From contig OMYY01000003.1 in the NCBI GenBank assembly GCA_900315435.1, positions 1 to 64,000 on the forward strand: a DNA stretch of 64,000 bases, in the 5' to 3' direction. Below, piece by piece: positions 1 through 64,000 of the stretch (positions within the stretch are counted from its first letter, which is position 1; each line of letters begins with the position of its first letter). The notes beneath the pieces were generated by a model. The model was not told the DNA's origin and made no database searches. It saw only the letters and a list, made by a program, of their open reading frames with translations. A program made the translations under genes and the position numbers. Source of the stretch: an uncultured Spirochaetaceae bacterium (lineage in GTDB: Bacteria > Spirochaetota > Spirochaetia > Sphaerochaetales > Sphaerochaetaceae).

Positions 1-196
1 GGTGGTGTTCCACTTCATGGGCGAGCCGCAGGAGACCAGGCACATCGTGGTGCGCAACGACGAGGCGGTGATCAACCCCTCCTGGTCGATCCACTCGGGT
101 GCGGGCACGACGAACTACACCTTCATCTGGGCGATGTGCGGCGAGAACCGTACCTACACCGACCAGGATTGGATCAAGACCCAGGATCTGCGCTAA
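1..196 (+). CDS. kduI: 5-dehydro-4-deoxy-D-glucuronate isomerase KduI, C-terminal end (partial)
   Basis: Only the last 64 or so residues lie in the window; the gene starts upstream. The segment [43 protein letters not shown] is the characteristic C-terminal cupin strand of KduI, which interconverts 5-keto-4-deoxyuronate and 2,5-diketo-3-deoxygluconate in pectin/unsaturated uronate breakdown in the cytoplasm. It ends with TAA at 194-196 and is followed by a hairpin terminator. Its position beside an FCD-GntR regulator, a cupin and a TRAP transporter, and the GH4 galacturonidase further along, fits a uronate-using organism. The family call is firm; the upstream part is not visible. Confidence 0.9.
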
Positions 197-220
197 CCAA
201 TATTGTCGACAGATACTGTG

Positions 221-250
221 TTTGGGACTCCGAGAGGGGTCCCAAATCAA
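221..250 (+). terminator. Hairpin terminator after kduI
   Basis: An 8-bp stem, TTTGGGAC (221-228) with GTCCCAAA (239-246), lies 25 nt after the kduI stop. A short run of T and A follows, so it is a plausible intrinsic terminator although the T tract is broken. Confidence 0.6.
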
Positions 251-262
251 TTTATACTAAGT

Positions 263-293
263 AAAAAGGCCTTGCACCCGAAGGTGCAAGACC
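263..293 (-). terminator. Intrinsic terminator of tRNA-Val, UUCG-capped
   Basis: Read on the minus strand, CTTGCACC-TTCG-GGTGCAAG forms a perfect 8-bp stem closed by the very stable UUCG tetraloop, followed after a few bases by TTTTT (267-263). It lies 8 nt downstream of the tRNA 3' end, as expected for a single-gene tRNA transcript. Confidence 0.8.
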
Positions 294-300
294 TGTCTGA

Positions 301-372
301 TACGGGCGGGTGGGATTGGACCACCGACCCCTGCCGTGTGAAAGCAGTGCTCTCCCACTGAGCTACGCCCGC
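301..372 (-). tRNA. tRNA-Val (anticodon CAC)
   Basis: The reverse complement folds as a complete 72-nt tRNA. The acceptor stem is GCGGGCG/CGCCCGT with discriminator A, the D stem is GCTC/GAGC, and the anticodon stem CTGCT/GGCAG holds the loop TTCACAC. The T stem is GGTGG/CCACC. The anticodon CAC reads GTG (valine). The 3' CCA is not encoded, so it must be added after transcription. The T loop reads TCCAATC rather than the usual TTC start, a small oddity. Confidence 0.92.
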
Positions 373-387
373 AGGAAACATGACTGA

Positions 388-1191
388 CTATACCAAAGCT
401 TCGAACTCTTGTCCATAGCCAGTTTGGGAATGTTTAATTGTGTTTTGGGCGTCTTTCAGTTGGAGTTTGATATTGAGCAAAATCTCCTTGATATGGTGAG
501 AGGAGGGAGTGAGATACTGCTCGTACTTATCCTGAAAATTCTTTCCCCGTCTGATGATGCCACTATACAGATGGTTGGTGACAGCATAGCGAATTGAGTA
601 AGTAGCGTGTTCCTTCATCAGCTTAAACAATGTAAGGTGTTCTTCGTACAGGCTTTCAAATGCTTTTCTGTCTGCTTTATTGGCTGCAAGATAGTCAAGG
701 TTGCGGTAACGGGTATAATCGGTGCTGAGATTTTGCAGAATATCCCACACATGTTCTCGCCCGACAGAAAGCATACAGATTGCATGAAATTGAGAATCAA
801 TCTTATACCAGGATTCAGGGAAGACTCCCTTGATAATCGCTTCTTTCTGTTGGTTCAAATTGTTCTCAAGCTGGCTGAAAAAAATCGAGTTTCCGTGTCG
901 GGCGAGTTCCTCCATGACGGCAGTCTCCACCTGTATTCGAATGTACAGACTTTGAAAAGCCCGTTCTAAGTCGATTAGGCTGACATACGTTCCGGATTTC
1001 GGAATCACGGACAACAGGTTATCCCGCTCGAGATGAGCGAACACGCCCCGTACTGGTGTTCTGCTTGTGTGAAACCGCTCACTGATTAGGTTCTCACTAA
1101 TGAGAGACCCAGGCACCAAGGCAAGGGAGAGAATTTCTCCTCGTAAGATTCGATACATCTCCTCGGCGGAGAAAGTGACTTCCTGTTCCAT
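388..1191 (-). CDS. GntR-family transcriptional regulator, FCD subfamily
   Basis: This 267-residue protein has an N-terminal winged helix (about residues 10-75) with LRGEILSLALVPGSLISE and the recognition segment SERFHTSRTPVRGVFAHL. A helical FCD-type effector domain follows to about residue 230. Such proteins usually bind sugar acids or dicarboxylates and repress the neighbouring transport and catabolic genes. It is divergent from the cupin-TRAP operon, and three near-identical palindromes lie between them, so it very likely controls that operon and itself. The effector is not determined; a uronate is the natural guess because of kduI and the TRAP transporter. Confidence 0.88.
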   Translation of the reverse strand: MEQEVTFSAEEMYRILRGEILSLALVPGSLISENLISERFHTSRTPVRGVFAHLERDNLLSVIPKSGTYVSLIDLERAFQSLYIRIQVETAVMEELARHGNSIFFSQLENNLNQQKEAIIKGVFPESWYKIDSQFHAICMLSVGREHVWDILQNLSTDYTRYRNLDYLAANKADRKAFESLYEEHLTLFKLMKEHATYSIRYAVTNHLYSGIIRRGKNFQDKYEQYLTPSSHHIKEILLNIKLQLKDAQNTIKHSQTGYGQEFEALV

Positions 1192-1294
1192 TCCCTGACT
1201 CCTATAGAGTTGAGTGTAATATGTTTTCTACGATTATTGAAGATTTCAACTGTTTTTCGATAATCCTCAGGGAAAGCATAACATAAGTTTGCAA

Positions 1295-1404
1295 CTTGTA
1301 CACAAGAAATCTTTTTATAATATTGCTATTAAGATATATTAAAAGGTAAAAAGAAAATTTTATATGGTTTTGTAACTTATATATAAGCATAACTTGCATA
1401 CAAG
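1295..1404. promoter_or_regulatory. Three palindromic operators for the FCD-GntR regulator
   Basis: Three 12-bp palindromes share the pattern CTTRYAYAYAAG: CTTGTACACAAG (1295-1306), CTTATATATAAG (1376-1387) and CTTGCATACAAG (1393-1404). The last two sit just upstream of the cupin-TRAP -35 box, with centres 17 bp apart; the first is 98 bp from the third. Spacing and symmetry fit a dimeric winged-helix regulator that can loop the DNA or block both divergent promoters. Confidence 0.75.
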
Positions 1405-1419
1405 AAATACAAATTTTTG

Positions 1420-1447
1420 TTGACAACCTTCGTGGTTGCTCTATGAT
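1420..1447 (+). promoter_or_regulatory. Sigma-70 type promoter of the cupin-TRAP operon
   Basis: TTGACA (1420-1425), a 16-nt spacer and TATGAT (1442-1447) form a near-consensus promoter. It lies 33 nt before the cupin start and directly downstream of two operator palindromes, so a repressor bound there would overlap or abut RNA polymerase. Confidence 0.75.
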
Positions 1448-1479
1448 GAAAATATCAAAAATTAAAGGAGATGGGCTTC

Positions 1480-1968
1480 ATGGAGAAAGAAGACGACAAA
1501 CAGTATATCTATCACATCGATGATCTTCCCTTCACTCCACTTGTAGAGAAAGAAGGAATTGTCACGCAGTTCATTCTGGGAGAAAACATCCAGATTAGTT
1601 TCATTCAGAATCCTCCGGGGGCGACATTCCCAATGCATAGTCATGAGGCAGAACAGATTCTGATTATGCTTGAAGGAACAGAGGAGCATGTGATTGGTGG
1701 CAAGACAGTCCACATGGTGGCTGGTGATGTCTGTGTGCATCCTTCCAACGTTCCCCATGGAGGCAAGACCCTGACAGGTTTTAAGGGCATCGATATTTTC
1801 TCTCCGCCCCGCTATGACAAAGGTGGTCATGTTGAGCGCATGAAAAAATACGGAACAATGCCGGATGCAAACGGCCATTACCCCGCAAACAAGGTTGACA
1901 CGAAGGTTCCGACTTGGTTCAAGGGAGTAGTGGAGGCGATTCTCAAAGCCAATGAGAAAAAAGACTGA
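1480..1968 (+). CDS. Cupin-domain protein of a uronate/TRAP locus
   Basis: A small single-domain cupin of 162 residues. The metal-binding motif appears as PMHSHEAEQILIMLEG with a second histidine near HPSNVPHGG, and the conserved glycines of the beta barrel are visible. Small cupins of this type accompany KduI/TRAP genes in pectin and uronate loci and may act as an isomerase or mutarotase-like helper; the reaction here is not known. An ATG at 1471 directly abuts the GGAG Shine-Dalgarno (1467-1470), so the ATG at 1480, 9 nt further, is chosen. First gene of the operon, 47 nt before dctP. Confidence 0.8.
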   Translation: MEKEDDKQYIYHIDDLPFTPLVEKEGIVTQFILGENIQISFIQNPPGATFPMHSHEAEQILIMLEGTEEHVIGGKTVHMVAGDVCVHPSNVPHGGKTLTGFKGIDIFSPPRYDKGGHVERMKKYGTMPDANGHYPANKVDTKVPTWFKGVVEAILKANEKKD

Positions 1969-2015
1969 ATAACTGACATGTTTTCCACTTTTGGAGAGTG
2001 ACAAAAGGAGAGTGT

Positions 2016-3059
2016 ATGAGAAAAGTTTTGAGTATTCTGACAGTACTGACTGTGACGATGGCATGCGCTTTTGCACAGGGAGGAAAAGAAACTACTCCGG
2101 CATCTGGTTCTTCTAGCACGTCGAAGCCTGTAATCAACATGAAGCTGGCACACTATGCTGCCGAGGATCACCCTGGAGCCATCGCTGCCAAGCAGTTTGC
2201 GGAAAATGTCGAGAAACGAACTGGCGGAGCAATTCATATTGATGTATATCCGAACAATACCCTCGGTGCTCCTGATGATATGCTTGAGCAAACCATTCTT
2301 GGTGCTGTTGATATGTCACTTGGGACCCAGGGATCGTTGGGTAAATATTCCCCGAAGTTTGCAACGGTCATGATGCCGTTTGTCTTTGAAAACTACCAGC
2401 ATGCGTATGACGTTCTGGATGGACCGTTCTTTGACTGGGTCAAGGATGACCTTGATTCTCAAGGACTTGTCTATTTGGGTAGCTGGGACTACGGATTCAG
2501 AAGCATGACGAACAGCAAACATCCAATCAATACACCGGATGATGTGAAGGGCTTAAAAATGAGAACTCCGGGTGAGATTCAGCTAAAGAGTTGTATGGAA
2601 GCCCTTGGTGCGGAAGTTACCGCTATCGCGTTCAACGAGCTGTACCAGTCTCTGCTGACTGGTGTCGTTGACGGACAGGAGAACCCTGTTGCCGTAATTT
2701 ACACACAGAAGTTCTATGAGACCCAGAAGTATCTGGCTATCACGAACCACGTCTACAACTCCATGAACTTGGTCATCTCCAAGAAGACATGGGCAAAACT
2801 GACTGACGAACAGAAGCAGATTATCACTGAGGAGAGTAAGAATGCTGCCCAGACGATGAGAAGCTTGATTCAGAACAGTGATGCTGACTACATCAAGAAA
2901 CTGGAAGAGAAGGGTATGCAAGTGACATATCCTGATACCAAACTATTCCAAGAGAAGATGGAGCCATCGTATAAGGCGATTGCGAACTATGTTGGTAATC
3001 AGTCTTATATTGACACCTTCCTGAAGATGGTCGACGAGAAGAGGCCGAGCAAGAAGTAA
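2016..3059 (+). CDS. TRAP transporter periplasmic substrate-binding protein (DctP family)
   Basis: A 347-residue solute receptor with a signal peptide (MRKVLSILTVLTVTMACAFA) followed by QGGKE, the mature N terminus typical of spirochaete binding proteins. DctP features include the segment around residues 145-175 with GSWDYGFRSMTNSK.. and the conserved arginine in MRTPGEIQLKSCMEALGAEV, which normally pairs with the carboxylate of the ligand. It should deliver an organic acid, probably a uronate or breakdown product, to the DctQM membrane unit. ATG 2016 has AAGGAG at 2005-2010; an upstream in-frame ATG (1998) lacks one. A hairpin with a T tract follows the stop. Confidence 0.93.
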   Translation: MRKVLSILTVLTVTMACAFAQGGKETTPASGSSSTSKPVINMKLAHYAAEDHPGAIAAKQFAENVEKRTGGAIHIDVYPNNTLGAPDDMLEQTILGAVDMSLGTQGSLGKYSPKFATVMMPFVFENYQHAYDVLDGPFFDWVKDDLDSQGLVYLGSWDYGFRSMTNSKHPINTPDDVKGLKMRTPGEIQLKSCMEALGAEVTAIAFNELYQSLLTGVVDGQENPVAVIYTQKFYETQKYLAITNHVYNSMNLVISKKTWAKLTDEQKQIITEESKNAAQTMRSLIQNSDADYIKKLEEKGMQVTYPDTKLFQEKMEPSYKAIANYVGNQSYIDTFLKMVDEKRPSKK

Positions 3060-3070
3060 GGAATCTTGAT

Positions 3071-3107
3071 ACAGGGTAGGAGGTGGTAAGCTTCCCACCC
3101 TGTTTTT
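3071..3107 (+). terminator. Hairpin with T tract between dctP and dctM
   Basis: ACAGGGT (3071-3077) pairs with ACCCTGT (3097-3103), with additional G-C pairs inside, and TTTTT follows. It lies inside the operon, so it probably acts as a partial terminator that leaves the binding protein in excess over the membrane subunits. Confidence 0.65.
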
Positions 3108-3126
3108 ATCGGAGGGCAAGGGGTTT

Positions 3127-4404
3127 ATGGTTGCATTGATTGTATGTGTGTTGCTTGTCGGCCTAATGGTTATCGGTGTTCCAGTCGCCTCAGCCATGGG
3201 CATGACCTCAATGAGCGTTTTTGCCGCGCTCGGGCAAGGGGCATTCCTACCAGTCATGGCTCAGCGTATCTACGTAGGAACAACGAGCTTTACTATGTTG
3301 GCCATTCCGTTCTTTTTGTTGGCAGGAAATTTGATGAACAACGGCGGAATCACTGACAGGATTTTCAAGTTTGCGCAAGCTGTCTGTGGCCACTGGCCGG
3401 GCGGTCTTGCTCAGGTGAATATTTTCTCCTCGGTCATTTTCTCTGGAATGAGTGGCGCAGCGGTCGCCGATGCTGCTGGTCTTGGAGTCATTGAAATGAA
3501 GGCAATGGACGATGCTGGTTTCGACCATACGTTTAGCGCTGGTATTACCGCAGCATCCTCTACAATAGGGCCTGTCATTCCTCCATCGATTCCGATGGTC
3601 GTGTATGCGTCAATCACTAGTGTTTCGGTGGGCAAGATGTTCATGGCTGGCTTTATCCCTGGATTGATGATGGCAGTCGCTATGGCGATTTCTGTCTATT
3701 TCGTCAGCAAGAAACGCCATTTTCCCGTGCAACCGAAGATGCCATGGAACCTTCGGTTTCGCTATTTCTTGGATGCGGTTCCTTCGCTGTTTACGGTCGT
3801 GATCATCATCGGAGGCATCTGGGGAGGTTTGTTCACCCCGACCGAAGCAGCCGTTGTCGCATGCGCTTATGCGTGCATTCTCGGCATCGTTTACCATGAG
3901 CTGAACTGGAAGAATTTCAGGGAGACATTGTATACGTCGATGATTCAGAGTGTGAAGACGCTGTACATCATTGCTGTCGCGAATTTCCTTGCTTATTTCC
4001 TCCAACACCAGAAAATTCCTGATGTCATCATTGGTGGAATGACGAGCATCTCGAACAATCCTGTGGTGTTGATGTTGATTATTATCTTCGTGTTGCTCGT
4101 GCTTGGCTTGTTTATCGAAGGAACAGCAGTCATCCTTATCGCGACTCCTATTTTCATGCCGATTGTTACCCGTATAGGCGTGGATCCAGTCCAGTTCGGT
4201 ATCGTGATGGTTTTGGCGAGTATGATTGGTTTGCTGACTCCACCGGTTGGGATGAGTCTATATGCGGTCTCCAGTATCTGTGGCGTGGATTTGATTAGTC
4301 TTTCAAAAGCGGTGTTGCCTTACGTTATCGGTATTACCATTGTCCTGCTTGTTTGCGCTTTCTGTCCCGCCTTTACGCTGTGGTTGCCGAGCATGTTTGC
4401 CTAA
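3127..4404 (+). CDS. TRAP transporter large permease (DctM family)
   Basis: A 425-residue, very hydrophobic protein with about 12 membrane segments. It has typical DctM motifs such as AIPFFLLAGNLMNNGGIT, FSGMSGAAVADAAGLG, GPVIPPSIPMVVYA and GLLTPPVGMSLYAVS. It forms the sodium-driven elevator domain that moves the acid delivered by the binding protein. GGAGGG at 3111-3116 sits 10 nt before the ATG. The gene order P-M-Q, with the large subunit before the small one, is less usual than P-Q-M. Confidence 0.95.
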   Translation: MVALIVCVLLVGLMVIGVPVASAMGMTSMSVFAALGQGAFLPVMAQRIYVGTTSFTMLAIPFFLLAGNLMNNGGITDRIFKFAQAVCGHWPGGLAQVNIFSSVIFSGMSGAAVADAAGLGVIEMKAMDDAGFDHTFSAGITAASSTIGPVIPPSIPMVVYASITSVSVGKMFMAGFIPGLMMAVAMAISVYFVSKKRHFPVQPKMPWNLRFRYFLDAVPSLFTVVIIIGGIWGGLFTPTEAAVVACAYACILGIVYHELNWKNFRETLYTSMIQSVKTLYIIAVANFLAYFLQHQKIPDVIIGGMTSISNNPVVLMLIIIFVLLVLGLFIEGTAVILIATPIFMPIVTRIGVDPVQFGIVMVLASMIGLLTPPVGMSLYAVSSICGVDLISLSKAVLPYVIGITIVLLVCAFCPAFTLWLPSMFA

Positions 4405-4414
4405 GGGGAAGTGT

Positions 4415-4930
4415 ATGAAAGTATTACGTTTGATTGATACCGCTCTCGCGAAGATTTTGAAGGTTGTCGGGCTTGCCTGTTTTGTCGGTTTATTCGTTAT
4501 CCTGATGGCGAATGTGTTTTTCCGTTGGATTCCGTTGCTGAAGAATCTGCCGAACTTTTCGATGGGTTGGTTTGACGAGCTCGTGGAGATGTTGTTTGCT
4601 TGGATGATCATGACTACAGCTTCAATTCTTTGTAGGGATAAGGCTCACTTTACGGTTGACTTGTTACAGATGAAATTCAAGGAAATACGATGGATAAATA
4701 TCCTGAACATGTTCTGCGACATCGTTAGCTTGATTTTCCTTATTGCTCTGTGCTATTACAGCATGGTGCTGATGATGGGGGCTCGGCAATTGACCCAGGA
4801 AATGCATATTCAAAAGCGCTGGTTTTATCTATGCATGCCATTGAACTCGTTCATCATGAGCTGCTACACTTTGCGTGATTTGATTGTAGATTGCGAAAAG
4901 TTTGTTTGTTTCAGAAAAAAGACTGTATAA
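4415..4930 (+). CDS. TRAP transporter small permease (DctQ family)
   Basis: A 171-residue protein with four predicted membrane segments: the first near residues 15-35, a charged stretch with WFDELVEMLFAWMIM, then two more ending near residue 150. This is the DctQ small subunit that scaffolds DctM. The ATG at 4415, preceded by AAGGGGAA, is 10 nt after the dctM stop and gives a normal N terminus; the in-frame ATG at 4340 would overlap dctM. It is the last intact gene of the operon. Confidence 0.88.
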   Translation: MKVLRLIDTALAKILKVVGLACFVGLFVILMANVFFRWIPLLKNLPNFSMGWFDELVEMLFAWMIMTTASILCRDKAHFTVDLLQMKFKEIRWINILNMFCDIVSLIFLIALCYYSMVLMMGARQLTQEMHIQKRWFYLCMPLNSFIMSCYTLRDLIVDCEKFVCFRKKTV

Positions 4931-5382
4931 ACTGTGTCCTCGTTATTTTTCCTGTACCATTCATTGTATAGTGAGTGGTGCAGGTTCTTTTCCAAGGGAA
5001 TCGATTTTAAAGAAATGGTTCTTCCTCGTAGAATACGTGCTGACGAATATGGGGCCAAAGATTTCTCTCAACGTTCTTGATTGAAAGAGAAAAAGCTGTG
5101 TTGTCTGCGTCAGCGTGAGCAAAAAAACTGAGCCATCTATTTCTATTCTTTCCAAACTTGTAACTTGTAACGAAGCAGTGCAAAGTTTCGATTGAACGAA
5201 CAGCAATTGTGTAACCGATGTTCGCTGCTATCATCGGGCCAGTCGTTGTGCAATAGAACTTTTTCACTGTTCCGTTTTTACGCTTATAGGAATGTGTATA
5301 GTGCCTTTTCCTTCATGCGGAATTATGTGGTGAATTCATTTATGGAGGAGATAGTGGACGAAGGACCAGTGAAATACCACGA
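4931..5382. other. Gene-free stretch downstream of dctQ
   Basis: About 450 bp without a convincing reading frame. Short minus-strand frames between 4961 and 5267 carry no recognisable motif and no ribosome binding site. It borders decayed ATPase sequence and may be part of the same eroded region. No clear terminator for the TRAP operon is visible. Confidence 0.4.
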
Positions 5383-6337
5383 GTGACACCATATCTGTTT
5401 GATCGGAAAAGCCGAAACGAGTCCTCGATATCCGAGGTGCCCTCTGTGGTCAATGCTGATGGACGAGCCAAGGTACAGAGATTCTCGAAGAATGGCTGTA
5501 TGCCATGGCGAAGACTTCCCGGTCGGAATACCGGACGATTTTTTCCGCAAGAAGGGAGAAAAATGGAAGCGGAGGGGCTCGAGAGAAGAGCCTCTCTTGC
5601 TCTGAAGGAAGTCCTTCAAAAGGAGACGCTGGCGCTTTCTCTTGGAGCGAAGCTGAATATCGCTCTGCTTGCCTCCGTGTACGGTTGGTTCGCAAACAAT
5701 GAAACGGTTCATCTGGGAGTTCTCTAGGGCAAGCGATTTGCCTGCTGGTTTTGTTACACGGATCGTGCAGTCCAGAGAAATGTCCTGAACTACATTTCCC
5801 CCCTTTTGGGAGTCGATTGTTGATTTTGAGATCGAAGAGAGGATGGATGAGGATCTCTTTGGAAAGTCGTATGTAAACCACACGATTCATAAACTGACGG
5901 ATGGAAGCGGCTTGCAGAGCATTCTGTTAGGAAACGAATCCAGTGGCACCAGAAAGATGCTTGCGTTGTATGAATATGTCTTGGATCATGGCAGTGTCAT
6001 GTTTGTCGATGAGCTGAACGATCGTCTGCATCCTCTTCTGGTGAGGAACATCATCCTGTCTTTTCTGACGCCGGAAATCAACATCAATCATGTTCAGCTG
6101 ATTCTGACAAGTCATGATGTGTGGCAGTATTCAAATACATTGTTGCGGAGAGATGAACTTTGGATTACGGACAAGAACCGAGATGGCGTTTCCTCCTTGT
6201 GCTCTGTTGCTGATTTCCAGGATGAGGAGGGGAGGAAGATCCGTCGGAACGAAGCCATCGCGAAGAATTCCCTGATTGGGAGTTATGGCGGCATTCCCGC
6301 TCGCAAACCGTTGGTTATGATGAAAGGGGTGGCAAGG
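5383..6337 (+). pseudogene. AAA-family ATPase (RloA/AbiL-like), C-terminal half, broken
   Basis: Two frames together spell the C-terminal half of an AAA15-type ATPase. The first (to 5727) contains ETLALSLGAKLNIALLASVYGWF; a stop and frameshifts follow. The second (from about 5815) contains LLGNESSGTRKMLALYEYVLD, the Walker B-like MFVDELNDRLHPLLVRNI and the switch segment QLILTSHDVWQ, ending near IGSYGGIPARKPL. There is no Walker A part here. The fitting N-terminal half lies at 9300-9721 on the other strand. ATPases of this kind pair with RloB-like proteins in phage-defence or abortive-infection modules; the original role is inferred. Confidence 0.75.
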
Positions 6338-6588
6338 ATGGCAAGTAAACGCAGGGACAGAAATGGCCGGTTCGCCACGAGGAATCCCGTACTTGGCTAC
6401 TATCTGGTTGTGACGGATACAAAGGAAACAGAGAAAACCTATTTTGAAGAGCTGAAAACAGCATCCCTCCAGAAATCCGTTTAAGGTTGGAAAGGCAGAA
6501 ACGCATAGGACCGGCGATGGATATGCATATGGGAATTGTTTCCGTGGCAGATATCATGGAAAGTTCCGAATTCAGTGTTTTCTATTGA
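6338..6588 (+). pseudogene. RloB-like protein, N-terminal fragment with frameshift
   Basis: Directly after the ATPase remnant, MASKRRDRNGRFATRNPV..YLVVTDTKETEKTYFEELKTA matches the start of RloB-like proteins, which open with a basic stretch and then a strand followed by TE..YFE. The frame breaks around 6463 and continues one frame over as IPPEIRLRLERQKR, as expected for the family, then ends at TGA 6586-6588. Normal RloB proteins run about 200 residues, so most of the gene is gone. The ATPase remnant reads through into this frame without a stop. Decay of a two-gene defence module is the simplest explanation. Confidence 0.65.
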
Positions 6589-6628
6589 GAAAATAATGTA
6601 TATCTGTTAATGTATCTGTAACAGATAC
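6585..6628 (+). promoter_or_regulatory. Promoter and Rrf2-type operator of the nitroreductase operon
   Basis: TTGAGA (6585-6590), a 17-nt spacer and TAATGT (6608-6613) form a likely promoter. Overlapping its -10 box and start site is a perfect palindrome, GTATCTGT-A-ACAGATAC (6612-6628). A further TATCTGTTA half lies at 6601. The placement suits a repressor, and the second gene of the operon encodes an Rrf2-family regulator, the obvious candidate. Confidence 0.7.
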
Positions 6629-6651
6629 TAATACATGCTTGTTCGAGGTTT

Positions 6652-7467
6652 ATGATGCGTGCAGAAGTGATCGGACTGAGAAAAAGTGTAAGAACCTTTG
6701 AGAAGAAGAAGATTCCCGAACAGACCATGCATCTGGTGAAGAATTTTCTGCAGGAGGACACCGGCCTTTTCGGTGTACCCATTACCTTTACAATCCTTGA
6801 CACCAGAAAAGACGGGGTAAGCAGTCCGGTGGTTCTGGGAGCCGATACCTATGTTGCCGGTAGATTCAGGAAACAGGAGAATGCGGAGGTTTCCTTCGGT
6901 TATGCCTTTGAGAAGTTTATCCTCTATGCGACTTCGCTTGGACTTGGGACGGTCTGGCTTGCGGCAACCATTGACCGCAAAGCCTTTGAAAGGGCGCTTC
7001 ATCTGTCGGATGATGAGGTGATGCCTGCGGTAACGCCTCTCGGGTATGCGGCAGAAAAGCGCTCTCTTCGTGAGATAATGATGCGGAAAGGCTTAAAATC
7101 AGACAGCCGTGCGCCGTTTGAAGAGCTCTTTTTCCAAGAAGATTTCAGGACGCCGCTGTCCGAAGCGGATGCCGGGATATGGAAGCTGCCTCTTGCAATG
7201 GTCCGTCTGGCTCCGTCGGCGACGAACAAGCAGCCATGGAGAGCCGTTGTGGAGAAGAAAAGCGTTCATTTTTATGAAAAGAAAACAAAGGGATACGACA
7301 AGGGCCAGACAGGGGATATCCAGAAGGTAGATATGGGAATCGCGCTCTGCCATTTCGAAATCACTGCCGAAGAAAGCGGATTAAAAGGCAGGATCATCCA
7401 GTCTGATCCCGGCATCGTGACGGCAGAAGATACAGAGTACATAGCCACTTATGTGCTGGAGGCGTAA
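6652..7467 (+). CDS. Nitroreductase-family protein (TM1586-like, tandem fold)
   Basis: This 271-residue protein resembles the single-chain nitroreductases in which two half-domains make one FMN-binding fold. The N-terminal half starts GLRKSVRTFEKKKIP; YAFEKFILYATSLGLGTVWLAATIDR is the family helix. The C-terminal half has MVRLAPSATNKQPWRAVVE, the FMN-contact segment. It probably reduces a quinone, nitro compound or similar electrophile with NAD(P)H. Start ATG 6652 or 6655, with GAGG a few bases upstream. It opens an operon with an Rrf2 regulator 2 nt downstream and a quinone oxidoreductase, consistent with a detoxification unit. Confidence 0.82.
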   Translation: MMRAEVIGLRKSVRTFEKKKIPEQTMHLVKNFLQEDTGLFGVPITFTILDTRKDGVSSPVVLGADTYVAGRFRKQENAEVSFGYAFEKFILYATSLGLGTVWLAATIDRKAFERALHLSDDEVMPAVTPLGYAAEKRSLREIMMRKGLKSDSRAPFEELFFQEDFRTPLSEADAGIWKLPLAMVRLAPSATNKQPWRAVVEKKSVHFYEKKTKGYDKGQTGDIQKVDMGIALCHFEITAEESGLKGRIIQSDPGIVTAEDTEYIATYVLEA

Positions 7468-7469
7468 TC

Positions 7470-7979
7470 ATGGACACTCGGTTTTCTTCAGCTATTCATA
7501 TGCTGATTCTGATCTCTGAATCTGAGACACCAATGAACTCCGATCAGATTGCAGCCAGTGTCGGGACCAACGCGAGCTATATCCGGAAACTGACGACCCG
7601 GCTCAGCAAGGTCGGGATCATCGAGGGTCATCGGGGCATCAGCGGTTTTCGTATGACAAAAGAACCGGAAGATATCACGCTCCTTTCTCTATACAGGGCG
7701 GTTATGGAGACAGATGCCTTGCATCTGTTTGACATACACCAGAACCCGAATGATGCCTGCATTGTCGGGCATACTATCCGCCCGGTTTTATGCAGTATGT
7801 TCCATGATTTGGAAGAAAGCGTGGAAAAAAGACTGCAGGTGTTGACCCTCGCGGACTGCATCGAGCATATGCGTCAGCGCATTGCAAAAAATATGGAGAC
7901 GGCAGGCAGTGTCGCTCCGGACAATAAGATGACCGAAGATATCTCGGAAAATAAACGAAAAACAGGGGAATACGAATGA
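7470..7979 (+). CDS. Rrf2-family transcriptional regulator
   Basis: A 169-residue Rrf2 protein. The winged helix reads MNSDQIAASVGTNASYIRKLTTRLSKVGIIEGHRGISGF, a close family match. The cluster-binding region has only one cysteine in the usual place (NDACIVGHTIRPVL), not the three of iron-sulfur Rrf2 members, so it more likely senses an electrophile or redox stress directly. It starts 2 nt after the nitroreductase gene and overlaps the next gene by ATGA. The palindrome at 6612-6628 is its probable operator. Confidence 0.88.
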   Translation: MDTRFSSAIHMLILISESETPMNSDQIAASVGTNASYIRKLTTRLSKVGIIEGHRGISGFRMTKEPEDITLLSLYRAVMETDALHLFDIHQNPNDACIVGHTIRPVLCSMFHDLEESVEKRLQVLTLADCIEHMRQRIAKNMETAGSVAPDNKMTEDISENKRKTGEYE

Positions 7980-8983
7980 GAGCAGCAGTACTTTCTCGTT
8001 ACCATAAGAATGGTACGGACCTTGAACTCCGGGAGATACCTGTCCCGGTTCCGGAAGATGATGAAGTTCTCGTCAAAATCATTGCGGCAGCTGTCAACCC
8101 CTTGGATAACATGATTATCCGTGGCGAGGTGAAGCTGATCGTGCCGTATAAAGTGCCGCTTGTAATGGGAAATGAGTTTGCCGGTATAGTGGAAAAGGCC
8201 GGGAACAGGGTTTCCCGTTTCAAACCCGGGGACAGGGTCTACGGGAGAATGCCGCTTGCTAAGATCGGCGCATTTGCAGAATATGCGGCAGTCAGAGAGT
8301 CCGCGCTTGCACAAATTCCGTATTATCTGTCCTATGAAGAAGCCGCAAGCGTTCCGCTCACGGCGCTCACCGCGATGCAGGCCTTTGAGATCATGCAGGT
8401 GAAACCCGGTGAGTCGGTGTTTATCTCCGGAGGGACCGGAAGCCTCGGCGCGATGGCGATTCCCGTTGCCCGAAGCCTTGGACTGCATGTGTACACCAAC
8501 GGAAGCGGAGAAAACGAAGCGCGCGTATTAAAGCTTGGAGCAGAGAAATTCATCGATTATAAAAAAGAAAACTATGCGGATGTTCTCTCAAATGTAGATC
8601 ATGTCCTTGACACACTCGGCGACAGGGAGCTCCCAGGTGAATTCAAGATACTGAAAGCGGGTGGAAATCTGGTATCCCTGAGAGGACTGCCGAATGGAAG
8701 ATTCGCGAAGCGTAGCGGCATGCCATTCTTCCAGCGTGTCCTTTTCCAAGTGGCTGGAAGCAGGTACGACAGGATGGCAAAAGCAAAAGGGCAGACCTAT
8801 GATTTCCTTTTCGTGCATGAGGATGGAAAGCAGCTGGATGAGATAAGCAGGCTGTTCGGCAAAGATCATCCCCTAGAGACATCCATTGATACGGTCTTTA
8901 CGTTGGACCAGATCAACGAAGCTCTGGCAAAGGTCAGACAGGGAAAATCCAGAGGAAAGACGATACTCAGAATGAATGCGTGA
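7976..8983 (+). CDS. NADP-dependent quinone oxidoreductase (zinc-free MDR family)
   Basis: A 335-residue medium-chain dehydrogenase/reductase. It has the GroES-like N domain (AVNPLDNMIIRGE.. VMGNEFAGIVEKAG..RFKPGDRVYGR) and a Rossmann domain around residues 140-260 with VFISGGTGSLGAMAIPVARSLG. The zinc-binding cysteines of alcohol dehydrogenases are missing, as in quinone reductases such as QOR. It probably reduces quinones or enals with NADPH. Its start overlaps the Rrf2 stop (ATGA), so it is translationally coupled and last in the operon. Confidence 0.87.
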   Translation: MRAAVLSRYHKNGTDLELREIPVPVPEDDEVLVKIIAAAVNPLDNMIIRGEVKLIVPYKVPLVMGNEFAGIVEKAGNRVSRFKPGDRVYGRMPLAKIGAFAEYAAVRESALAQIPYYLSYEEAASVPLTALTAMQAFEIMQVKPGESVFISGGTGSLGAMAIPVARSLGLHVYTNGSGENEARVLKLGAEKFIDYKKENYADVLSNVDHVLDTLGDRELPGEFKILKAGGNLVSLRGLPNGRFAKRSGMPFFQRVLFQVAGSRYDRMAKAKGQTYDFLFVHEDGKQLDEISRLFGKDHPLETSIDTVFTLDQINEALAKVRQGKSRGKTILRMNA

Positions 8984-9299
8984 TCTATGATTTTAGGTGA
9001 GATTGGTCGGGGTACAAATTCCTTATGGGATTGGCTTCGGAACGATGGTTGAGAAAAGAATGCGTTGGGGGGTATCCCATGACACCATAATCCTTGCCAT
9101 ACAATCAGAAGTTGGAACTTGTGACGCGCTTCATAAAGGTCTGTAGCACTGCACCAAATCTTCTCCTAAAGGTCATTTCTCTCGTTGACAAAGATTATAG
9201 ATGTTGTCCCCGAAGGCGTATGTTGCGTGCTCCTCTGGCCCTTGGGAGAAGAAGCGTTTTTCCAAAGTCCAGGAAAGCCTGGGTTCCCGTTTCTTCCCT

Positions 9300-9721
9300 T
9301 CAAACACAAATAGGATCATAACCCAAACGTTCCACCTCGATATATGGGGAAAGCGGTCGTGTCGATGAAGAGATTTCCTTCAATCGAGAAAAAAACCGTC
9401 TACCCATCCACGGACAAACGCGCTTCGCTCGATATGGGTTCTGCTGATTTGCCATATTGGGAGATTGCTTGGTGGCTGCCAAACCGAAAACGATAACAGG
9501 ATCTGACGAAATTATCATTTCACGCCATATGCGAAGTCGGGCAAAGTGTCTGGCGCGTTGAAATTGTCCGAGAGGTGGATGACGATGTCTGCCAGAGCAA
9601 GACTGAAATTCGTTTTGCCACTGCCGTTTTGGCCATAGAGCATTCCATTCTTGATGATGCCATCACGAATGGTGGATGCATGGAACTCATAAGACCAGAG
9701 GGCTGTCAGGTCCAGTTCCAT
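9300..9721 (-). pseudogene. AAA-family ATPase (RloA/AbiL-like), N-terminal half, broken
   Basis: On the minus strand, the first 68 residues are open and contain IIKNGMLYGQNGSGKTNFSLALADIVIHLSDNF, a Walker A motif in the setting of AAA15 ATPases. After the stop at 9515 the expected continuation resumes one frame over as YRFRFGSHQAISQYGK..EARLSVDG (about 9520-9415). A third frame then gives RRFFSRLKEISSSTRPLSPYIEVERLGYD, so at least two frameshifts are present. The C-terminal half of such a protein is found on the opposite strand at 5383-6337, suggesting one gene split by a rearrangement. Confidence 0.7.
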
Positions 9722-9824
9722 GGGCTTTTAGATTCTTGATAATTTTCAATGGAAAAAGGAGATAGTCCATCCTTTTCCCAAGATGGCAGTATGCGTCACA
9801 ATTATCCATTGCTCCGTAGTTCTT

Positions 9825-10421
9825 TTACGTGTGGAACTGAAGAATGTACCGTTTGAGCCGCTTCGCGTCCGGGTCTTCCGCATACGTATACCGATAGGAA
9901 GGGATGCCGGCTTTCCGCGCGCCCTCGATATTTTCAGTCCGGTCGTCGATGAAAAGGCATTCCTCGGCTTTGGCCTGCTCTCTCGCCAGAATCGTCTGGA
10001 AATACGCCACATGCGGCTTGCAGAGACCCAGAAGGTGGGAGGGGTAGTGCGCGTCGAAGATCTCCATGTCCCCGCTTCTCCAGTCAGCCTCCCAATCCTC
10101 ACGGTAGGTATTGCTGGCGCTGACCAGCCGGATGCCCTTTCGCTTGAGCTCGAGGAACAGGGTTTTGACCGCGGCAATCGTCCTGCCTTGGAACGCGTCG
10201 CTGAAGGGATCGCCTGTGGTCCGGACATGCCACCGCCTCTCGACCGCGTCCCAGAAATCCCGTATGGCGATGTCTCCTTGGTACAGGCGCTCGCTGTAGT
10301 CGTGGCGGTACCATTCGGAGAACGCCTGCTTGTCAATCTGGTGCGCCCTGCAGAAATCCCGCATGACGCCCTGCCAGACGAGCAGGACATCGCCAATATC
10401 GCTGATCACTATCCTCAGCAT
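9825..10421 (-). CDS. HAD-superfamily hydrolase (subfamily IA), probable sugar phosphatase
   Basis: A 198-residue HAD protein: motif I VISDIGDVLLVW (nucleophile Asp8; the second position is the D-x-G-D variant), a helical cap at about residues 20-85, motif II VSASNT near residue 102, and motifs III/IV with KPHVAYFQTIL and CLFIDDRTENIEGARKAGI. It likely dephosphorylates a small sugar phosphate. The start codon overlaps the end of the GH13 gene by 7 bp, so the two are coupled and the phosphatase may act on a phosphorylated product of that pathway; this is inference. Confidence 0.85.
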   Translation of the reverse strand: MLRIVISDIGDVLLVWQGVMRDFCRAHQIDKQAFSEWYRHDYSERLYQGDIAIRDFWDAVERRWHVRTTGDPFSDAFQGRTIAAVKTLFLELKRKGIRLVSASNTYREDWEADWRSGDMEIFDAHYPSHLLGLCKPHVAYFQTILAREQAKAEECLFIDDRTENIEGARKAGIPSYRYTYAEDPDAKRLKRYILQFHT

Positions 10422-12034
10422 GCGACAACCACCGCTTCAAATGGCCGAAGCCTATCTTTCAGGATGCCATCGTAGTTTCCAAGCACCTTGGTTCCTGCGG
10501 GAATCGGAAACGGTTGCATCCGGTCGGTGAAGTTGCAGGCGACAAACAGCGTTTTCCCGTCCATGCTCCGTGTCCAAGCGTAAATCTGGCCATTATCCTT
10601 GTCGACCAAAGAGAAAGAGCCATACTGGGCGGCGAGGTGCCGTCTTCTGATCCTGATTGCCTGTTTGTAGAAAGAGAGGACGCTGTCAGGGTCTTGCTCC
10701 TCGGATTCGACGTTGATGGTCTGCTTGTTCGGATTGACCCCGATCCAGCTCTTCCCTGAGGTAAAACCGGCTTCCGCTCCACCTGTCCACTGCATCGGCG
10801 TTCTTCCGTTGTCCCGACCCTGAAGCTGGAGCACCTTGAGGATCTGGTCCTTGGAAAAACCTAGCTTTTCCATGTTGTCCCAGTCGCTTTTGCTCTGCAG
10901 GTCACGGAACTGCCCTTTCTCGGTGAAGGGATAGTTGGTCATGCCGAGTTCCTCTCCCATGTAGAGGTAGGGAGTGCCCTCCTCGAAAAGGACCACGGTC
11001 GCCAGCATCTTCGCGGCAAGGGGATTGTCCTTGCCGAAGCAGGACACGCTGCGCACCAGGTCATGGTTCTCCAGATAGCAGCTGCTCCAGCCGCCCCGTT
11101 CCAGGCCGGTCATCCATCTGGCCCGTTCCTGCTTGAAGGCGGCAAGGTCCAAAGGCTCGATCCGGTAGCCGTTGGCCGGACTTGGCTTGAGCGCCTCCAT
11201 CGTGGTGAAGATGAAGCACTCGTCCAGCTCGTGCCGGTCCTCTCCAACGTACCGCAGGCCCTCCTCGGGGGTGTTGCCGCTTCCTTCTCCGACGGTCAGC
11301 CAATCGTACGTGGAAAGCACCTCCCGGTTCATCTCCCGCAGATAGTCATGGATTTTCGGACCATTCTTCACAAAGGGGGTCGGGTCTCCGAAACCGGTCG
11401 GCCAGAGCTTTCCGTCAGGAAAGGAGGTGTCCTTGGAAAGGCCGTTGATCACGTCCATGCGGAAGCCGTCGATTCCCTTGTCGCCCCAGAACCGCATCAT
11501 CTCCCAGACCGCCTCGCGCACCGCCTTGCACTCCCAGTTCAGTTCCGGTTGTTTCCTGCTGAACGTGTGCAGGTAGTATTGGCGGCGGTCCTCCACGTAG
11601 GTCCAGGCGCTGCCGCCGAAGTAGGAGCCCCAGTTGTTGGGCTCGTCGCGCCAGATGTACCAGTCAGCCTTGCCGTTGGTGCGGCTGGCCTTGCTTTCCA
11701 GAAACCATGGGTGCTCGTCGCTGGTGTGGTTGACCACCAGGTCCATGATCAGACGCATGCCACGCCTGTGGACTTCCCTGAGCAACTGGTCGAAGTCATC
11801 CATGGTGCCGAAGCCGGGCCAGATTTTCCGGTAGTCGCTGATGTCGTAGCCCATGTCGTCCATCGGGCTCTGGTAGACCGGATTGAGCCAGATGATGTCG
11901 ATTCCCAGCTCCTTCAGATAATCGAGCTTCTGGATAATGCCCTGCAGGTCCCCGATGCCGTCCCCGTTCGTGTCCTTGAATGAGCGTGGCCAAATCTGGT
12001 AGACCACTCCCTCCTTCCACCAAATGCGTTCCAT
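10415..12034 (-). CDS. GH13 alpha-glucosidase (oligo-1,6-glucosidase type)
   Basis: A 539-residue cytoplasmic alpha-amylase-family enzyme of normal length. Visible are the start WWKEGVVYQIWPRSFKDTNGDGIGDL, region I MDLVVNHTSDEHPWF, region II with the nucleophile in GFRMDVINGL, the acid near TVGEG, and region IV ENHDLVRSVS. The QPELNWE segment is usual for oligo-1,6-/alpha-glucosidases of subfamily 31. It would split isomaltose or short malto-oligosaccharides to glucose. Start ATG 12034 has GGGAGC just upstream; the frame is open further but without homology. Divergent from the M20 gene, with the HAD gene coupled downstream. Confidence 0.93.
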   Translation of the reverse strand: MERIWWKEGVVYQIWPRSFKDTNGDGIGDLQGIIQKLDYLKELGIDIIWLNPVYQSPMDDMGYDISDYRKIWPGFGTMDDFDQLLREVHRRGMRLIMDLVVNHTSDEHPWFLESKASRTNGKADWYIWRDEPNNWGSYFGGSAWTYVEDRRQYYLHTFSRKQPELNWECKAVREAVWEMMRFWGDKGIDGFRMDVINGLSKDTSFPDGKLWPTGFGDPTPFVKNGPKIHDYLREMNREVLSTYDWLTVGEGSGNTPEEGLRYVGEDRHELDECFIFTTMEALKPSPANGYRIEPLDLAAFKQERARWMTGLERGGWSSCYLENHDLVRSVSCFGKDNPLAAKMLATVVLFEEGTPYLYMGEELGMTNYPFTEKGQFRDLQSKSDWDNMEKLGFSKDQILKVLQLQGRDNGRTPMQWTGGAEAGFTSGKSWIGVNPNKQTINVESEEQDPDSVLSFYKQAIRIRRRHLAAQYGSFSLVDKDNGQIYAWTRSMDGKTLFVACNFTDRMQPFPIPAGTKVLGNYDGILKDRLRPFEAVVVAC

Positions 12035-12090
12035 ACATTGCTCCCGGGTTCCCATTTTCTTTGGTTCTGCCGGATTCGGCAATAGTGTGG

Positions 12091-12103
12091 TATACTTCGG
12101 ACC
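12091..12103 (+). promoter_or_regulatory. Extended -10 box directly before the M20 start (leaderless)
   Basis: TGG-TATACT (12088-12096) is an extended -10 element whose last base is only 7 nt from the ATG at 12104. Transcription would begin at or next to the start codon. No Shine-Dalgarno is visible. No strong -35 box is seen, as common with TGn-extended promoters. Confidence 0.6.
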
Positions 12104-13210
12104 ATGTATGTCCAGCAAGAAACGGAAACCCTGCTCCTGCAACTCGCCGCGATTCCCGCGCCTTCCGGGCAAGAGGACCAGCGGGTCGCCTTCATCAAGG
12201 CGTGGCTCGAGCACATCGGGTGCGAGTCTGTCTGCATTGACGACGCGAAGAACGTGGTCTATACCTATCACCCCGAACTTCCGGGACCGGTAGACCTGTT
12301 CTGCGCCCATACCGACGTGGTCTTCGGCGATATGACGCCGCTTCCGATGGCTATGAGCGGGGACACTTTGACCGGCCCTGGCTGCGGGGATGATACGGCA
12401 AGCCTGGTGCTGATGCTCCTGGCGCTCAAGGAACTACGGGAGAGCGGAATCGTCCCCCAAAGGCCGATGGTCTTCGCTGCCAACTCCTGCGAGGAGGGGC
12501 TGGGAAACCTGAAAGGTTCCAGACATCTGGTAGCCACCTATCAGGGAAGGCTCCATTCCTTCACCAGCTTCGACGCCCATTGGGGACAGGTGGTGGACAC
12601 TGCTGTCGGCAGCGAGCGTTACCTGATCACCTGCCGGACCGCCGGCGGGCATTCCTATCGGGACTATGGAGCGAAGAACGCCATCGTCGACATGGCCACG
12701 CTCATCTCCCTGCTTTCCGGACAGACGACTCCGGACGACTTCACCACCTGCAATGTGGGGACGATTGCCGGTGGCACGACGGTCAACTCGATTCCCAGCG
12801 AGTGCACGATCACCTATGAGTACCGGGCGACCAGCAAGGAGTCGCTTGCCGTGATGCGTCGGCAGCTGGAGAACCTGGTCGCCGAGTGCGCCGAACGAGG
12901 CCTGCGCTTCACGGTGGAACCCATCGGTTGCCGGCCGACCGGCAAGCTGGAAAACGCACACCAGCAACAGCTGGTGGCCTTGGCCGAGCGGGTGATACGC
13001 CACAACGGCGGATATCCGGTGCGTTGCGTCGGCTCCAACGATTGCAACGTGCCGCTTTCTGTCGGCATTCCTTCGGTCTGCCTTGGCATCTACGAGGGGG
13101 CGGGCTCCCATACCCGGCAGGAGACGGTCAAGCTCTCCAGCCTGAAGGCAGGTTTCAAGGCGACGCTGGAATATCTCAAGCAGATTGCCCAAGGCGCGCT
13201 CGACTGGTGA
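12104..13210 (+). CDS. M20-family metallopeptidase (peptidase T/carboxypeptidase-like)
   Basis: A 368-residue zinc hydrolase. The metal ligands and catalytic residues are in place: FCAHTDVVFGD (His and Asp), GCGDDTASLVLML (bridging Asp), SCEEGLGNLKGS (catalytic Glu-Glu), and the distal His in GSHTRQE. The dimerisation domain lies at about residues 180-290, with TAGGHSYRDYGAKNAI. It probably trims peptides or deacylates amino acid derivatives in the cytoplasm. The TATACT box 7 nt before the ATG and lack of a Shine-Dalgarno suggest a leaderless mRNA. Confidence 0.88.
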   Translation: MYVQQETETLLLQLAAIPAPSGQEDQRVAFIKAWLEHIGCESVCIDDAKNVVYTYHPELPGPVDLFCAHTDVVFGDMTPLPMAMSGDTLTGPGCGDDTASLVLMLLALKELRESGIVPQRPMVFAANSCEEGLGNLKGSRHLVATYQGRLHSFTSFDAHWGQVVDTAVGSERYLITCRTAGGHSYRDYGAKNAIVDMATLISLLSGQTTPDDFTTCNVGTIAGGTTVNSIPSECTITYEYRATSKESLAVMRRQLENLVAECAERGLRFTVEPIGCRPTGKLENAHQQQLVALAERVIRHNGGYPVRCVGSNDCNVPLSVGIPSVCLGIYEGAGSHTRQETVKLSSLKAGFKATLEYLKQIAQGALDW

Positions 13211-13404
13211 CCGGAACCCATGGCAAACCTGCGCTGTTTGCAGGATGTTCCCATCTCCAACGAGAAGCCCTTTCTTTTCCGCTGGAGTATGTCGGACTTG
13301 GTATGACGAGTTGCTTGTCAATATTACTAACTTTTTATATTACCGTATGTTATATTGACTTTAATGGCATAAACAGGATATCATTGCCCGGTAAGGAGGC
13401 AACC

Positions 13405-13608
13405 ATGGAGGCAAATTTCCGCACGGATTTCGAGCAGGCCTGCCGCCGACACGGAATCTATACGCCGCATCGCATGGATGCTGGCAAACTCAAGGAGAAA
13501 TGGGCGGTTTTCCAGGACAAATGTCCGGAGGACTACCAGGCGATGGTCCGCCGGTATCCGACGGTGACGACTTGGGAAAATCTGATGCATCTCTATTTTA
13601 AGGGGTGA
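13405..13608 (+). CDS. Small hypothetical protein (67 residues)
   Basis: A short gene with a strong Shine-Dalgarno (AAGGAGG, 13393-13399) at good spacing before ATG 13405. It is followed 5 nt after the stop by an intrinsic terminator, so it looks like a genuine monocistronic gene. The product is soluble, charged and helical (TDFEQACRRHGIYTPHRM, then KLKEKWAVFQDKC and WENLMHLYFKG), with no membrane segment and two cysteines. I do not recognise the family. An AT-rich region at about 13315-13382 upstream probably holds its promoter. Confidence 0.7.
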   Translation: MEANFRTDFEQACRRHGIYTPHRMDAGKLKEKWAVFQDKCPEDYQAMVRRYPTVTTWENLMHLYFKG

Positions 13609-13613
13609 TGGGG

Positions 13614-13642
13614 AAGGGGAAGCGCGAATTCCCCTTTTCTTT
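13614..13642 (+). terminator. Intrinsic terminator after the 67-residue gene
   Basis: AAGGGGAA (13614-13621), loop GCGCGAA, TTCCCCTT (13629-13636), followed by TTCTTTT. A perfect 8-bp stem with a T-rich tail. It separates the small gene from the tlpA-like operon. Confidence 0.75.
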
Positions 13643-13658
13643 TGCTTTGGGCGCCTGC

Positions 13659-13670
13659 TACACTTGTTCC
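13659..13670 (+). promoter_or_regulatory. Extended -10 box directly before the TlpA-like start (leaderless)
   Basis: TGC-TACACT (13656-13664) ends 6 nt before ATG 13671 and no Shine-Dalgarno is present. It follows immediately after a terminator, so the redox operon starts here, probably with a leaderless message. Confidence 0.55.
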
Positions 13671-14168
13671 ATGAAACGTGTATCCCTTTTGGTTTCCTTG
13701 TTGCTTCTTTCGTCGTGCCTTTTTGCGGCAAATATCCGCTCGGTCTTTTCCGGGACCGCTCTCAGCGGCATGCCGGTTTCCAGCAGCCAACTGGTTCGCA
13801 AGGAGCGTACACTACTCTTCGTATGGGCCACCTGGTGCGGCTTTTGCCGGGCTGAGATGCCCGATTTGGCTGAAGTTGCCGACGCATACCCCACCGTGCA
13901 GGTCATCGGCGTCTGCATCGACCTCGCGGACAGCAAGGGTGGCATCAATCCCCGCCAGCGGAAGGTCGCGCAGCAGATCATGGAAAAGGCAGGGTTGCGT
14001 GTCCTTACCATCGCCCCGTCGTCCGGACTCTCCTCGACGCTCCTCGACTCCCTTTCCGGCATTCCTGCGGCATTCTGGGTGGACGCGAACGGAGAAATCC
14101 TCGAGGGACCCCTGTACGGACGGCAAACAAAGGAAGCGTTGGTCGAGCAGTTCGAGGCGATGCGATGA
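13671..14168 (+). CDS. TlpA/ResA-like thioredoxin, exported
   Basis: A 165-residue thiol-disulfide protein. It has a hydrophobic leader (MKRVSLLVSLLLLSSCLFAA) with LSSC as a possible lipobox, then a thioredoxin fold with the active site FVWATWCGFCRAEMPDL (CGFC) near residue 60. The cis-proline region is SGIPAAFWVD. It should act outside the cytoplasmic membrane to reduce or exchange disulfides. It opens a three-gene unit: its stop overlaps the next ATG (ATGA), and the FeS membrane protein follows. The start is set by the leader peptide and the -10 box 6 nt upstream; the open frame extends to 13605. Confidence 0.88.
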   Translation: MKRVSLLVSLLLLSSCLFAANIRSVFSGTALSGMPVSSSQLVRKERTLLFVWATWCGFCRAEMPDLAEVADAYPTVQVIGVCIDLADSKGGINPRQRKVAQQIMEKAGLRVLTIAPSSGLSSTLLDSLSGIPAAFWVDANGEILEGPLYGRQTKEALVEQFEAMR

Positions 14169-14293
14169 GAAGGCTTGCGTTGCTTGTCGTCCTTGCCGTT
14201 TGCCTGATCGCTCTCGGGCTGTTCCTAGGCGGTCCGTATGCCGTCTGGCAGAAGGCGGCAAGGCTGTGCATGGAGTGCATCGGCCTTGGATAA
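14165..14293 (+). CDS. CD1871A-like small CXXC membrane protein (42 residues)
   Basis: A tiny gene that overlaps its upstream neighbour by ATGA and its downstream one by 8 bp. The product has one membrane segment (LALLVVLAVCLIALGLFLGG) followed by AVWQKAARLCMECIGLG, ending with a CxxC motif next to the C terminus. This matches the CD1871A family, short proteins of about 45 residues ending in CLECIGIG-like sequences that sit beside FeS membrane proteins in many anaerobes. Function unknown; the neighbours suggest a partner in disulfide or electron transfer. It would be missed by most length cut-offs. Confidence 0.75.
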   Translation: MRRLALLVVLAVCLIALGLFLGGPYAVWQKAARLCMECIGLG

Positions 14294-15170
14294 GCGTCGT
14301 CATTTGCTGCAACTTTGTGTTGCCGCCTTTTCCAACGGCTATCTCTATGGCCTGACCCAAAACCGCCTCTTTACCGGCTGGAGCAAGCGTCTCTGCCTGC
14401 CTGGTCTGCATTGCTATTCCTGTCCTTTGGCCACGACGGCCTGTCCTTTGGGCTCCCTGCAAGCCTCGCTTGCCGCAAGGGACCTTGGCTCTTTCTTCTA
14501 TGTGGCAGGCATGTTGGCGCTCTTCGGTTCAGTGCTTGGACGTTTCGTCTGTGGCTGGCTTTGCCCGTTCGGGCTCTTGCAGGAGCTCCTCCACAAGATA
14601 CCTTTCGGTCCCAAACTCCGGCGGTTGCCAGGGGAGCGGGCGCTACGGGCAACGAAGTTCGCCTTTCTTGGGTTCTTGTGCGTGCTGCTTCCTCTTTTTG
14701 CGCTCGACGCCTTCGGTTTCGGCAAGGATTGGTTCTGCGCCTATGTGTGTCCGGCGGGCACCTTGGAAGGGGGACTGCTGTATGCCGTCTGGAACGAGGG
14801 ACTCCGACCGATGCTTTCCTGGCTCTTTGCGTGGAAGCTGTTCCTGCTTGTGGCTTTGCTCTTGATCTGCCTGGTGGTCTATCGTCCCTTCTGCCGGTAT
14901 TTCTGTCCGCTCGGGGCGTTGTACGGCATGGGCAACCACCTCAGCCCGATCCGCCTGCGTTGGGATGAGCGGAAGTGTACCCATTGCGGGCGTTGCCACG
15001 TCGCCTGTCCCATGGATCTCGACCCTGCCCGAAGCGGACAGATGTCGCTGTGCATCCGTTGCGGGAAGTGTGCCGCAGCCTGTCCCGAAGGGGCGCTCAG
15101 CCTTACGACGCGTCGATGTAGCGCCGGGTCGAAGGTTCCAGCTCAGGGTGCTGCTTCAACAGATGCCTGA
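14286..15170 (+). CDS. 4Fe-4S membrane protein (NapH/CcoG-like) of a thiol-redox unit
   Basis: A 294-residue protein with about five membrane helices and many cysteines: PGLHCYSCPLATTACPLGS, then CGWLCPFG, CAYVCPAG, CRYFCPLG. Two C-terminal ferredoxin motifs follow, CTHCGRCHVACPMDL and CIRCGKCAAACPEG. This is the NapH-like quinol/FeS electron-transfer type. The best start is TTG 14286, which overlaps the stop of the CD1871A-like gene and has GGAG 10 nt upstream; no ATG gives a sensible N terminus. It probably passes electrons across the membrane to the TlpA-like protein. The tail overlaps the convergent gene by 68 bp. Confidence 0.82.
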   Translation: MDKRRHLLQLCVAAFSNGYLYGLTQNRLFTGWSKRLCLPGLHCYSCPLATTACPLGSLQASLAARDLGSFFYVAGMLALFGSVLGRFVCGWLCPFGLLQELLHKIPFGPKLRRLPGERALRATKFAFLGFLCVLLPLFALDAFGFGKDWFCAYVCPAGTLEGGLLYAVWNEGLRPMLSWLFAWKLFLLVALLLICLVVYRPFCRYFCPLGALYGMGNHLSPIRLRWDERKCTHCGRCHVACPMDLDPARSGQMSLCIRCGKCAAACPEGALSLTTRRCSAGSKVPAQGAASTDA

Positions 15171-15897
15171 TCCACATCCTTGTCTCGATCGAGTCATCTT
15201 CCAGATCCTTGCGTTTCTGCATCCGGTAGATACGGGCCAGCAGCCCGATCCTGCAGGCTGGGGAGGGGAAAAGGTCCCGTCGCTTGCAGAAATGGTAGAC
15301 CTGCCGGTAGTTGGAAAGGGCATGGTCCATGTCTGTCCGCCGCTCCTGGCAAAGGGCGAGCAGCAGGCGCATCTCCGCCGTCAGGGTGATTTCGTCGCCA
15401 AGGCCCTGTTTGGATTTGAGAAACGCGAGATAGCGCATCGATTCCTCGTCCATCGCCTTCATTTCCGCGGCGCACAGGTAATCGGCGAAAAGGGTGACCG
15501 CCCGGATGTGGTAATAGAGGGTCCACTGTCCGAAAACCGGCTGTTCGGTGCTGCGCAGCAGGGAGGAAAGCACCTCGCGCGCCTCGACCAGCTTGTGCAG
15601 GCCTAGGAAGCAACTGCCCAGCGCCAGGAAGTTTTCCGCCCGGTCGTCAGTCAGTTGTCCAAAATGGCGTTTCTCCCAGTCCAAGGCGAGCCGTAGCGCT
15701 TCGTTCCAGTTGCCTGCGTCGACGTGCGCCTGGATCAAATTCCGTTCCGCGTCCTGATAGGCCTTGCTCTTCGGCCCGAAGAGCCCGAATCGCCTGGCTA
15801 CCTCGTGTTCCCAGTAGGAAACCTGTTCCTCGCTTTCAGCGAAGAACCTGAGATCCTCGGAACCGGGAAGTATCGCCCGCCGGATCAAGTCTGTCAT
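15103..15897 (-). CDS. TPR-like alpha-helical protein of unknown function
   Basis: A 264-residue, all-helical protein with repeated AxxxL/WxxAL patterns (YQDAERNLIQAHVDAGNWNEALRLALDWEKRH and several further helix pairs), typical of tetratricopeptide-like scaffolds. No signal peptide or catalytic motif. Start ATG 15897 overlaps the methyltransferase stop (ATGA), so the two proteins are made together; a partner role for the methyltransferase is possible but not shown. The 3' end overlaps the tail of the convergent FeS protein gene by 68 bp, which is unusually long. Confidence 0.75.
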   Translation of the reverse strand: MTDLIRRAILPGSEDLRFFAESEEQVSYWEHEVARRFGLFGPKSKAYQDAERNLIQAHVDAGNWNEALRLALDWEKRHFGQLTDDRAENFLALGSCFLGLHKLVEAREVLSSLLRSTEQPVFGQWTLYYHIRAVTLFADYLCAAEMKAMDEESMRYLAFLKSKQGLGDEITLTAEMRLLLALCQERRTDMDHALSNYRQVYHFCKRRDLFPSPACRIGLLARIYRMQKRKDLEDDSIETRMWIRHLLKQHPELEPSTRRYIDAS

Positions 15898-16667
15898 AGC
15901 TTCTGTGCCCTGATGGCAAAATAGCAGTCGTGGAGAAAACTGTCCATAGCCTCGTTGTCCGATGAGTCGGTGGAGAATCCGGTGATCACGAAGCCGGCCC
16001 GGCACAGACCGCCTACCAGGCTGTCGACGGTGTGGGAGAACTCGAAGGTGTCGTTTTCCCGTTCCATCTTCTCAAGCCGTTTCCTTCCTAGGCTGTGCAG
16101 GTCGCTGTAGGGAATGGTGTACTTGACCACCAGCTTGTTCTTCAATGCCTTGCGTTCGTCAAACAGGTAGATGGCAGGGTTGGTCGCGCTGGTCATCAGC
16201 GTCCCTTTCGGGACCAGATGCCGGGCGCATTCCTGGTAGACCCGCTCGACGTCCTGGACGAAGCAGGTGCTGGTCGGGTTGAAGATCAGGTCGAACGTGC
16301 GGTCCCCCAGACAGGAAAGGTCCTGCATGTCCTCTTGGATGGTCTCGATTTCCAGCCCGTAACGCCGGGCGCAGCTCCGGTCCGTGGCAAGCTGGGCGGG
16401 GGAGATGTCCAGATCGGTCACCTGGCAACCGGCGGCGGCAAGCAGCACTGCCTGTTGTCCGCCCCCGCTGCCGAGCAACAGGACCCGTTTGCCGAGGAAG
16501 GGCCGGATCCAGCTCTGGTCGATGGTGTGCCCCGGGGTAAGATAGATGTCGGGCTGGCCGCTTTTGGCGCGCTCCACCTGCCCGGCGGTTGCCGCGACGG
16601 TCCAGAAGTTTCCCTTGCGGGATTCGTAATCCCAAGCGTGTGCGTTCAAACGTTGGTAGGTATCCAT
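15894..16667 (-). CDS. Class I SAM-dependent methyltransferase
   Basis: A 257-residue methyltransferase. The SAM site is complete: motif I KRVLLLGSGGGQQAVLLAAAG (about residues 60-80), the acidic end of strand 2 in VTDLDISPAQL, motif II TIQEDMQDL, and FDLIFNPTSTCFV near residue 130. The substrate is unknown. It lacks a Shine-Dalgarno; TATACT on the minus strand lies 6 nt before the ATG, suggesting a leaderless message. It is followed by the coupled TPR-like gene. Confidence 0.88.
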   Translation of the reverse strand: MDTYQRLNAHAWDYESRKGNFWTVAATAGQVERAKSGQPDIYLTPGHTIDQSWIRPFLGKRVLLLGSGGGQQAVLLAAAGCQVTDLDISPAQLATDRSCARRYGLEIETIQEDMQDLSCLGDRTFDLIFNPTSTCFVQDVERVYQECARHLVPKGTLMTSATNPAIYLFDERKALKNKLVVKYTIPYSDLHSLGRKRLEKMERENDTFEFSHTVDSLVGGLCRAGFVITGFSTDSSDNEAMDSFLHDCYFAIRAQKL

Positions 16668-16679
16668 GAGTCCAGTATA
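16668..16679 (-). promoter_or_regulatory. -10 box directly before the methyltransferase start (leaderless)
   Basis: On the minus strand TATACT (16679-16674) is separated from ATG 16667 by 6 nt (GGACTC). It lies between the stop of thpR and the methyltransferase start, so this gene has its own promoter although it runs in the same direction. Confidence 0.55.
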
Positions 16680-16681
16680 CG

Positions 16682-17179
16682 CTATTTCGTCGAGGAAAGC
16701 TGGGCGTAGCGGCGCCTGCCCTGCATCTCGGTCGAGGAGAAAAGCCCTAGGCGGGAAAGCGTGGTGGAAATCGAAAGCGGAGGAAGCTGTCCCTGGAACG
16801 CTACATGGCGGCCGAGCGTCAGGTGGAGCCGGAAAGGTTTCCGGTCAAAGGGAAGGCCGAGGGCTTCCAAGCCCTGACGCAGGCGGGCCACCACCATGTC
16901 GGCCTCTGGCGCGTCAGAGCGCAGCACATAGGTATCCCGGTGGAAGCACTCCCAGCGGAAGAACCGGATGGGAATGGGAAAGAAGGAGAACTGGGAGACG
17001 AATTCCTTGGCCTGCGTGCACTGCCAGGGGGAGCACTCGCCGAGAAAGGCGGCGGTCACGTGCAGATGTTCCTTGGGGAAAAAGGAGCCTTGGCGGCACC
17101 GGCCTTTGAGCCAAAGCTCCCATTGGAAGGCCTCCTCTGCCGCTTGGCCGTCCAGAGGGAAGGCGATGAAAAGTCTCAT
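16682..17179 (-). CDS. thpR: RNA 2',3'-cyclic phosphodiesterase (ThpR/LigT family)
   Basis: A 165-residue 2H phosphoesterase. The start MRLFIAFPLDG is typical, and the two catalytic HxT motifs are visible: EHLHVTAAFLGE near residue 40 and FRLHLTLGRHV near residue 119. It opens 2',3'-cyclic phosphates on RNA ends. The start overlaps the folC stop by ATGA, so folC and thpR form one unit. Confidence 0.87.
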   Translation of the reverse strand: MRLFIAFPLDGQAAEEAFQWELWLKGRCRQGSFFPKEHLHVTAAFLGECSPWQCTQAKEFVSQFSFFPIPIRFFRWECFHRDTYVLRSDAPEADMVVARLRQGLEALGLPFDRKPFRLHLTLGRHVAFQGQLPPLSISTTLSRLGLFSSTEMQGRRRYAQLSSTK

Positions 17180-18498
17180 AACAGGCTCTTGATGGCTCCG
17201 CCCAGGTAGAAGGAACCAGCGACGAGGATCGACCCCGTCTCTCCCGCAAGCGCTTTCGCCTCGGAAAGCGCCTCTGCGTTGTCCGGCACCAGCCGGATAT
17301 CCTTATCGGGAGCGGTCTCCCGGAAAATCTGCCAGATGGCCTGGATGTCGCTCTTCTTGTAGGTGCCCGGGGTGCTGACGATGATGTGGTCGAAGGAACG
17401 CGCCATCAGGCCGCACATGTGCCTGTGGTCCTTGTCGAGCAACGCGCCGTAGATGGCGACCCGGCCGCCCTCGTCGGGATAGAGGGCATCATAGGTCTCC
17501 AAAAGTCCTTGCAGGGAGTTGACGGTATGGGCGCCGTCGATGTAGATGGCGGGTTTCTCCGAGACTTTCTCGAAGCGGCCGGGAAGGTGGTTCCGTTCGA
17601 AAGCGGGAATGGTGCTTCCTGCATCGTACAGTCCAAGATGGCGGAGGGTCAGCAGCGCAAGTGCGGCATTCTGCGCCTGCACGGTGCCGATCATCGACAG
17701 GACCAGATGGTCTCTCGTGCCGTTCTTCCAGGCGATGTCGACCACTTCGCCTTGGAACGTGGTCCTGCTTTCCAGCGAGTCCAGCTCGTCAGCCAGGCTG
17801 GTCAGAGTGCTTTCCTGTGCCTTCGCCTCGCCACGGAAGACCTGCATCGCCTCCGGCTTTTCCAGCCCGACGAAAACCGGACGGTGGGGCATGATGATCT
17901 TGCTCTTCTCGATGGCGATCTTCTCGATGGTGTCCCCCAGGATCCTGGTATGCTCCAGCTCGATCGGGCAGAGGATGGCGGCCTCCGGGTCTACCGTATT
18001 GGTGGCGTCAAGCCTTCCGCCGAGCCCCGTTTCCAAGACGGCGTACTGGCAGCCCAGATGCTTGTAGAGGAGGTATGCGAAGAGGGTGTACAGCTCAAAG
18101 GTGGTGGGTCGGGACTCGCCCCACTCGTCACGGAAATGGAAGTCCCTCAGCCCTGCTTCCATCTGGTTGCCCGTCTCGACCAGGTCGGGGTCGCTGGCGA
18201 AACGGCCATCGACGATCCACCGCTCGCGATAGTCGGTCAGGTGGGGGGAAAGATAGAGTCCCGTGCGGTAGCCGATGGCTGCAAGGCCGGCGGCCAGGTA
18301 GCTGCTGGTCGAGCCTTTGCCCTTGCTTCCCGCCACGTGGAGGCTCTTGAAGGAGCGTTCCGGATGGCCGAAATGGTCAAGCAGGGCCTTCATGCGGTCC
18401 AGCCGATAGGTCCGGGTGGTATAATGGTCGGTGGCAGAACGCTCCAGATTCGTGTGTTGCTCCATGAAGGAGACGACTTCCTGAAAGGTCTTGAACAT
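17176..18498 (-). CDS. folC: Folylpolyglutamate synthase / dihydrofolate synthase
   Basis: A 440-residue Mur-ligase-family enzyme that adds glutamate to folates. The ATP loop is SLHVAGSKGKGSTSSYLAAGLA (about residues 48-65). Family motifs follow: LYLSPHLTDYRERW, FELYTLFAYL, VLETGLGGRLDATN, GRFE.., IDGAHTVNSL. The start ATG 18498 lies 7 nt downstream of a TACACT box with TTGCAG 17 nt further up and no Shine-Dalgarno, pointing to a leaderless transcript; an earlier in-frame ATG at 18534 would precede the promoter. Coupled with thpR. Confidence 0.92.
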   Translation of the reverse strand: MFKTFQEVVSFMEQHTNLERSATDHYTTRTYRLDRMKALLDHFGHPERSFKSLHVAGSKGKGSTSSYLAAGLAAIGYRTGLYLSPHLTDYRERWIVDGRFASDPDLVETGNQMEAGLRDFHFRDEWGESRPTTFELYTLFAYLLYKHLGCQYAVLETGLGGRLDATNTVDPEAAILCPIELEHTRILGDTIEKIAIEKSKIIMPHRPVFVGLEKPEAMQVFRGEAKAQESTLTSLADELDSLESRTTFQGEVVDIAWKNGTRDHLVLSMIGTVQAQNAALALLTLRHLGLYDAGSTIPAFERNHLPGRFEKVSEKPAIYIDGAHTVNSLQGLLETYDALYPDEGGRVAIYGALLDKDHRHMCGLMARSFDHIIVSTPGTYKKSDIQAIWQIFRETAPDKDIRLVPDNAEALSEAKALAGETGSILVAGSFYLGGAIKSLL

Positions 18499-18534
18499 GG
18501 CTAGCAGTGTACTGGAAGGCTTGGCGTTCTGCAA
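18499..18534 (-). promoter_or_regulatory. folC promoter giving a leaderless transcript
   Basis: Minus strand: TTGCAG (18534-18529), a 17-nt spacer, TACACT (18511-18506), then 7 nt to ATG 18498. This is the clearest of the leaderless promoters in the window because both boxes are present at standard spacing. Confidence 0.65.
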
Positions 18535-18565
18535 CAGAGAGGGGGATGGTAGAAACTAACTAGTA

Positions 18566-18607
18566 TGACATTTATTGCAAATGTGTCAAATTCCGATTGC
18601 GGAATTT
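18566..18607. promoter_or_regulatory. Two inverted repeats upstream of the acyl-CoA ligase
   Basis: AAATTCCG (18588-18595), ATTG, CGGAATTT (18600-18607) is a perfect inverted repeat with 8-bp arms. Just before it, TGACATTT-ATTGC-AAATGTGTCA (18566-18588) is an imperfect one. They lie 63-104 nt before the ligase start, where a TetR- or FadR-like regulator of fatty acid genes might bind. The regulator is not in the window. Confidence 0.45.
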
Positions 18608-18669
18608 TCCCTATGCTGGTAGGCTGTCACTAGGCGTGGTTTGTCTGCCCGCCGGTGAGGAGTACCCAG

Positions 18670-20409
18670 ATGAAATTCCATGACGACGATCATTCCTGGA
18701 GATTCTTGGAGGCATTCCGTGGCACGGAGTTCCACGGACAATGGCCGACTCTCCCGGAATTGTTCAATATTTCGACCAAGCGCTTCCCAAAGCACGCCTG
18801 TTGGAGCGCTTTCTCTCCGACGTACGAGTCCTTCACCTTCACGGAGGCGCGGGAGAAGATGCTGGGTTTCGCCAGCTATCTGCTTTCCCTTGGCCTGAAA
18901 AAGGGGGACAAGGTAGGTGTGACCGGCAAAAACAGCCCTGAATGGGCGATTGCCTACCTGGGGACCATGTATGCGGGCTGCATTGCCGTTCCACTGGACT
19001 GGTCTTTCCACGATTCGGAAATGGAGAAGCTGATTGCTTTTGCCGAGCTGAAGGTGCTGTGCATCGACAAGGAGCGGATCCATGACATCGACAAGGAGGG
19101 CAAGCTGGCTCTGGTCAAGATTTCCCTGGAACCGGGCGACCCGGACCATCCCTTCATCCTTGACTGCATGGCCGCTCCCGTCGAGCACGAGATGCCCACG
19201 GAAGAAGATCTTGCCGCCATCCTGTTCACCAGCGGCACCACCGGTACCCCGAAGGGCGTCATGCTGACCCACAAGAACTTTGTCTCCGATTGCTTCATCG
19301 CCCAGAGCCAGATGGATATCGGTCCGGACGATGTGTTCTATGCGATCCTCCCGATCCACCATGCCTACACCATGCTTGCGGTCCTGATCGAGTCGCTTTC
19401 GGTCGGTGCCGGCTGTGTCTTTGGCAAACGCTTGGTGATCAGCCAGGTCTTCAAGGAAATCCACGAGGGCGGCGTGACCATGTTCCTCGGTGTGCCCATG
19501 CTCTTCAACAAGCTGCTTGCCGGGCTGCTGACCGGGGTCAAGAAGAAGTCTGTCATCGTCTACGGCGTCGTGCGCTGCATGATGGCGGTCAGCGGCATGC
19601 TGAAGCACGTGTTCCACATCAATGTGGGCAAGAAGTGGTTCGGCTTCCTCTTGAAGAACATCGCTTTGGACAAGGTCCGCATCTGCATCAGCGGCGGTGG
19701 TCCGCTTCCGGCAAGCACCTTCCGCATGTACCAGCAGCTTGGACTGGATTTCGTGCAGGGCTACGGCCTGACCGAGACCAGCCCGATTGCCACCCTGAAC
19801 CCCACCTACGCCTTCGTGCTGACCAGCGTGGGCCGTTATTTCCCGCAGGAGGAGATCAAGATCTGCAACCCTGATGGCGATGGCAACGGTGTCATCTACA
19901 TCAAGGGTCCCAACGTCATGAAGGGGTACTATAAGAACCCCGAGGCGACGGCCGAGGTGCTCTCCGAGGACGGATGGCTGAACACCGGCGATGTCGGGCA
20001 TCTGGACAAGCACAAGTACCTCTACCTGACCGGACGGGAACGCAACATCATCGTCACCGAGGGGGGCAAGAATGTCTTTCCCGAGGAGATTGAGGATTTG
20101 TTCCAGCTCTATGACGAGATCGACACCATCTGTGTCATCGGCTACATGGTCGACAAGCAGCTGAAGACCGAGGGAGTGCGTGCCTTGGTGTATCCTGCGA
20201 AGAACTATCTGGAGGAGATGCAGAAGGCCCACCCACAGACATACAAGCAGGAAATCCAGAAGCACTTCGAGGAGATTGTCGGGGAGGTCAACCGGACCCT
20301 GCAGCCCTACAAGAAGATTACCCGTGTGACCGCCATCTGGGAGCCGCTTCCCAAGTCGAGCACGATGAAAGTGAAGCGTTTCCTTGTCCGGCAGCAGTAT
20401 CAGGACTAG
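18670..20409 (+). CDS. AMP-forming acyl-CoA ligase (long-chain fatty acid type)
   Basis: A 579-residue adenylate-forming enzyme that activates a carboxylic acid, probably a fatty acid, to its CoA thioester. The signature AILFTSGTTGTPKGVMLTH is near residue 185, GYGLTETSPIATLNP in the middle, NTGDVGHLDKHKYLYLTGRERN.. in the C-terminal hinge and the lysine near KSSTMKVKRF at the end. ATG 18670 has GAGGAG at good spacing; a GTG at 18655 is in frame but overlaps the Shine-Dalgarno. The antisense strand is open over a very long stretch but is only a codon-bias shadow. Confidence 0.9.
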   Translation: MKFHDDDHSWRFLEAFRGTEFHGQWPTLPELFNISTKRFPKHACWSAFSPTYESFTFTEAREKMLGFASYLLSLGLKKGDKVGVTGKNSPEWAIAYLGTMYAGCIAVPLDWSFHDSEMEKLIAFAELKVLCIDKERIHDIDKEGKLALVKISLEPGDPDHPFILDCMAAPVEHEMPTEEDLAAILFTSGTTGTPKGVMLTHKNFVSDCFIAQSQMDIGPDDVFYAILPIHHAYTMLAVLIESLSVGAGCVFGKRLVISQVFKEIHEGGVTMFLGVPMLFNKLLAGLLTGVKKKSVIVYGVVRCMMAVSGMLKHVFHINVGKKWFGFLLKNIALDKVRICISGGGPLPASTFRMYQQLGLDFVQGYGLTETSPIATLNPTYAFVLTSVGRYFPQEEIKICNPDGDGNGVIYIKGPNVMKGYYKNPEATAEVLSEDGWLNTGDVGHLDKHKYLYLTGRERNIIVTEGGKNVFPEEIEDLFQLYDEIDTICVIGYMVDKQLKTEGVRALVYPAKNYLEEMQKAHPQTYKQEIQKHFEEIVGEVNRTLQPYKKITRVTAIWEPLPKSSTMKVKRFLVRQQYQD

Positions 20410-20442
20410 GCAAACGGCCGGAAAGGGAGTAAGGTAGGCGCC

Positions 20443-20754
20443 ATGGATAGTGATTTCAGACAGTTCCTGAAGAATTATGGCCAGACCCTGGAGGCTGTGG
20501 TCATGGTCGGCAAGCAGGGGTACGACGATAGCGTCGCATCCCATCTCGACATGGCGCTGAAGACCCGTGAGCTGGTCAAGGTCAAGTTGCTCCAGCATCG
20601 TGACGAAAAGGAGGAGATCCTCCACCAGCTGGCCGACAAGGTCGGCGGGGAAGTGGTCACCTGCGTGGGTTTCCAAGGGCTGATTTACCGTGACGGCGAG
20701 GAGCACCTGATGCAGGGGCTCTACCGTGGCCGCAGGCGCTACGCCAAGGACTGA
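20443..20754 (+). CDS. yhbY: YhbY-type RNA-binding protein (CRM domain)
   Basis: A 103-residue stand-alone CRM domain: LEAVVMVGKQGYDDSVASHLDMALKTRELVKVKLL with the GKxG loop and RELVKVK strand that define the family, and a closing strand VGFQGLIYRDGEE. Such proteins bind pre-50S ribosomal particles. It lies 33 nt after the acyl-CoA ligase gene and is followed by a strong terminator. A basic tail (RGRRRYAKD) may add RNA contacts. Confidence 0.88.
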   Translation: MDSDFRQFLKNYGQTLEAVVMVGKQGYDDSVASHLDMALKTRELVKVKLLQHRDEKEEILHQLADKVGGEVVTCVGFQGLIYRDGEEHLMQGLYRGRRRYAKD

Positions 20755-20778
20755 ACGGTTTCTTTCCCGACCTGCAGG

Positions 20779-20806
20779 AATCTCCGGGTTTTCCCCGGAG
20801 ATTTTT
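20779..20806 (+). terminator. Intrinsic terminator after yhbY
   Basis: AATCTCCGGG (20779-20788) pairs with CCCGGAGATT (20793-20802), loop TTTTC (20788-20793 region), followed by TTTTG. A 10-bp stem with T tail, closing the ligase-yhbY unit. Confidence 0.85.
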
Positions 20807-20876
20807 GTGTGTCTGGAGGCAGCAATGGATCCATTCGGATGGAGTACCCGGACCGTTCTGCTTGCGAGCCGACGGT

Positions 20877-21653
20877 TCAGCCTTCGCTTCGCGCGACCTC
20901 GCCCGGGGGCAGTTCCTCGCCTAGGCCCCAATCGCTGTTGTCGGTCAGGATGTCGACCCGAGGGTTGTCCCGATAGGCGGGCAAGACGAAGGTCCTGCAT
21001 CGCAGGATGACCCGCTGGTCCGGCTGGATCGGGGCGCTGTTGGCCGTCATCACGTTGACGCAGACCCGTTTGAAGAGGGAAAGCGCTATGTGCAGGTCTT
21101 CCAGCATGCTTTCGGTGCTCTGTCCGGGAAGGCCCATCAGCAGGTTGACCTCGTCGGCATAGCAGGCGATGTCCTCGGGGGTGGGAGAGGAAGACGGAGT
21201 ATCGATTCCCTTGTCCAGGTAGCTCTTCCGGAAAGGGATGTCGAAGGTCTCCACCCCCATCTTGGCCCAGAGCTCGATGCCCCATCCGGCAAAACGTTCC
21301 TTCAGCGGCGCGACCTGGAGCCGGTCCATCCAGTGGAACTCGATGTGGACTTGTCTGATCGCACGCGCATGACAGGTGTCGATGATCGCCTGCATGCTTT
21401 TCTCGTCCAGGTCGGTGAAGCTTCCCGAGTTGATTACCTCGAGGATTCCATAGCGGCCGGTCACGTAGGAGAGCACCTGCTTGTTCAGCCGATAGTTCGC
21501 CTCGGTGTCCGTCGAGGCATCCAGGTGGTAGTCGCAGAAGCGGCAGCGCCGCCACTTGCATCCTGTTCCCCGGAGCATCACGATCTCCCGGGGCAATTTC
21601 TGCCTGATACAGGCGTAGCGGACAAAACCCGTTTCCTTAGTTACCGTTGCCAT
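20877..21653 (-). CDS. Radical SAM-like protein next to a queuosine-precursor transporter (QueL candidate)
   Basis: A 258-residue protein with a cysteine motif near residues 32-40, GTGCKWRRCRFCDYH, spaced CX4CX2C instead of the normal radical SAM CX3CX2C. The rest fits a partial TIM barrel: EVINSGSFTDLD, QVHIEFHWMDRL, ELWAKMGVETFD, EVNLLMGLPGQS. It overlaps the upstream yhhQ-like gene by 17 bp and sits under the same preQ1-like riboswitch. Clostridial QueL, a radical SAM queuine lyase that yields preQ1, is a known salvage enzyme with such neighbours, so this gene is a candidate for that or a related step. The radical SAM assignment is fairly sure; the reaction is inference. Confidence 0.72.
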   Translation of the reverse strand: MATVTKETGFVRYACIRQKLPREIVMLRGTGCKWRRCRFCDYHLDASTDTEANYRLNKQVLSYVTGRYGILEVINSGSFTDLDEKSMQAIIDTCHARAIRQVHIEFHWMDRLQVAPLKERFAGWGIELWAKMGVETFDIPFRKSYLDKGIDTPSSSPTPEDIACYADEVNLLMGLPGQSTESMLEDLHIALSLFKRVCVNVMTANSAPIQPDQRVILRCRTFVLPAYRDNPRVDILTDNSDWGLGEELPPGEVARSEG

Positions 21654-22404
21654 TGGCTTCCTCTGCCGTCTCGTCTTGGTCCGCTTCGGCCACGCGCTTT
21701 CCCGACCGTACCATCCTGGTGTGGTACATCCACCTTGCCAGGTAGACGAAGGGGGTGTCGAGCAGGCTGGTGATGATGAAGATCAGGTAACTGGACCAGA
21801 AGATGCTGGAAAGGGTGGCAAACCCATAGGTGCCCCAGAAGGCGAGCAGGGTGAAGAGCACCGTGTTGATCAGCTGGCTGGCCAGCGTGGAGCCGTTGTT
21901 GCGCACCCACAGGCATTTCCTGGAGTCGCCGAACCATTTGGTGGTCAGCTTCCACCAGGTATGATAGGCCCAGACATCGTGTGCCTGGCTGGCCGCATAG
22001 GCGACCAGGCTTGCCAGCATCATCCTGGGCGTATTGCTGAAGATCGTGCGGATCGAGGGTAGCGCCCAGTCTTGGGCACTGGGAGTGTAGAGCATCCAGG
22101 TCATGGTCAGCAGGATGAAGGTGATGTTGGTGGCGATGCCGATCACTACAGCCCGGTTCGACGCCCGCTTCCCATAGATTTCACTGAGGATGTCGGTAGT
22201 CAGGAAGCTGGCGGCGAACAGCGTGTTGCCCAGTGTCTGTTCCATCCCGAAGGCGCGGATGAGGACCATCACCTCGATATTGGCGGAAATGGTGACGAAG
22301 ACAGTCCAGCCGTACAGGCCGGCCCGGCCGGCGAGCCGGAAGAAGACGATCAGACCAAAAAAGCTGACCAGAAGGGAAACCAGAAGCAAAAGTTCGTTTG
22401 GCAT
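21637..22404 (-). CDS. Queuosine precursor transporter (YhhQ/VUT family, COG1738)
   Basis: A 255-residue integral membrane protein with about six helices. Family features are ANIEVMVLIRAFGMEQTLGNTLFAASFLTTDILSEIYGKRASNRAV and, towards the C terminus, LWVRNNGSTLASQLINTVLFTLLAF. YhhQ-type proteins import preQ0, preQ1 or queuine for tRNA modification. A preQ1-I-like aptamer lies in its leader, and the next gene is a radical SAM protein. GGAG (AAAGGAGCGG) precedes the ATG. The C-terminal tail is hydrophilic and acidic (EADQDETAEEANGN). Confidence 0.88.
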   Translation of the reverse strand: MPNELLLLVSLLVSFFGLIVFFRLAGRAGLYGWTVFVTISANIEVMVLIRAFGMEQTLGNTLFAASFLTTDILSEIYGKRASNRAVVIGIATNITFILLTMTWMLYTPSAQDWALPSIRTIFSNTPRMMLASLVAYAASQAHDVWAYHTWWKLTTKWFGDSRKCLWVRNNGSTLASQLINTVLFTLLAFWGTYGFATLSSIFWSSYLIFIITSLLDTPFVYLARWMYHTRMVRSGKRVAEADQDETAEEANGNGN

Positions 22405-22439
22405 CAGCCGCTCCTTTGCCTTCGATGAACCGGCTGTGT

Positions 22440-22500
22440 CACCGGAGCGAGCGCCCCGTACCCGGTTTTATTTTACAACAGGAAGGTTTATGAACTGTTG
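22440..22500 (-). promoter_or_regulatory. preQ1-I-like riboswitch in the yhhQ leader
   Basis: Minus strand: CAACAG (22500-22495) pairs with CTGTTG (22481-22476) around a 13-nt loop TTCATAAACCTTC. An A-rich tail TAAAATAAAACC then leads to GGG, which can pair with the loop CC to form the H-type pseudoknot of the preQ1-I class. The tail G residues can instead join ACCGG..CCGGT (22466-22440), a competing hairpin that could switch expression. Gene context (COG1738 transporter) is that of known preQ1 riboswitches. Consensus match is by eye only. Confidence 0.68.
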
Positions 22501-22519
22501 GTCGTATGCAAGACGAGTG

Positions 22520-22549
22520 TATCTTGAAAAGAATGGTCCAGCTTGTCAA
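22520..22549 (-). promoter_or_regulatory. Promoter of the yhhQ operon
   Basis: Minus strand: TTGACA (22549-22544), 18-nt spacer, AAGATA (22525-22520). It overlaps the last bases of the GH20 gene and sits about 20 nt before the aptamer, so transcription would begin right at the riboswitch. Confidence 0.5.
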
Positions 22550-24021
22550 GCGGAGGCGCCCCTCCAGGAAAGCACCTTCAGGCCATCCAGTTTGGCATAT
22601 TCCATCGCCATCCGTTCGTCCAGGCTTTCCACGGGCTGGGGGTTCCACAGCCGCTCGGCAATCAGCGCGAGACGTGGAAAGGCGAGGTATTCGGCTTCCC
22701 TTCCGTTTCTCACATACTCGGTCCACAGGTTGGCCTGGCCTCCGAGCAGGTTCTTCCTGCTTTCCTCGTCGAAACCTTCGGAGGGGTCGAAGGTGGCGCA
22801 CTGGGTGAAGGAGCTCACCTTGTGGGGTGCGCCGATTTCCTCAGGGTCGTCCTCGTATTGGTAGTCCAGATAGCAGCCCTTGTCCTTGGGGCACATGATG
22901 ACCTGATGGCCTGCCTTGGCGGCTTTGATGCCTGCCTCGCTGCCCCTCCAGGAGGCGATGATCACCTCCTTGTCCAGAGCGTCGCCCCCGAACTCGAAGA
23001 CTTCGTCCCAGCCGATGGCGCGCCTGCCTGCGGCCTTGACCAGCTTGGCGACCTCGCTGGTGAACCAACCCTGCAGGGCGTCGGCATCGGCGATTCCTTT
23101 CTCCGCCATCAGTTTCCGGCAGCCGGCGTCCGCCTCCCATGCCGCGTGGGGGCACTCGTCGCCGCCGATATGGATGTAGGGACCAGGGAAAAGCCTGCAC
23201 AAGGTGCCGATCGCCGCCTTAAGGAAGGCAAAGACCTCCGCCTTGGCTGGGTTCAACACGGCGGGGAAGATACCCCATCCGCACTCCGGTCTCTGGGGAG
23301 CGTTGAAGCCGAGCTGGGGATAGACGGAGAGCAGGGCGCCGCAGTGGCCTGGCACGTCGATTTCCGGGACGACGGTGACAAAGCGCTGTGCGGCGAAGTC
23401 GACGACCTCACGGATGTCGGCCTCGGTGTAGAATCCGCCATATTCCTTGCCCTGGTGTTCAGGATCGGCCCGCCTGCTCGCGGCCTCGAGTCCGGGGTAC
23501 CCGTCGACCGGAAACCTCCATCCCTGGTCGTCGGTCAGGTGCCAGTGGAAGACGTTCAGATGGTGGAGCGCCGCGGCGTCGATCAGCTTCTCGATTTCCC
23601 CCACGGTGAAGAAATGCCTCGCGCAGTCCAGCATGAAGCCTCTCCACCGATACAGCGGGCTGTCCTCGATGCGGCAGGTGGGAAGCAGTCCATGGCCGGC
23701 AAGATAGAGTTGCCGGATTGTCTGGATGGCTTGGAACATTCCCGCCTTGGAGGAAGCCCTTGCGACCACCTGATCCTTGGTCACCTTCAACTGGTAGCCC
23801 TCCACAGGCAACGCTTCCTTGGCATTGGTGAAATAGAGGTCCTCGCAACCGTCGTTCAGGCCCAGCTGGCTTTCAAGCAACGGTCCGAAGCCTTCGAAGG
23901 GGGGATCCAGACAGTAGGCGGAGCCGAGATGCAGATGGAGCGTGCCGTCGCCCGTCTCGATGGAACGCGCTTCGGGAAGCAGATACTGGCTTGCCGGGGT
24001 GTGGTACTGGAATTGGATCAT
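22546..24021 (-). CDS. GH20 beta-N-acetylhexosaminidase
   Basis: A 491-residue enzyme. The N-terminal domain (to about residue 120) is the alpha/beta GH20b fold, ending YRWRGFMLDCARHFF, the start of the catalytic barrel. HHLNVFHWHLTDDQGWR follows and the catalytic Asp-Glu pair is in YIHIGGDECP near residue 286. It removes GlcNAc or GalNAc from the ends of chitin- or glycoprotein-derived sugars. No signal peptide, so it acts on imported oligosaccharides. ATG 24021 has GGAGG 8 nt upstream. Monocistronic. Confidence 0.93.
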   Translation of the reverse strand: MIQFQYHTPASQYLLPEARSIETGDGTLHLHLGSAYCLDPPFEGFGPLLESQLGLNDGCEDLYFTNAKEALPVEGYQLKVTKDQVVARASSKAGMFQAIQTIRQLYLAGHGLLPTCRIEDSPLYRWRGFMLDCARHFFTVGEIEKLIDAAALHHLNVFHWHLTDDQGWRFPVDGYPGLEAASRRADPEHQGKEYGGFYTEADIREVVDFAAQRFVTVVPEIDVPGHCGALLSVYPQLGFNAPQRPECGWGIFPAVLNPAKAEVFAFLKAAIGTLCRLFPGPYIHIGGDECPHAAWEADAGCRKLMAEKGIADADALQGWFTSEVAKLVKAAGRRAIGWDEVFEFGGDALDKEVIIASWRGSEAGIKAAKAGHQVIMCPKDKGCYLDYQYEDDPEEIGAPHKVSSFTQCATFDPSEGFDEESRKNLLGGQANLWTEYVRNGREAEYLAFPRLALIAERLWNPQPVESLDERMAMEYAKLDGLKVLSWRGASA

Positions 24022-24145
24022 GGTGGTTTCCTCCGGGCTTCTAGTATATCGATGAGGATGCTCGGGAAGCAACGAGTCGGCTGTTCAGGAAAATCGAGAG
24101 AAAAGGATGGGCAGAGTGCTCGGAATGCGCTACAGTACTAGGGCG

Positions 24146-24487
24146 ATGGAACGTAGGGAGCCAAGTCAAGGCCTTTCGGGGCTTGACGACATGCAGATGC
24201 TCGACAAGCTGTGCTGTGCCCGTCTGAAGGCCCAGCACTGTATTGGCTGTCCGCATCGGATGGACAGGAGAAATGATTGCAGGACCAACCTGTACCTGCA
24301 TCTGCGTGCGTCCGCCAAGGCTGAGTGCAAGGTGAGTCCGCGGGAGCCGAAAAAGCTCTTCTACCAGATCCAGGACCGTCGGTTCCACACGACGAGCTGG
24401 GTATCCGAGGACCGCCGCTTCTGCAAGGCGATGAACCGTCAGCTTTCTCCTTTGCACCGCTTGCTGTGCCGGTTGTGGCACACGTAA
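24146..24487 (+). CDS. Small cysteine-containing hypothetical protein (113 residues)
   Basis: A basic protein with a cysteine cluster (KLCCARLKAQHCIGCPHRMDRRNDC) that could bind a metal, then a hydrophilic remainder with two more cysteines near the C terminus. I do not recognise the family. TACAGT lies 9 nt before ATG 24146 and there is no clear Shine-Dalgarno, as in the leaderless genes nearby. The codon use resembles its GC-rich neighbours and no other frame is better, but support is modest. Confidence 0.5.
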   Translation: MERREPSQGLSGLDDMQMLDKLCCARLKAQHCIGCPHRMDRRNDCRTNLYLHLRASAKAECKVSPREPKKLFYQIQDRRFHTTSWVSEDRRFCKAMNRQLSPLHRLLCRLWHT

Positions 24488-24547
24488 GTTTTCGTGGACT
24501 TCTCGTTTCCGAAGGCCCTACAATGAGCGGGAAGGAGTCATGCAAGG

Positions 24548-26185
24548 ATGCATATCCGTTCCCGTATCGCCCGTATTTTCCTCCAGCATACGCTTCCGAT
24601 GGTCACCGTGGTGCTTGCCCTCGGGCTCTGCTCCTCGGCTCTTGCCCATTTCATGGTGGGCCGTTCCAGCAGGGATGAGGCGCAGCGGGTTCTGGACGAC
24701 GCGATCCTCTATTACGACAACGTCTTTGACGAGATGGACTCGCTCTCGCTGATGCTGGGGATGAACAACGAGTTGCTTTCCCGCATCCGGCACATCCTCT
24801 CGGAAGATCAGGTCGACCTGAACGGCTACCGGGATGCGAAATTGGTGCTTGCCTCGCTCTCCTCGCCGGCAAATGGACGCTCCTACATTTCTTCGATTTA
24901 TCTCTATATCGACAATCCCTGGCACCTGGTCTTTTCCAGCGACGGGATGTACGATAGCCGGTATATGCCGAACAACACCTGGCTGGATTGGTACGAATCC
25001 CACCGTACCGGCCCGGTAAAGGAACTCATGCCCCTGACGTTGGCGAACGGGACCCGCATCATCCGCATGTGCTGGCGCTTTTCCAATGCGGCTACAAGCC
25101 AGAAGGGCCTGATTGTCTTGGACTTGCGCGCGAGCGATCTTGAGACCGCCTATGCGGGCAGAAGTGGCGCGCTGACCGCCTGTCTTCCCGACGGACGGGT
25201 CCTGTTGCAGACAAGGATTCTGGATGGTCGGCTGGAGGTGTTCCATGCCGCCAGCGAGAAATACGGACTGACCTATTCCTATGCCTTGGACGTCCACCGG
25301 CTCTACGCCCTTTCGCGGACGCTGATGTGGCTGACGTTGGTGCTGACGCTGGTGGCGTTGCTGCTCGGCCTGGCGATCACCCTGAAGGTGAACAAGCGGG
25401 AGCGGCAGTTCCTGGCAAATGTCCTGGCCCAGTTCTCCAAGGTGGGCAGCACCAGTAACGACGAGATTTCCGAGGATTCCAATGTCTTCGACTATCTGAA
25501 CTATCATGTCATCAAGACCTTTCTGGAACAGGACTATATGAAATGGCAGAAGGAGGCGATGGAGTTCCGGGCGTTGCAGATGCAGGTCAATCCCCATTTT
25601 CTTTTCAACACGCTGGACACGATCCACTGGAAGGCAATCCGCCTCAGTGGCGGAGAGAACGAGGTGAGCAAGATGCTGCTGCTTCTCTCCCGCTTGCTCA
25701 CCTATTCGCTGACCGCCGAGGAAGGAGGCGTTCCCTTGCGGAGGGAGATGGAGGTGGTGGAGGATTATGTCGCCCTGCAGCAATATCGCTTCAAGGATCG
25801 CTTCAGCTTCCACGAACACATCGATTCCTCGCTCCGGGATTTGAAAGTTCCTGCCATGTTCCTGGAACCGCTGCTGGAGAACTCCTTCAACCATGGGTTT
25901 GTTCCGGACCGGCCGTTGTCGATCGACCTGACAGTCCGTCCGTTGGACGGCGGAAAGGTAGAGATACTGGTGAGCGACGATGGCATGGCTATGGACGGGA
26001 GGATGCTCGAAAAGCTGAATGGACAGCAGGGCGACGTGCTCAAGCGCTCGACTTCTCTCGGGCTCCTCAACACCCGCAAGCGGCTTTTGCTGTTCACCGG
26101 CGGGGCAGCTACCCTGCGGGTGGAAAGCGACGGCAAGCGGGGTGTCGCCATCCGCATCGTCATGCCCTTGCCTGCCAACGAATGA
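24548..26185 (+). CDS. Sensor histidine kinase, YesM/LytS type
   Basis: A 545-residue membrane kinase. Helix 1 spans about residues 12-37, an extracellular sensor domain runs to about 255, and helix 2 is LMWLTLVLTLVALLLGLAITL. The kinase core starts FRALQMQVNPHFLFNTLDT with the phospho-His near residue 350. The ATPase domain has FLEPLLENSFNHGF and SDDGMAMD. Such kinases sense carbohydrates and act on AraC-type response regulators. No regulator gene is adjacent, which is unusual; the lone regulator at 59466-60212 is a possible partner. A GGAAGGAG Shine-Dalgarno precedes the ATG. Confidence 0.9.
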   Translation: MHIRSRIARIFLQHTLPMVTVVLALGLCSSALAHFMVGRSSRDEAQRVLDDAILYYDNVFDEMDSLSLMLGMNNELLSRIRHILSEDQVDLNGYRDAKLVLASLSSPANGRSYISSIYLYIDNPWHLVFSSDGMYDSRYMPNNTWLDWYESHRTGPVKELMPLTLANGTRIIRMCWRFSNAATSQKGLIVLDLRASDLETAYAGRSGALTACLPDGRVLLQTRILDGRLEVFHAASEKYGLTYSYALDVHRLYALSRTLMWLTLVLTLVALLLGLAITLKVNKRERQFLANVLAQFSKVGSTSNDEISEDSNVFDYLNYHVIKTFLEQDYMKWQKEAMEFRALQMQVNPHFLFNTLDTIHWKAIRLSGGENEVSKMLLLLSRLLTYSLTAEEGGVPLRREMEVVEDYVALQQYRFKDRFSFHEHIDSSLRDLKVPAMFLEPLLENSFNHGFVPDRPLSIDLTVRPLDGGKVEILVSDDGMAMDGRMLEKLNGQQGDVLKRSTSLGLLNTRKRLLLFTGGAATLRVESDGKRGVAIRIVMPLPANE

Positions 26186-26199
26186 GCGTCTCTTCTGGC

Positions 26200-26259
26200 T
26201 TGACGGATGCGCGATCTGTGCTATGCTAACATGTATTACAAAATAAAACTTATAATACA
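26200..26259 (+). promoter_or_regulatory. Promoter and operators of the SDR-transketolase operon
   Basis: TTGACG (26200-26205), 16-nt spacer, TATGCT (26222-26227). Downstream, TGTATTA (26232-26238) and TAATACA (26253-26259) are inverted copies 14 nt apart, each inside a near-palindromic TGTATTACA / TTATAATACAA unit. They lie over the start site and 12 nt before the SDR start, a typical repressor position for the GntR protein encoded at the operon's end. Confidence 0.62.
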
Positions 26260-26271
26260 AGTGAGCAAACC

Positions 26272-27000
26272 ATGCGAGTACCAGGAAAAGTGATTGCCAT
26301 TACCGGGGGAACCGGCGGACTCGGCAGCGCCATGGCGCGCCGTTTGGCACAGGAAGGGGCGCGAGTCTATCTGCTTGACCTGAAAGGCGAGGAGGTGGCA
26401 AAGGAACTTGCGTTGCCTTTCATCCGGATCGACCTGACCAGCGAAGAGGACTGGAAGTCCGCCATCTCCCAGATACTGGGACGGGAGGGGCGTCTTGACG
26501 TGCTTGTCAACAACGCAGGCATCAATATCCGCAAGCCTGTCGAGGAGATGACCATCGGGGAGTGGAATACCATGATGAGCGTCAACACGGGAAGCGTCTT
26601 TCTCGGCTGCAAGTATGCCATTCCGGTGATGAAAAGGCAGGGTTCCGGAGTGATCATCAACACCTCCAGCGTCTGTGGGCTGGTCGGCCACAAGTACACT
26701 CCTGAAGCCTATACGGCAAGCAAAGGAGCCGTCACCCTGCTGACCAAGGCAATCGCCAGCCGGTACGGGCGGTTCAACATCCGTTGCAACTCCATCCATC
26801 CCAGTACCGTGGACACACCGCTGGTCGCCCAGCTTTTCAAGGATCCCCAAAGGAAAGCGGAGCGCTACGACGAGGTTCCGCTTGGCCGATTGTGCGATCC
26901 ATCGGATGTGGCCAACGCCGTCCTCTTCCTTGCCAGCGACGAGGCGGCTTTCATCAACGGCCTGTCTCTCGCGGTAGACGGCGGAGTGACCTGCTATTGA
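26272..27000 (+). CDS. Short-chain dehydrogenase/reductase (SDR)
   Basis: A 242-residue classical SDR. The nucleotide site is AITGGTGGLGSAMARRLA, with Asp in LDLKG suggesting NAD preference. NNAGIN follows, the catalytic Ser-Tyr-Lys appear in NTSSVCG and YTASKGAV, and the C-terminal closing segment is INGLSLAVDGGVTCY. It probably oxidises a sugar, polyol or sugar acid. It opens an operon with split transketolase subunits (11 nt gap) and a GntR regulator, so its product should be a ketose used by the transketolase. Confidence 0.92.
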   Translation: MRVPGKVIAITGGTGGLGSAMARRLAQEGARVYLLDLKGEEVAKELALPFIRIDLTSEEDWKSAISQILGREGRLDVLVNNAGINIRKPVEEMTIGEWNTMMSVNTGSVFLGCKYAIPVMKRQGSGVIINTSSVCGLVGHKYTPEAYTASKGAVTLLTKAIASRYGRFNIRCNSIHPSTVDTPLVAQLFKDPQRKAERYDEVPLGRLCDPSDVANAVLFLASDEAAFINGLSLAVDGGVTCY

Positions 27001-27010
27001 GGAGGACGCG

Positions 27011-27871
27011 ATGGACTACAGCAACGAACGGATTCTCTCGCTAAAACGGCACGCAATCGATATTCGTGCCGATATTCTGGATATGGTCTCCACCAAAGTG
27101 GGGCATTTCGGTGGAAGCATGTCGATTGCCGACATCATCGCCGTCCTGTATTTCGACCGGATGCGCGGCCTCGACCCTCATCATCCGAAAGATCCCAAGC
27201 GGGACCGGTTGATCCTCAGCAAAGGACATACGGTCCTGGCCCAGTATGCCGCGCTCTGCGAACTCGGCTACTTCCCTCGTGAGGAACTTTCCCGATTGAA
27301 GACGCTGGACGGCATGCTCCAAGGGCATCCCGATATCGACCGTACCCCCGGCCTGGAGGCGGTCACAGGCTCGCTCGGGCAAGGGCTTTCGATTGCCGGC
27401 GGCATGGCGATGGCCCTGAAGCTGGATCGCAATCCGGCCAAAGTCTTCTGCATCGCCGGCGACGGCGAATTGGCAGAGGGACAGGTCTGGGAAGCGGCCA
27501 TGAGCTCGGCCGACTATCAGCTGGACAATCTCTGCCTGTTCGTCGACCTGAACGGAGTGCAGGCTTCGGGAACCACCCAGGAGGTGTTTCCGATTCCCCA
27601 TGTGGCCGAACGCTTCAAGGTTTTCGGCTGGCACGTGGTGGAGATCGATGGGCATTCGATTCCCCAGATATTGGACGCGATCGCGGACAGCGACCAGACC
27701 AAAGGACTTCCCACCTGCGTCGTCGCCCACACCGTCAAGGGGAAAGGATTTCCCTTCGCGGAAGGCAAATGCCAGTTCCACAACTCGATGTTGAGCGCAC
27801 AGCAGTATCAGGAGGCGGTCGCCATCATCAGACGGATGCGGGAGGAGGTTGGACAATGCGTGCAAGTTTGA
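27011..27871 (+). CDS. Transketolase-like, N-terminal (TPP-binding) subunit
   Basis: A 286-residue half-transketolase. KVGHFGGSMSIADIIAVLYFD and RDRLILSKGHTVLAQYAAL are the family opening; GMLQGHPDIDRTPGLEAVTGSLGQGLS precedes the TPP motif CIAGDGELAEGQVWEAAMSSADYQLDNL with Mg ligands (GDG..N). Works with the C-terminal subunit encoded next, which overlaps by 16 bp. Split transketolases of this type often handle unusual ketoses (apiulose, sulfo-sugars and similar), not the central pentose pathway. Confidence 0.92.
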   Translation: MDYSNERILSLKRHAIDIRADILDMVSTKVGHFGGSMSIADIIAVLYFDRMRGLDPHHPKDPKRDRLILSKGHTVLAQYAALCELGYFPREELSRLKTLDGMLQGHPDIDRTPGLEAVTGSLGQGLSIAGGMAMALKLDRNPAKVFCIAGDGELAEGQVWEAAMSSADYQLDNLCLFVDLNGVQASGTTQEVFPIPHVAERFKVFGWHVVEIDGHSIPQILDAIADSDQTKGLPTCVVAHTVKGKGFPFAEGKCQFHNSMLSAQQYQEAVAIIRRMREEVGQCVQV

Positions 27872-28791
27872 GACAGGCCTATGGGGAAGCCTTGGTCGAG
27901 TTGGGGGAAAAGAACAGGAATGTGGTGGCGATGGACGCCGATCTGGGGAAAAGCACGATGAGCTGCTTGTTCCAGAATGCCTTTCCCGAGCGGTACTTCC
28001 AGATGGGAATCGCTGAGCAGAACATGCTGAGCACAGCCGCGGGGCTGGCCCTCGGCGGAAAGATTCCCTTCGTCAGCACCTTCGCCGTCTTCGCCACGGG
28101 CAGACCGTACGACCAGATCCGCTCCTCGATCGCCATTGCAGGCCTGCACGTGGTCATCTGTGGTTCCTCGGCGGGTCTTTCCGACTACGGAGACGGCAAG
28201 ACGCATCAGAGCATCGACGATATCGCCTTGATGCGGGTGCTGCCCCACATGCAGGTCTATTGCCCTTGTGACGCCGTTTCCGTGAAGGGGTTGATGCCGT
28301 TGCTTGCCGAAGGTTCCGGTCCCGCATACCTGCGGGTCAGCCGTGCCGATCTTCCGGTGGTCTATCAGGGGGGCGAGGATTTCAGGGAAGGGCTGTTCCG
28401 TCTTCGCGATGGCAAGGACGCGGTGGTTTTCGCCTGCGGGACCATGGTGCATGAAAGCCTGAAGGCGGCAGAGCTTCTGGAGAAGCAAGGCATCAGCGTC
28501 CGGGTGGTCGACCTGTACCGGATCAAGCCTCTGAACTACGAAGCATTGCTGCGCGAGGCCGAGGGAATGCAATCGATAGTCACCGCCGAGGAACACAACG
28601 TCCACGCCGGTATGGGTTCCGCGGTCGCCGAAGCGCTCGGCAAGGTGGGGATGGTCGGTGTCCAAGACTGCTATGGCACCAGCGCTTCGAACTACGAGGA
28701 ACTGTTGGTCCGCTATCACCTGACGGACAAGGATATCGCCGCAAAGGTTGTCGAAATGCTCGGAACGGCGTACACTCGGTTCCATGGCTAA
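27856..28791 (+). CDS. Transketolase-like, C-terminal subunit
   Basis: A 311-residue partner: pyrimidine-binding domain with VVAMDADLGKST, the catalytic Glu region RYFQMGIAEQNMLSTAAGLAL, DQIRSSIAIAGLHVVICGSSAGLSDYGDGKTHQSIDDIALMR, then the transketolase C domain from about residue 190. The start at 27856 overlaps the first subunit's stop by 16 bp, ensuring equal synthesis. Together the two give a two-carbon ketol transfer enzyme; the sugar is not identified. Confidence 0.92.
   Translation: MRASLRQAYGEALVELGEKNRNVVAMDADLGKSTMSCLFQNAFPERYFQMGIAEQNMLSTAAGLALGGKIPFVSTFAVFATGRPYDQIRSSIAIAGLHVVICGSSAGLSDYGDGKTHQSIDDIALMRVLPHMQVYCPCDAVSVKGLMPLLAEGSGPAYLRVSRADLPVVYQGGEDFREGLFRLRDGKDAVVFACGTMVHESLKAAELLEKQGISVRVVDLYRIKPLNYEALLREAEGMQSIVTAEEHNVHAGMGSAVAEALGKVGMVGVQDCYGTSASNYEELLVRYHLTDKDIAAKVVEMLGTAYTRFHG
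28748..28783 (+). promoter_or_regulatory. Internal leaderless promoter for the GntR gene
   Basis: TTGTCG (28748-28753), 17-nt spacer, TACACT (28771-28776), then 7 nt to ATG 28784, all inside the end of the transketolase gene. It could let the regulator be made independently of the operon promoter it controls. Confidence 0.45.
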
Positions 28792-29464
28792 CGAGCGCAT
28801 TCCACTGAGAGCCACCATCAGCGCCCAGATCGAGAAGGCGATTGTGGACGGCACCTACCACAAGGGGGAGCAACTGCCCAGCGAGGCGCAGCTCTGTCTG
28901 CAGTATGGCGTCAGCAGGGTCACCATCCGCAGCGCCCTGCAGATTCTTGAGTCAAAGGGCTACGTGGAGACGCGTCGCGGACTGGGCACCGTGGTCGCCT
29001 CGCGTGGCCACGCCCCGCTCGTCAGCGGGGGAGAGATCCAAAGCGAGAGCCAGGTAATCCAAGTGCTGGAGCTGCGTATGGTCTTTGAAAAGAGCATCGC
29101 AGGCCTGGCCGCGACCCGCATCACCGAAAGGGAGATAGGACAGCTTCAGGCGATCTACCATCGGATGGTCGAGACTGCTGGAGACCCGGCTGCCTTTGCC
29201 GATGCGGATTTCGCCTTCCACGAGTATTTGGGCGATGTGACGAAAAACCCCTACATTCAAGAGGCTTACAAGGGAATGCGGATCAACCTGGCAAGCGCCA
29301 TGAAACGGATTGTCGCCTTGATGGGCACCGCCCACGGCATCCATGACCACGCGCTGCTGCTTGATGCGATGAAGGCTCATGACAAGGCGCAGGCCGAGCG
29401 GATCATGGAGCAGCATATCCTTTCCACCATCGGCGCCATCAAGCAATTCCATCCAAACGATTGA
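28784..29464 (+). CDS. GntR-family transcriptional regulator, FCD subfamily
   Basis: A 226-residue regulator: winged helix residues 8-75 with GEQLPSEAQLCLQYGVSRVTIRSALQILESKGYVETRRGLGTVV, then an FCD domain with the metal/effector histidines in FAFHEYLGD and HDHALLLDAM. It overlaps the transketolase gene by 8 bp. It is the likely repressor of this operon, binding the TGTATTA repeats at 26232-26259. The convergent ABC importer could belong to the same sugar pathway. Confidence 0.9.
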   Translation: MANERIPLRATISAQIEKAIVDGTYHKGEQLPSEAQLCLQYGVSRVTIRSALQILESKGYVETRRGLGTVVASRGHAPLVSGGEIQSESQVIQVLELRMVFEKSIAGLAATRITEREIGQLQAIYHRMVETAGDPAAFADADFAFHEYLGDVTKNPYIQEAYKGMRINLASAMKRIVALMGTAHGIHDHALLLDAMKAHDKAQAERIMEQHILSTIGAIKQFHPND

Positions 29465-29915
29465 GAGAACGAAGGGAGCCGGATGTTCCTGCAGGAGTGT
29501 TGTGGTCTCGGACAATGACGAAGAGATGCTCGGGAACCTGGACGGGAAAAAGGGCAATGTGCGCAAGCGCCCGGCTGTCCGTTCTTCCTCTTCGGTTTGG
29601 TCAAGGAAGATGGGCGATTGGGAAGTTGCTTGAAAGGCAGGGTCCCTTCTTGGCCTTTCTTTTCGCTCTCCCTGGTTGTAGCCGTCGGCCTGCGGGTCGA
29701 CAGGATCTGCCTTTCGTCCATGTGGGCGAAGTCGTCCACGAACTTGCTTGCGAGATAGGCGAGGAGCTCATTGCTTCAGCTCTTCGTCGAAGTGCGTGCA
29801 GTTGAGTCCTTTTCCGGCGTTTGTCCCTATTCCCATGAACTGCATTTCTTGGTAGAGAGGAAAATAGAGAACAATGCCTGGGAAAAAAGGGTTTGATCGT
29901 GTGGGGGATGCAAGA
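29465..29915. other. Gene-free stretch between convergent operons
   Basis: About 450 bp. Short frames on both strands have no ribosome binding site, no motif and composition unlike the neighbours. Nothing recognisable apart from the terminator that closes the ABC operon from the other side. Confidence 0.5.
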
Positions 29916-29947
29916 AAAGGGCCGCCGCAGTCATACGGCAGCCCCTT
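29916..29947 (-). terminator. Intrinsic terminator of the ABC importer operon
   Basis: Minus strand: GGGGCTGCCG, short loop, CGGCGGCCC, then TTTTCTT. A GC-rich stem with one mismatch and a T tail, about 20 nt after the permease stop. Confidence 0.78.
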
Positions 29948-29966
29948 GCGAGTTGCTTTCTTGGCT

Positions 29967-30809
29967 TTAGTCCTTCATGCCGGTGGTCGCGATTCCTTGG
30001 ACGAAGTACTGCTGGGCGGAGAAGAAGACCACTACCGGGGGCAGGATCGAGACGATCGACATGGCCATGATCCGGTTCCAGTCGAAATCGGTGGAAATGT
30101 CCATCGTCATCCTCAGCCCGAGGGCGACCGGGTATTTGGCGACGCTGGAGATGTAGATCAGCACGTCGAGGAAGTCGTTCCACCGCCAGACGAACTGGAA
30201 GACGATGACGGAGAAGATCATGCTGGTGCACAAGGGAAGCAGGATCCGGGTCAGGATCAGGAAGCTGCCGCATCCGTCCAGTTTCGCGGATTCATCCAGC
30301 TCCAGAGGCAGCCCGCGGAAGAACTGGACGGTCATGTAGTTGAAGAAGGTGTAGGTGGCGAGAGCTGCCGGGACGATGAAGGGCAGATAGCTGTCCAGCC
30401 AGCCGAGCTTCCGGAAAAAGATATAGCGGGGGATGATGACGACCGTACCTGGCAGCATCATCGTGCTGAGCATCAGCATGAAGAGCAGTTTCTTGAATGG
30501 GAAGCGGAAGCGGGCGAAGCCGTAGCCGACCAGCACGCTGCTGGCCACCGTGAACAGGACGGTCGGAACGACCATCAGGAAGGAGTTCGTCAAGAAGCGT
30601 CCGAAGGTGTACTGCCCGGAACCCCTCCAGCCGTCTGCCCAGGCGTTGTAGACCGGCTCTTTGGGCAACAGGCTGATCGTGCCGAAAATCTCGGCGTTGG
30701 TCTTGAAGGCCGCCCCGATCATCCACAGCAAGGGATAGACCATGATGTAGGCGAGCAGTATCAGGATCAGGTAAGAAACGAACGTGCGGGTTTTGCTGCG
30801 TTTTCTCAT
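29967..30809 (-). CDS. ABC sugar permease, MalG/AmyC type
   Basis: A 280-residue permease with six membrane segments. The EAA loop that contacts the ATPase is LELDESAKLDGCGSFLILTRILLPL, and the C terminus FVQGIATTGMKD is the carbohydrate-permease (CUT1) ending. It pairs with the MalF-type subunit just upstream (4-bp ATGA overlap) and the binding protein encoded further up. No ATPase gene is nearby. Confidence 0.93.
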   Translation of the reverse strand: MRKRSKTRTFVSYLILILLAYIMVYPLLWMIGAAFKTNAEIFGTISLLPKEPVYNAWADGWRGSGQYTFGRFLTNSFLMVVPTVLFTVASSVLVGYGFARFRFPFKKLLFMLMLSTMMLPGTVVIIPRYIFFRKLGWLDSYLPFIVPAALATYTFFNYMTVQFFRGLPLELDESAKLDGCGSFLILTRILLPLCTSMIFSVIVFQFVWRWNDFLDVLIYISSVAKYPVALGLRMTMDISTDFDWNRIMAMSIVSILPPVVVFFSAQQYFVQGIATTGMKD

Positions 30810-31687
30810 ACATTGTCTCCGTAATGCACCCAGGATTGGGATGAGAAGAAGGTCAGTCCGGTAAAGGCCAGAATGATGGCGAAAAGAATCCAGGAAAGGG
30901 CCGATGCATAGCCCATCTTGAAGAACTTGAATCCTTGGTTGTACAGCAAGAGCCCGTACAGGTAGGTGCTGTTCAATGGTCCGCCTTGGGTGATGACGAA
31001 GGCGGGGGTGAATTCCTGAAACGCGTTGATCATCTGCATGATCAGGTTGAAGAGGACAATCGGGCTCAGCGAGGGAAGAGTGATGCTCCAGAAGGTGCGT
31101 AGCTTCCCTGATCCGTCCAGCTCTGCGGCTTCATACAGGACGGTGGGAATCTGCTTGAGACCGGCAAGGAAGATCAGCATCGAGCTGCCGAACTGCCAGA
31201 CCGTCACCAGTCCGATGGTAGGGAGCGCCAGACGCGGATCTCCAAGCCAGGAATGGGTGGGTAGGTGCAGGAAGGAGAGGATGTTGTTCAGGATGCCGTT
31301 GTCCATGAACAAATAGCGCCACAGCACGCTGATGGCGACGCTGCCACCGAGGATCGAGGGCAAGTAGTACAGCGTGCGGAACAGGTTGATGCCCTTCAGA
31401 TTCTGGTTGAGGATGATGGCGATCAACAAAGCGAAGCCGACCTTGCAGGGTACCGCCATCAGGACGTAGAGGAACGTCACTTTCATCGATTGCCAGAACA
31501 GCGGGTCCTTGAAGAGCTTGGCGTAGTTCTCCAGCCCGATGAACCGGCGGGTGCCGAGCAGTTGCAGGTTGGTGAAGGAATAGGCGAACGAGTTGATCAG
31601 GGGAATCAGCTGGAGCGAAAGGAACCCGATGATCCACGGAAGGATGTACAGGTATCCCGCGTATTGGTAATCTTTGTGTCTTTTCAT
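30806..31687 (-). CDS. ABC sugar permease, MalF/AmyD type
   Basis: A 293-residue permease with six helices. Starts KRHKDYQYAGYLYILPWIIGF, the typical CUT1 MalF-like N terminus, with the EAA loop YEAAELDGSGKLRTFWSITLPSL. ATG 31687 is chosen because an earlier ATG at 31729 adds only unrelated residues. Forms the channel together with the next gene's product; imports an oligosaccharide or monosaccharide not yet known. Confidence 0.93.
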   Translation of the reverse strand: MKRHKDYQYAGYLYILPWIIGFLSLQLIPLINSFAYSFTNLQLLGTRRFIGLENYAKLFKDPLFWQSMKVTFLYVLMAVPCKVGFALLIAIILNQNLKGINLFRTLYYLPSILGGSVAISVLWRYLFMDNGILNNILSFLHLPTHSWLGDPRLALPTIGLVTVWQFGSSMLIFLAGLKQIPTVLYEAAELDGSGKLRTFWSITLPSLSPIVLFNLIMQMINAFQEFTPAFVITQGGPLNSTYLYGLLLYNQGFKFFKMGYASALSWILFAIILAFTGLTFFSSQSWVHYGDNV

Positions 31688-31760
31688 AGATGCGTTCCTT
31701 GCCGGGAATGGGAAAAGAGCGGGAGCCATCCCGACGATGGCCCCCGTTGCAGGTGGCGGC

Positions 31761-33047
31761 TCAAAGCGCCGCGAGTGTAGCGTTCAGGTTGGCGATAAGC
31801 GTGTCTGCGGCCTGTTCGGCGGTCAGCTTGCCGTATCCGAACTGGTCGATCACGTCCTGCATGACCTGGATGACTTGGCTGTTCATCTGCCAGATGCTCT
31901 GCGCGTCACCTCCCTGGGCGACACCTTCGTTGGTGCCGACTTCCGAGAGCTTGTCGATCTTGCCTTCCTTGGCAAGCAGTTCGCGTCCGATGGTGGTCGA
32001 CGGGATGCCGCGCGCGGTGCCGAGGATCTTGATGGCTTCCTGGTCGTAGAAGAGGAAGTTCAGCAGCTTCAGCGCTTCAGCCTTGTTCTTCGAATTGTTG
32101 TTGACGACGAAAATCTGGCTGGGGCGGACGAGGACACCCGTGTTGACGGCGCCTGCCATGACCGGGAACTGGCGGGTCTCCATGTTCTGGCGGCTTCCGA
32201 TGTTCTTGCCAAGGGCGCTGACCCAGGTCCAGGCGGCCGCTACCTTGCCGGTGACCCAATCCGGGTCGTCATCGAATTTCTGGTAGAACAAACTGGTTTT
32301 GGAGAGCGGGGCGGAAACTCCGTTATCCCACCAAGACTTGAAATACTTGAACGCTTGGATTGCCTGGTCGCGGTTGAAGGCCAGGGTCTTGTCGGACTTG
32401 ACGACGCAACCGGCCAGCTGGGCCATATACAGCTCGAACCAGAAACGGATGTGGTCCGGGGTGCCTGCCTCGAAGTAGCAGTCCGGGTTGGCCTCGTGGA
32501 CCTTCTTGCCTTCGGTGACGATATTCTCCCAAGTCCATTTGGTGTTGGGGTCGATGCCGGATTTCTTCAGCAGCTCGACGTCAACCAGGAAGGTGTTGGC
32601 GTTGGTGCCGGTCGGCAGTCCCATGACCTTGCCGTCATAGCTACACATTGACTGCAGGAATTTCGCATCGAACTGGGAAAGATCTTCTTTGGAAAGATCG
32701 GCGAAGACGTCGCCTTGGGAGCAAAGCTCGAAGAGCCATGGCTGGTCGATCTGCATGATGTCGGGCGCGGTACCGCCGGCGAGCTGGGTGACGATCTTCT
32801 GGTAGTAGCCATCCCATCCCTGATACTCGCCACTGACAGTGACGTTGGGGTTCTTCTCGTGGTACAGGTCAAAGGCCTTCAGGGTCGGAGTATGGCGTGA
32901 GTCTCCACCCCACCAGGAAACACGCAGGGTCACTGGCTTGGCTGTGGTGGCGGCCGCACTCGACGAACTGCTTTCTTTCCCGCCCTGGGCGAACAGCGTT
33001 CCAGCCGCAGTAAGGGCGAGCAGTGCAAACAAACAGGCTTTCTTCAT
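31761..33047 (-). CDS. ABC sugar-binding protein (CUT1, family 1)
   Basis: A 428-residue extracellular receptor. The signal peptide MKKACLFALLALTAAGTLFA is followed by QGGKESSS, a spirochaete-type mature start. The body shows the CUT1 receptor pattern: LRVSWWGGDSRH, YEKNPNVTV-like strand, QLAGGTAPDIMQIDQPW, GLPTGTNANTF. It captures the sugar for the two permeases downstream. AAGGAGG precedes the ATG. First gene of the operon; upstream promoter unclear. Confidence 0.95.
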   Translation of the reverse strand: MKKACLFALLALTAAGTLFAQGGKESSSSSAAATTAKPVTLRVSWWGGDSRHTPTLKAFDLYHEKNPNVTVSGEYQGWDGYYQKIVTQLAGGTAPDIMQIDQPWLFELCSQGDVFADLSKEDLSQFDAKFLQSMCSYDGKVMGLPTGTNANTFLVDVELLKKSGIDPNTKWTWENIVTEGKKVHEANPDCYFEAGTPDHIRFWFELYMAQLAGCVVKSDKTLAFNRDQAIQAFKYFKSWWDNGVSAPLSKTSLFYQKFDDDPDWVTGKVAAAWTWVSALGKNIGSRQNMETRQFPVMAGAVNTGVLVRPSQIFVVNNNSKNKAEALKLLNFLFYDQEAIKILGTARGIPSTTIGRELLAKEGKIDKLSEVGTNEGVAQGGDAQSIWQMNSQVIQVMQDVIDQFGYGKLTAEQAADTLIANLNATLAAL

Positions 33048-33391
33048 ACACAAACCTCCTTGATTATGGTTGTGAACAATAGGTATACGGACATTCTTAT
33101 GGGTAAAACTGTCTGCTGCACAGCAAGATTTGCTTGTACCGGAAGTATCATTTCTTGCACATGCTGAGGGTGGACCAACGCATGGGGTTTTTCCTTTGGC
33201 GCGAATCGCTCGGTGGTCTATACTTTGGAATGTGGTCAGCAATGCGCGGAGGATTCGGGTTCGAACAAAAGGGACAGGCGACTGATATGGTGTCTGGATG
33301 TTTGGAAAAGGCGTGAACAGTATTCCGACTGCGTACTTGGTAATGGAAAAAGGCTGGAACAGGCACACATACAAAAAGAGGAGAATGGCGT
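33048..33391. promoter_or_regulatory. Divergent intergenic region with a + strand promoter
   Basis: About 340 bp between the ABC binding protein and the kinase gene. On the + strand TTGGCG (33196-33201), 17-nt spacer and TATACT (33219-33224) form a likely promoter for the kinase operon, leaving a leader of about 160 nt. GAGGAGA at 33378 is the kinase ribosome binding site. No other structure was recognised. Confidence 0.5.
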
Positions 33392-35128
33392 TTGTCTACG
33401 AATATGAAGAGGTTTCAGAGAGAGCTTCCTCACTGGTTCTTACGGCTGCATGTATCATCTCAAAACCTTGTCATCTATTTGGCATTGGCTCTTTTGCCGG
33501 TCTTGACCATCACTATTGTGGTCGTTACGGTTTTTTACCATTCCATGCGAGATCAGATAAAGCGTTCCATTTCAAATTCGATGATGTTGCTTTCCCTCAA
33601 CATGGATGGCCTTGCCACCAGAATTGAAGATACCTCGACAACGATTGTGAATTCCGAACGGGTACAAGGGTATCTCTTGTCCGCTTTTGAGAATGTCCAC
33701 GTCTCCCGTCCTGAGCTTTTTTCCGCGGAACAGGGGATTGCTATCTTTTTCGACAGCACTTTGATGCGTTCCATTGCCCTGTATGATTTGGATGGGAATC
33801 TTCTTCAGTTTCCAATGGCGCTTTCCAACGAATGGCTTTGGGTCGTTTCACATCAAAATGATGGTTTTCATCATCGCCCAATTTGGATTAATGATACGGA
33901 AGGTAAGCTTATCCATGTGCTTCGACCAGTTGAGAGTACGAGAAATTATAATCGTATCGGGTTTCTTGATATCACCCTTTATCCAGAGGTTTTCAAACGG
34001 CAATTTGTTGATATGGATGTCGGAAAAGGTGGCGAGATAGCGCTTTTTGATGAACGTGGGAATATTATAGCTGGATTCCTTCAGAATTCCAGCCAAATAC
34101 TCCCGTTGCTTGGGAATGAAAGTGGTATGGAGGTTGTCGGATCGACATATGTGTTCTATCAGAAAATTCCGACGATGAACTGGATAGTGGTATGCGCCAT
34201 TCCGTGGAGAACAGCTTTGCTTCCCGTCTTTCGTCTGATGGGTTTCGTGCTCCTTGGTATCGTAGCCATCTCTTTGATTGTCTTTCTCATTTCACTTGCT
34301 TATGCCCGATACACGACCCATCGGATTCAACGCATTGTGGATGCGATGTCCCGGTTTGCCCATGGAGATTCCAATGCATGTGTGCCTGTTGATGAAAACC
34401 CGGAATTTCGAAAACTTGGCGCTCATTTCAACGATATGGTTCAAAGGATAGCATCGCTGATTGATTCAGAGTACAAATCAAAATTGTTACAGAACCAGGC
34501 TGAATTGAAAATGCTTCAAGCTCAAATCAATCCCCATTTTCTTTACAACACCTTGAACGTCATCTATTGGAAAGCGCAGATTGCCCATCAGTCTGATATT
34601 GCGCGTATGGCGATAGCCTTATCTGATTTGCTTCGTGTGAGTATTGACGGCAATGTGGAGTTCCTGACAGTCAAAGAGGAAATGCGCAACGTTGATGATT
34701 ATCTTTTTATCCAGAGAATGCGTTACCAGGACAAAGTTTCTCTCTCCATAGATGTTCCGGACCAGTACGCATCCTGTCTGATTCCCAAGTTGGTGATTCA
34801 ACCGGTAGTGGAGAATGCGTTTGTTCATGGCCTAGAGCCGAAAACTGGGCATGGATCAATAACGATTGCGGTTCGTGACGAAGGAGAATCGCTGGTCTTC
34901 ACCGTAGTGGATGATGGGGTTGGTATGGATGCCGAGACAGTAACAATGCTCTTGGTGGAACAAAAAGGAAAAGGATTCCAGGGATTGCTGAATGTACAAC
35001 GAAGGCTTCAACTTTCCTATGGCCCGGGCTATGGCGTTTCCATCAGGAGTGCGTTGGGTAAAGGAACAACGGTGGAGATTCGTATCCACAAAGAAGAGGG
35101 TGGTCATGTTTCAGGTATTGATTGCTGA
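33392..35128 (+). CDS. Sensor histidine kinase, YesM type with HAMP
   Basis: A 578-residue membrane kinase. Membrane helices at about residues 25-50 and 278-305 flank an extracellular sensor. A HAMP segment follows (HRIQRIVDAMSRFAHGD), then the kinase core with LQAQINPHFLYNTLNVIYWKA (phospho-His near 382) and the ATPase boxes LVIQPVVENAFVHGL and VVDDGVGMD. Start is TTG 33392, 8 nt after GAGGAGA; the first ATG (33404) is 20 nt away. Coupled with the response regulator (23-bp overlap). It probably senses the sugar taken up by the next operon. Confidence 0.92.
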   Translation: MSTNMKRFQRELPHWFLRLHVSSQNLVIYLALALLPVLTITIVVVTVFYHSMRDQIKRSISNSMMLLSLNMDGLATRIEDTSTTIVNSERVQGYLLSAFENVHVSRPELFSAEQGIAIFFDSTLMRSIALYDLDGNLLQFPMALSNEWLWVVSHQNDGFHHRPIWINDTEGKLIHVLRPVESTRNYNRIGFLDITLYPEVFKRQFVDMDVGKGGEIALFDERGNIIAGFLQNSSQILPLLGNESGMEVVGSTYVFYQKIPTMNWIVVCAIPWRTALLPVFRLMGFVLLGIVAISLIVFLISLAYARYTTHRIQRIVDAMSRFAHGDSNACVPVDENPEFRKLGAHFNDMVQRIASLIDSEYKSKLLQNQAELKMLQAQINPHFLYNTLNVIYWKAQIAHQSDIARMAIALSDLLRVSIDGNVEFLTVKEEMRNVDDYLFIQRMRYQDKVSLSIDVPDQYASCLIPKLVIQPVVENAFVHGLEPKTGHGSITIAVRDEGESLVFTVVDDGVGMDAETVTMLLVEQKGKGFQGLLNVQRRLQLSYGPGYGVSIRSALGKGTTVEIRIHKEEGGHVSGIDC

Positions 35129-36611
35129 CGATGAACCAATCGTCCTTGAGGGAATGCGGCTGTTCCCTTGGTCTGATATCGGGTGCGAGGTGGCTGGTGA
35201 AGCTGAAGATGGGATTGTTGCTTTGGACATGGTGAAGCATCTTCATCCCGACATTGTGATTTCCGATATCCGCATGCCGGGAATGGATGGCTTGTCGCTT
35301 GCTAGCGCCGTGCATACGTTGAACCCCCAGACTGAAATCCTGCTTATCACCGGTTTTTCGGAATTCGCTTATGCACGGAAAGCCCTTCAGATTGGGGTCG
35401 TTGATTTCCTTGTAAAACCCGTCAGTTTCACCCATTTGCATGATGCTTTGGCAAAAGCGACGGAGAGACTCATGAAAAAACGTGAGGCTCAGGAGAAGAT
35501 GGATGTCCTTACGCTCGCCGTTTCCCACATGCTACCCAAGGTGCAAGACCAAATTCTGCATGATGCAATTGAGGGGACGTGTGAAGAGGCCGGTTCGGAT
35601 TGGAGTCTGGATAAAGAGCAATTTGTAATTGCTGCCTTGTACTGCGATACACCAAAAGGCCTTGAGATCTACATGCTCCGCGACTATCTTTCCCGTTTGG
35701 TGGAACAGGTTGGAGGATTGCTTGTCTATGAGTACCGGCGTTACATTGTCTTGTTCCGGTTCTTGCGTGAGATGGATGAGAACTCTTGCAGGAAAATGGT
35801 GGAGAGGCGAATAGAGAATGTCCAACTGGATGCTTGGAAACAGTATCGGTTTACTTTTTCTGCAGGAGTCAGCATGGTGGGAAAAACCTTGCAAGAGTTG
35901 CCATGGCTAAAGCAACAGGCTCTCACAAGCCTTCATCAGAGCCAGATAGCGGGGAAAAACCTTGTCGTATGCTGGCAAGGGGAAGGCTTTCAGAAAATTT
36001 CTCCAGAGCGTTTGTCCGGATTACGGACTGAACTTTTCTCGGCTCTCCAGAGTAGAGACATGGATGGGCTTGACATGGCATTGCGGAAACTTGAGCAACT
36101 GATGGAAAGCAGCCCTAGGGGTGTGACGCTGATTCATTCCCTTTGGGAAGAGGTCGTGTGCCTGCTCTCCCTTCCTTGTTCTGATGCCATTTTCGAGGAG
36201 ACCCAATCGGATGTGCATTCTTACATGGTGGTGATGTCGCAACGTCTCCATACCGTGCTTCGGAATCTGCAAGTAGAGGATATGGAGAGACAAAAAGAAG
36301 TTGGTGTCGTCGTGGAGAATTACATCAAGGAGCATTTTGCCGAAGACATATCCCTTTCTGACCTTTCTGAAGTGCTATGTTACAATACTGCGTATCTCTC
36401 GCGTCTTATTTCGAAACACTGTGGGCAAAGTTTCGTGAGGATGCTTGTGATGTACAGAATGGAACGAGCAAAGGAATTGCTCAGGACAACCAATGACCAG
36501 ATTGCCAAAATTGCAGCTGCTGTCGGGTATAATGATGTGGGCTATTTCATTACAACCTTTCGCAAGCATGAAGGGCTTACCCCTGCTGATTATCGGTTAG
36601 GAAAAGGTTGA
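35106..36611 (+). CDS. Response regulator with AraC-type DNA-binding domain (YesN type)
   Basis: A 501-residue regulator. Receiver domain residues 1-120 with phospho-Asp54 in DIVISDIRMPG and Lys in LVKPVSF; a long linker region of the YesN type; and a C-terminal AraC helix-turn-helix pair from about residue 405 with SLSDLSEVLCYNTAYLSRLISKHCG and KIAAAVGYNDVGYFITTFRKHEG. Receives phosphate from the kinase just upstream and likely activates the binding protein-GH32 operon that begins 119 bp downstream. Confidence 0.93.
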   Translation: MFQVLIADDEPIVLEGMRLFPWSDIGCEVAGEAEDGIVALDMVKHLHPDIVISDIRMPGMDGLSLASAVHTLNPQTEILLITGFSEFAYARKALQIGVVDFLVKPVSFTHLHDALAKATERLMKKREAQEKMDVLTLAVSHMLPKVQDQILHDAIEGTCEEAGSDWSLDKEQFVIAALYCDTPKGLEIYMLRDYLSRLVEQVGGLLVYEYRRYIVLFRFLREMDENSCRKMVERRIENVQLDAWKQYRFTFSAGVSMVGKTLQELPWLKQQALTSLHQSQIAGKNLVVCWQGEGFQKISPERLSGLRTELFSALQSRDMDGLDMALRKLEQLMESSPRGVTLIHSLWEEVVCLLSLPCSDAIFEETQSDVHSYMVVMSQRLHTVLRNLQVEDMERQKEVGVVVENYIKEHFAEDISLSDLSEVLCYNTAYLSRLISKHCGQSFVRMLVMYRMERAKELLRTTNDQIAKIAAAVGYNDVGYFITTFRKHEGLTPADYRLGKG

Positions 36612-36730
36612 TTATTTTGACTTTATTAGAATAAAAACGGTAAAAATGTTGCAATTGTGGGTTTTGAGAACCGGCCATAGCATGGAAGAAGGGTCATGCA
36701 AACGCATGGCTTTCGAGGAGGAAAACACCT

Positions 36731-38026
36731 ATGAGAAGAACATTCTGCGCTATGCTTGCAACCGTATTTTCCATTGTCTCCCTGTTTGCCAATGGCTCTC
36801 ATGAGCAAATTGCGAAAGGAAAGGAACATGACGGTGTGAAGGAAATCACCATGTGGTATCAGGAAAACAAGGTGATGATTCCCGGATTCGACAAACGCGT
36901 TGCCGACTTCAATGAGCAGTACAAAGGCACCTATCATTTGACCATTACCTACATTCCTCGTGGTACGGCGTATGCGTATGAGGATAAAGTGAACTCCGCC
37001 GCATTTACCAACCAGCTTCCCGATTTGCTTGCTCTGGATGGTCCGAACGTGGCGAACTATGCGGCAAATGGCATAATCCTTCCCCTGGATGAGTATGTTT
37101 CTGCAGAGAGCAAGGCTGATTTGATGCCTTCCATTGTCATCCAGGGAACCTATGATAACCACCTGTACGCCATAGGTTTGAACGAATCTTCCTGTGCTCT
37201 GCTGTACAACAAGGATATTTTCGCAAAATACGGCTTTCGTATCCCGACCAGCATCGAAGATGCATACACTTGGGACGAAATCTATGAAATGGCCAAAAAA
37301 GTATCTACTCCCGAGTGTGTCGGCATTAAGTTGATTATGAACAAGGGAGAGGGAATCCCGTATGCATTGTCTCCGTTCTGGGATATGAACAACTCTTCTT
37401 TTACCAGTGCCGATGGCAGCAAAGTGAATGGATTCATCAACAACAAGGGTGGTATCGAGGCTGCGACGTATCTGCAGAGGTTCTTCAAGGAAGGGCTGGC
37501 AAATATCGATCCTTCTCCCACAGAGTTTCAGGATGGAAAAAGCGCCATGTGGATTACCAACAGTGGTGGATTCAAGGGTGTTGTCAAAAGCTATCCTGAT
37601 TTCCCCCTCGGCCTTACCTATTATCCGGTGACAAACAGCCATTCCGCTGCATCTCCATGTGGTAGCTGGGCCTTGGGCATGTCGAAGAACGTGAAGGACA
37701 AAGAAGCGGCTGCCGTGGCTCTTGCGTTCATGACCAATGCAGATTCCACGCTGGTGTACAGTACGACTGGCGGATATCCGCCTTCCAGAAAATCCAACTA
37801 CGAAAATAACGAGATGTGGAACACGCTTCCGTTCAAGGTTTTCTCCGACGAGCTGTTCTCGACTGCTGTCCCCAGACCGAGGACCCCCGTGTACACGGTC
37901 CTTTCTCCCAAATTCTCCGAGACTTTCTTGGATATCTGTTCTGGCAGCGACCCGAAAGAGAGCCTTGATGCCCTTGCCGAGTATGTCGATGCAGAATATG
38001 CCCGATTCCAAAGCTCAAACAAATAA
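36731..38026 (+). CDS. ABC sugar-binding protein, probably for fructo-oligosaccharides
   Basis: A 431-residue extracellular receptor. Signal peptide MRRTFCAMLATVFSIVSLFA, mature start NGSHEQ. CUT1 features: ITMWYQENKVMIPGF, QLPDLLALDGPNVANYA, YAIGLNESSCALLYNKDIF. AGGAGG sits at good spacing before the ATG. The adjacent GH32 enzyme suggests the ligand is a fructan, inulin oligomer or sucrose. A stable hairpin follows the stop and probably protects this part of the mRNA. Confidence 0.93.
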   Translation: MRRTFCAMLATVFSIVSLFANGSHEQIAKGKEHDGVKEITMWYQENKVMIPGFDKRVADFNEQYKGTYHLTITYIPRGTAYAYEDKVNSAAFTNQLPDLLALDGPNVANYAANGIILPLDEYVSAESKADLMPSIVIQGTYDNHLYAIGLNESSCALLYNKDIFAKYGFRIPTSIEDAYTWDEIYEMAKKVSTPECVGIKLIMNKGEGIPYALSPFWDMNNSSFTSADGSKVNGFINNKGGIEAATYLQRFFKEGLANIDPSPTEFQDGKSAMWITNSGGFKGVVKSYPDFPLGLTYYPVTNSHSAASPCGSWALGMSKNVKDKEAAAVALAFMTNADSTLVYSTTGGYPPSRKSNYENNEMWNTLPFKVFSDELFSTAVPRPRTPVYTVLSPKFSETFLDICSGSDPKESLDALAEYVDAEYARFQSSNK

Positions 38027-38037
38027 CATGGGATCTT

Positions 38038-38060
38038 GCCACGGGTTTTGAGCCCGTGGC
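38038..38060 (+). other. Stable stem-loop after the binding-protein gene
   Basis: GCCACGGG (38038-38045) pairs perfectly with CCCGTGGC (38053-38060). No T tract follows, so it is more likely an mRNA-protecting structure that raises binding-protein output than a terminator. It also ends at an ATG (38061) and could hide that start. Confidence 0.65.
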
Positions 38061-38093
38061 ATGTCATTCCAACCCAATTTCATACCAAAGAAA

Positions 38094-39668
38094 ATGCAAC
38101 CACTTCTTTTTTCGTCCTTTGCTTATCATGGATTGGCTTTGTTCGTCCGTCGGGACAGCGGATTTTCAGAGGCATCTTTTTCCTTGGAATCTGCCCAAGG
38201 AGTTTGTTCGGTACAGACTCTGAGAGCCTCTTTTGGTTCCTTACATTTTGATTTAGAAGAGGAAACGGAATACCATCTTTCTTGGGAGCATGGATATATC
38301 GACCTTGCATATCTTGACCATGGTCCCATGATGTTGCAGAGAGGGATTTTCCCTATCTATGGCAATGGAAATAACCTGCCTGGCCGAAACCGGATTCATT
38401 TTTCTCCCATGGAAGGATGGATGAACGATCCGAATGGCCTTTGCGTTTTCGGCGGGAAAATGCACCTCTTCTACCAGTACAATCCTTTTGGACAGGTTTG
38501 GGGAAACATGCATTGGGGCCATGCGGTAAGTGATGACCTCGTGCACTGGATCCATGAGCCAGTTGCTTTGTTCCCGCAAGCAGAGCTACAAGATGCCGCC
38601 GGCTTGCGGGGAGGGGCGTTCTCGGGAAGCGCCATTGTACAAGGGTCTTTGATGTCTGTGTTCTTTACAAGGAATGTGGGTGATGTTGCCCGGACATGGC
38701 GAAAGGAGAAACAGGTAAGGACTGTGAGCGAAGATGGAATCTTCTTTCATGATGAGCATACGGTTCTTGAACCCCATTTGGAACATTGTACGGGAGACTT
38801 CCGAGATCCAAAGGTGTTCCCGTATGAGGATGGTTTCCTGATGGTGGTTGGTAGCTGTATCAGTGGTATGCCGACGGTCTTGCTTTATTCGTCGAAAGAC
38901 TTGGAATCATGGAGTTTTGTTTCCAATCTTTATGTGGAACAAGATGAAAAATATGCCATCGCGGAATGTCCGGATTTCTTTCTGCTTGGAGGGAAATGGG
39001 TACTGCTTGTCGGCTTCATCAACAAGGATAGGACGCCCCAGCGCGATGTGAAATATATTGTTGGTTCCTTCGATGGCAAAACCTTTCTTCCCGAATCTTC
39101 AGGTTTTTTGGACGAAGGAAAAGACTTCTATGCGACACAGACCATGGAATGGAAGGGCAGGAGGATTTTATTCGGCTGGAACTCTGATACTCGCAACATC
39201 TATAAACCTTCACTCCACGGGGCAAACGGCACTCTTTCGCTACCACGGGAGCTTTCCCTCAAGGATGGGAGACTGATGCAAAATCCGGCAGAAGATATCG
39301 CTGTGTTGCAGAAGGAAGCAAGAGGTGTGCAAGGCACTTCCTATATGTTGAAAATCTCTGGTTCTCCGATTCGTAGCCTTGCTTCCATTCTTGCCGGAAA
39401 GAAAGGTCTTTCCCTTTCCTATCAAGAGAACCTTTTAGTTCTTTCTATCAATGGACAAAAACGTTGCACGATCAAGATCCAACGGTTGGAACAACTGGAA
39501 GTCTTCGTTGATACGGCACTCCTTGAACTTTTCGTAAATGGGGGAGAGCAGGTGGCTTCCATCCGGTATGGGGGTGTGGTTCTGGAAGAAGGAAAAGTTG
39601 TGTCGGTTCAAATTGATGGCATGGCAACAAGAGTTGAGAGCCATCAGCTTTCACCAGTTTGGAGTTGA
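38094..39668 (+). CDS. GH32 beta-fructosidase (invertase/inulinase type)
   Basis: A 524-residue enzyme. The nucleophile motif WMNDPNG is near residue 110, RDPK near 237 and the acid/base EC motif in IAECPDFF near 290; the C-terminal beta-sandwich starts around residue 400. An extra N-terminal domain of about 95 residues precedes the catalytic part, more than in simple invertases. It cleaves terminal fructose from sucrose or fructans inside the cell (no signal peptide). Start is uncertain: ATG 38061 lies at the base of the hairpin, ATG 38094 is preferred. Confidence 0.9.
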   Translation: MQPLLFSSFAYHGLALFVRRDSGFSEASFSLESAQGVCSVQTLRASFGSLHFDLEEETEYHLSWEHGYIDLAYLDHGPMMLQRGIFPIYGNGNNLPGRNRIHFSPMEGWMNDPNGLCVFGGKMHLFYQYNPFGQVWGNMHWGHAVSDDLVHWIHEPVALFPQAELQDAAGLRGGAFSGSAIVQGSLMSVFFTRNVGDVARTWRKEKQVRTVSEDGIFFHDEHTVLEPHLEHCTGDFRDPKVFPYEDGFLMVVGSCISGMPTVLLYSSKDLESWSFVSNLYVEQDEKYAIAECPDFFLLGGKWVLLVGFINKDRTPQRDVKYIVGSFDGKTFLPESSGFLDEGKDFYATQTMEWKGRRILFGWNSDTRNIYKPSLHGANGTLSLPRELSLKDGRLMQNPAEDIAVLQKEARGVQGTSYMLKISGSPIRSLASILAGKKGLSLSYQENLLVLSINGQKRCTIKIQRLEQLEVFVDTALLELFVNGGEQVASIRYGGVVLEEGKVVSVQIDGMATRVESHQLSPVWS

Positions 39669-39670
39669 GA

Positions 39671-40558
39671 ATGAAACAAGTATCTTCTTTGAAACGAACT
39701 CCGGTTCCGTACGTGCTGTTCTTCACACTGCCAGCAGTAGTGCTTCTGTGTTGTTTCCTTGTAGTTCCTGTAGTTTTGTCGTTTGGATTCAGTTTTATGA
39801 ATTTCAATATGTTGAAGCCCCAGGCTGCTTTTTTTGACGGAATGGAGAACTATATGCGCGTTTTCCATGACCAGACGTTCTATAAGACGATTCGGAATAC
39901 ATTCTATTTCGCTATAGTTGTCGTTTGCTACCAGGACTCACTTGCTTTCATACTGGCATTGTTGGTGAGACGCAAGTTCAAAGGAGTGGGTGTTTTCCGG
40001 GTAGCGTATTTTACCCCTTTGGTGACCTCCATTACGGTTGTTTCCATCCTGTGGACCTTCATCTACAATCCAAATCCGACACAAGGCCTCCTCAACGCGT
40101 TTCTTGTGAAGCTTGGTTTTGAGCCATGCCCATTTCTTCATGACCCCAAAACCGCAATGAATGCCATTATCTTCATGAGTGGTTGGCATTCGGCGGGATA
40201 CCATATGATGATTCTGCTTGCCGGGCTACAGGCTATTCCCAATGAACTGTACGAGGCAGCCGAGATTGACGGTGCCAATACGTTCCAGCAATTCATCCAT
40301 GTGACGCTCCCGGGAATGAGGAACGTTCTGATTTTTGTCGTGCAGGTAACCATGATTTCTGCTATGAAACTGTTTACACAACCCTATGTCATGACGCAGG
40401 GAGGTCCGAAGGAGTCCACAAAGACCCTGACCTACTACATCTATCAGCAGGGTTTTCAGTTCCGTAACATCGGTTACGCTTCGACCATCTCCGTCTTGTT
40501 TTTTATTATTGTCGTGACCATGTCGCTTACGGTAAAGCGCATCGTTCGGCAGAAGTGA
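39671..40558 (+). CDS. ABC sugar permease, MalF type
   Basis: A 295-residue permease with six helices: PYVLFFTLPAVVLLCCFLVVPVVLSF at the start, and the EAA loop YEAAEIDGANTFQQFIHVTLPGM. ATG 39671 is 2 nt after the GH32 stop with TTGGAG upstream. Works with the next gene's product and the binding protein of this operon. Ends VKRIVRQK, basic on the inside. Confidence 0.93.
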   Translation: MKQVSSLKRTPVPYVLFFTLPAVVLLCCFLVVPVVLSFGFSFMNFNMLKPQAAFFDGMENYMRVFHDQTFYKTIRNTFYFAIVVVCYQDSLAFILALLVRRKFKGVGVFRVAYFTPLVTSITVVSILWTFIYNPNPTQGLLNAFLVKLGFEPCPFLHDPKTAMNAIIFMSGWHSAGYHMMILLAGLQAIPNELYEAAEIDGANTFQQFIHVTLPGMRNVLIFVVQVTMISAMKLFTQPYVMTQGGPKESTKTLTYYIYQQGFQFRNIGYASTISVLFFIIVVTMSLTVKRIVRQK

Positions 40559-40568
40559 GGATATCGTT

Positions 40569-41405
40569 ATGACCTGCAGACAACGTAATCAGCTCATCAT
40601 ATACGTCGTGAATACGGTTCTTGGATTATTGTATCTTTCGCCTCTGCTTTGGATGGTTGCTTCGTCAGTAAAACCTGAGAGTCGGATATTCAGCGACATG
40701 ACAAAAGGCTTGGCGGCTTTTGTTCCTTTTGGCTTCACGCTTGAGAATTATAAGACTGTTTTTCGTGAGAGCAATTTATTTCATTGTATCGGGAACAGTG
40801 TCTTCTATGTTTCCATCTTGGTCTGCTTGAGTTTGCTGGTGAATTCCATGTGCGGATACGCCTTGGCAAAGTTTCAGTTCGGAGGACGGAATGCTCTTTT
40901 CACTACAATCATCGCTTTGTTCGTCCTTCCCTTGGAGAGCATAGTCCTTGCCTTGTACTGGATAGTCTATAAGATTGGCTGGAATGATACCTACTTCGCG
41001 TTGATTGTTCCGTTTGCGGCGAAATGCTTTGATATCTACTTGTTCCGCCAGTTTTTTCTTGATGTGCCGGACGACTTGATTGAAGCGGCTTCTATTGATG
41101 GTGCGGGTCAAATCAGGACGTTTTTCCAATTGGTGGTACCCGTTTCTGGACCAGTATTCTGTACGGTTTTGATTCTTGATTATGTTGCTTACTGGTCGGA
41201 TTTCATGTGGCCGTTGCTTGTGACGATGTCTGATACGAAAAAGACAGTTCAACTTGGCTTGCAAGCTTTTTTTACGGAACCTCCAATTTATTATGGACCG
41301 ATCATGGCTTCCTTGGTCGTTTCAATCATTCCCATGGTTGTGATGTTCCTGTTTTTCCAGAAATATTATGTGCAAGGAATTGCTGCTACAGGTATAAAGG
41401 GATGA
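40569..41405 (+). CDS. ABC sugar permease, MalG type
   Basis: A 278-residue permease; opening LLYLSPLLWMVASSVKPESRIFSD and closing KYYVQGIAATGIKG are CUT1-typical, with the EAA loop LIEAASIDGAGQIRTFFQLVVPV. It is the last gene of the binding protein-GH32-permease operon, 10 nt after its partner. No ATPase gene follows, so a shared MsmK-like ATPase must serve it. Confidence 0.93.
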   Translation: MTCRQRNQLIIYVVNTVLGLLYLSPLLWMVASSVKPESRIFSDMTKGLAAFVPFGFTLENYKTVFRESNLFHCIGNSVFYVSILVCLSLLVNSMCGYALAKFQFGGRNALFTTIIALFVLPLESIVLALYWIVYKIGWNDTYFALIVPFAAKCFDIYLFRQFFLDVPDDLIEAASIDGAGQIRTFFQLVVPVSGPVFCTVLILDYVAYWSDFMWPLLVTMSDTKKTVQLGLQAFFTEPPIYYGPIMASLVVSIIPMVVMFLFFQKYYVQGIAATGIKG

Positions 41406-41592
41406 ATGCTTTGTAAAGAAGTTATGCAGGAGTATCAAAGACTATAAAAAACAACATTTTGGCAGAGGTTGTACCATGGAATGATGTAGCATGCTTTTCT
41501 TTCCTTTTGTTCGAGAGGTGGAGATGGACGTAAAGAAGAGACTTAAAATCTTTGTAGCGAAAGAAAAGTATGGTATGATAGGAGGTAATTGT

Positions 41593-41843
41593 ATGCCACA
41601 AATTGCCACAATCAAAGAGTTGAAGGATACGGCAAGGATTTCGGAAATGGTTCTGATCCGATTTTTGTAATGAAGAATGGATACGGCGATATGGTGCTGA
41701 TGGGCATGGAAACGTTCGAAAATATGTTTCAGAGACAGAAGCTGTATCGTGAGCTGGATATTTCCGAGCGCCAGATCAAGGATGGAAAAACCAGGGGGGC
41801 CAGAGAAGCGCTGGCCGATGTAAGAGAGAAATATGGCCTATAA
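41593..41843 (+). pseudogene. Phd/YefM-type antitoxin, frameshifted
   Basis: From ATG 41593 (GGAGG at 41581-41585) the frame reads MPQIATIKELKDTARISEM, the standard start of a Phd/YefM antitoxin, then goes out of frame and stops. The rest of the protein continues one frame over as SDPIFVMKNGYGDMVLMGMETFENM..LYRELDISERQIKDG to 41843. A deletion of 3n+1 bases between about 41648 and 41660 explains this. The gene overlaps the toxin gene by 11 bp, as usual for such pairs. Confidence 0.72.
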
Positions 41844-42146
41844 GCTGGAAATTTCAGCATACGTAGCGCATCAGATTGATACATGCATTAGGTATATTGT
41901 CGATACATTGCAGAATCCTTCCGCAGCGAAAGCCATTCTCGAAGATATTGCATGCGCATATGAACAGCTTGAGGAAAGGGCAGGGTCCGTGTCGTTCTAC
42001 GAAGATCCTTACCTCCATGTAAAAGAATACCGGAAACTGGCTTTGAAGAAACATGATTACGTGTGTGTATCTACCAAATAGGAAGGAAAACGGTGTATCT
42101 TGTGGGGGCCTTTCACATGCTGAAAATCTATCGTACGAAGCTATGA
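41833..42146 (+). pseudogene. RelE/ParE-family toxin, frameshifted in a GT repeat
   Basis: The frame MAYKLEISAYVAHQIDTCIRYIVDTLQNPSAAKAILEDI..KEYRKLALKKHDYVCV is a plain RelE/ParE toxin, but it then stops at 42079-42081. The missing C terminus is intact in another frame: IYQIGRKTVYLVGAFHMLKIYRTKL, stop 42144-42146. Removing one GT from the GTGTGTGT run at about 42060-42067 restores the whole protein. The toxin is therefore inactive unless slippage repairs it. Confidence 0.75.
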
Positions 42147-42543
42147 TATTACAATACCTTGGGGACAATCCGGCAGGTGGGATTGGTGTTTTCCGGCCCT
42201 AACAGCAGTGCGAAATCCGTCGAAGACGGAGCATTATGCGATGTGGAAGAAAAGTGTCGGGCTTTTGGTTAATTTCAGAGAGTGTTTATTGGTTGTATCC
42301 ATAATGGTTAAGTGGTTATCCATTATGATTTGGAGAATGGTTGCAATCGTTGCAGGGAAACGCAAGATGGTTTTCATCAGTTTATATTTGCTATTTTACA
42401 ATTAATTATAATATACGTAATTGCTTTTCAATTTTAATATTACGCAAACCTCTGTTGCTATCGTAACTTACTGGACGAGAAGCGATACATATAAATTAAA
42501 TACCAAAAATTTTGTTGACAGCATTCAAGAAATGCATAAACCA
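42147..42543. other. AT-rich gene-free region upstream of the large glycan operon
   Basis: No credible gene; one 65-codon frame (42208-42405) has no ribosome binding site and no motif. The last 150 bp are very AT-rich. TTGACA at 42514-42519 may be the -35 box of the operon promoter, with a weak -10 (TAAACC or CATAGT) next to the operator. Confidence 0.45.
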
Positions 42544-42560
42544 TAGTGGTATGACCACTA
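42544..42560. promoter_or_regulatory. GntR-type operator of the large glycan operon
   Basis: TAGTGGT-ATG-ACCACTA is a perfect palindrome with 7-bp arms, matching the TGGT-N-ACCA pattern bound by FadR/FCD-type GntR proteins. It lies just downstream of the TTGACA at 42514 and before the first permease, so a repressor here would block the operon. The regulator at 47806-48525 in the same operon is the probable binder. Confidence 0.7.
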
Positions 42561-42574
42561 CAAACCACTTGCTA

Positions 42575-43474
42575 ATGTCCACTCGGACATACCGGAAAAT
42601 GTCGAGGAGAAAAAAGAGCCAAATGATTGGGTTGGTTTTTGTTACTCCTTGGATATTTGGGTTCCTTGCATTCAAGGCGATTCCACTAGGGATGGCCTGT
42701 GTATTGAGTTTTGAGGACTACAATATCGTCTCCAGTCCGTTCTTCATTGGCTTTGAGAACTATTGGACGGCCTTTCACATGGATGAATTCTGGCAGTCCG
42801 CCAAAGTGAGCTTCCTGTATGTGCTGATGACGGTGCCTGGAAAAATGTTATTCTCTCTGTTTATCGCGTACTTGCTTTCGTTGAACGTCAAGTTCATTGG
42901 CGCTTTTCGCTCAGTATACTATATTCCATCTTTGATGGGCAGCAGCGTAGCGGTTGCGATTCTGTGGAAATTCCTTTTCATGACCGATGGACTTCTCAAC
43001 CGGATTCTCGGAAAAATGGGGTTGCCTCTGGTCGGATGGCTTACCGGCGACTATACGGCACTGTTCGTCGTGAGCCTGCAGCACGTGTGGCAGTTTGGTT
43101 CCACGATGGTCGTTTTCTTGGCAGCGCTGAAGAATGTGCCCCAGTCGTTGAAGGAAGCGGCACGTATCGACGGGGCCAGAGAATGGACCATCTTCTGGCA
43201 TGTAACGGTTCCGTATATCACTCCAATGGTGTTCTTCAACCTGATGACGAATCTGGTCACGGCATTCCAGGAATTCAATTCCCCATACGTGATTACTGGT
43301 GGTGGTCCAAACCATGCGACCTACCTGATGAGTTTGATGATCTACCAGAATGCGTTCCGGTATCTGAAGATGGGTTTCGCAAGTGCGCTGAGCATCATGC
43401 TATTCCTCACAATTACCACGGTAACTGTGTTGCTCTTCCTATCGTCGAAATATTGGGTGAACTACCAAGACTGA
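42575..43474 (+). CDS. ABC sugar permease, MalF type
   Basis: A 299-residue permease with six helices: GLVFVTPWIFGFLAFKAIPLGMACVLSFEDYN, KEAARIDGAREWTIFWHVTVPYI (EAA loop), and a hydrophobic end. The start is uncertain: ATG 42575 or 42599, neither with a clear Shine-Dalgarno. ATG 42512 would place the operator inside the gene and is unlikely. First gene of a long operon running to 55483. Confidence 0.9.
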   Translation: MSTRTYRKMSRRKKSQMIGLVFVTPWIFGFLAFKAIPLGMACVLSFEDYNIVSSPFFIGFENYWTAFHMDEFWQSAKVSFLYVLMTVPGKMLFSLFIAYLLSLNVKFIGAFRSVYYIPSLMGSSVAVAILWKFLFMTDGLLNRILGKMGLPLVGWLTGDYTALFVVSLQHVWQFGSTMVVFLAALKNVPQSLKEAARIDGAREWTIFWHVTVPYITPMVFFNLMTNLVTAFQEFNSPYVITGGGPNHATYLMSLMIYQNAFRYLKMGFASALSIMLFLTITTVTVLLFLSSKYWVNYQD

Positions 43475-43484
43475 GGGTATCGAA

Positions 43485-44339
43485 ATGGCTAAAGAGATTT
43501 CTACACGTAGAGTTGTGAGCCGGTTCCTGACATACGCCGTCCTCATTCTGATTGGCGCTCTGTTGATTTATCCGTTTCTTTGGCTGGTCGGTTCTTCGTT
43601 CAAGGACGCTAATCATGTCTTTACCGAATCGGTTATCCCAGCTAATCCTACCTTGAGCGGGTACATCGAAGGATGGAAGGGGACCGGTTCCGTCTCCTTT
43701 GCGACCTTCTTCCTGAACACTGCGATGTTTGCCGTGCTTCGAGTCGCCGCGACGGTTGTTTCCGCTACGATTGTCGCTTATGGATTCGCACGTTTCACCT
43801 TCCCGTTCAAGAAGCTCATGCTGTCCGTCCTTATTGCCACTTTGCTTTTTCCGAAGACGGTCATTCTGGTGCCGTCCTACATCATCTTCACCAAGTTAAA
43901 CTGGGTCGATTCCTACAAGCCGTTGATTGTTCCGTCCCTGTTTGCTGCGGATACATACTTTGTGTACTTGATGATTCAATTCTTCCGTGGGTTACCACGG
44001 GACATGGATGAAGCAGCCGAAATTGACGGTTGTGGCTCGGTGAAACGGCTTCTGCTCGTTCTTCTTCCGATGGTCAAGCCAGCCATGGTGACTTGTGTGC
44101 TGTTCCAGTTCATTTGGACGAGCAACGACTTCCTTGATCCGATGATTTATCTGTCCACGGAGATTAAATTCCCGGTTTCCATCGGTTTGAAAGTTAACAT
44201 GGATGCGTCAACCGGTGAAATCGCTTGGACGAACATCTTGGCCATGTCGGTGCTGGCTATTCTACCGCCGTTGGTTCTTTTTTCTTTCTGTCAGCGGTAT
44301 TTCATCGAAGGAATCGCCACAACCGGAATGAAGAATTGA
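43485..44339 (+). CDS. ABC sugar permease, MalG type
   Basis: A 284-residue permease, 10 nt after its partner. LIGALLIYPFLWLVGSSFKDANHVF at the start, EAA loop DMDEAAEIDGCGSVKRLLLVLLPM, and the C terminus IEGIATTGMKN. The overall sequence is close to the MalG-type protein at 29967-30809, suggesting the two importers share a recent ancestor. Confidence 0.94.
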   Translation: MAKEISTRRVVSRFLTYAVLILIGALLIYPFLWLVGSSFKDANHVFTESVIPANPTLSGYIEGWKGTGSVSFATFFLNTAMFAVLRVAATVVSATIVAYGFARFTFPFKKLMLSVLIATLLFPKTVILVPSYIIFTKLNWVDSYKPLIVPSLFAADTYFVYLMIQFFRGLPRDMDEAAEIDGCGSVKRLLLVLLPMVKPAMVTCVLFQFIWTSNDFLDPMIYLSTEIKFPVSIGLKVNMDASTGEIAWTNILAMSVLAILPPLVLFSFCQRYFIEGIATTGMKN

Positions 44340-44372
44340 TATCTAACCGTATCACGAAATAGGAGGAAACAT

Positions 44373-45740
44373 ATGGTTAAAAAAAAGGTGTTATTGGCAA
44401 CGCTTTTGGTGCTTGGTGCATCGCTAACCCTTATTGCCAATGGTGCGTCAGAATCGGGAAACGGTGCTCCAATTCAGAGCGCCGTTTCCGGCAAACCCCA
44501 GGAAATCTCGATGATGTGGTGGGGTAACGATACCCGGCATAAGGCGACGAATGCCGCAGTACAGGTGTTTGAGTCGAAGAACCCGGACGTGAAAGTGACC
44601 ACCATGCCGAACCCGTTCGATGGGTATCACGACAAGATTATCATCCAGCTTGCCAATGGTACTGCACCAGATTTGATGTGCTTCTCCACCGAGTGGATTG
44701 CCGAGGTTGGATTTGCAAAGAAGGCGGTGCTTGACGACCTGCATCAATTCGAGGGCAAGGAATTGGATACTTCCACGTTCTCGCCCGTGCTGCTCAGTGG
44801 CGGTGAGATCAATGGAAAGCTGATTGGCGTTCCGACAGGAATCAGCGGAAAGGTTTTCTACTACAACAAGAAACGGATTAACGAATATGTGGAGAAGGGA
44901 GGGAATCTTCCTCCTGGACCTGGCGAGAGTTGGACGCTAGACGACATGATGGCGTATGCCAAAGATGTCCGCCGCGTTTTGGGAGACAACGTCGCACTGA
45001 TGTCCGCCTCTACGGACAACGCTCCGCTCCATTTCTTCACGTTCGTGTTGAGTGAGTTAGCGGGGAAATACTATGTTTCTCCGACTGCGCGTCTTGAGGT
45101 CACCAAGGACCAGGTTGTCCAGGCTTTGAACATTTTCCGTCAGCTGACCGATTCGGGTGTGCTTCCAAGCGCCTCCTTGCAGGTTGAGGCCATGGCCGGT
45201 TCGACCATGGATGCCCACCAGACAAAGGGTGAATGGATTGGCGACTATGGATGGACGAGTAACATCAAAGAATTCGAATCGAAGTGCGACAGTGAGATTG
45301 GTATCTATGCCTATCCGGTCATCGGCCGTCCCGAGTTTGACGGACTGTTTGTCCGTCCAGCACAGTTCTGGTCCATTTCCGCTGCCTCGAAACATCCTCA
45401 GGCCACTGCGAGATTGCTGAACTGCCTAGTGAATGATTCTGATGCGCTTGTCGAACTTGGCCTTCAGAGATCGGTTCCTCCGACTGAGTATGGTCAGAAA
45501 GTTTTGGCTGATCACGGAGCGTTGAAAGGATCCATATATGACGCCACATCGTACCTGCTGTCCAAAGCAGGGGCGCCATTCTCTCCATTCCTCAACCTGC
45601 CTGAGATGAGCGACGTAATCAGGAATGCATATGCCAGTTTCATCACCGGCAAGGAAACGGCTGATGAGGTTGCAGACAAGATGATGTCTCGTTTCGAGGT
45701 CATTCTGTCCCAGATACGCAAAAAGAACGGCATCCAGTGA
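44373..45740 (+). CDS. ABC sugar-binding protein of the large glycan operon
   Basis: A 455-residue extracellular receptor with signal peptide (MVKKKVLLATLLVLGASLTLIA, mature start NGASESGNG). CUT1 hallmarks: ISMMWWGNDTRHKATNAAVQVFESKNPDVKV, QLANGTAPDLMCFSTEW, GVPTGISGKVFYYNK. It should bind the oligosaccharide that the glycosidases in this operon then trim. AGGAGG precedes the ATG, and a stem-loop follows the stop. Confidence 0.94.
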   Translation: MVKKKVLLATLLVLGASLTLIANGASESGNGAPIQSAVSGKPQEISMMWWGNDTRHKATNAAVQVFESKNPDVKVTTMPNPFDGYHDKIIIQLANGTAPDLMCFSTEWIAEVGFAKKAVLDDLHQFEGKELDTSTFSPVLLSGGEINGKLIGVPTGISGKVFYYNKKRINEYVEKGGNLPPGPGESWTLDDMMAYAKDVRRVLGDNVALMSASTDNAPLHFFTFVLSELAGKYYVSPTARLEVTKDQVVQALNIFRQLTDSGVLPSASLQVEAMAGSTMDAHQTKGEWIGDYGWTSNIKEFESKCDSEIGIYAYPVIGRPEFDGLFVRPAQFWSISAASKHPQATARLLNCLVNDSDALVELGLQRSVPPTEYGQKVLADHGALKGSIYDATSYLLSKAGAPFSPFLNLPEMSDVIRNAYASFITGKETADEVADKMMSRFEVILSQIRKKNGIQ

Positions 45741-45750
45741 GCAATAGGTA

Positions 45751-45782
45751 TTGTTTCCGGGTTCTTTGGTGCCCGGAAGCAA
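45751..45782 (+). other. Stem-loop after the binding-protein gene
   Basis: TTGTTTCCGGG (45751-45761) pairs with CCCGGAAGCAA (45772-45782) with one mismatch. Only a weak T run follows, so partial termination or mRNA protection inside the operon is more likely than a full stop. It is the same arrangement as after the binding-protein gene at 36731-38026. Confidence 0.6.
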
Positions 45783-45869
45783 TTTGTAATAAGGAAAAGG
45801 CGCGATGGAAGAATGATTGGGCAACCGATGATTGCCCTATCGTGGATTTACCAACGCGGGGAGAGATAC

Positions 45870-47798
45870 ATGAGCTGGTGGACGGATCAGGTCCTAAGAC
45901 TTATTCAGACCAATCTTACGGTGAAGGATATCGATTTGGACCGGAACCGTCTGATTGACAATTTGAAGCGATTTCATGCGAACACGTTGCTATTGAATGT
46001 TGGAGGGGTAGTGTCGTTTTTCCCATCAAGGCTTTCCTGCCAAAATCCTTTGGACAAGCATAAAGACCTTGTGGGAGAAATGGTGGAACTTTGCCACCAA
46101 AATGGCATCCGAGTGATTGGACGTTTCGATTTTTCCAAGGTGGCGAAACGCCTTGCCGATGCACACCCCGAGTGGACCTATCGGGACAGAGTGGGTGCAG
46201 CCATCAACTACAATGGGTTTGTGCATACTTGCCCGAGTGGGGAATACCAGCAGGTTCTAGCCCCTCAGATTGTGGACGAAGCGTTGGGCCTCTATCCTCT
46301 TGACGGAGTGTTCTTCAACATGCCTGGATACCGGACGATGGACTACAGCCATGTCTATCATGGAATTTGTCAATGCGAGGCTTGCAAACGGCAGTTCCAT
46401 GAAAGCACGGGCATGGAACTGCCAATTGAGGAGGATCTTGATAATCCGGCTTATCAGATGTATCTGGCTTTCCAGAAACGCATGGTGCAAAAGATGCATC
46501 AGGCAATTCGGGAAGTGGTAAAGCGCCACAGTAATGAAATCGCCGTTGCCATGTATTCTCCGGATGGTTCGGACATTTTCATGGCCGAGTCGAATACCGA
46601 ACTGCACCGTCCATATCCTGTCTGGGAATATATGGCGAGCGAGAACGCCATGGTTCTGAATGGTTCCTGGCCTGAGAAGATTCTTGGCAACATCATGATC
46701 AACGCTTCTAGCCTAGACAACCGATTCATGAGCGTTTCCCCTTGGCAGATGGACCTGCGCTGTCATGAGCTCATGGCCAATGGCGCAGGACTAGCATTCT
46801 GCATTATCGGAGATTTTCCTGAATACCCTGACACTAAGAATTTCTCAGTTGTCCAAGAGAATTACGCATATCTGGAAGAGAATGAGCGGTGGTATCAGGG
46901 TTTCCGTACTGTCACCGATATTGCTTTGATTAAACCCACCCATCCAAGCGCATGGCAGCAGGAAGCTTATCGAGGAGCGTTTAAGGCGCTCAAGCAGAAC
47001 CATTACAGCTTTACCGTGGTGGACGAGTCGGCCGTCTCTTTCTCAATGCTCAACGACATCCCGCTTGTGCTTGTTCCCGGGCTTCAGCCGACCGAACACC
47101 TGCTCGAGGTGCTAGATGCGCTTCCTTGCAAAGTGGTCTACACGGGTGTCAGCGCCACAAACTCCACCTTCGAGCGGTGGTTCGGGCTCAGAGAAATAGA
47201 TACAAAGCCTTTCCAGGTGCAAGGAGCGTACATCACAAATCCTCCTTCGTTTCAACAGACTCGTTGGACACTACTGCAGGGGCCTTGCTGTACCTTCAAA
47301 GGAAAGCAGGGAGATCTGGAATTGCGAGATGCCGGAATGTTCGGGCCACCGGAGATGTGCGGAGGAAATGTCCCGACCGGCAGAATGTTCCGCCACCAAG
47401 GACCGAAGGGGTTCTGTTATTCTTTCCAGCCTGATGCGCTTTTCAAAAAATACGGGTTTGATGAGCACAAGCTTCTGTTGCTCGATGGTGTGGATCGGTG
47501 TTTGTCTGAGCGGTCAATGGAAAGTGATGCGCCAGAGGCCGTGGAACTTGTCTATAATCGGTATAATGGTGGTGGTGCGAATTTGCAATGTGTCAATCTA
47601 TCAGGGTACGATGGCTCTTCGTTCCATCGTCCATTTGAGGCAGGACCATTTACGGTCAGACTCCGATACCCTCGCCAGCCACATTCCGTCAATGATATTG
47701 TAGAAAAGAGATTGATTGCATGTTCTTGGAATAATGGAGTATTGGAACTTGTCATAGATCATCTCGGTAGTTATCGGATGATCGTGATTGATAAATGA
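45870..47798 (+). CDS. Putative glycoside hydrolase, GHL6-like
   Basis: A 642-residue protein with a TIM-barrel N-terminal half: NANTLLLNVGG-type strand, MVELCHQNGIRVIGRFDFSKV, LGLYPLDGVFFNMPGY, CQCEACKRQF, typical of hypothetical glycosyl hydrolase family 6 and related GH42/GH29-like proteins. The second half resembles a beta-galactosidase trimerisation-like domain (YRGAFKALKQNHYSFTVVDE, PLVLVPGLQPTEH). No signal peptide. The substrate is not known; its place next to GH3, GH31 and GH2 suggests plant oligosaccharides. ATG 45870 follows GGGGAGAG; ATG 45813 is an alternative. Confidence 0.72.
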   Translation: MSWWTDQVLRLIQTNLTVKDIDLDRNRLIDNLKRFHANTLLLNVGGVVSFFPSRLSCQNPLDKHKDLVGEMVELCHQNGIRVIGRFDFSKVAKRLADAHPEWTYRDRVGAAINYNGFVHTCPSGEYQQVLAPQIVDEALGLYPLDGVFFNMPGYRTMDYSHVYHGICQCEACKRQFHESTGMELPIEEDLDNPAYQMYLAFQKRMVQKMHQAIREVVKRHSNEIAVAMYSPDGSDIFMAESNTELHRPYPVWEYMASENAMVLNGSWPEKILGNIMINASSLDNRFMSVSPWQMDLRCHELMANGAGLAFCIIGDFPEYPDTKNFSVVQENYAYLEENERWYQGFRTVTDIALIKPTHPSAWQQEAYRGAFKALKQNHYSFTVVDESAVSFSMLNDIPLVLVPGLQPTEHLLEVLDALPCKVVYTGVSATNSTFERWFGLREIDTKPFQVQGAYITNPPSFQQTRWTLLQGPCCTFKGKQGDLELRDAGMFGPPEMCGGNVPTGRMFRHQGPKGFCYSFQPDALFKKYGFDEHKLLLLDGVDRCLSERSMESDAPEAVELVYNRYNGGGANLQCVNLSGYDGSSFHRPFEAGPFTVRLRYPRQPHSVNDIVEKRLIACSWNNGVLELVIDHLGSYRMIVIDK

Positions 47799-47805
47799 GG
47801 TTGAA

Positions 47806-48525
47806 ATGGACACGGGAAAAACTCAAAAAATTTATTCGATAATTATGACACGGCTGGACCAGCTAATCAAAGAACAGAATTTGCAGCCGGGTGATCGAAT
47901 CCCATCAGAGAGAGATCTTGCCACTCAGTTGTCCGTCAGTAGAGCTTCAGTCCACCAGGCAATTGCCGCACAGGTTGCCAAGGGCCTTCTTGAGTCGCGG
48001 CAGGGAGATGGTACCTATATCAGACGGACGGAAGAGCCGGGCCGCACATTGCAGCAACTTGGCGAGTCCATCGCGCGTGAGCAGATTTCTCCCATCGATA
48101 TCGATGAAGCTAGGCTCCTGATTGAGTGCGAGTCAGCTAGACTCTGCGCGCTCAAAGCAGATGCGAAAACCTGTGAAAAACTCAAATCTCTGTTGGAGCG
48201 CCACCGAATTGCCACCGGCACGGATACTTCGCTGGAAGTGATGAATCATGACCTACACCAAGCAATTGCGGAGGGATCTGGCAATCGTGCGCTGGAAAAA
48301 CTTCAAAATTGCATCTGGGAAATGCTTGCAGGAAACATGTGGCAGTACTTGAAGAAATCAGTGAACAACCGCATTGAGACGGTACGGCTCCACCTAGACC
48401 AGCATGAAGAAATTGTCGCAGCAATCTGCGAACATGACTCGGAAAAGGCTGCCAGAAAGATGCGAGAGCATTTGACCAATATCAAAGAGAACATGTCGGA
48501 AGTGATGGATTCGTATCAAAAATGA
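47806..48525 (+). CDS. GntR-family transcriptional regulator (FadR/FCD type)
   Basis: A 239-residue regulator: winged helix with LQPGDRIPSERDLATQLSVSRASVHQAIAAQVAKGLLESRQGDGTYI, then an FCD-like helical domain with MNHDLHQAIAEGSGN and LDQHEEIVAAI. It sits in the middle of the operon, 7 nt past the GHL6-like gene, and likely represses the operon through TAGTGGTATGACCACTA at 42544-42560. ATG 47806 is chosen over 47788 because it clears the upstream gene's stop. Confidence 0.9.
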   Translation: MDTGKTQKIYSIIMTRLDQLIKEQNLQPGDRIPSERDLATQLSVSRASVHQAIAAQVAKGLLESRQGDGTYIRRTEEPGRTLQQLGESIAREQISPIDIDEARLLIECESARLCALKADAKTCEKLKSLLERHRIATGTDTSLEVMNHDLHQAIAEGSGNRALEKLQNCIWEMLAGNMWQYLKKSVNNRIETVRLHLDQHEEIVAAICEHDSEKAARKMREHLTNIKENMSEVMDSYQK

Positions 48526-48538
48526 CGGGAGGCTCTTC

Positions 48539-50938
48539 ATGAGACATTGGACACGTTCGCTGTATCAGGTTCCCATTCCTCTTGGGGACGATGGCCGGAG
48601 GGTGACTGGTTCGCAGTACCACCTTCAAGTCGCTCGGAGGGCTGCTTTAGAGGGTGCCGTCCTGTTGAAGAACGAGGGTAACATTCTCCCATTCGCCCGG
48701 GGGACCTGCGTAGCCCCGTTTGGGAAAGGCTGTGCCGACTATGTTGCCGGTGGCGGTGGAAGTGGGGAAGTGACTACGGATCAAGTGTACAACCTAATCC
48801 AAGGTCTCAGCTTTGCAGAGTTGCAAGGGGAGATCACCTATGACCATGCGCTTGCCGACTACTATACGGAGTATGTGAAAAGACTCTATGCGAAGGGCAT
48901 GAAGCCAGGCTTGATTCCAGAGGCTCCCTTTCCTTCTGAACTTGCGGCGAAAGCAAATACTCCTGGTATGGTAGCGGTTATTGTCATCAGCAGATTCTCT
49001 GGAGAGGGGTGGGATCGCTGTTGCGGTAGTAAGCTTCATAGCGTTTTGAAGAATGACATTCTCAAACAAGAAGAAAAAATATTTCCCCATGGCGATTTCT
49101 CATTGAGCGATGAAGAGAGGGAACTGGTGAGCCAGGTGACCAAACAGTTCTCCAAAGTGATTGTCGTTCTCAATGTGGGTGGTATGGTCGACACTGCATG
49201 GTTTAGCGACAATCCACATGTACAGGGGGCACTTTTGGTCCTGCAAGGTGGTTCCATGGGAGGAATCGCCATTGCAGACCTTTTGCTGGGGAAGGAGAAT
49301 CCTTCAGGAAGATTAGTCGATACGTACGCACGATCGTTGGACGATTATCCCTCGACAGAGGGCTTTCATGCCACATCTAATTCAGTCGCCTATACCGATG
49401 ATATTTTTGTTGGGTACCGGTACTTTACGACTATTCCCGCTCAGAATAAGAACGTTGTCTATCCATTCGGCTATGGATTATCGTATACCACGTTTGGGAA
49501 AAAGGTGCTCAATGCTGCGTTTGATGGCGCCGACATTTCTCTGACAGTACAGGTCACCAATACGGGAAAGTTCAGAGGAAAAAACGTAGTGGAGGTATAT
49601 GTTACTCCTCCCCAAGGAATCCTTCGGAAAGCGCACGTAGTATTGGCAGCTTTTGGAAAGACACAAACATTGGCGCCTGACGAATCGGTGGAACTAACGT
49701 TTCGTTTCCCCTTGGCGAGGGTAGCGAGTTATGATGAAAAGAGAGCAGAATGGATTCTCGAGAAAGGAGACTATGAGATTGCTCTTGGCGAGTCCTGTAT
49801 GGACCTGCAACCCATAAAACTTCGTGTACAACTTGATGACGACGCAGTAGTCGAGCAATTGAAGAACCACCTCGTTCCGTCACAGCTTTTCCAGCGCCTA
49901 AATGCTGACGGAACATATGAACAATGTGCTGTTCATGCTTATGAGAAAGATTCTTGTGTGCTTCACAGGCAATCAAGTTCCAAACTGGAAGGGATCGTTC
50001 CTGAGGTTGTAGCTCAGGGCTATGTTGATAGAACAATGGAGAGTACTTGGCTTTCTGAGGGTTTCCAAGAAGTTGCCAATGGAAAACAGGAACTTGAATC
50101 ATTTATTGATTCAATCGATGACGATGCGCTCATAGGCATGTGCGGAGGACAGCCCAATACAGGCTTGGCAAACACGTACGGGTTCGGCAATCAGAAAAAA
50201 TATGGAATACCGAATATGATGACCTGTGATGGGCCTGCAGGGGTGCGTATTTTGCCGGATTGTGGTGTTACGACAACTTGGTTTCCCTGTGCGACACTTC
50301 TTGCTTCTACGTGGAATGAGGAACTGCTACAAGAAGTCGGTCGAGTCGCTGCAAGTGAGGTCAAGGAAAACAATTTCGCCCTCTGGCTGGCACCTGCCGT
50401 CAATATCCACCGCAGTCCTCTATGTGGAAGAAACTTCGAATACTATTCGGAAGATCCTCTTCTCGCCGGGAAACTGGCCGCATCGCTCATCCGAGGTGTC
50501 CAGTCAAATGGGGTCGGGGCATGTGTGAAACATTTTGCCTGCAACAATAAGGAGACTAATCGGAAGGAGAGTGACTCCATTGTATCCGAACAAGCACTGC
50601 GAGAAATCTACCTTAGACAGTTTGAAATCATTATCAAGGAATCCCAACCGGTAGCGGTTATGTCCTCATACAACAAGATTAATGGGATTTATGCAGCGGA
50701 AAACAAGGAACTGTTGACTGACATTCTTAGGGGAGAGTGGAAATTCGAAGGTTTCGTTACCTCGGATTGGTGGAACCATGCGGAGCATTACCTTGAGTTG
50801 AAAGCCGGAGAAGATTTGAAGATGGGTTGTGGGTACCCGAAGAGGGTGAAAAAAGCGCTCAGGAAGGGTGCAATCACCATGGAAGATATCAAGGGAAATG
50901 TCCGTCATTTGCTTCAGGCAATGCTTCGTTTGGATTAA
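48539..50938 (+). CDS. GH3 beta-glycosidase with permuted domain order
   Basis: A 799-residue enzyme in which the GH3 C-terminal domain comes first. The GH3_C (alpha/beta sandwich) segment starts ALEGAVLLKNEGNILPF and includes VVLNVGGMVDTAWF and GKENPSGRLVDTYA (about residues 35-260). A fibronectin-like domain follows (VVYPFGYGLSYTTF..), and the N-type barrel is last, with MMTCDGPAGVR, GRNFEYYSEDP, VKHFACNNKE and the nucleophile in FVTSDWW near residue 743. This reversed order is known from some Ruminococcus and Butyrivibrio beta-glucosidases. GGGAGG precedes the ATG. Intracellular; likely removes beta-linked glucose or xylose. Confidence 0.9.
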   Translation: MRHWTRSLYQVPIPLGDDGRRVTGSQYHLQVARRAALEGAVLLKNEGNILPFARGTCVAPFGKGCADYVAGGGGSGEVTTDQVYNLIQGLSFAELQGEITYDHALADYYTEYVKRLYAKGMKPGLIPEAPFPSELAAKANTPGMVAVIVISRFSGEGWDRCCGSKLHSVLKNDILKQEEKIFPHGDFSLSDEERELVSQVTKQFSKVIVVLNVGGMVDTAWFSDNPHVQGALLVLQGGSMGGIAIADLLLGKENPSGRLVDTYARSLDDYPSTEGFHATSNSVAYTDDIFVGYRYFTTIPAQNKNVVYPFGYGLSYTTFGKKVLNAAFDGADISLTVQVTNTGKFRGKNVVEVYVTPPQGILRKAHVVLAAFGKTQTLAPDESVELTFRFPLARVASYDEKRAEWILEKGDYEIALGESCMDLQPIKLRVQLDDDAVVEQLKNHLVPSQLFQRLNADGTYEQCAVHAYEKDSCVLHRQSSSKLEGIVPEVVAQGYVDRTMESTWLSEGFQEVANGKQELESFIDSIDDDALIGMCGGQPNTGLANTYGFGNQKKYGIPNMMTCDGPAGVRILPDCGVTTTWFPCATLLASTWNEELLQEVGRVAASEVKENNFALWLAPAVNIHRSPLCGRNFEYYSEDPLLAGKLAASLIRGVQSNGVGACVKHFACNNKETNRKESDSIVSEQALREIYLRQFEIIIKESQPVAVMSSYNKINGIYAAENKELLTDILRGEWKFEGFVTSDWWNHAEHYLELKAGEDLKMGCGYPKRVKKALRKGAITMEDIKGNVRHLLQAMLRLD

Positions 50939-50941
50939 GCG

Positions 50942-53047
50942 ATGAAATTCCACGATGGTTTTTGGATGATGAAAGAAGGGGTGTCTGTTGCGCCTCATAC
51001 GACGCTATGGGATGTGGAGAAACAAGGTGATTCGTTGATTCTTTATGAGGCGACCAAACCCATCAAAGGTCGGGGAGACACGTTAAATTGCACCATGTTG
51101 ACGACAGTCTTATCCTCTCCGATGAAAAATGTTGTCAAGGTCGATGTGTACCATCACCTAGGTTTGCCTAGGAAGAATGTGGAATTCACGCCAGAACAAA
51201 ATGAATCGTTCCATCCATTGATCACCAAAAACACATTGACCACTGGGAATCTTTCAGTTTCTCGAGAACTGGTTTTTTCGTACTGTGGTCGAACACTCAC
51301 CCAAAGGAACAATGTGCTTTCGGGATATGTGACGATGCCTGAAGAAAAACGGATGGTTGAGTATCTGAACACCTCGGTTGGGGAGACGTTTTACGGTACA
51401 GGAGAACGGTTTACTGCCTTTGTGAAAAATGGACAATCAGTGGATATCGAGAATAAAGATGGCGGTACCTGTAGCGAACAGGCGTATAAGAACGTACCTC
51501 TTCTTTTGTCCAGTAAAGGATACGGCATTTTCGTAGCAAGCTATGATAAGGTTTCCTTTGAGATTGAGAGTGAAGTGGTCGATGCCGTACAGTTCTCCGT
51601 CGTGGGAGAGAGACTTGTCTACTACCTTATCGCTGGCCATGACCTGAAGGAAGTGCTTTCTAATTATACTGCTCTTGCTGGGAGAGTTCCTCATGTACCT
51701 GCTTGGTCGTATGGGCTTTGGCTTTCGACTTCCTTTACTACCGATTACAACAGGGATATTGTCAATTCCTTCATTGACAAGATGCATGCATATTCCATTC
51801 CTCTTTCGGTCATCCATTTTGATTGTTTTTGGATGAAGGGATTTGAGTGGGTCAACTTTGCATGGGATCTGAGCCGTTTCCCCGACCCTGAAGAGATGAT
51901 TCGTGACATTCATGCGAAAGGACTAAAGGTATGTGTATGGATCAACAGTTACGTAGGGCAGAAATCTCCACTGTTCGTCGAAGGATTGAGAGGTGGTTTT
52001 TTCCTTCACCGGAGCGAAGGTTCCGTGTGGCAATGGGACAAATGGCAGGCAGGAATGGCGATTGTGGATTTCACAAATCCCGCTGCAGTTGATTGGTATT
52101 GTGGAAAGTTGAAGACTCTGCTTGACATGGGGGTCGATTGTTTTAAGACCGATTTTGGAGAACGAATACCCACAAGTGATGTTGTGTGGTACGATCATTC
52201 CGATCCCAACGCAATGCATAACCGCTACACGGACTTGTACAACCATACGGTCTTTTCTTTGCTGGAGAAGGAGAAAGGGAGGGGGAATGCCGTCCTCTTT
52301 GCACGTTCAGCAACGATTGGTGGAGAGAGATACCCGGTTCATTGGGGTGGAGATTGCTCGGCAACATATTCTTCCATGGCTCAGACACTTCGTGGAGGTC
52401 TCTCTCTTGGCCTCTGTGGTTTTGCCTATTGGAGCCACGATATTGGCGGGTTTGAACAAACGGCAAGTGCTGACATATACAAGCGATGGATCGCCTTTGG
52501 CCTTTTCTCTTCTCATTCCCGCTTACATGGTTCAGCGTCATATCGCGTTCCTTGGGTGTTTGATGAAGAAGCATGTCAAGTCCTTTCGTTCTTCGCCAAG
52601 TGGAAGGCAAAGCTTTTACCATATCTGCTTAAAACGGAAAATGAAGCAGTTGAGACAGGCCTACCTTTTATCCGGGCGATGGTTTTGATGTTTCCCAATG
52701 ACCCTAACTGTCTGTATTTGGACAGACAATACTGCTTTGGAGACGATATCATCGTTGCTCCGGTAATGAACGCCGAAGGGAAAGGTTCATGCTACCTCCC
52801 GGAAGGTTCGTGGGTTCACTTGTTTGATGGGACACATGTGCAAGGTCCGTGCTGGGTGGAGGAATTGTATGACTATTTCTCACTTCCTGTTTTTGTAAGA
52901 GAGGGGACGGTGTTGCTTTTGAAAGGGCAGGAAGAAAGGTATGAAGTTCATGTTTACGGAACAATCAAGGTGGCAGAAGTTTTGGAGAGGGTCCAGGTGG
53001 AATACAGGGTCAAACTGCCACCGCACGTATGCGTCATAGAGCATTGA
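50942..53047 (+). CDS. GH31 alpha-xylosidase (YicI-like)
   Basis: A 701-residue GH31 enzyme, 3 nt after the GH3 gene. N-terminal sandwich with FYGTGERF, barrel with SVIHFDCFWMKGFEWVNFAWD, the nucleophile in CFKTDFGERIPT near residue 403, and FARSATIGGERYPVHWGGD. The KTDFGERIPT segment is the YicI signature, pointing to alpha-xylosidase, not alpha-glucosidase. It would release xylose from the non-reducing ends of xyloglucan oligomers. Cytoplasmic. Pairs well with a GH3 beta-glucosidase, which removes the exposed glucose. Confidence 0.91.
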   Translation: MKFHDGFWMMKEGVSVAPHTTLWDVEKQGDSLILYEATKPIKGRGDTLNCTMLTTVLSSPMKNVVKVDVYHHLGLPRKNVEFTPEQNESFHPLITKNTLTTGNLSVSRELVFSYCGRTLTQRNNVLSGYVTMPEEKRMVEYLNTSVGETFYGTGERFTAFVKNGQSVDIENKDGGTCSEQAYKNVPLLLSSKGYGIFVASYDKVSFEIESEVVDAVQFSVVGERLVYYLIAGHDLKEVLSNYTALAGRVPHVPAWSYGLWLSTSFTTDYNRDIVNSFIDKMHAYSIPLSVIHFDCFWMKGFEWVNFAWDLSRFPDPEEMIRDIHAKGLKVCVWINSYVGQKSPLFVEGLRGGFFLHRSEGSVWQWDKWQAGMAIVDFTNPAAVDWYCGKLKTLLDMGVDCFKTDFGERIPTSDVVWYDHSDPNAMHNRYTDLYNHTVFSLLEKEKGRGNAVLFARSATIGGERYPVHWGGDCSATYSSMAQTLRGGLSLGLCGFAYWSHDIGGFEQTASADIYKRWIAFGLFSSHSRLHGSASYRVPWVFDEEACQVLSFFAKWKAKLLPYLLKTENEAVETGLPFIRAMVLMFPNDPNCLYLDRQYCFGDDIIVAPVMNAEGKGSCYLPEGSWVHLFDGTHVQGPCWVEELYDYFSLPVFVREGTVLLLKGQEERYEVHVYGTIKVAEVLERVQVEYRVKLPPHVCVIEH

Positions 53048-53068
53048 GCAGTATACGGAGAAATATGA

Positions 53069-55483
53069 ATGGTCAAACAATTTTTGAATGGTAACTGGAC
53101 GATGGTGCAAAAAGGAGCAGATGAGTCCATTGAAGGGACTATACCAGGCTCTGTCTATTCGTTTCTTCTCGAGGCAGGGAAAATGGGGGATCCATTTTAT
53201 CGGGACAACGAGGAACGGGCACTTCGGCTTATGGAGCACGACTACGTATTTTCCCGAGACTTTGACCTTAGCGATGATTTTGCTTGTTGCAAAGAAATCT
53301 TCTTGCATTTCTCTGGAATTGACACACTTTCATACATCACACTCAATGGGCGGAGAATTGGAAGCACGGATAATATGTTTCGCTCTTGGGAATTCCCTGT
53401 AGGTAAGTATCTTAAAAAGCATAACCACCTTTCTGTGACGGTGCAATCTCCTCTGAAGTACATCAAGCAAGCCGACTCCAAATTCCATGTCGGGGGGAGT
53501 TCGGACTGTAGTCGCGGCTATCCTCACCTCCGAAAGGCTCATTGCATGTTCGGGTGGGATTGGGGGGCACGGCTTCCAGACGGTGGTATCTGGAAAGACG
53601 TGTGCCTCTTGGGAACCACTGGTTCTCGTATTTTGGATTGCCATATCGTCCAGAGACACCAGAGTGGGCAGGTATTTGTCAAGGTCGATGTACTGCAGAG
53701 TAAGCACGCTGATGTTGCTATCCAATTAATCAATCCTCATGGAAACCTGCAAATCATGGTGAATCACCAATTTGTCAAAGTTGATAACCCTGAGCTTTGG
53801 TGGCCGAATGGGCTTGGCGACCAGCCATTGTACTTGGTCTCAATCCGCCTGATAGAGCAGGGAGTTGAAATCGATTCTATGGTTAAGCGCATCGGCCTCC
53901 GAACTATGAAGCTTGACCGTAGGAAGGACAAGTGGGGAGAGCGCTTTGCCCATCGGGTCAACGATGTTGATTTCTTCGCAATGGGCGCAGACTATATTCC
54001 GGAAGACAATCTGCTAAGCCGGATTACCCCCGAGCGTACCCAAAGGCTCCTTGAACAATGCAAAGCAGCCCATTTTAATTGCATTCGTGTTTGGGGTGGG
54101 GGGTTCTATCCCCAAGACTGGTTTTACGATATATGTGATGAGCTCGGACTCGTCGTTTGGCAAGATATGATGTTTGCATGCTCGAACTACGAGCTGAACG
54201 ATAACTTTGAGCAGAATATTACTCAAGAAATTGATGAGAATGTGCGGCGTATCCGCCATCATGCTAGTCTTGGACTATGGTGCGGAAACAACGAGATCGA
54301 AGAATTTGAGATTACCGGTAAGTACGATAGTGATGACCACACCCGTGCCACCTATATTAAGATGTACGAATACCTGATTCCCCACATTCTGAAAGAAGCA
54401 GATCCAGATACCCCATATTGGCCGTCTTCGCCTTCCTCGGGAGGAAGTTTTGATAATCCGACTGATTCTTGCCGTGGGGATGTACACTACTGGGAAGTCT
54501 GGCATGGAGGGGTTCCTTTTTCTGCATACCGAGAATTTCGTTTCCGCTATGTCTCCGAATTTGGTTTCCAGTCCTTTCCAGATATGAGGACCATTGCTTC
54601 GTTCACCAAGCCGGAAGACCGCAATATTTTCTCTCGAATTATGGACAAGCATCAGCGAAACAGCAGTGCCAATGGACGGATTATGATGTACATGGCACAA
54701 ACTTTCCTGTATCCGACTAGTTTGGACATGCTGGTCTATGCTTCTCAACTGCTTCAGGCAGAAGCAATAAAATATGGGGTCGAACACTGGAGGAGAAACC
54801 GTGGGATTTGCATGGGCGCGATTTATTGGCAACTGGATGATATTTGGCCGGTAGCTTCCTGGTCCTCCATAGATTACTATGGACGCTGGAAAGCCTTGCA
54901 TTATTTCGCCAAACGGTTCTTTGCTCCCGTGATAATCAGTTGCGAGGAAACGGGGGAACAGACCGTCCTTGCAAATGTGAACCAAGAGCATGACGGTCCC
55001 ATTCCCACAAAGGGAAAGCTTTGTGTGGCCAATGAGACCCGGATAGCAGTTACTGGAGTGGTGAAATGGGCTCTCTGCAACGAGGCTTCCGTGATCATAG
55101 CTTCTGGAATGGAGATAGTAACCGTTCCTGCGCTTTCATCGCTTTGGTTGAAGGAGTTAGATTTCCACCATACCGATTTCCTTCACAACCATCTATCGTT
55201 TGCATTTGAAGTGAATGGCAAAATAGTTTCGTCGGGATCGATACTTTTTACTCAGCCGAAATATTATGGGTTCATCAATCCTCATCTTTCCTACGAAATT
55301 TCTGGGAACAAGATTCGAGTTCATGCGGATGCGTATGCAAAATATGTGGCAATCGACAGTCCCGATACAGATATCCTGCTTTCTGACAATTATTTTGATA
55401 TGGAAAAAGGGGAGAGAGAAGTGCTCATTGAGTCGGGAAATCCCAAGGTCTTGAAGATTAGAAGTTGTTTTAATATAAAATGA
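53069..55483 (+). CDS. GH2 beta-mannosidase-like enzyme
   Basis: An 804-residue GH2 protein. Sugar-binding domain with FLNGNWTM..IEGTIPGSVYSFLLEAG and FGWDWGARLPDGGIWKDV; barrel with FNCIRVWGGGFYPQDWFYDICDELGLVVWQDMMFACS; acid/base in LWCGNNEIEEF near residue 409; nucleophile in YVSEFGFQSFPD near residue 497. This is the beta-mannosidase branch of GH2. It has ACGGAG 8 nt before ATG 53069 and closes the operon. It would remove terminal beta-mannose, so the operon may serve mixed mannan/xyloglucan fragments. Confidence 0.92.
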   Translation: MVKQFLNGNWTMVQKGADESIEGTIPGSVYSFLLEAGKMGDPFYRDNEERALRLMEHDYVFSRDFDLSDDFACCKEIFLHFSGIDTLSYITLNGRRIGSTDNMFRSWEFPVGKYLKKHNHLSVTVQSPLKYIKQADSKFHVGGSSDCSRGYPHLRKAHCMFGWDWGARLPDGGIWKDVCLLGTTGSRILDCHIVQRHQSGQVFVKVDVLQSKHADVAIQLINPHGNLQIMVNHQFVKVDNPELWWPNGLGDQPLYLVSIRLIEQGVEIDSMVKRIGLRTMKLDRRKDKWGERFAHRVNDVDFFAMGADYIPEDNLLSRITPERTQRLLEQCKAAHFNCIRVWGGGFYPQDWFYDICDELGLVVWQDMMFACSNYELNDNFEQNITQEIDENVRRIRHHASLGLWCGNNEIEEFEITGKYDSDDHTRATYIKMYEYLIPHILKEADPDTPYWPSSPSSGGSFDNPTDSCRGDVHYWEVWHGGVPFSAYREFRFRYVSEFGFQSFPDMRTIASFTKPEDRNIFSRIMDKHQRNSSANGRIMMYMAQTFLYPTSLDMLVYASQLLQAEAIKYGVEHWRRNRGICMGAIYWQLDDIWPVASWSSIDYYGRWKALHYFAKRFFAPVIISCEETGEQTVLANVNQEHDGPIPTKGKLCVANETRIAVTGVVKWALCNEASVIIASGMEIVTVPALSSLWLKELDFHHTDFLHNHLSFAFEVNGKIVSSGSILFTQPKYYGFINPHLSYEISGNKIRVHADAYAKYVAIDSPDTDILLSDNYFDMEKGEREVLIESGNPKVLKIRSCFNIK

Positions 55484-55760
55484 TATGAGGCATGTAATCG
55501 GGCATAAACGAATATTACTTTAGAGGGCATGATTGCCATTTATTCAAGCTCTTTTTAGAGATTATTAATTAACAATCTTGTTGGTCATATATGCTTTGTC
55601 GCTTTGTATCTCAAAAATAAGTATTCTATATAGTATATTATATAATTGCTATTATTACTACGTATTAATTGTAATTTGTTAGGATAATTTAATAAAAAAG
55701 ACATAATTGGATACTGTGAAATAATCAATTTAGAGACTACCTAGGCAAAAGGAGAAACTT
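55484..55760. other. AT-rich intergenic region before the hydroxyacid dehydrogenase
   Basis: About 280 bp of very AT-rich DNA with several TATA-like runs (55620-55700). It must hold the promoter of the next operon, but no single -35/-10 pair stands out. AAAGGAG at 55748-55754 is the ribosome binding site of the dehydrogenase. No terminator hairpin for the previous operon is evident. Confidence 0.45.
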
Positions 55761-56759
55761 ATGAAAAAGGAAATCGCTTTGATTTATACGAGTTATCCAG
55801 AAAAGTACCAGAAAAAACTAAATGCCGCATTTCAAAATGCAGATTTCCAGGTCTCTTGGGTTAATCCTCAGGGAGAAAACGCCAAACAAAAAGCGATGGA
55901 CGATTTACATCATGCTACGGTTGCGATTCTTGGTAATGCACTTCCGATGACTGCTATTCTTGATGCACCTAAACTACGTTGGCTTCACTACGATTGGGTG
56001 GGAATTGAGAGTGGAATCTCTGTAAGGTTGTTTGAAAAAGGTGTGCAAGTTACCAATGGTTCTGGCAGAAATTCCATCTGTTTGGCAGAGCACGTATTTT
56101 ATTTCATGTTTACGCTGGATTATGGAACACGGGAGATTTTCGCTGCACAGAACGTACACCATTGGGGGGTAAACCATTCAAATCCCTACACGTCGCTCTA
56201 TGGAAAAATGCTGTTGACCGTGGGTACGGGGAGTATCGCTCGCGAAGTGGCTAAAAGAGCAAAGGCTTTTGAAATGCAGACGATTGGATTCTGCAGGTCG
56301 AAGAAATCGCTTGAAAATTATGATAAAGTCTATTCTGTGGAAGAGGGAGACTCACTTGATGACTTGTTGCCGCTTGCGGACTATGTCGTACTTGCAGTTC
56401 CCTTGAATACGACAAGTTACCATCTGATAGACTACAACCGACTTCTGAAAATGAAGCCGACTGCATACCTGATTAATATCTGTCGCGGAGCTGTTGTTGA
56501 TAATGGTGACCTATTCAGGGCTTTGCAAGAGCATGTGATTGCTGGTGCTGGGTGTGACACGTTTGAACAGGAACCGCTCCCCAAAGATAGTCCTTTGTGG
56601 AATCTAGAAAATTTGGTAATAACACCCCACAGCACCCCTCAGAGTCCATTAAAATTTGAGATTGGAATAACCAATATTATTTCAAATATTTCCAATTATC
56701 TGGAAGATCGGAAAATGGTGAACCAACAGACAATACAGGATGTATTATTTACCTCATAG
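55761..56759 (+). CDS. D-isomer-specific 2-hydroxyacid dehydrogenase family protein
   Basis: A 332-residue NAD(P)-dependent dehydrogenase. The nucleotide loop is LLTVGTGSIAREVAKRAKAF; catalytic Arg in INICRGAVVDNGDLF, Glu in AGCDTFEQEPLP and His in VITPHSTPQSP are all present. It interconverts a 2-keto acid and its D-hydroxy acid, in this setting probably a sugar-acid derivative. It is followed 22 nt later by an IlvD/Edd-type dehydratase, consistent with an aldonate or uronate pathway. The AT-rich codon use resembles the preceding operon more than the following genes. Confidence 0.9.
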   Translation: MKKEIALIYTSYPEKYQKKLNAAFQNADFQVSWVNPQGENAKQKAMDDLHHATVAILGNALPMTAILDAPKLRWLHYDWVGIESGISVRLFEKGVQVTNGSGRNSICLAEHVFYFMFTLDYGTREIFAAQNVHHWGVNHSNPYTSLYGKMLLTVGTGSIAREVAKRAKAFEMQTIGFCRSKKSLENYDKVYSVEEGDSLDDLLPLADYVVLAVPLNTTSYHLIDYNRLLKMKPTAYLINICRGAVVDNGDLFRALQEHVIAGAGCDTFEQEPLPKDSPLWNLENLVITPHSTPQSPLKFEIGITNIISNISNYLEDRKMVNQQTIQDVLFTS

Positions 56760-56781
56760 GGAATAAAAGGGAAAGTTGCCA

Positions 56782-58539
56782 ATGAAAAGGAATTTGCCAA
56801 GTCAGAACATGAGAACAATTGCCCCCGAGTGGGATCCGCTTCGTTTGGGTACGGGCTGGAAGAGAGAAGACCTCTCCAGGCCTCAGGTCATGATTGAGAG
56901 TACGTTCGGGGACAGCCACCCGGGTTCGGGCCATCTGGACAAGCTGGTTGATGCGGTACGGGATGGAATTCGTGAGGCGGGAGGTTTCGGAGCCCGGTAT
57001 TTCTGCACCGATATCTGCGATGGGGAGAGCCAAGGAACCGATGGAATCAACTTCTCCCTGGCTAGCAGGGAAATGATTGCAAACATGATTGAGATTCATG
57101 CCAACGCCACGCCTTTTGACGCAGGGGTGTTTGTCGCTAGTTGCGACAAGGGGCTTCCTGGAAATCTGATCGGCCTGTCCCGGGTCGACATCCCATCGGT
57201 TGTCGTACCGGGAGGAACCATGCATGCTGGGCCGGACATGCTGACGCTGGAGCAACTTGGTTTCTATAGCGCACGCTACGAACGTGGGGAGATTTCGCAA
57301 GAGGAGCTGGATTGGGCCAAGGAGAATGCTTGTCCGAGCTGTGGAGCGTGCTCCTTCATCGGCACCGCCAGCACCATGCAGATTATGTCCGAGGCTTTGG
57401 GGCTTGCCCTGCCTGGTTCCGCGCTGATGCCGGCTACCAGTCTGGAACTCATCCGATATGCGAAAATGGCTGGGAGAAGAGCAGTGGAGATTGCAGGCAA
57501 TGCCAGCATGAAACCATCAGCCATTGTCACCAAGGAAAGCTTTGAGAATGCGATTCTGGTCCATGCCGCCATTTCTGGTAGCACCAACGCGCTCCTTCAT
57601 CTTCCTGCAATCGCCCATGAGTACGGCATCGAGATTACGGGGGCGGACTTCGACCGGCTCCATCGCCATGCCTTGTATCTGTTGGACATTCGTCCTGCAG
57701 GAAGATGGCCTGCGGAATGCTTTTATTACGCTGGTGGAGTGCCTCGGATCATGGAGCAGATTAAAGGTTCTCTCCATTTGGATGCCATGACCGTCACAGG
57801 GAAAACCCTTAGAGAAAACCTTCAGAAGCTTGCGGAAGAAGGGTACTACGAGCGTTGCGAACAGGGGCTTGCCGGTTTTAACCGCCGTTACCGTTCCGGT
57901 CTGATTTGGCAGGATATCATCCGGCCCTCCTCAAACCCACTCGGACATGACGGGAGTGTGGCCGTGTTGCATGGAAATCTCGCCCCTGAGGGTGCCGTCA
58001 TCAAGCACACCGCCTGTCCGAAAGAGATGTTCAAGGCAGTGCTCAGGGCTCGTCCCTTCGACAGTGAGGAGGAGTGTCTTAACGCCGTACTGCACCACAG
58101 GGTGCAGAAAGGTGATGCCGTGTTCATCCGCTATGAAGGGCCGAAAGGTTCCGGTATGCCCGAAATGTTCTATACCTCAGAGGCGATTTCCAGCGATAAG
58201 GAACTTGGCCGTTCGATTGCATTGATTACGGATGGCAGGTTCTCCGGGGCTTCTACGGGCCCGGTAATCGGCCATGTGAGCCCGGAAGCGACTTCGGGGG
58301 GCCCCATTGCTCTTGTCGAGGAGGGGGATCTGATTGAGATTGATGTCGAGAAACGGAAGCTAGACATCGTCGGCATTGCTGGGGTGAGGATGTCGCCGGA
58401 AGCAATCGTGAGCGTCCTTGCTGAACGGAAGAAACGCTGGCATAGGCCGAAACCCCGCTACGAAAAGGGCGTGCTGAGACTGTTCTCCGAACTTGCGGCA
58501 AGTCCAATGCAAGGAGCTTACCTGGAATACGGGAAATAA
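56782..58539 (+). CDS. Dihydroxyacid / sugar-acid dehydratase (IlvD/Edd family)
   Basis: A 585-residue FeS-dependent dehydratase. Cluster cysteines are visible in FCTDICDGESQG, VASCDKGLPGNLIG (near residue 121) and CPSCGACSFIGTASTM (near 186). The C-terminal lyase part shows ITDGRFSGASTGPVIGHVSPEA. By length and context it is more likely a sugar-acid dehydratase (such as D-xylonate or L-arabinonate type) than the branched-chain amino acid enzyme. ATG 56782 has GGGAAAG upstream. Its stop is directly followed by the amidohydrolase gene. Confidence 0.88.
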   Translation: MKRNLPSQNMRTIAPEWDPLRLGTGWKREDLSRPQVMIESTFGDSHPGSGHLDKLVDAVRDGIREAGGFGARYFCTDICDGESQGTDGINFSLASREMIANMIEIHANATPFDAGVFVASCDKGLPGNLIGLSRVDIPSVVVPGGTMHAGPDMLTLEQLGFYSARYERGEISQEELDWAKENACPSCGACSFIGTASTMQIMSEALGLALPGSALMPATSLELIRYAKMAGRRAVEIAGNASMKPSAIVTKESFENAILVHAAISGSTNALLHLPAIAHEYGIEITGADFDRLHRHALYLLDIRPAGRWPAECFYYAGGVPRIMEQIKGSLHLDAMTVTGKTLRENLQKLAEEGYYERCEQGLAGFNRRYRSGLIWQDIIRPSSNPLGHDGSVAVLHGNLAPEGAVIKHTACPKEMFKAVLRARPFDSEEECLNAVLHHRVQKGDAVFIRYEGPKGSGMPEMFYTSEAISSDKELGRSIALITDGRFSGASTGPVIGHVSPEATSGGPIALVEEGDLIEIDVEKRKLDIVGIAGVRMSPEAIVSVLAERKKRWHRPKPRYEKGVLRLFSELAASPMQGAYLEYGK

Positions 58540-58575
58540 TTGACAGACAAACCTGTTGGCCGCAGACTTTTGACC

Positions 58576-59481
58576 ATGGAAACAATCATTGATGCGCATG
58601 CGCATGTCTTCGAGATGTTGCGCGGATTCGGGAGTGAGGGTGAGATGCGTCCTCAGGGGGACGGCATGGTCCGGTGGGCCGATGGCACCACGCAACGGGT
58701 GATTCCCGAGGGAATGGGGGACCGGACGTTTCCGGCTGAGACCTACCTTGATGTCATGGACACCTACCATATCGAGCGGGCGGTCCTGCTACAGGGGGGC
58801 ATGCTCGGATTCGAGAACGAGTATGTCGCCGAATGTGTCCAGAACTATCCGCTACGTTTCGCTGGAGCCGCAACCTTCGATCCTTTTTGTCGTCAGGCCG
58901 ACGCGATATGCGACCACTTGCTTGAGACGTTTCGCATCTTCAAGTTCGAGGTCTCCATGGGCAACGGACTGATGGGAATCCACCATACCTTCCCGCTGGA
59001 CGGGGAGATGATGATGCACTTTTACGAAAAGATTGCCCGTAAGGAACATCCCGTCATCGCCTTTGATATCGGTTGCATGGAAGAAGAGAGCAACCAGCCG
59101 GAAGCGCTCAGGCATATCGCCATGGCATTTCCCCATCTGACCATCGTCATCTGCCACCTTGCCGGTCCCCGGCAGACACAGGAAGAACTGATGGTCAGAA
59201 AACTGGACATCATGCGTATGTCGAACATCTACTTCGATCTTGCCGCGTTGTTCTGGAAAACAAGACCGGGTGAATATCCATTCCCTGTGGCGCAGAAGTA
59301 TGCGGCCATGGCGAAGGAGATTGTCGGGGCCGACCATCTGATGTGGGGTACCGACAGCCCGAGCACGCTTTGCAAGGTGCCGATGGCGCGGTTGATCGAT
59401 TACCTGATGCCGGCCTTCACCCCTGAGGAGCAACAGCTGGTCTGGTATGAAACGGCCAAGAGGATTTACTTTCCAGAGTGA
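58576..59481 (+). CDS. Amidohydrolase-family protein (amidohydrolase 2 / lactonase-like)
   Basis: A 301-residue metal-dependent TIM barrel. TIIDAHAHVFEMLR has the HxH metal motif; IVICHLAGPR holds the next His; LMWGTDSPSTL has the catalytic Asp. Members include sugar lactonases and decarboxylases, and in a sugar-acid operon a lactonase role is reasonable. ATG 58576 is taken as start; TTG 58540, which overlaps the end of the dehydratase gene, is an alternative with a better Shine-Dalgarno. The 3' end overlaps the convergent regulator by 16 bp. Confidence 0.83.
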   Translation: METIIDAHAHVFEMLRGFGSEGEMRPQGDGMVRWADGTTQRVIPEGMGDRTFPAETYLDVMDTYHIERAVLLQGGMLGFENEYVAECVQNYPLRFAGAATFDPFCRQADAICDHLLETFRIFKFEVSMGNGLMGIHHTFPLDGEMMMHFYEKIARKEHPVIAFDIGCMEEESNQPEALRHIAMAFPHLTIVICHLAGPRQTQEELMVRKLDIMRMSNIYFDLAALFWKTRPGEYPFPVAQKYAAMAKEIVGADHLMWGTDSPSTLCKVPMARLIDYLMPAFTPEEQQLVWYETAKRIYFPE

Positions 59482-60212
59482 ACGACCCGCTTCTTGAATT
59501 GTTGTGGCGTGGTGTTCCAGTAGCGGCGGAAGGTACGGCAGAAGTTCTGGGTATCCTGGTACCCAAGGGTGGTGGCGATGTCCTTGTTGGTGTATTTCTG
59601 CCCGCTTTTCAGCATGTCCGCCGCTTGTTGCATGCGGGTCTGAAGCAAGTAGTTCTGGAAGGTTTTTCCCATCGTTTCCTTGAAGAGGCGGGAGAGGTAG
59701 CTTTGGCTGATGGAAAGCTCTCCCGCTACCGATTGCAAGGTGCAGGTTCCCGTCTTGCGGTGGATGAGAGCGATGGCCTTGGAAATCAACGGGTTGTCCA
59801 CCGAGGTTCCTGTTTCCTTGCTGGTTTCTGCCGGTGTTCCATCCAATTTTGCCCTGATTTTCTCCATGGTCGCCGCGATATCGTCGAACGAGGCCGGTTT
59901 GACCAGATAGTCTTCGACTCCAAGACGAAGTGCCTGCTGGGCATACGTGAACTCGCTATAGGCGCTCATGATGCAGAAGAGGGGGTTCTTCCCTTGGTCT
60001 TTCAATGTCTGGATCAGGTCAAAACCCGATTGGAAGGGCATGCGGATATCGGAGAGGACCACGTCGACCGGGTGTTCCAGACAGAATGCGACGGCAGAAC
60101 GGCAATCGCCAAAGGTTCCTGCTACTACGAATCCATGTGCCTGCCAGGGAAAGCAGGAGGAGAGCCCCTCGCGGAGTTCCTCCTCGTCGTCGACGATGAT
60201 CAATTGATACAT
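59466..60212 (-). CDS. AraC-type response regulator, orphan (YesN type, short)
   Basis: A 248-residue regulator: receiver with phospho-Asp54 in DVVLSDIRMP and Lys in LVKPASF, directly joined to a C-terminal AraC domain (LQSVAGELSISQSYLSRLFKETMG, IATTLGYQDTQNFCRTFRRYWN). It is half the length of the YesN-type regulator at 35106 and lacks the linker domain. No kinase is adjacent; the lone YesM-type kinase at 24548 could be its partner. Divergent from the GH4 gene, 139 bp away, so probably its activator. Confidence 0.92.
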   Translation of the reverse strand: MYQLIIVDDEEELREGLSSCFPWQAHGFVVAGTFGDCRSAVAFCLEHPVDVVLSDIRMPFQSGFDLIQTLKDQGKNPLFCIMSAYSEFTYAQQALRLGVEDYLVKPASFDDIAATMEKIRAKLDGTPAETSKETGTSVDNPLISKAIALIHRKTGTCTLQSVAGELSISQSYLSRLFKETMGKTFQNYLLQTRMQQAADMLKSGQKYTNKDIATTLGYQDTQNFCRTFRRYWNTTPQQFKKRVVHSGK

Positions 60213-60351
60213 GGCTCCGATTATACATCATCCTTCCAATCGAAGACATGGGAATTAGGACAAGAAAAGATACTGTTCTGCATGAAAAGCGTGGTGGCGC
60301 TTCCCTAAGGAATTACGGATAATAGGGAGTGCTGAAAGGAGGGTCTACTCT

Positions 60352-61695
60352 GTGAAGAATGTGCGTATGTGTATAATCGGTGGGGGAAGCCGCATGTGGG
60401 CGATCGAGTTCATGCGGGACCTGACCATGCATGACGACATCACTGGAACCCTGGTGCTCTATGACCGGGATTACGATGCTGCCAAACGCAATGTCGGCGT
60501 TGCAGACCAGTGTTTCAAGGTGAACCACTGGGAAGGACACGTGAAGGTCGTCGCCGAAAAGGAAATCGGCAAAGCTCTGGATGGCTGCAACCTGGTCATC
60601 ATCTCCATTGAGCCGGGTCGTACGGAATGCCGCTGGGGAGACCTGGTCCTTCCCGAGCAGTATGGCATCCTCGAGACGGTTGGCGATACCACGGGTCCTG
60701 GCGGCATCATGAGAGCCCGTCGCTCGATTCCCCTGTTCACTGGGTTCGCCAAGGAAATCAAGGCTCACTGCCCGGACGCCTGGGTCATCAACTACACCAA
60801 CCCGATGACACTGTGCACCGCTGCCCTGTACCGCGAATGGCCCGGTATCAAAGCCTTGGGGTGCTGCCACGAGGTTTTCCATCTGGAGAACTTCATCGCC
60901 GACAAGGTCGCGCAGTGGTTCAAAGTGCCTCGTCCCGACCGGCGAGACATCGAGGTCGACATCACTGGCGTAAACCATTTCACGTGGATTACCAAGGCAG
61001 CTTGGAATGGCAATAATTTGCTACCGAGACTTATGGAACTAGCCCATGACCCGAAGGCCTTCCCCGATGAGACCAAAATCGCGATGGAGAGGATTGAGGG
61101 AAAGAAATGGTTCGACTGCGACCACTTGGTCGCTCTTGCCCTGCTCAGGGATTTCGGCGCGCTTGGCGCTGCCGGCGACCGCCACCTGTCGGAGTTCATT
61201 CCCTGGATCCTTCGCGACGAGAAAGAACTGTGGCGCTATGGAGTGGTCCGCACCCCGTACGAATGGAGGCTTTCGGAACGTGACCGCAAGCTGCACAAGG
61301 TTTTTACCGACGAGGAACTGAAGAGCAAGCCGACAGACGAGGAAGGTGTCGATATCATGCGGTCCTTGATGGGAGATCGCACGTTGTACACCAACATGAA
61401 CCGTCCAAACGTCGGCCAGGTGTCGTTCCTGCCGCAGGGGAGAATCATCGAGACGATGAACTATCTGAGGAAGGACGAGATTGTTCCATCGGTGGCAAGC
61501 GATCCTCCTCTTGCCGTCCGGCAGATGATCAGCCACGTCAGTGACGTGCAGCAGATGACATTGGACGCGATTTGCGAGCACGATGACGAACTGCTTTTCC
61601 GGGCATTTGTCAACGACCCACTGGTCACTATTCCGCTTTCCCAGGCCCATGAGCTCTTTGAAAAGATGCTCGATGCCTGCAAACTGGAATACTAA
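60352..61695 (+). CDS. GH4 alpha-galacturonidase-like enzyme (CHEV motif)
   Basis: A 447-residue NAD- and metal-dependent GH4 enzyme. The nucleotide loop is MCIIGGGSRMWAIEF; NYTNPM and the metal-binding GCCHEVFH near residue 172 follow, then GVNHFTWI. CHEV is the signature reported for alpha-galacturonidases (Bacillus LplD group), differing from the CHSV of alpha-galactosidases. It would split galacturonate from pectin fragments in the cytoplasm. Start is GTG 60352 with a strong AAGGAGGG at 60336-60343. Followed by a hairpin. Confidence 0.88.
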   Translation: MKNVRMCIIGGGSRMWAIEFMRDLTMHDDITGTLVLYDRDYDAAKRNVGVADQCFKVNHWEGHVKVVAEKEIGKALDGCNLVIISIEPGRTECRWGDLVLPEQYGILETVGDTTGPGGIMRARRSIPLFTGFAKEIKAHCPDAWVINYTNPMTLCTAALYREWPGIKALGCCHEVFHLENFIADKVAQWFKVPRPDRRDIEVDITGVNHFTWITKAAWNGNNLLPRLMELAHDPKAFPDETKIAMERIEGKKWFDCDHLVALALLRDFGALGAAGDRHLSEFIPWILRDEKELWRYGVVRTPYEWRLSERDRKLHKVFTDEELKSKPTDEEGVDIMRSLMGDRTLYTNMNRPNVGQVSFLPQGRIIETMNYLRKDEIVPSVASDPPLAVRQMISHVSDVQQMTLDAICEHDDELLFRAFVNDPLVTIPLSQAHELFEKMLDACKLEY

Positions 61696-61703
61696 GACCT
61701 GTC

Positions 61704-61734
61704 ATCCCCCGTACGGATATCCGCTACGGGGGAT
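61704..61734 (+). terminator. Hairpin after the GH4 gene
   Basis: ATCCCCCGTA (61704-61713) pairs perfectly with TACGGGGGAT (61725-61734). The tail TCCTGTATCT is only weakly T-rich. Probably the end of the GH4 transcript. Confidence 0.65.
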
Positions 61735-61739
61735 TCCTG

Positions 61740-64000
61740 TATCTCGGACTGATTTCTCTTCCGGCACGCATGGTAATCATTCCTTCCTTTCCTTCAACTC
61801 GCGGAAATACCAAATGACGCCAGGCATGTTGCCGTTTCCTTGTCGACCCAATACATACGCTAAACTAACTAATTGTTTATTGCTTGCAAAATAACAAGAA
61901 AGGTGTTTGACGTCTCCAACGGCTAGAGACTGTCCGATCTATAAGGATGGATTCCTAACTTATCTCTTTTTTTGATCAACCCGGGAAGGGAATAGGTGAA
62001 CACCGCATCCCCTATTGCAAAGAGACCCAATATCTGCGTGGCTTGCATGGTACTACCAAGCAGGAAAAGCGTATACGTATACCTATCTCTTGGCCGACTG
62101 CATGCTGGTTCTATTGCGAACAGCTATGAGAAACGAGCGTTGGGAGAGCCACGCATATGGTGTCGCGGCCGAGCGGAAAGTCAACCAAAAGAAGTCGCCA
62201 GCCAGACAGAAAGCAAAGTTTCTTAATGTGAGACTAGCATGAATGTCATGTTCCTCCTGGACAGATAGTTGTCCCAATGTCAGTAAGGCGTACCGGGCAG
62301 AAAAGAAACCCAATGTGGGGTATAGGGAGTTTTTCCCTCATGTTTAGTGCATAGCAAGGCGAACTCGTGTCATTGCCTGTTTGAAACCGCAACACTGCCT
62401 TCGGGTCTTCAGCAGGGAGCCCAAACCACCATACGGAGGTCTTCCAGGATACCATATTCCGGATGGTCTCAATGGAAAAGGTGAATGCCTGCCCACCCAT
62501 AAGCCGGGAAAACAGATGGGTACGGTGTACAAGGTTTGCTATGGATATTTGGGCATGGGCTTGGTGGAATTCCGACAGAGGTTACGAAGCAGATACCTTG
62601 CATGCAGTTGCTGAATCCCGTCCCTTTGTGAAAGGCGTCTGCCACCTCTCAAAACGACATGGATACTGGTTGGATAGTGTATTGTTGAATGGTTGGTTCC
62701 TGAGCAATTTTATATCATGCGAACAAGATTGAAATACAGCCGGAAGAAAGAAATTCCTTCCTCCAAGGAAAACTGCCTGCACGGGTTGGAGGAAAAAAGG
62801 AAGTGACGCAATGGCGGAAGCAATCCATTCGTCTGCTGGCGAGAATAAGCTTGTTCACCAGGTTCCCAGAAGGGCTTTTCTTGTGTGCCTTGACGGTCCA
62901 AGCCTCCCGCATGCATTGCTTGCGAATCACAGGACATTGTGCACAACAGCATGCCGAACTTGATTGCATGACCTGGCAGAAATGATACCGAAGGGTGCTC
63001 ATAGGATGGTGGACATTGCCTGAACGGTTGTAGTGGTCGCTCGCGCGCTCTCTGTTGAACAGGAGGCACAGGCTGGATGCGATGAGGCAGGACATTGATT
63101 GCGCAGAAATTGTACCTGGTGTTCTATCGATGGAAAGGGGTTGCGGTATGCATGCATGTTCGCAATACAACAATCCTATAAAGGAATAGTATATTGGAAA
63201 TGTGTTATTTTTTTAGATCTGCTTATCCGATGCGTTTTTGATGGAGGAAACAGGAATCCTTGCGTGCGTGGGTTGCAGGGGTGCGATGTCTGCGGAAAAC
63301 CGACGACATCCGGCACAAGATGCTTGGACTTCGATAGAGGAATAATGCCACCATAATCCTCTGTCAGCAGCCCAATGAGCGATGTGGTTGTGTGCGGATT
63401 GTAGGGTGTCATCAAACGTAAGTAGGAAGTACGCCATACTGCGTCGACTTTTCCGTGTACGTGCCAGTGTACGCCAATGCTGCATTGGTTCTCTCTGGTT
63501 CCTTCGGCATTTGTCGCCAGAACTGGATTCTCAACGAGAGCCATGCGTTTTGTTCTTGCGTGCATGTGTCCTGCCCGGCAAGACCGTTTGGAGTAACGGT
63601 ATCCCGCACACCGCCGTACCTGTCTGGTGCCTTCCACTGCAAGATCGCTCCTTGAAGGCATACGTTGTGCGTGGTGGGGAATTCGCGGGAGAAAAGAGTA
63701 GTGTGAGTGTATGCGCATACGGATGCGTGTCATACTGCGTGGACAAAAGATGCATCATGATCCGACTGACAGCATTATGATGCATACGCATATGCGTACG
63801 TACATGCATGTTATGCATAACACGTTTTGTTGGAAGAAATTGGGTATCATTTACACAGTATACGCATGCGTATGCATGTGCTGATGTGTGATTTCCAATC
63901 ATCGGAGGAAAGAGGATGAACCGCTTCCCTATGGCTTGTGTTTTTATGGTATGGAACCACACCGCTCTTCGTTCTCTGATACCGATGCGTATACGTGGAT
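61740..64000. other. Gene-poor right end of the window
   Basis: About 2.2 kb with only short, overlapping frames on both strands and no ribosome binding site-backed gene. A minus-strand stretch (about 62715-63173) has cysteine-rich segments (CCAQCPVIRKQC) slightly reminiscent of transposase zinc motifs, but split between frames and too weak to name. The last 600 bp are full of alternating purine-pyrimidine words such as GCATACGC. Eroded mobile DNA or a structured non-coding locus are both possible. Confidence 0.45.
63780..63881. repeat. Alternating purine-pyrimidine tracts (Z-DNA-prone)
   Basis: A 32-nt perfectly alternating purine/pyrimidine run (63780-63811) built from overlapping palindromes (TACGCATATGCGTA, CATGCATG) is followed by a second run of 24 nt (63858-63881, TACGCATGCGTATGCATG). 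Related words recur at 63707-63716 (TATGCGCATA) and 63985-63995. Such tracts can adopt left-handed or cruciform DNA. Confidence 0.6.

Follow-up and report, generated by a model that had tools for sequence, protein, structure and literature searches.

On the minus strand of the window (the whole stretch of 64,000 nt analysed in this work), a leader of about 140 nt is followed by two overlapping genes, and the locus raises the question of whether these genes form an operon for the salvage of queuosine precursors and whether their leader belongs to the preQ1 riboswitches. The best explanation, to which we assign a probability of about 0.85, is a queuine/preQ1 salvage operon preceded by a riboswitch aptamer of the preQ1-I class, type I. 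The components of this explanation that were computed directly are the homology of the aptamer, the covariation of its P1 stem, the identities of the genes, the salvage-only gene content of the genome, and the conservation of the leader in a congener.

Genes of the locus and queuosine genes of the genome

The leader extends from the stop codon of a glycoside hydrolase family 20 glycosidase gene, the upstream hexosaminidase (22546-24072, minus strand; PF00728), to the transporter gene yhhQ. A candidate promoter was read from the sequence at 22521-22549 on the minus strand (TTGACA at 22549-22544, a spacing of 17 nt, and CAAGAT at 22526-22521). Its TTGACA hexamer overlaps the hexosaminidase stop codon and is kept in the congener, where the second hexamer is similar; a consensus scan did not score this candidate as a promoter. 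The putative ribosome-binding site of yhhQ, AAAGGAG, is found at 22411-22417 (minus strand).

By comparison with family models, the first gene (21637-22404, minus strand; 255 aa) is a queuosine-precursor transporter of the QPTR/YhhQ family (COG1738), as the preliminary description had named it: its product scores above the cut-offs of both PF02592 (E 2.6e-44) and TIGR00697 (175.5 bits against a cut-off of 50.95). The second gene (20877-21653, minus strand; 258 aa) overlaps it by exactly the 17 bp noticed at the outset (22404-21637 and 21653-20877). Its radical SAM product had no match in Pfam. In a phmmer comparison it matched PDB entry 6P78, deposited as "Queuine lyase", nearly over its full length (E 3e-38, residues 11-245), and the iron-sulphur motif CX4CX2C, formed by residues C32/C37/C40, is common to the 6P78 chain and invariant in six QueL homologues. 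Because of this match and the shared motif, the gene is assigned as a QueL homologue, queL, with a predicted activity of converting queuine to preQ1. The enzyme might instead resemble RaSEA and act on tRNA or on another 7-deazapurine, as a low-scoring match to TIGR01210, the model for archaeosine RaSEA (27.6 bits against a cut-off of 212), could suggest. However, the solved queuine lyase is the only convincing PDB relative of the protein, queL is linked to a queuosine transporter in both phyla, and the genome has no convincing queC; we consider a RaSEA-like function very improbable.

The preliminary description had tied the salvage reading to tgt and queA and to the lack of de novo genes elsewhere in the genome, and this pattern was recovered among the genes searched (tgt, queA, queH, queC, and queF). 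In the 2.8-Mb draft, the search detected tgt (505 bits), queA (420 bits), and queH (186 bits), no queF, and no convincing queC, for which all matches stayed below 26 bits and the best (25.3 bits) is taken to be another ATP pyrophosphatase; since the draft is 96.6% complete, the failure to find queC and queF is strong but not absolute evidence that they are missing. With queC represented by weak matches only, this is the gene set of indirect queuine salvage. The presence of tgt, queA, and queH together with the absence of queC and queF implies a need to import preQ1 or queuine, since without QueF preQ0 would be unusable and the cell would require either preQ1 itself or queuine plus QueL. With this operon the cell could scavenge a vitamin-like building block of tRNA that it is apparently unable to make. 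In the proposed pathway, QPTR would import the precursor (queuine, preQ1, or both), QueL would cut queuine to preQ1, Tgt would insert preQ1 into tRNA, and QueA and QueH would complete queuosine.

The leader and its relation to type I preQ1-I aptamers

The stem of 6 bp, the loop of 13 nt, and the A-rich tail described initially are present at 22500-22461 (minus strand). The predicted P1 stem-loop, CAACAG-TTCATAAACCTTC-CTGTTG (22476-22500, minus strand), consists of the arms CAACAG (22500-22495) and CTGTTG (22481-22476) and the loop TTCATAAACCTTC (22494-22482), and is supported by covariation and by the UU/UC pocket motif. The tail TAAAATAAAACCGGG (22461-22475, minus strand) would supply A30-C31 as well as the strand on the 3' side of P2. 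These elements are located within a 51-nt leader core (22453-22503, minus strand) that is identical in the congener G002, whereas identity between the two genomes is only 50% and 62.5% in the flanks of the core and 88% in the coding DNA of yhhQ.

In an alignment of 37 leaders, compensatory changes were observed at 3 of the 6 P1 pairs, and 99.1% of the cells remain paired; changes on both sides occur in 9 cells, against a mean of 1.1 after shuffling, and the pairing is destroyed when the partner strand is slid. In the window leader P1 and its context read CAACAG-UU...UC-CUGUUG; the UU on top of the 5' strand and the UC that leads into the 3' strand are invariant over the same 37 rows. The predicted fold of the leader as a whole has an unremarkable stability (z -0.69), so that conservation and homology, and not the energy of folding, support the leader.

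The Rfam preQ1 model gave no match on the window leader at gathering or relaxed thresholds, an outcome that made up one half of a refuting condition in the preliminary description. The RF00522 gathering score of 39 bits is, however, a curated threshold and not a structural feature: the same model aligns end to end to a clostridial homologue (L121) at 26.8 bits, also below the cut-off, which indicates a limit of sensitivity. For L155, a leader from a spirochaete whose loop likewise has 13 nt, it reached 19.6 bits. An independent covariance model, R1, built from 38 clostridial queL-yhhQ leaders only, does match the window leader at 22502-22459 (minus strand; 24.0 bits, E 3e-4, R1 E-values being rough), as the sole clear match in the window (the second best scores 8.9 bits) and the one match over the 2.8-Mb genome (E 0.0135). 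When RF00522 was run over the same genome, it produced two weak matches, C35 and C49, the former of which precedes a substrate-binding-protein-like gene and was judged to be a chance match.

The type I aptamer binds two stacked preQ1 molecules via U6, U7, U16, C17, A30, and C31 (PMC8752633). All six bases are found in the window leader and are invariant over the 37 leaders; the AAAAC within the tail is aligned to C31, with the pocket bases A30 and C31 in place. The proposed preQ1-I class is therefore upheld by the R1 match, the invariant pocket bases, and the P1 covariation, and these data point to type I specifically, supporting the assignment of the window leader as a preQ1-I type I aptamer that is expected to bind preQ1. 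The leader could alternatively be a protein-binding or other regulatory element whose likeness to preQ1 aptamers is a chance combination of a hairpin and an A-rich tail. Such an element would be in keeping with the negative Rfam result, with the unremarkable stability of the fold, and with the lack of a terminator and the unchanged predicted accessibility of the Shine-Dalgarno (SD) sequence. Yet a model from another phylum, trained on the same gene pair, finds this leader, its pocket bases do not vary, and comparable leaders are located ahead of yhhQ in the genomes of other spirochaetes; we consider a chance resemblance very improbable.

The pairing of the tail with the loop is where the initial reading has to be revised. 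The sequence would allow CC in the loop to pair with GG in the tail, but of the two partners only CC is invariant, GG being lost in some related leaders; moreover, in the type I structure (PMC11625349, PMC8752633), the tail base U32 pairs with the loop base A12, located 5' of the CC. A conserved CC/GG pairing is thus not supported, as the tail GG varies and the published partner of the tail is A12, not CC. For the ceiling triple C8-A12-U32, the window leader has C8 and A12, but C at position 32, and the ceiling pair may be weak, because position 12 is an A opposite C32. The 13-nt loop and C32 co-occur in all four leaders with a loop of this length (the window and L155, L156, and L163), compared with U32 in 78 of the 79 12-nt loops; the exception, L094, combines G12 with C32 as a compensatory pair. 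In L155, L156, and L163, which are spirochaete leaders, a loop G could pair with C32.

Since the 13-nt loop and C32 go together, the ceiling of the pocket differs, and the aptamer might be derived from type I but changed, so that in place of two stacked preQ1 it would sense a single preQ1, or else queuine, which is probably what the transporter imports. The handling of queuine by the operon is compatible with such a change, but all six bases of both preQ1 sites are kept, and the available part of a preQ1-riboswitch review mentions no queuine-binding member; a changed aptamer is accordingly rated as unlikely. The more specific proposal that the spirochaete aptamers with 13-nt loops and C32 constitute a preQ1-I subtype of their own, which would have a changed pocket, sense queuine or a single preQ1, and be matched to queuine-importing transporters for QueL, is likewise rated as unlikely.

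Switching, related loci, and origin

Under the preferred reading, the 5' leader would fold as an H-type pseudoknot with a covarying P1. When preQ1 is plentiful, the tail would be held in P2, and the expression of the transporter and QueL would be expected to fall. We infer that preQ1 binds the leader, that it represses the operon, and that a putative platform carries out the switching step, sign and mechanism alike being predictions. The predicted leader fold contains the competing hairpin described initially, in which the G residues of the tail take part. Located 3' of the aptamer, the hairpin CGGGGC-GCTC-GCTCCG (22443-22458, minus strand) overlaps the alternative partner of the tail, differs in the congener in loop bases only, and may have a role in switching. 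In free-energy folding of the window leader, blocking of the tail left the predicted SD exposure unchanged, which lends no support to a translational on/off model by tail blocking. No intrinsic terminator was found in the window leader, which makes translation control or Rho-dependent termination more likely than attenuation of the clostridial type. Of the 65 clostridial leaders with a parsable tail, 61 have an intrinsic terminator after the aptamer, and in 18 of these 61 a complement of the tail is located in the 5' arm or loop of the terminator, against 8.8% for shuffled tails.

These clostridial leaders come from a set of 80 loci with QueL relatives. One of them (L070) belongs to the same-genus genome G002 and has the gene order yhhQ-queL, as in the window; the other 79 are nearly all from Clostridia. 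Among the latter, yhhQ adjoins queL in 76 loci, in the order queL-yhhQ and with yhhQ genes 54-65% identical to that of the window, and the leader motif AGACAG-TTCGTGACCATC-CTGTCT-..AAACAAAACTAGGG precedes queL in 66.

Several further arrangements were observed. In the spirochaete family f26 (L154, L157, L158, L160, L161, L164, and L165), queL is located on the opposite strand and points away from yhhQ and the type I preQ1 motif (near position 1500 of each locus); in several of these loci yhhQ probably has the tail CTAGGAG as its ribosome-binding site, which suggests translational control there. Two spirochaete yhhQ leaders (L029:1448-1491, with an Rfam score of 11.2 bits, and L016 at about 1440-1490) resemble type II preQ1-I, GCGGTCGCAGTTACCCGCCTTAACAAAAC... 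A second, more distant yhhQ-queL pair, with QueL 33-38% identical, is present in four other genomes of the family to which the window belongs (L035-L038, from G012, G029, G017, and G032), in which R1 found no match. One spirochaete genome (G295) contains two near-perfect leaders of the clostridial type, about 70 bits each, of which the one at L150 (G295:C4) precedes a different QPTR paralogue. Finally, a strong type I preQ1 motif (L152:1501-1545, 50 bits) is located upstream of a gene that by tblastn is neither yhhQ nor queL and whose product starts with MKKVGLTTTVPVEVVFAAGCVPVDLNN.

In phylogenetic trees, the QPTR and QueL of the window group with clostridial relatives (support 100/99 and 100/100, respectively), each group including one Treponema locus, and stand apart from the QPTR and QueL of their own family. 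With an enlarged spirochaete set, the QPTR clade also holds sequences of family f24 (99/99), to which the leaders with 13-nt loops belong. Lateral transfer is likely from these groupings. In the congener G001, which has no queL, the QPTR is still the one native to spirochaetes, while G000 and G002 have the new QPTR together with a distant paralogue, which suggests that the new QPTR replaced the native gene.

Comparison with known systems

All parts of this locus belong to known kinds; their form and order here depart slightly from the usual. Like the known type I preQ1-I riboswitches (RF00522; Carnobacterium antarcticus structure, PMC8752633), the window leader possesses a P1 with UU/UC, an A-rich tail, and A30-C31, and is located upstream of yhhQ; it differs in having a 13-nt rather than a 12-nt loop, C32 instead of U32, and an A in place of loop G9, and in escaping the Rfam model. 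Spirochaetota is not among the phyla that PMC11625349 gives for type I. The transporter shares its family with the COG1738 proteins of E. coli and Chlamydia, and its substrate may be preQ1, preQ0, or queuine.

The queK-qrtT-queL operon of Clostridioides difficile (PMC11477304) likewise places a preQ1-I riboswitch before a queuosine-precursor transporter and queL, whereas in the window a QPTR takes the place of the ECF component QrtT, queK is not adjacent, and the order is yhhQ-queL. Further counterparts are the clostridial queL-yhhQ operons (L071-L149), in which both proteins are 50-65% identical to those of the window and the leader motif is alike in 66 loci, but the gene order is reversed and a terminator is present in 61 of 65. 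The locus extends to spirochaetes the queuine-salvage route known from C. difficile, in a simpler module of two genes, QPTR and QueL, that is common in clostridial genomes. What is added here to the known systems is this two-gene form in spirochaetes and Clostridia, a family of clearly homologous leaders that the Rfam preQ1 cut-off misses, and a loop/tail subvariant, for which the number of ligands and the specificity could be measured directly.
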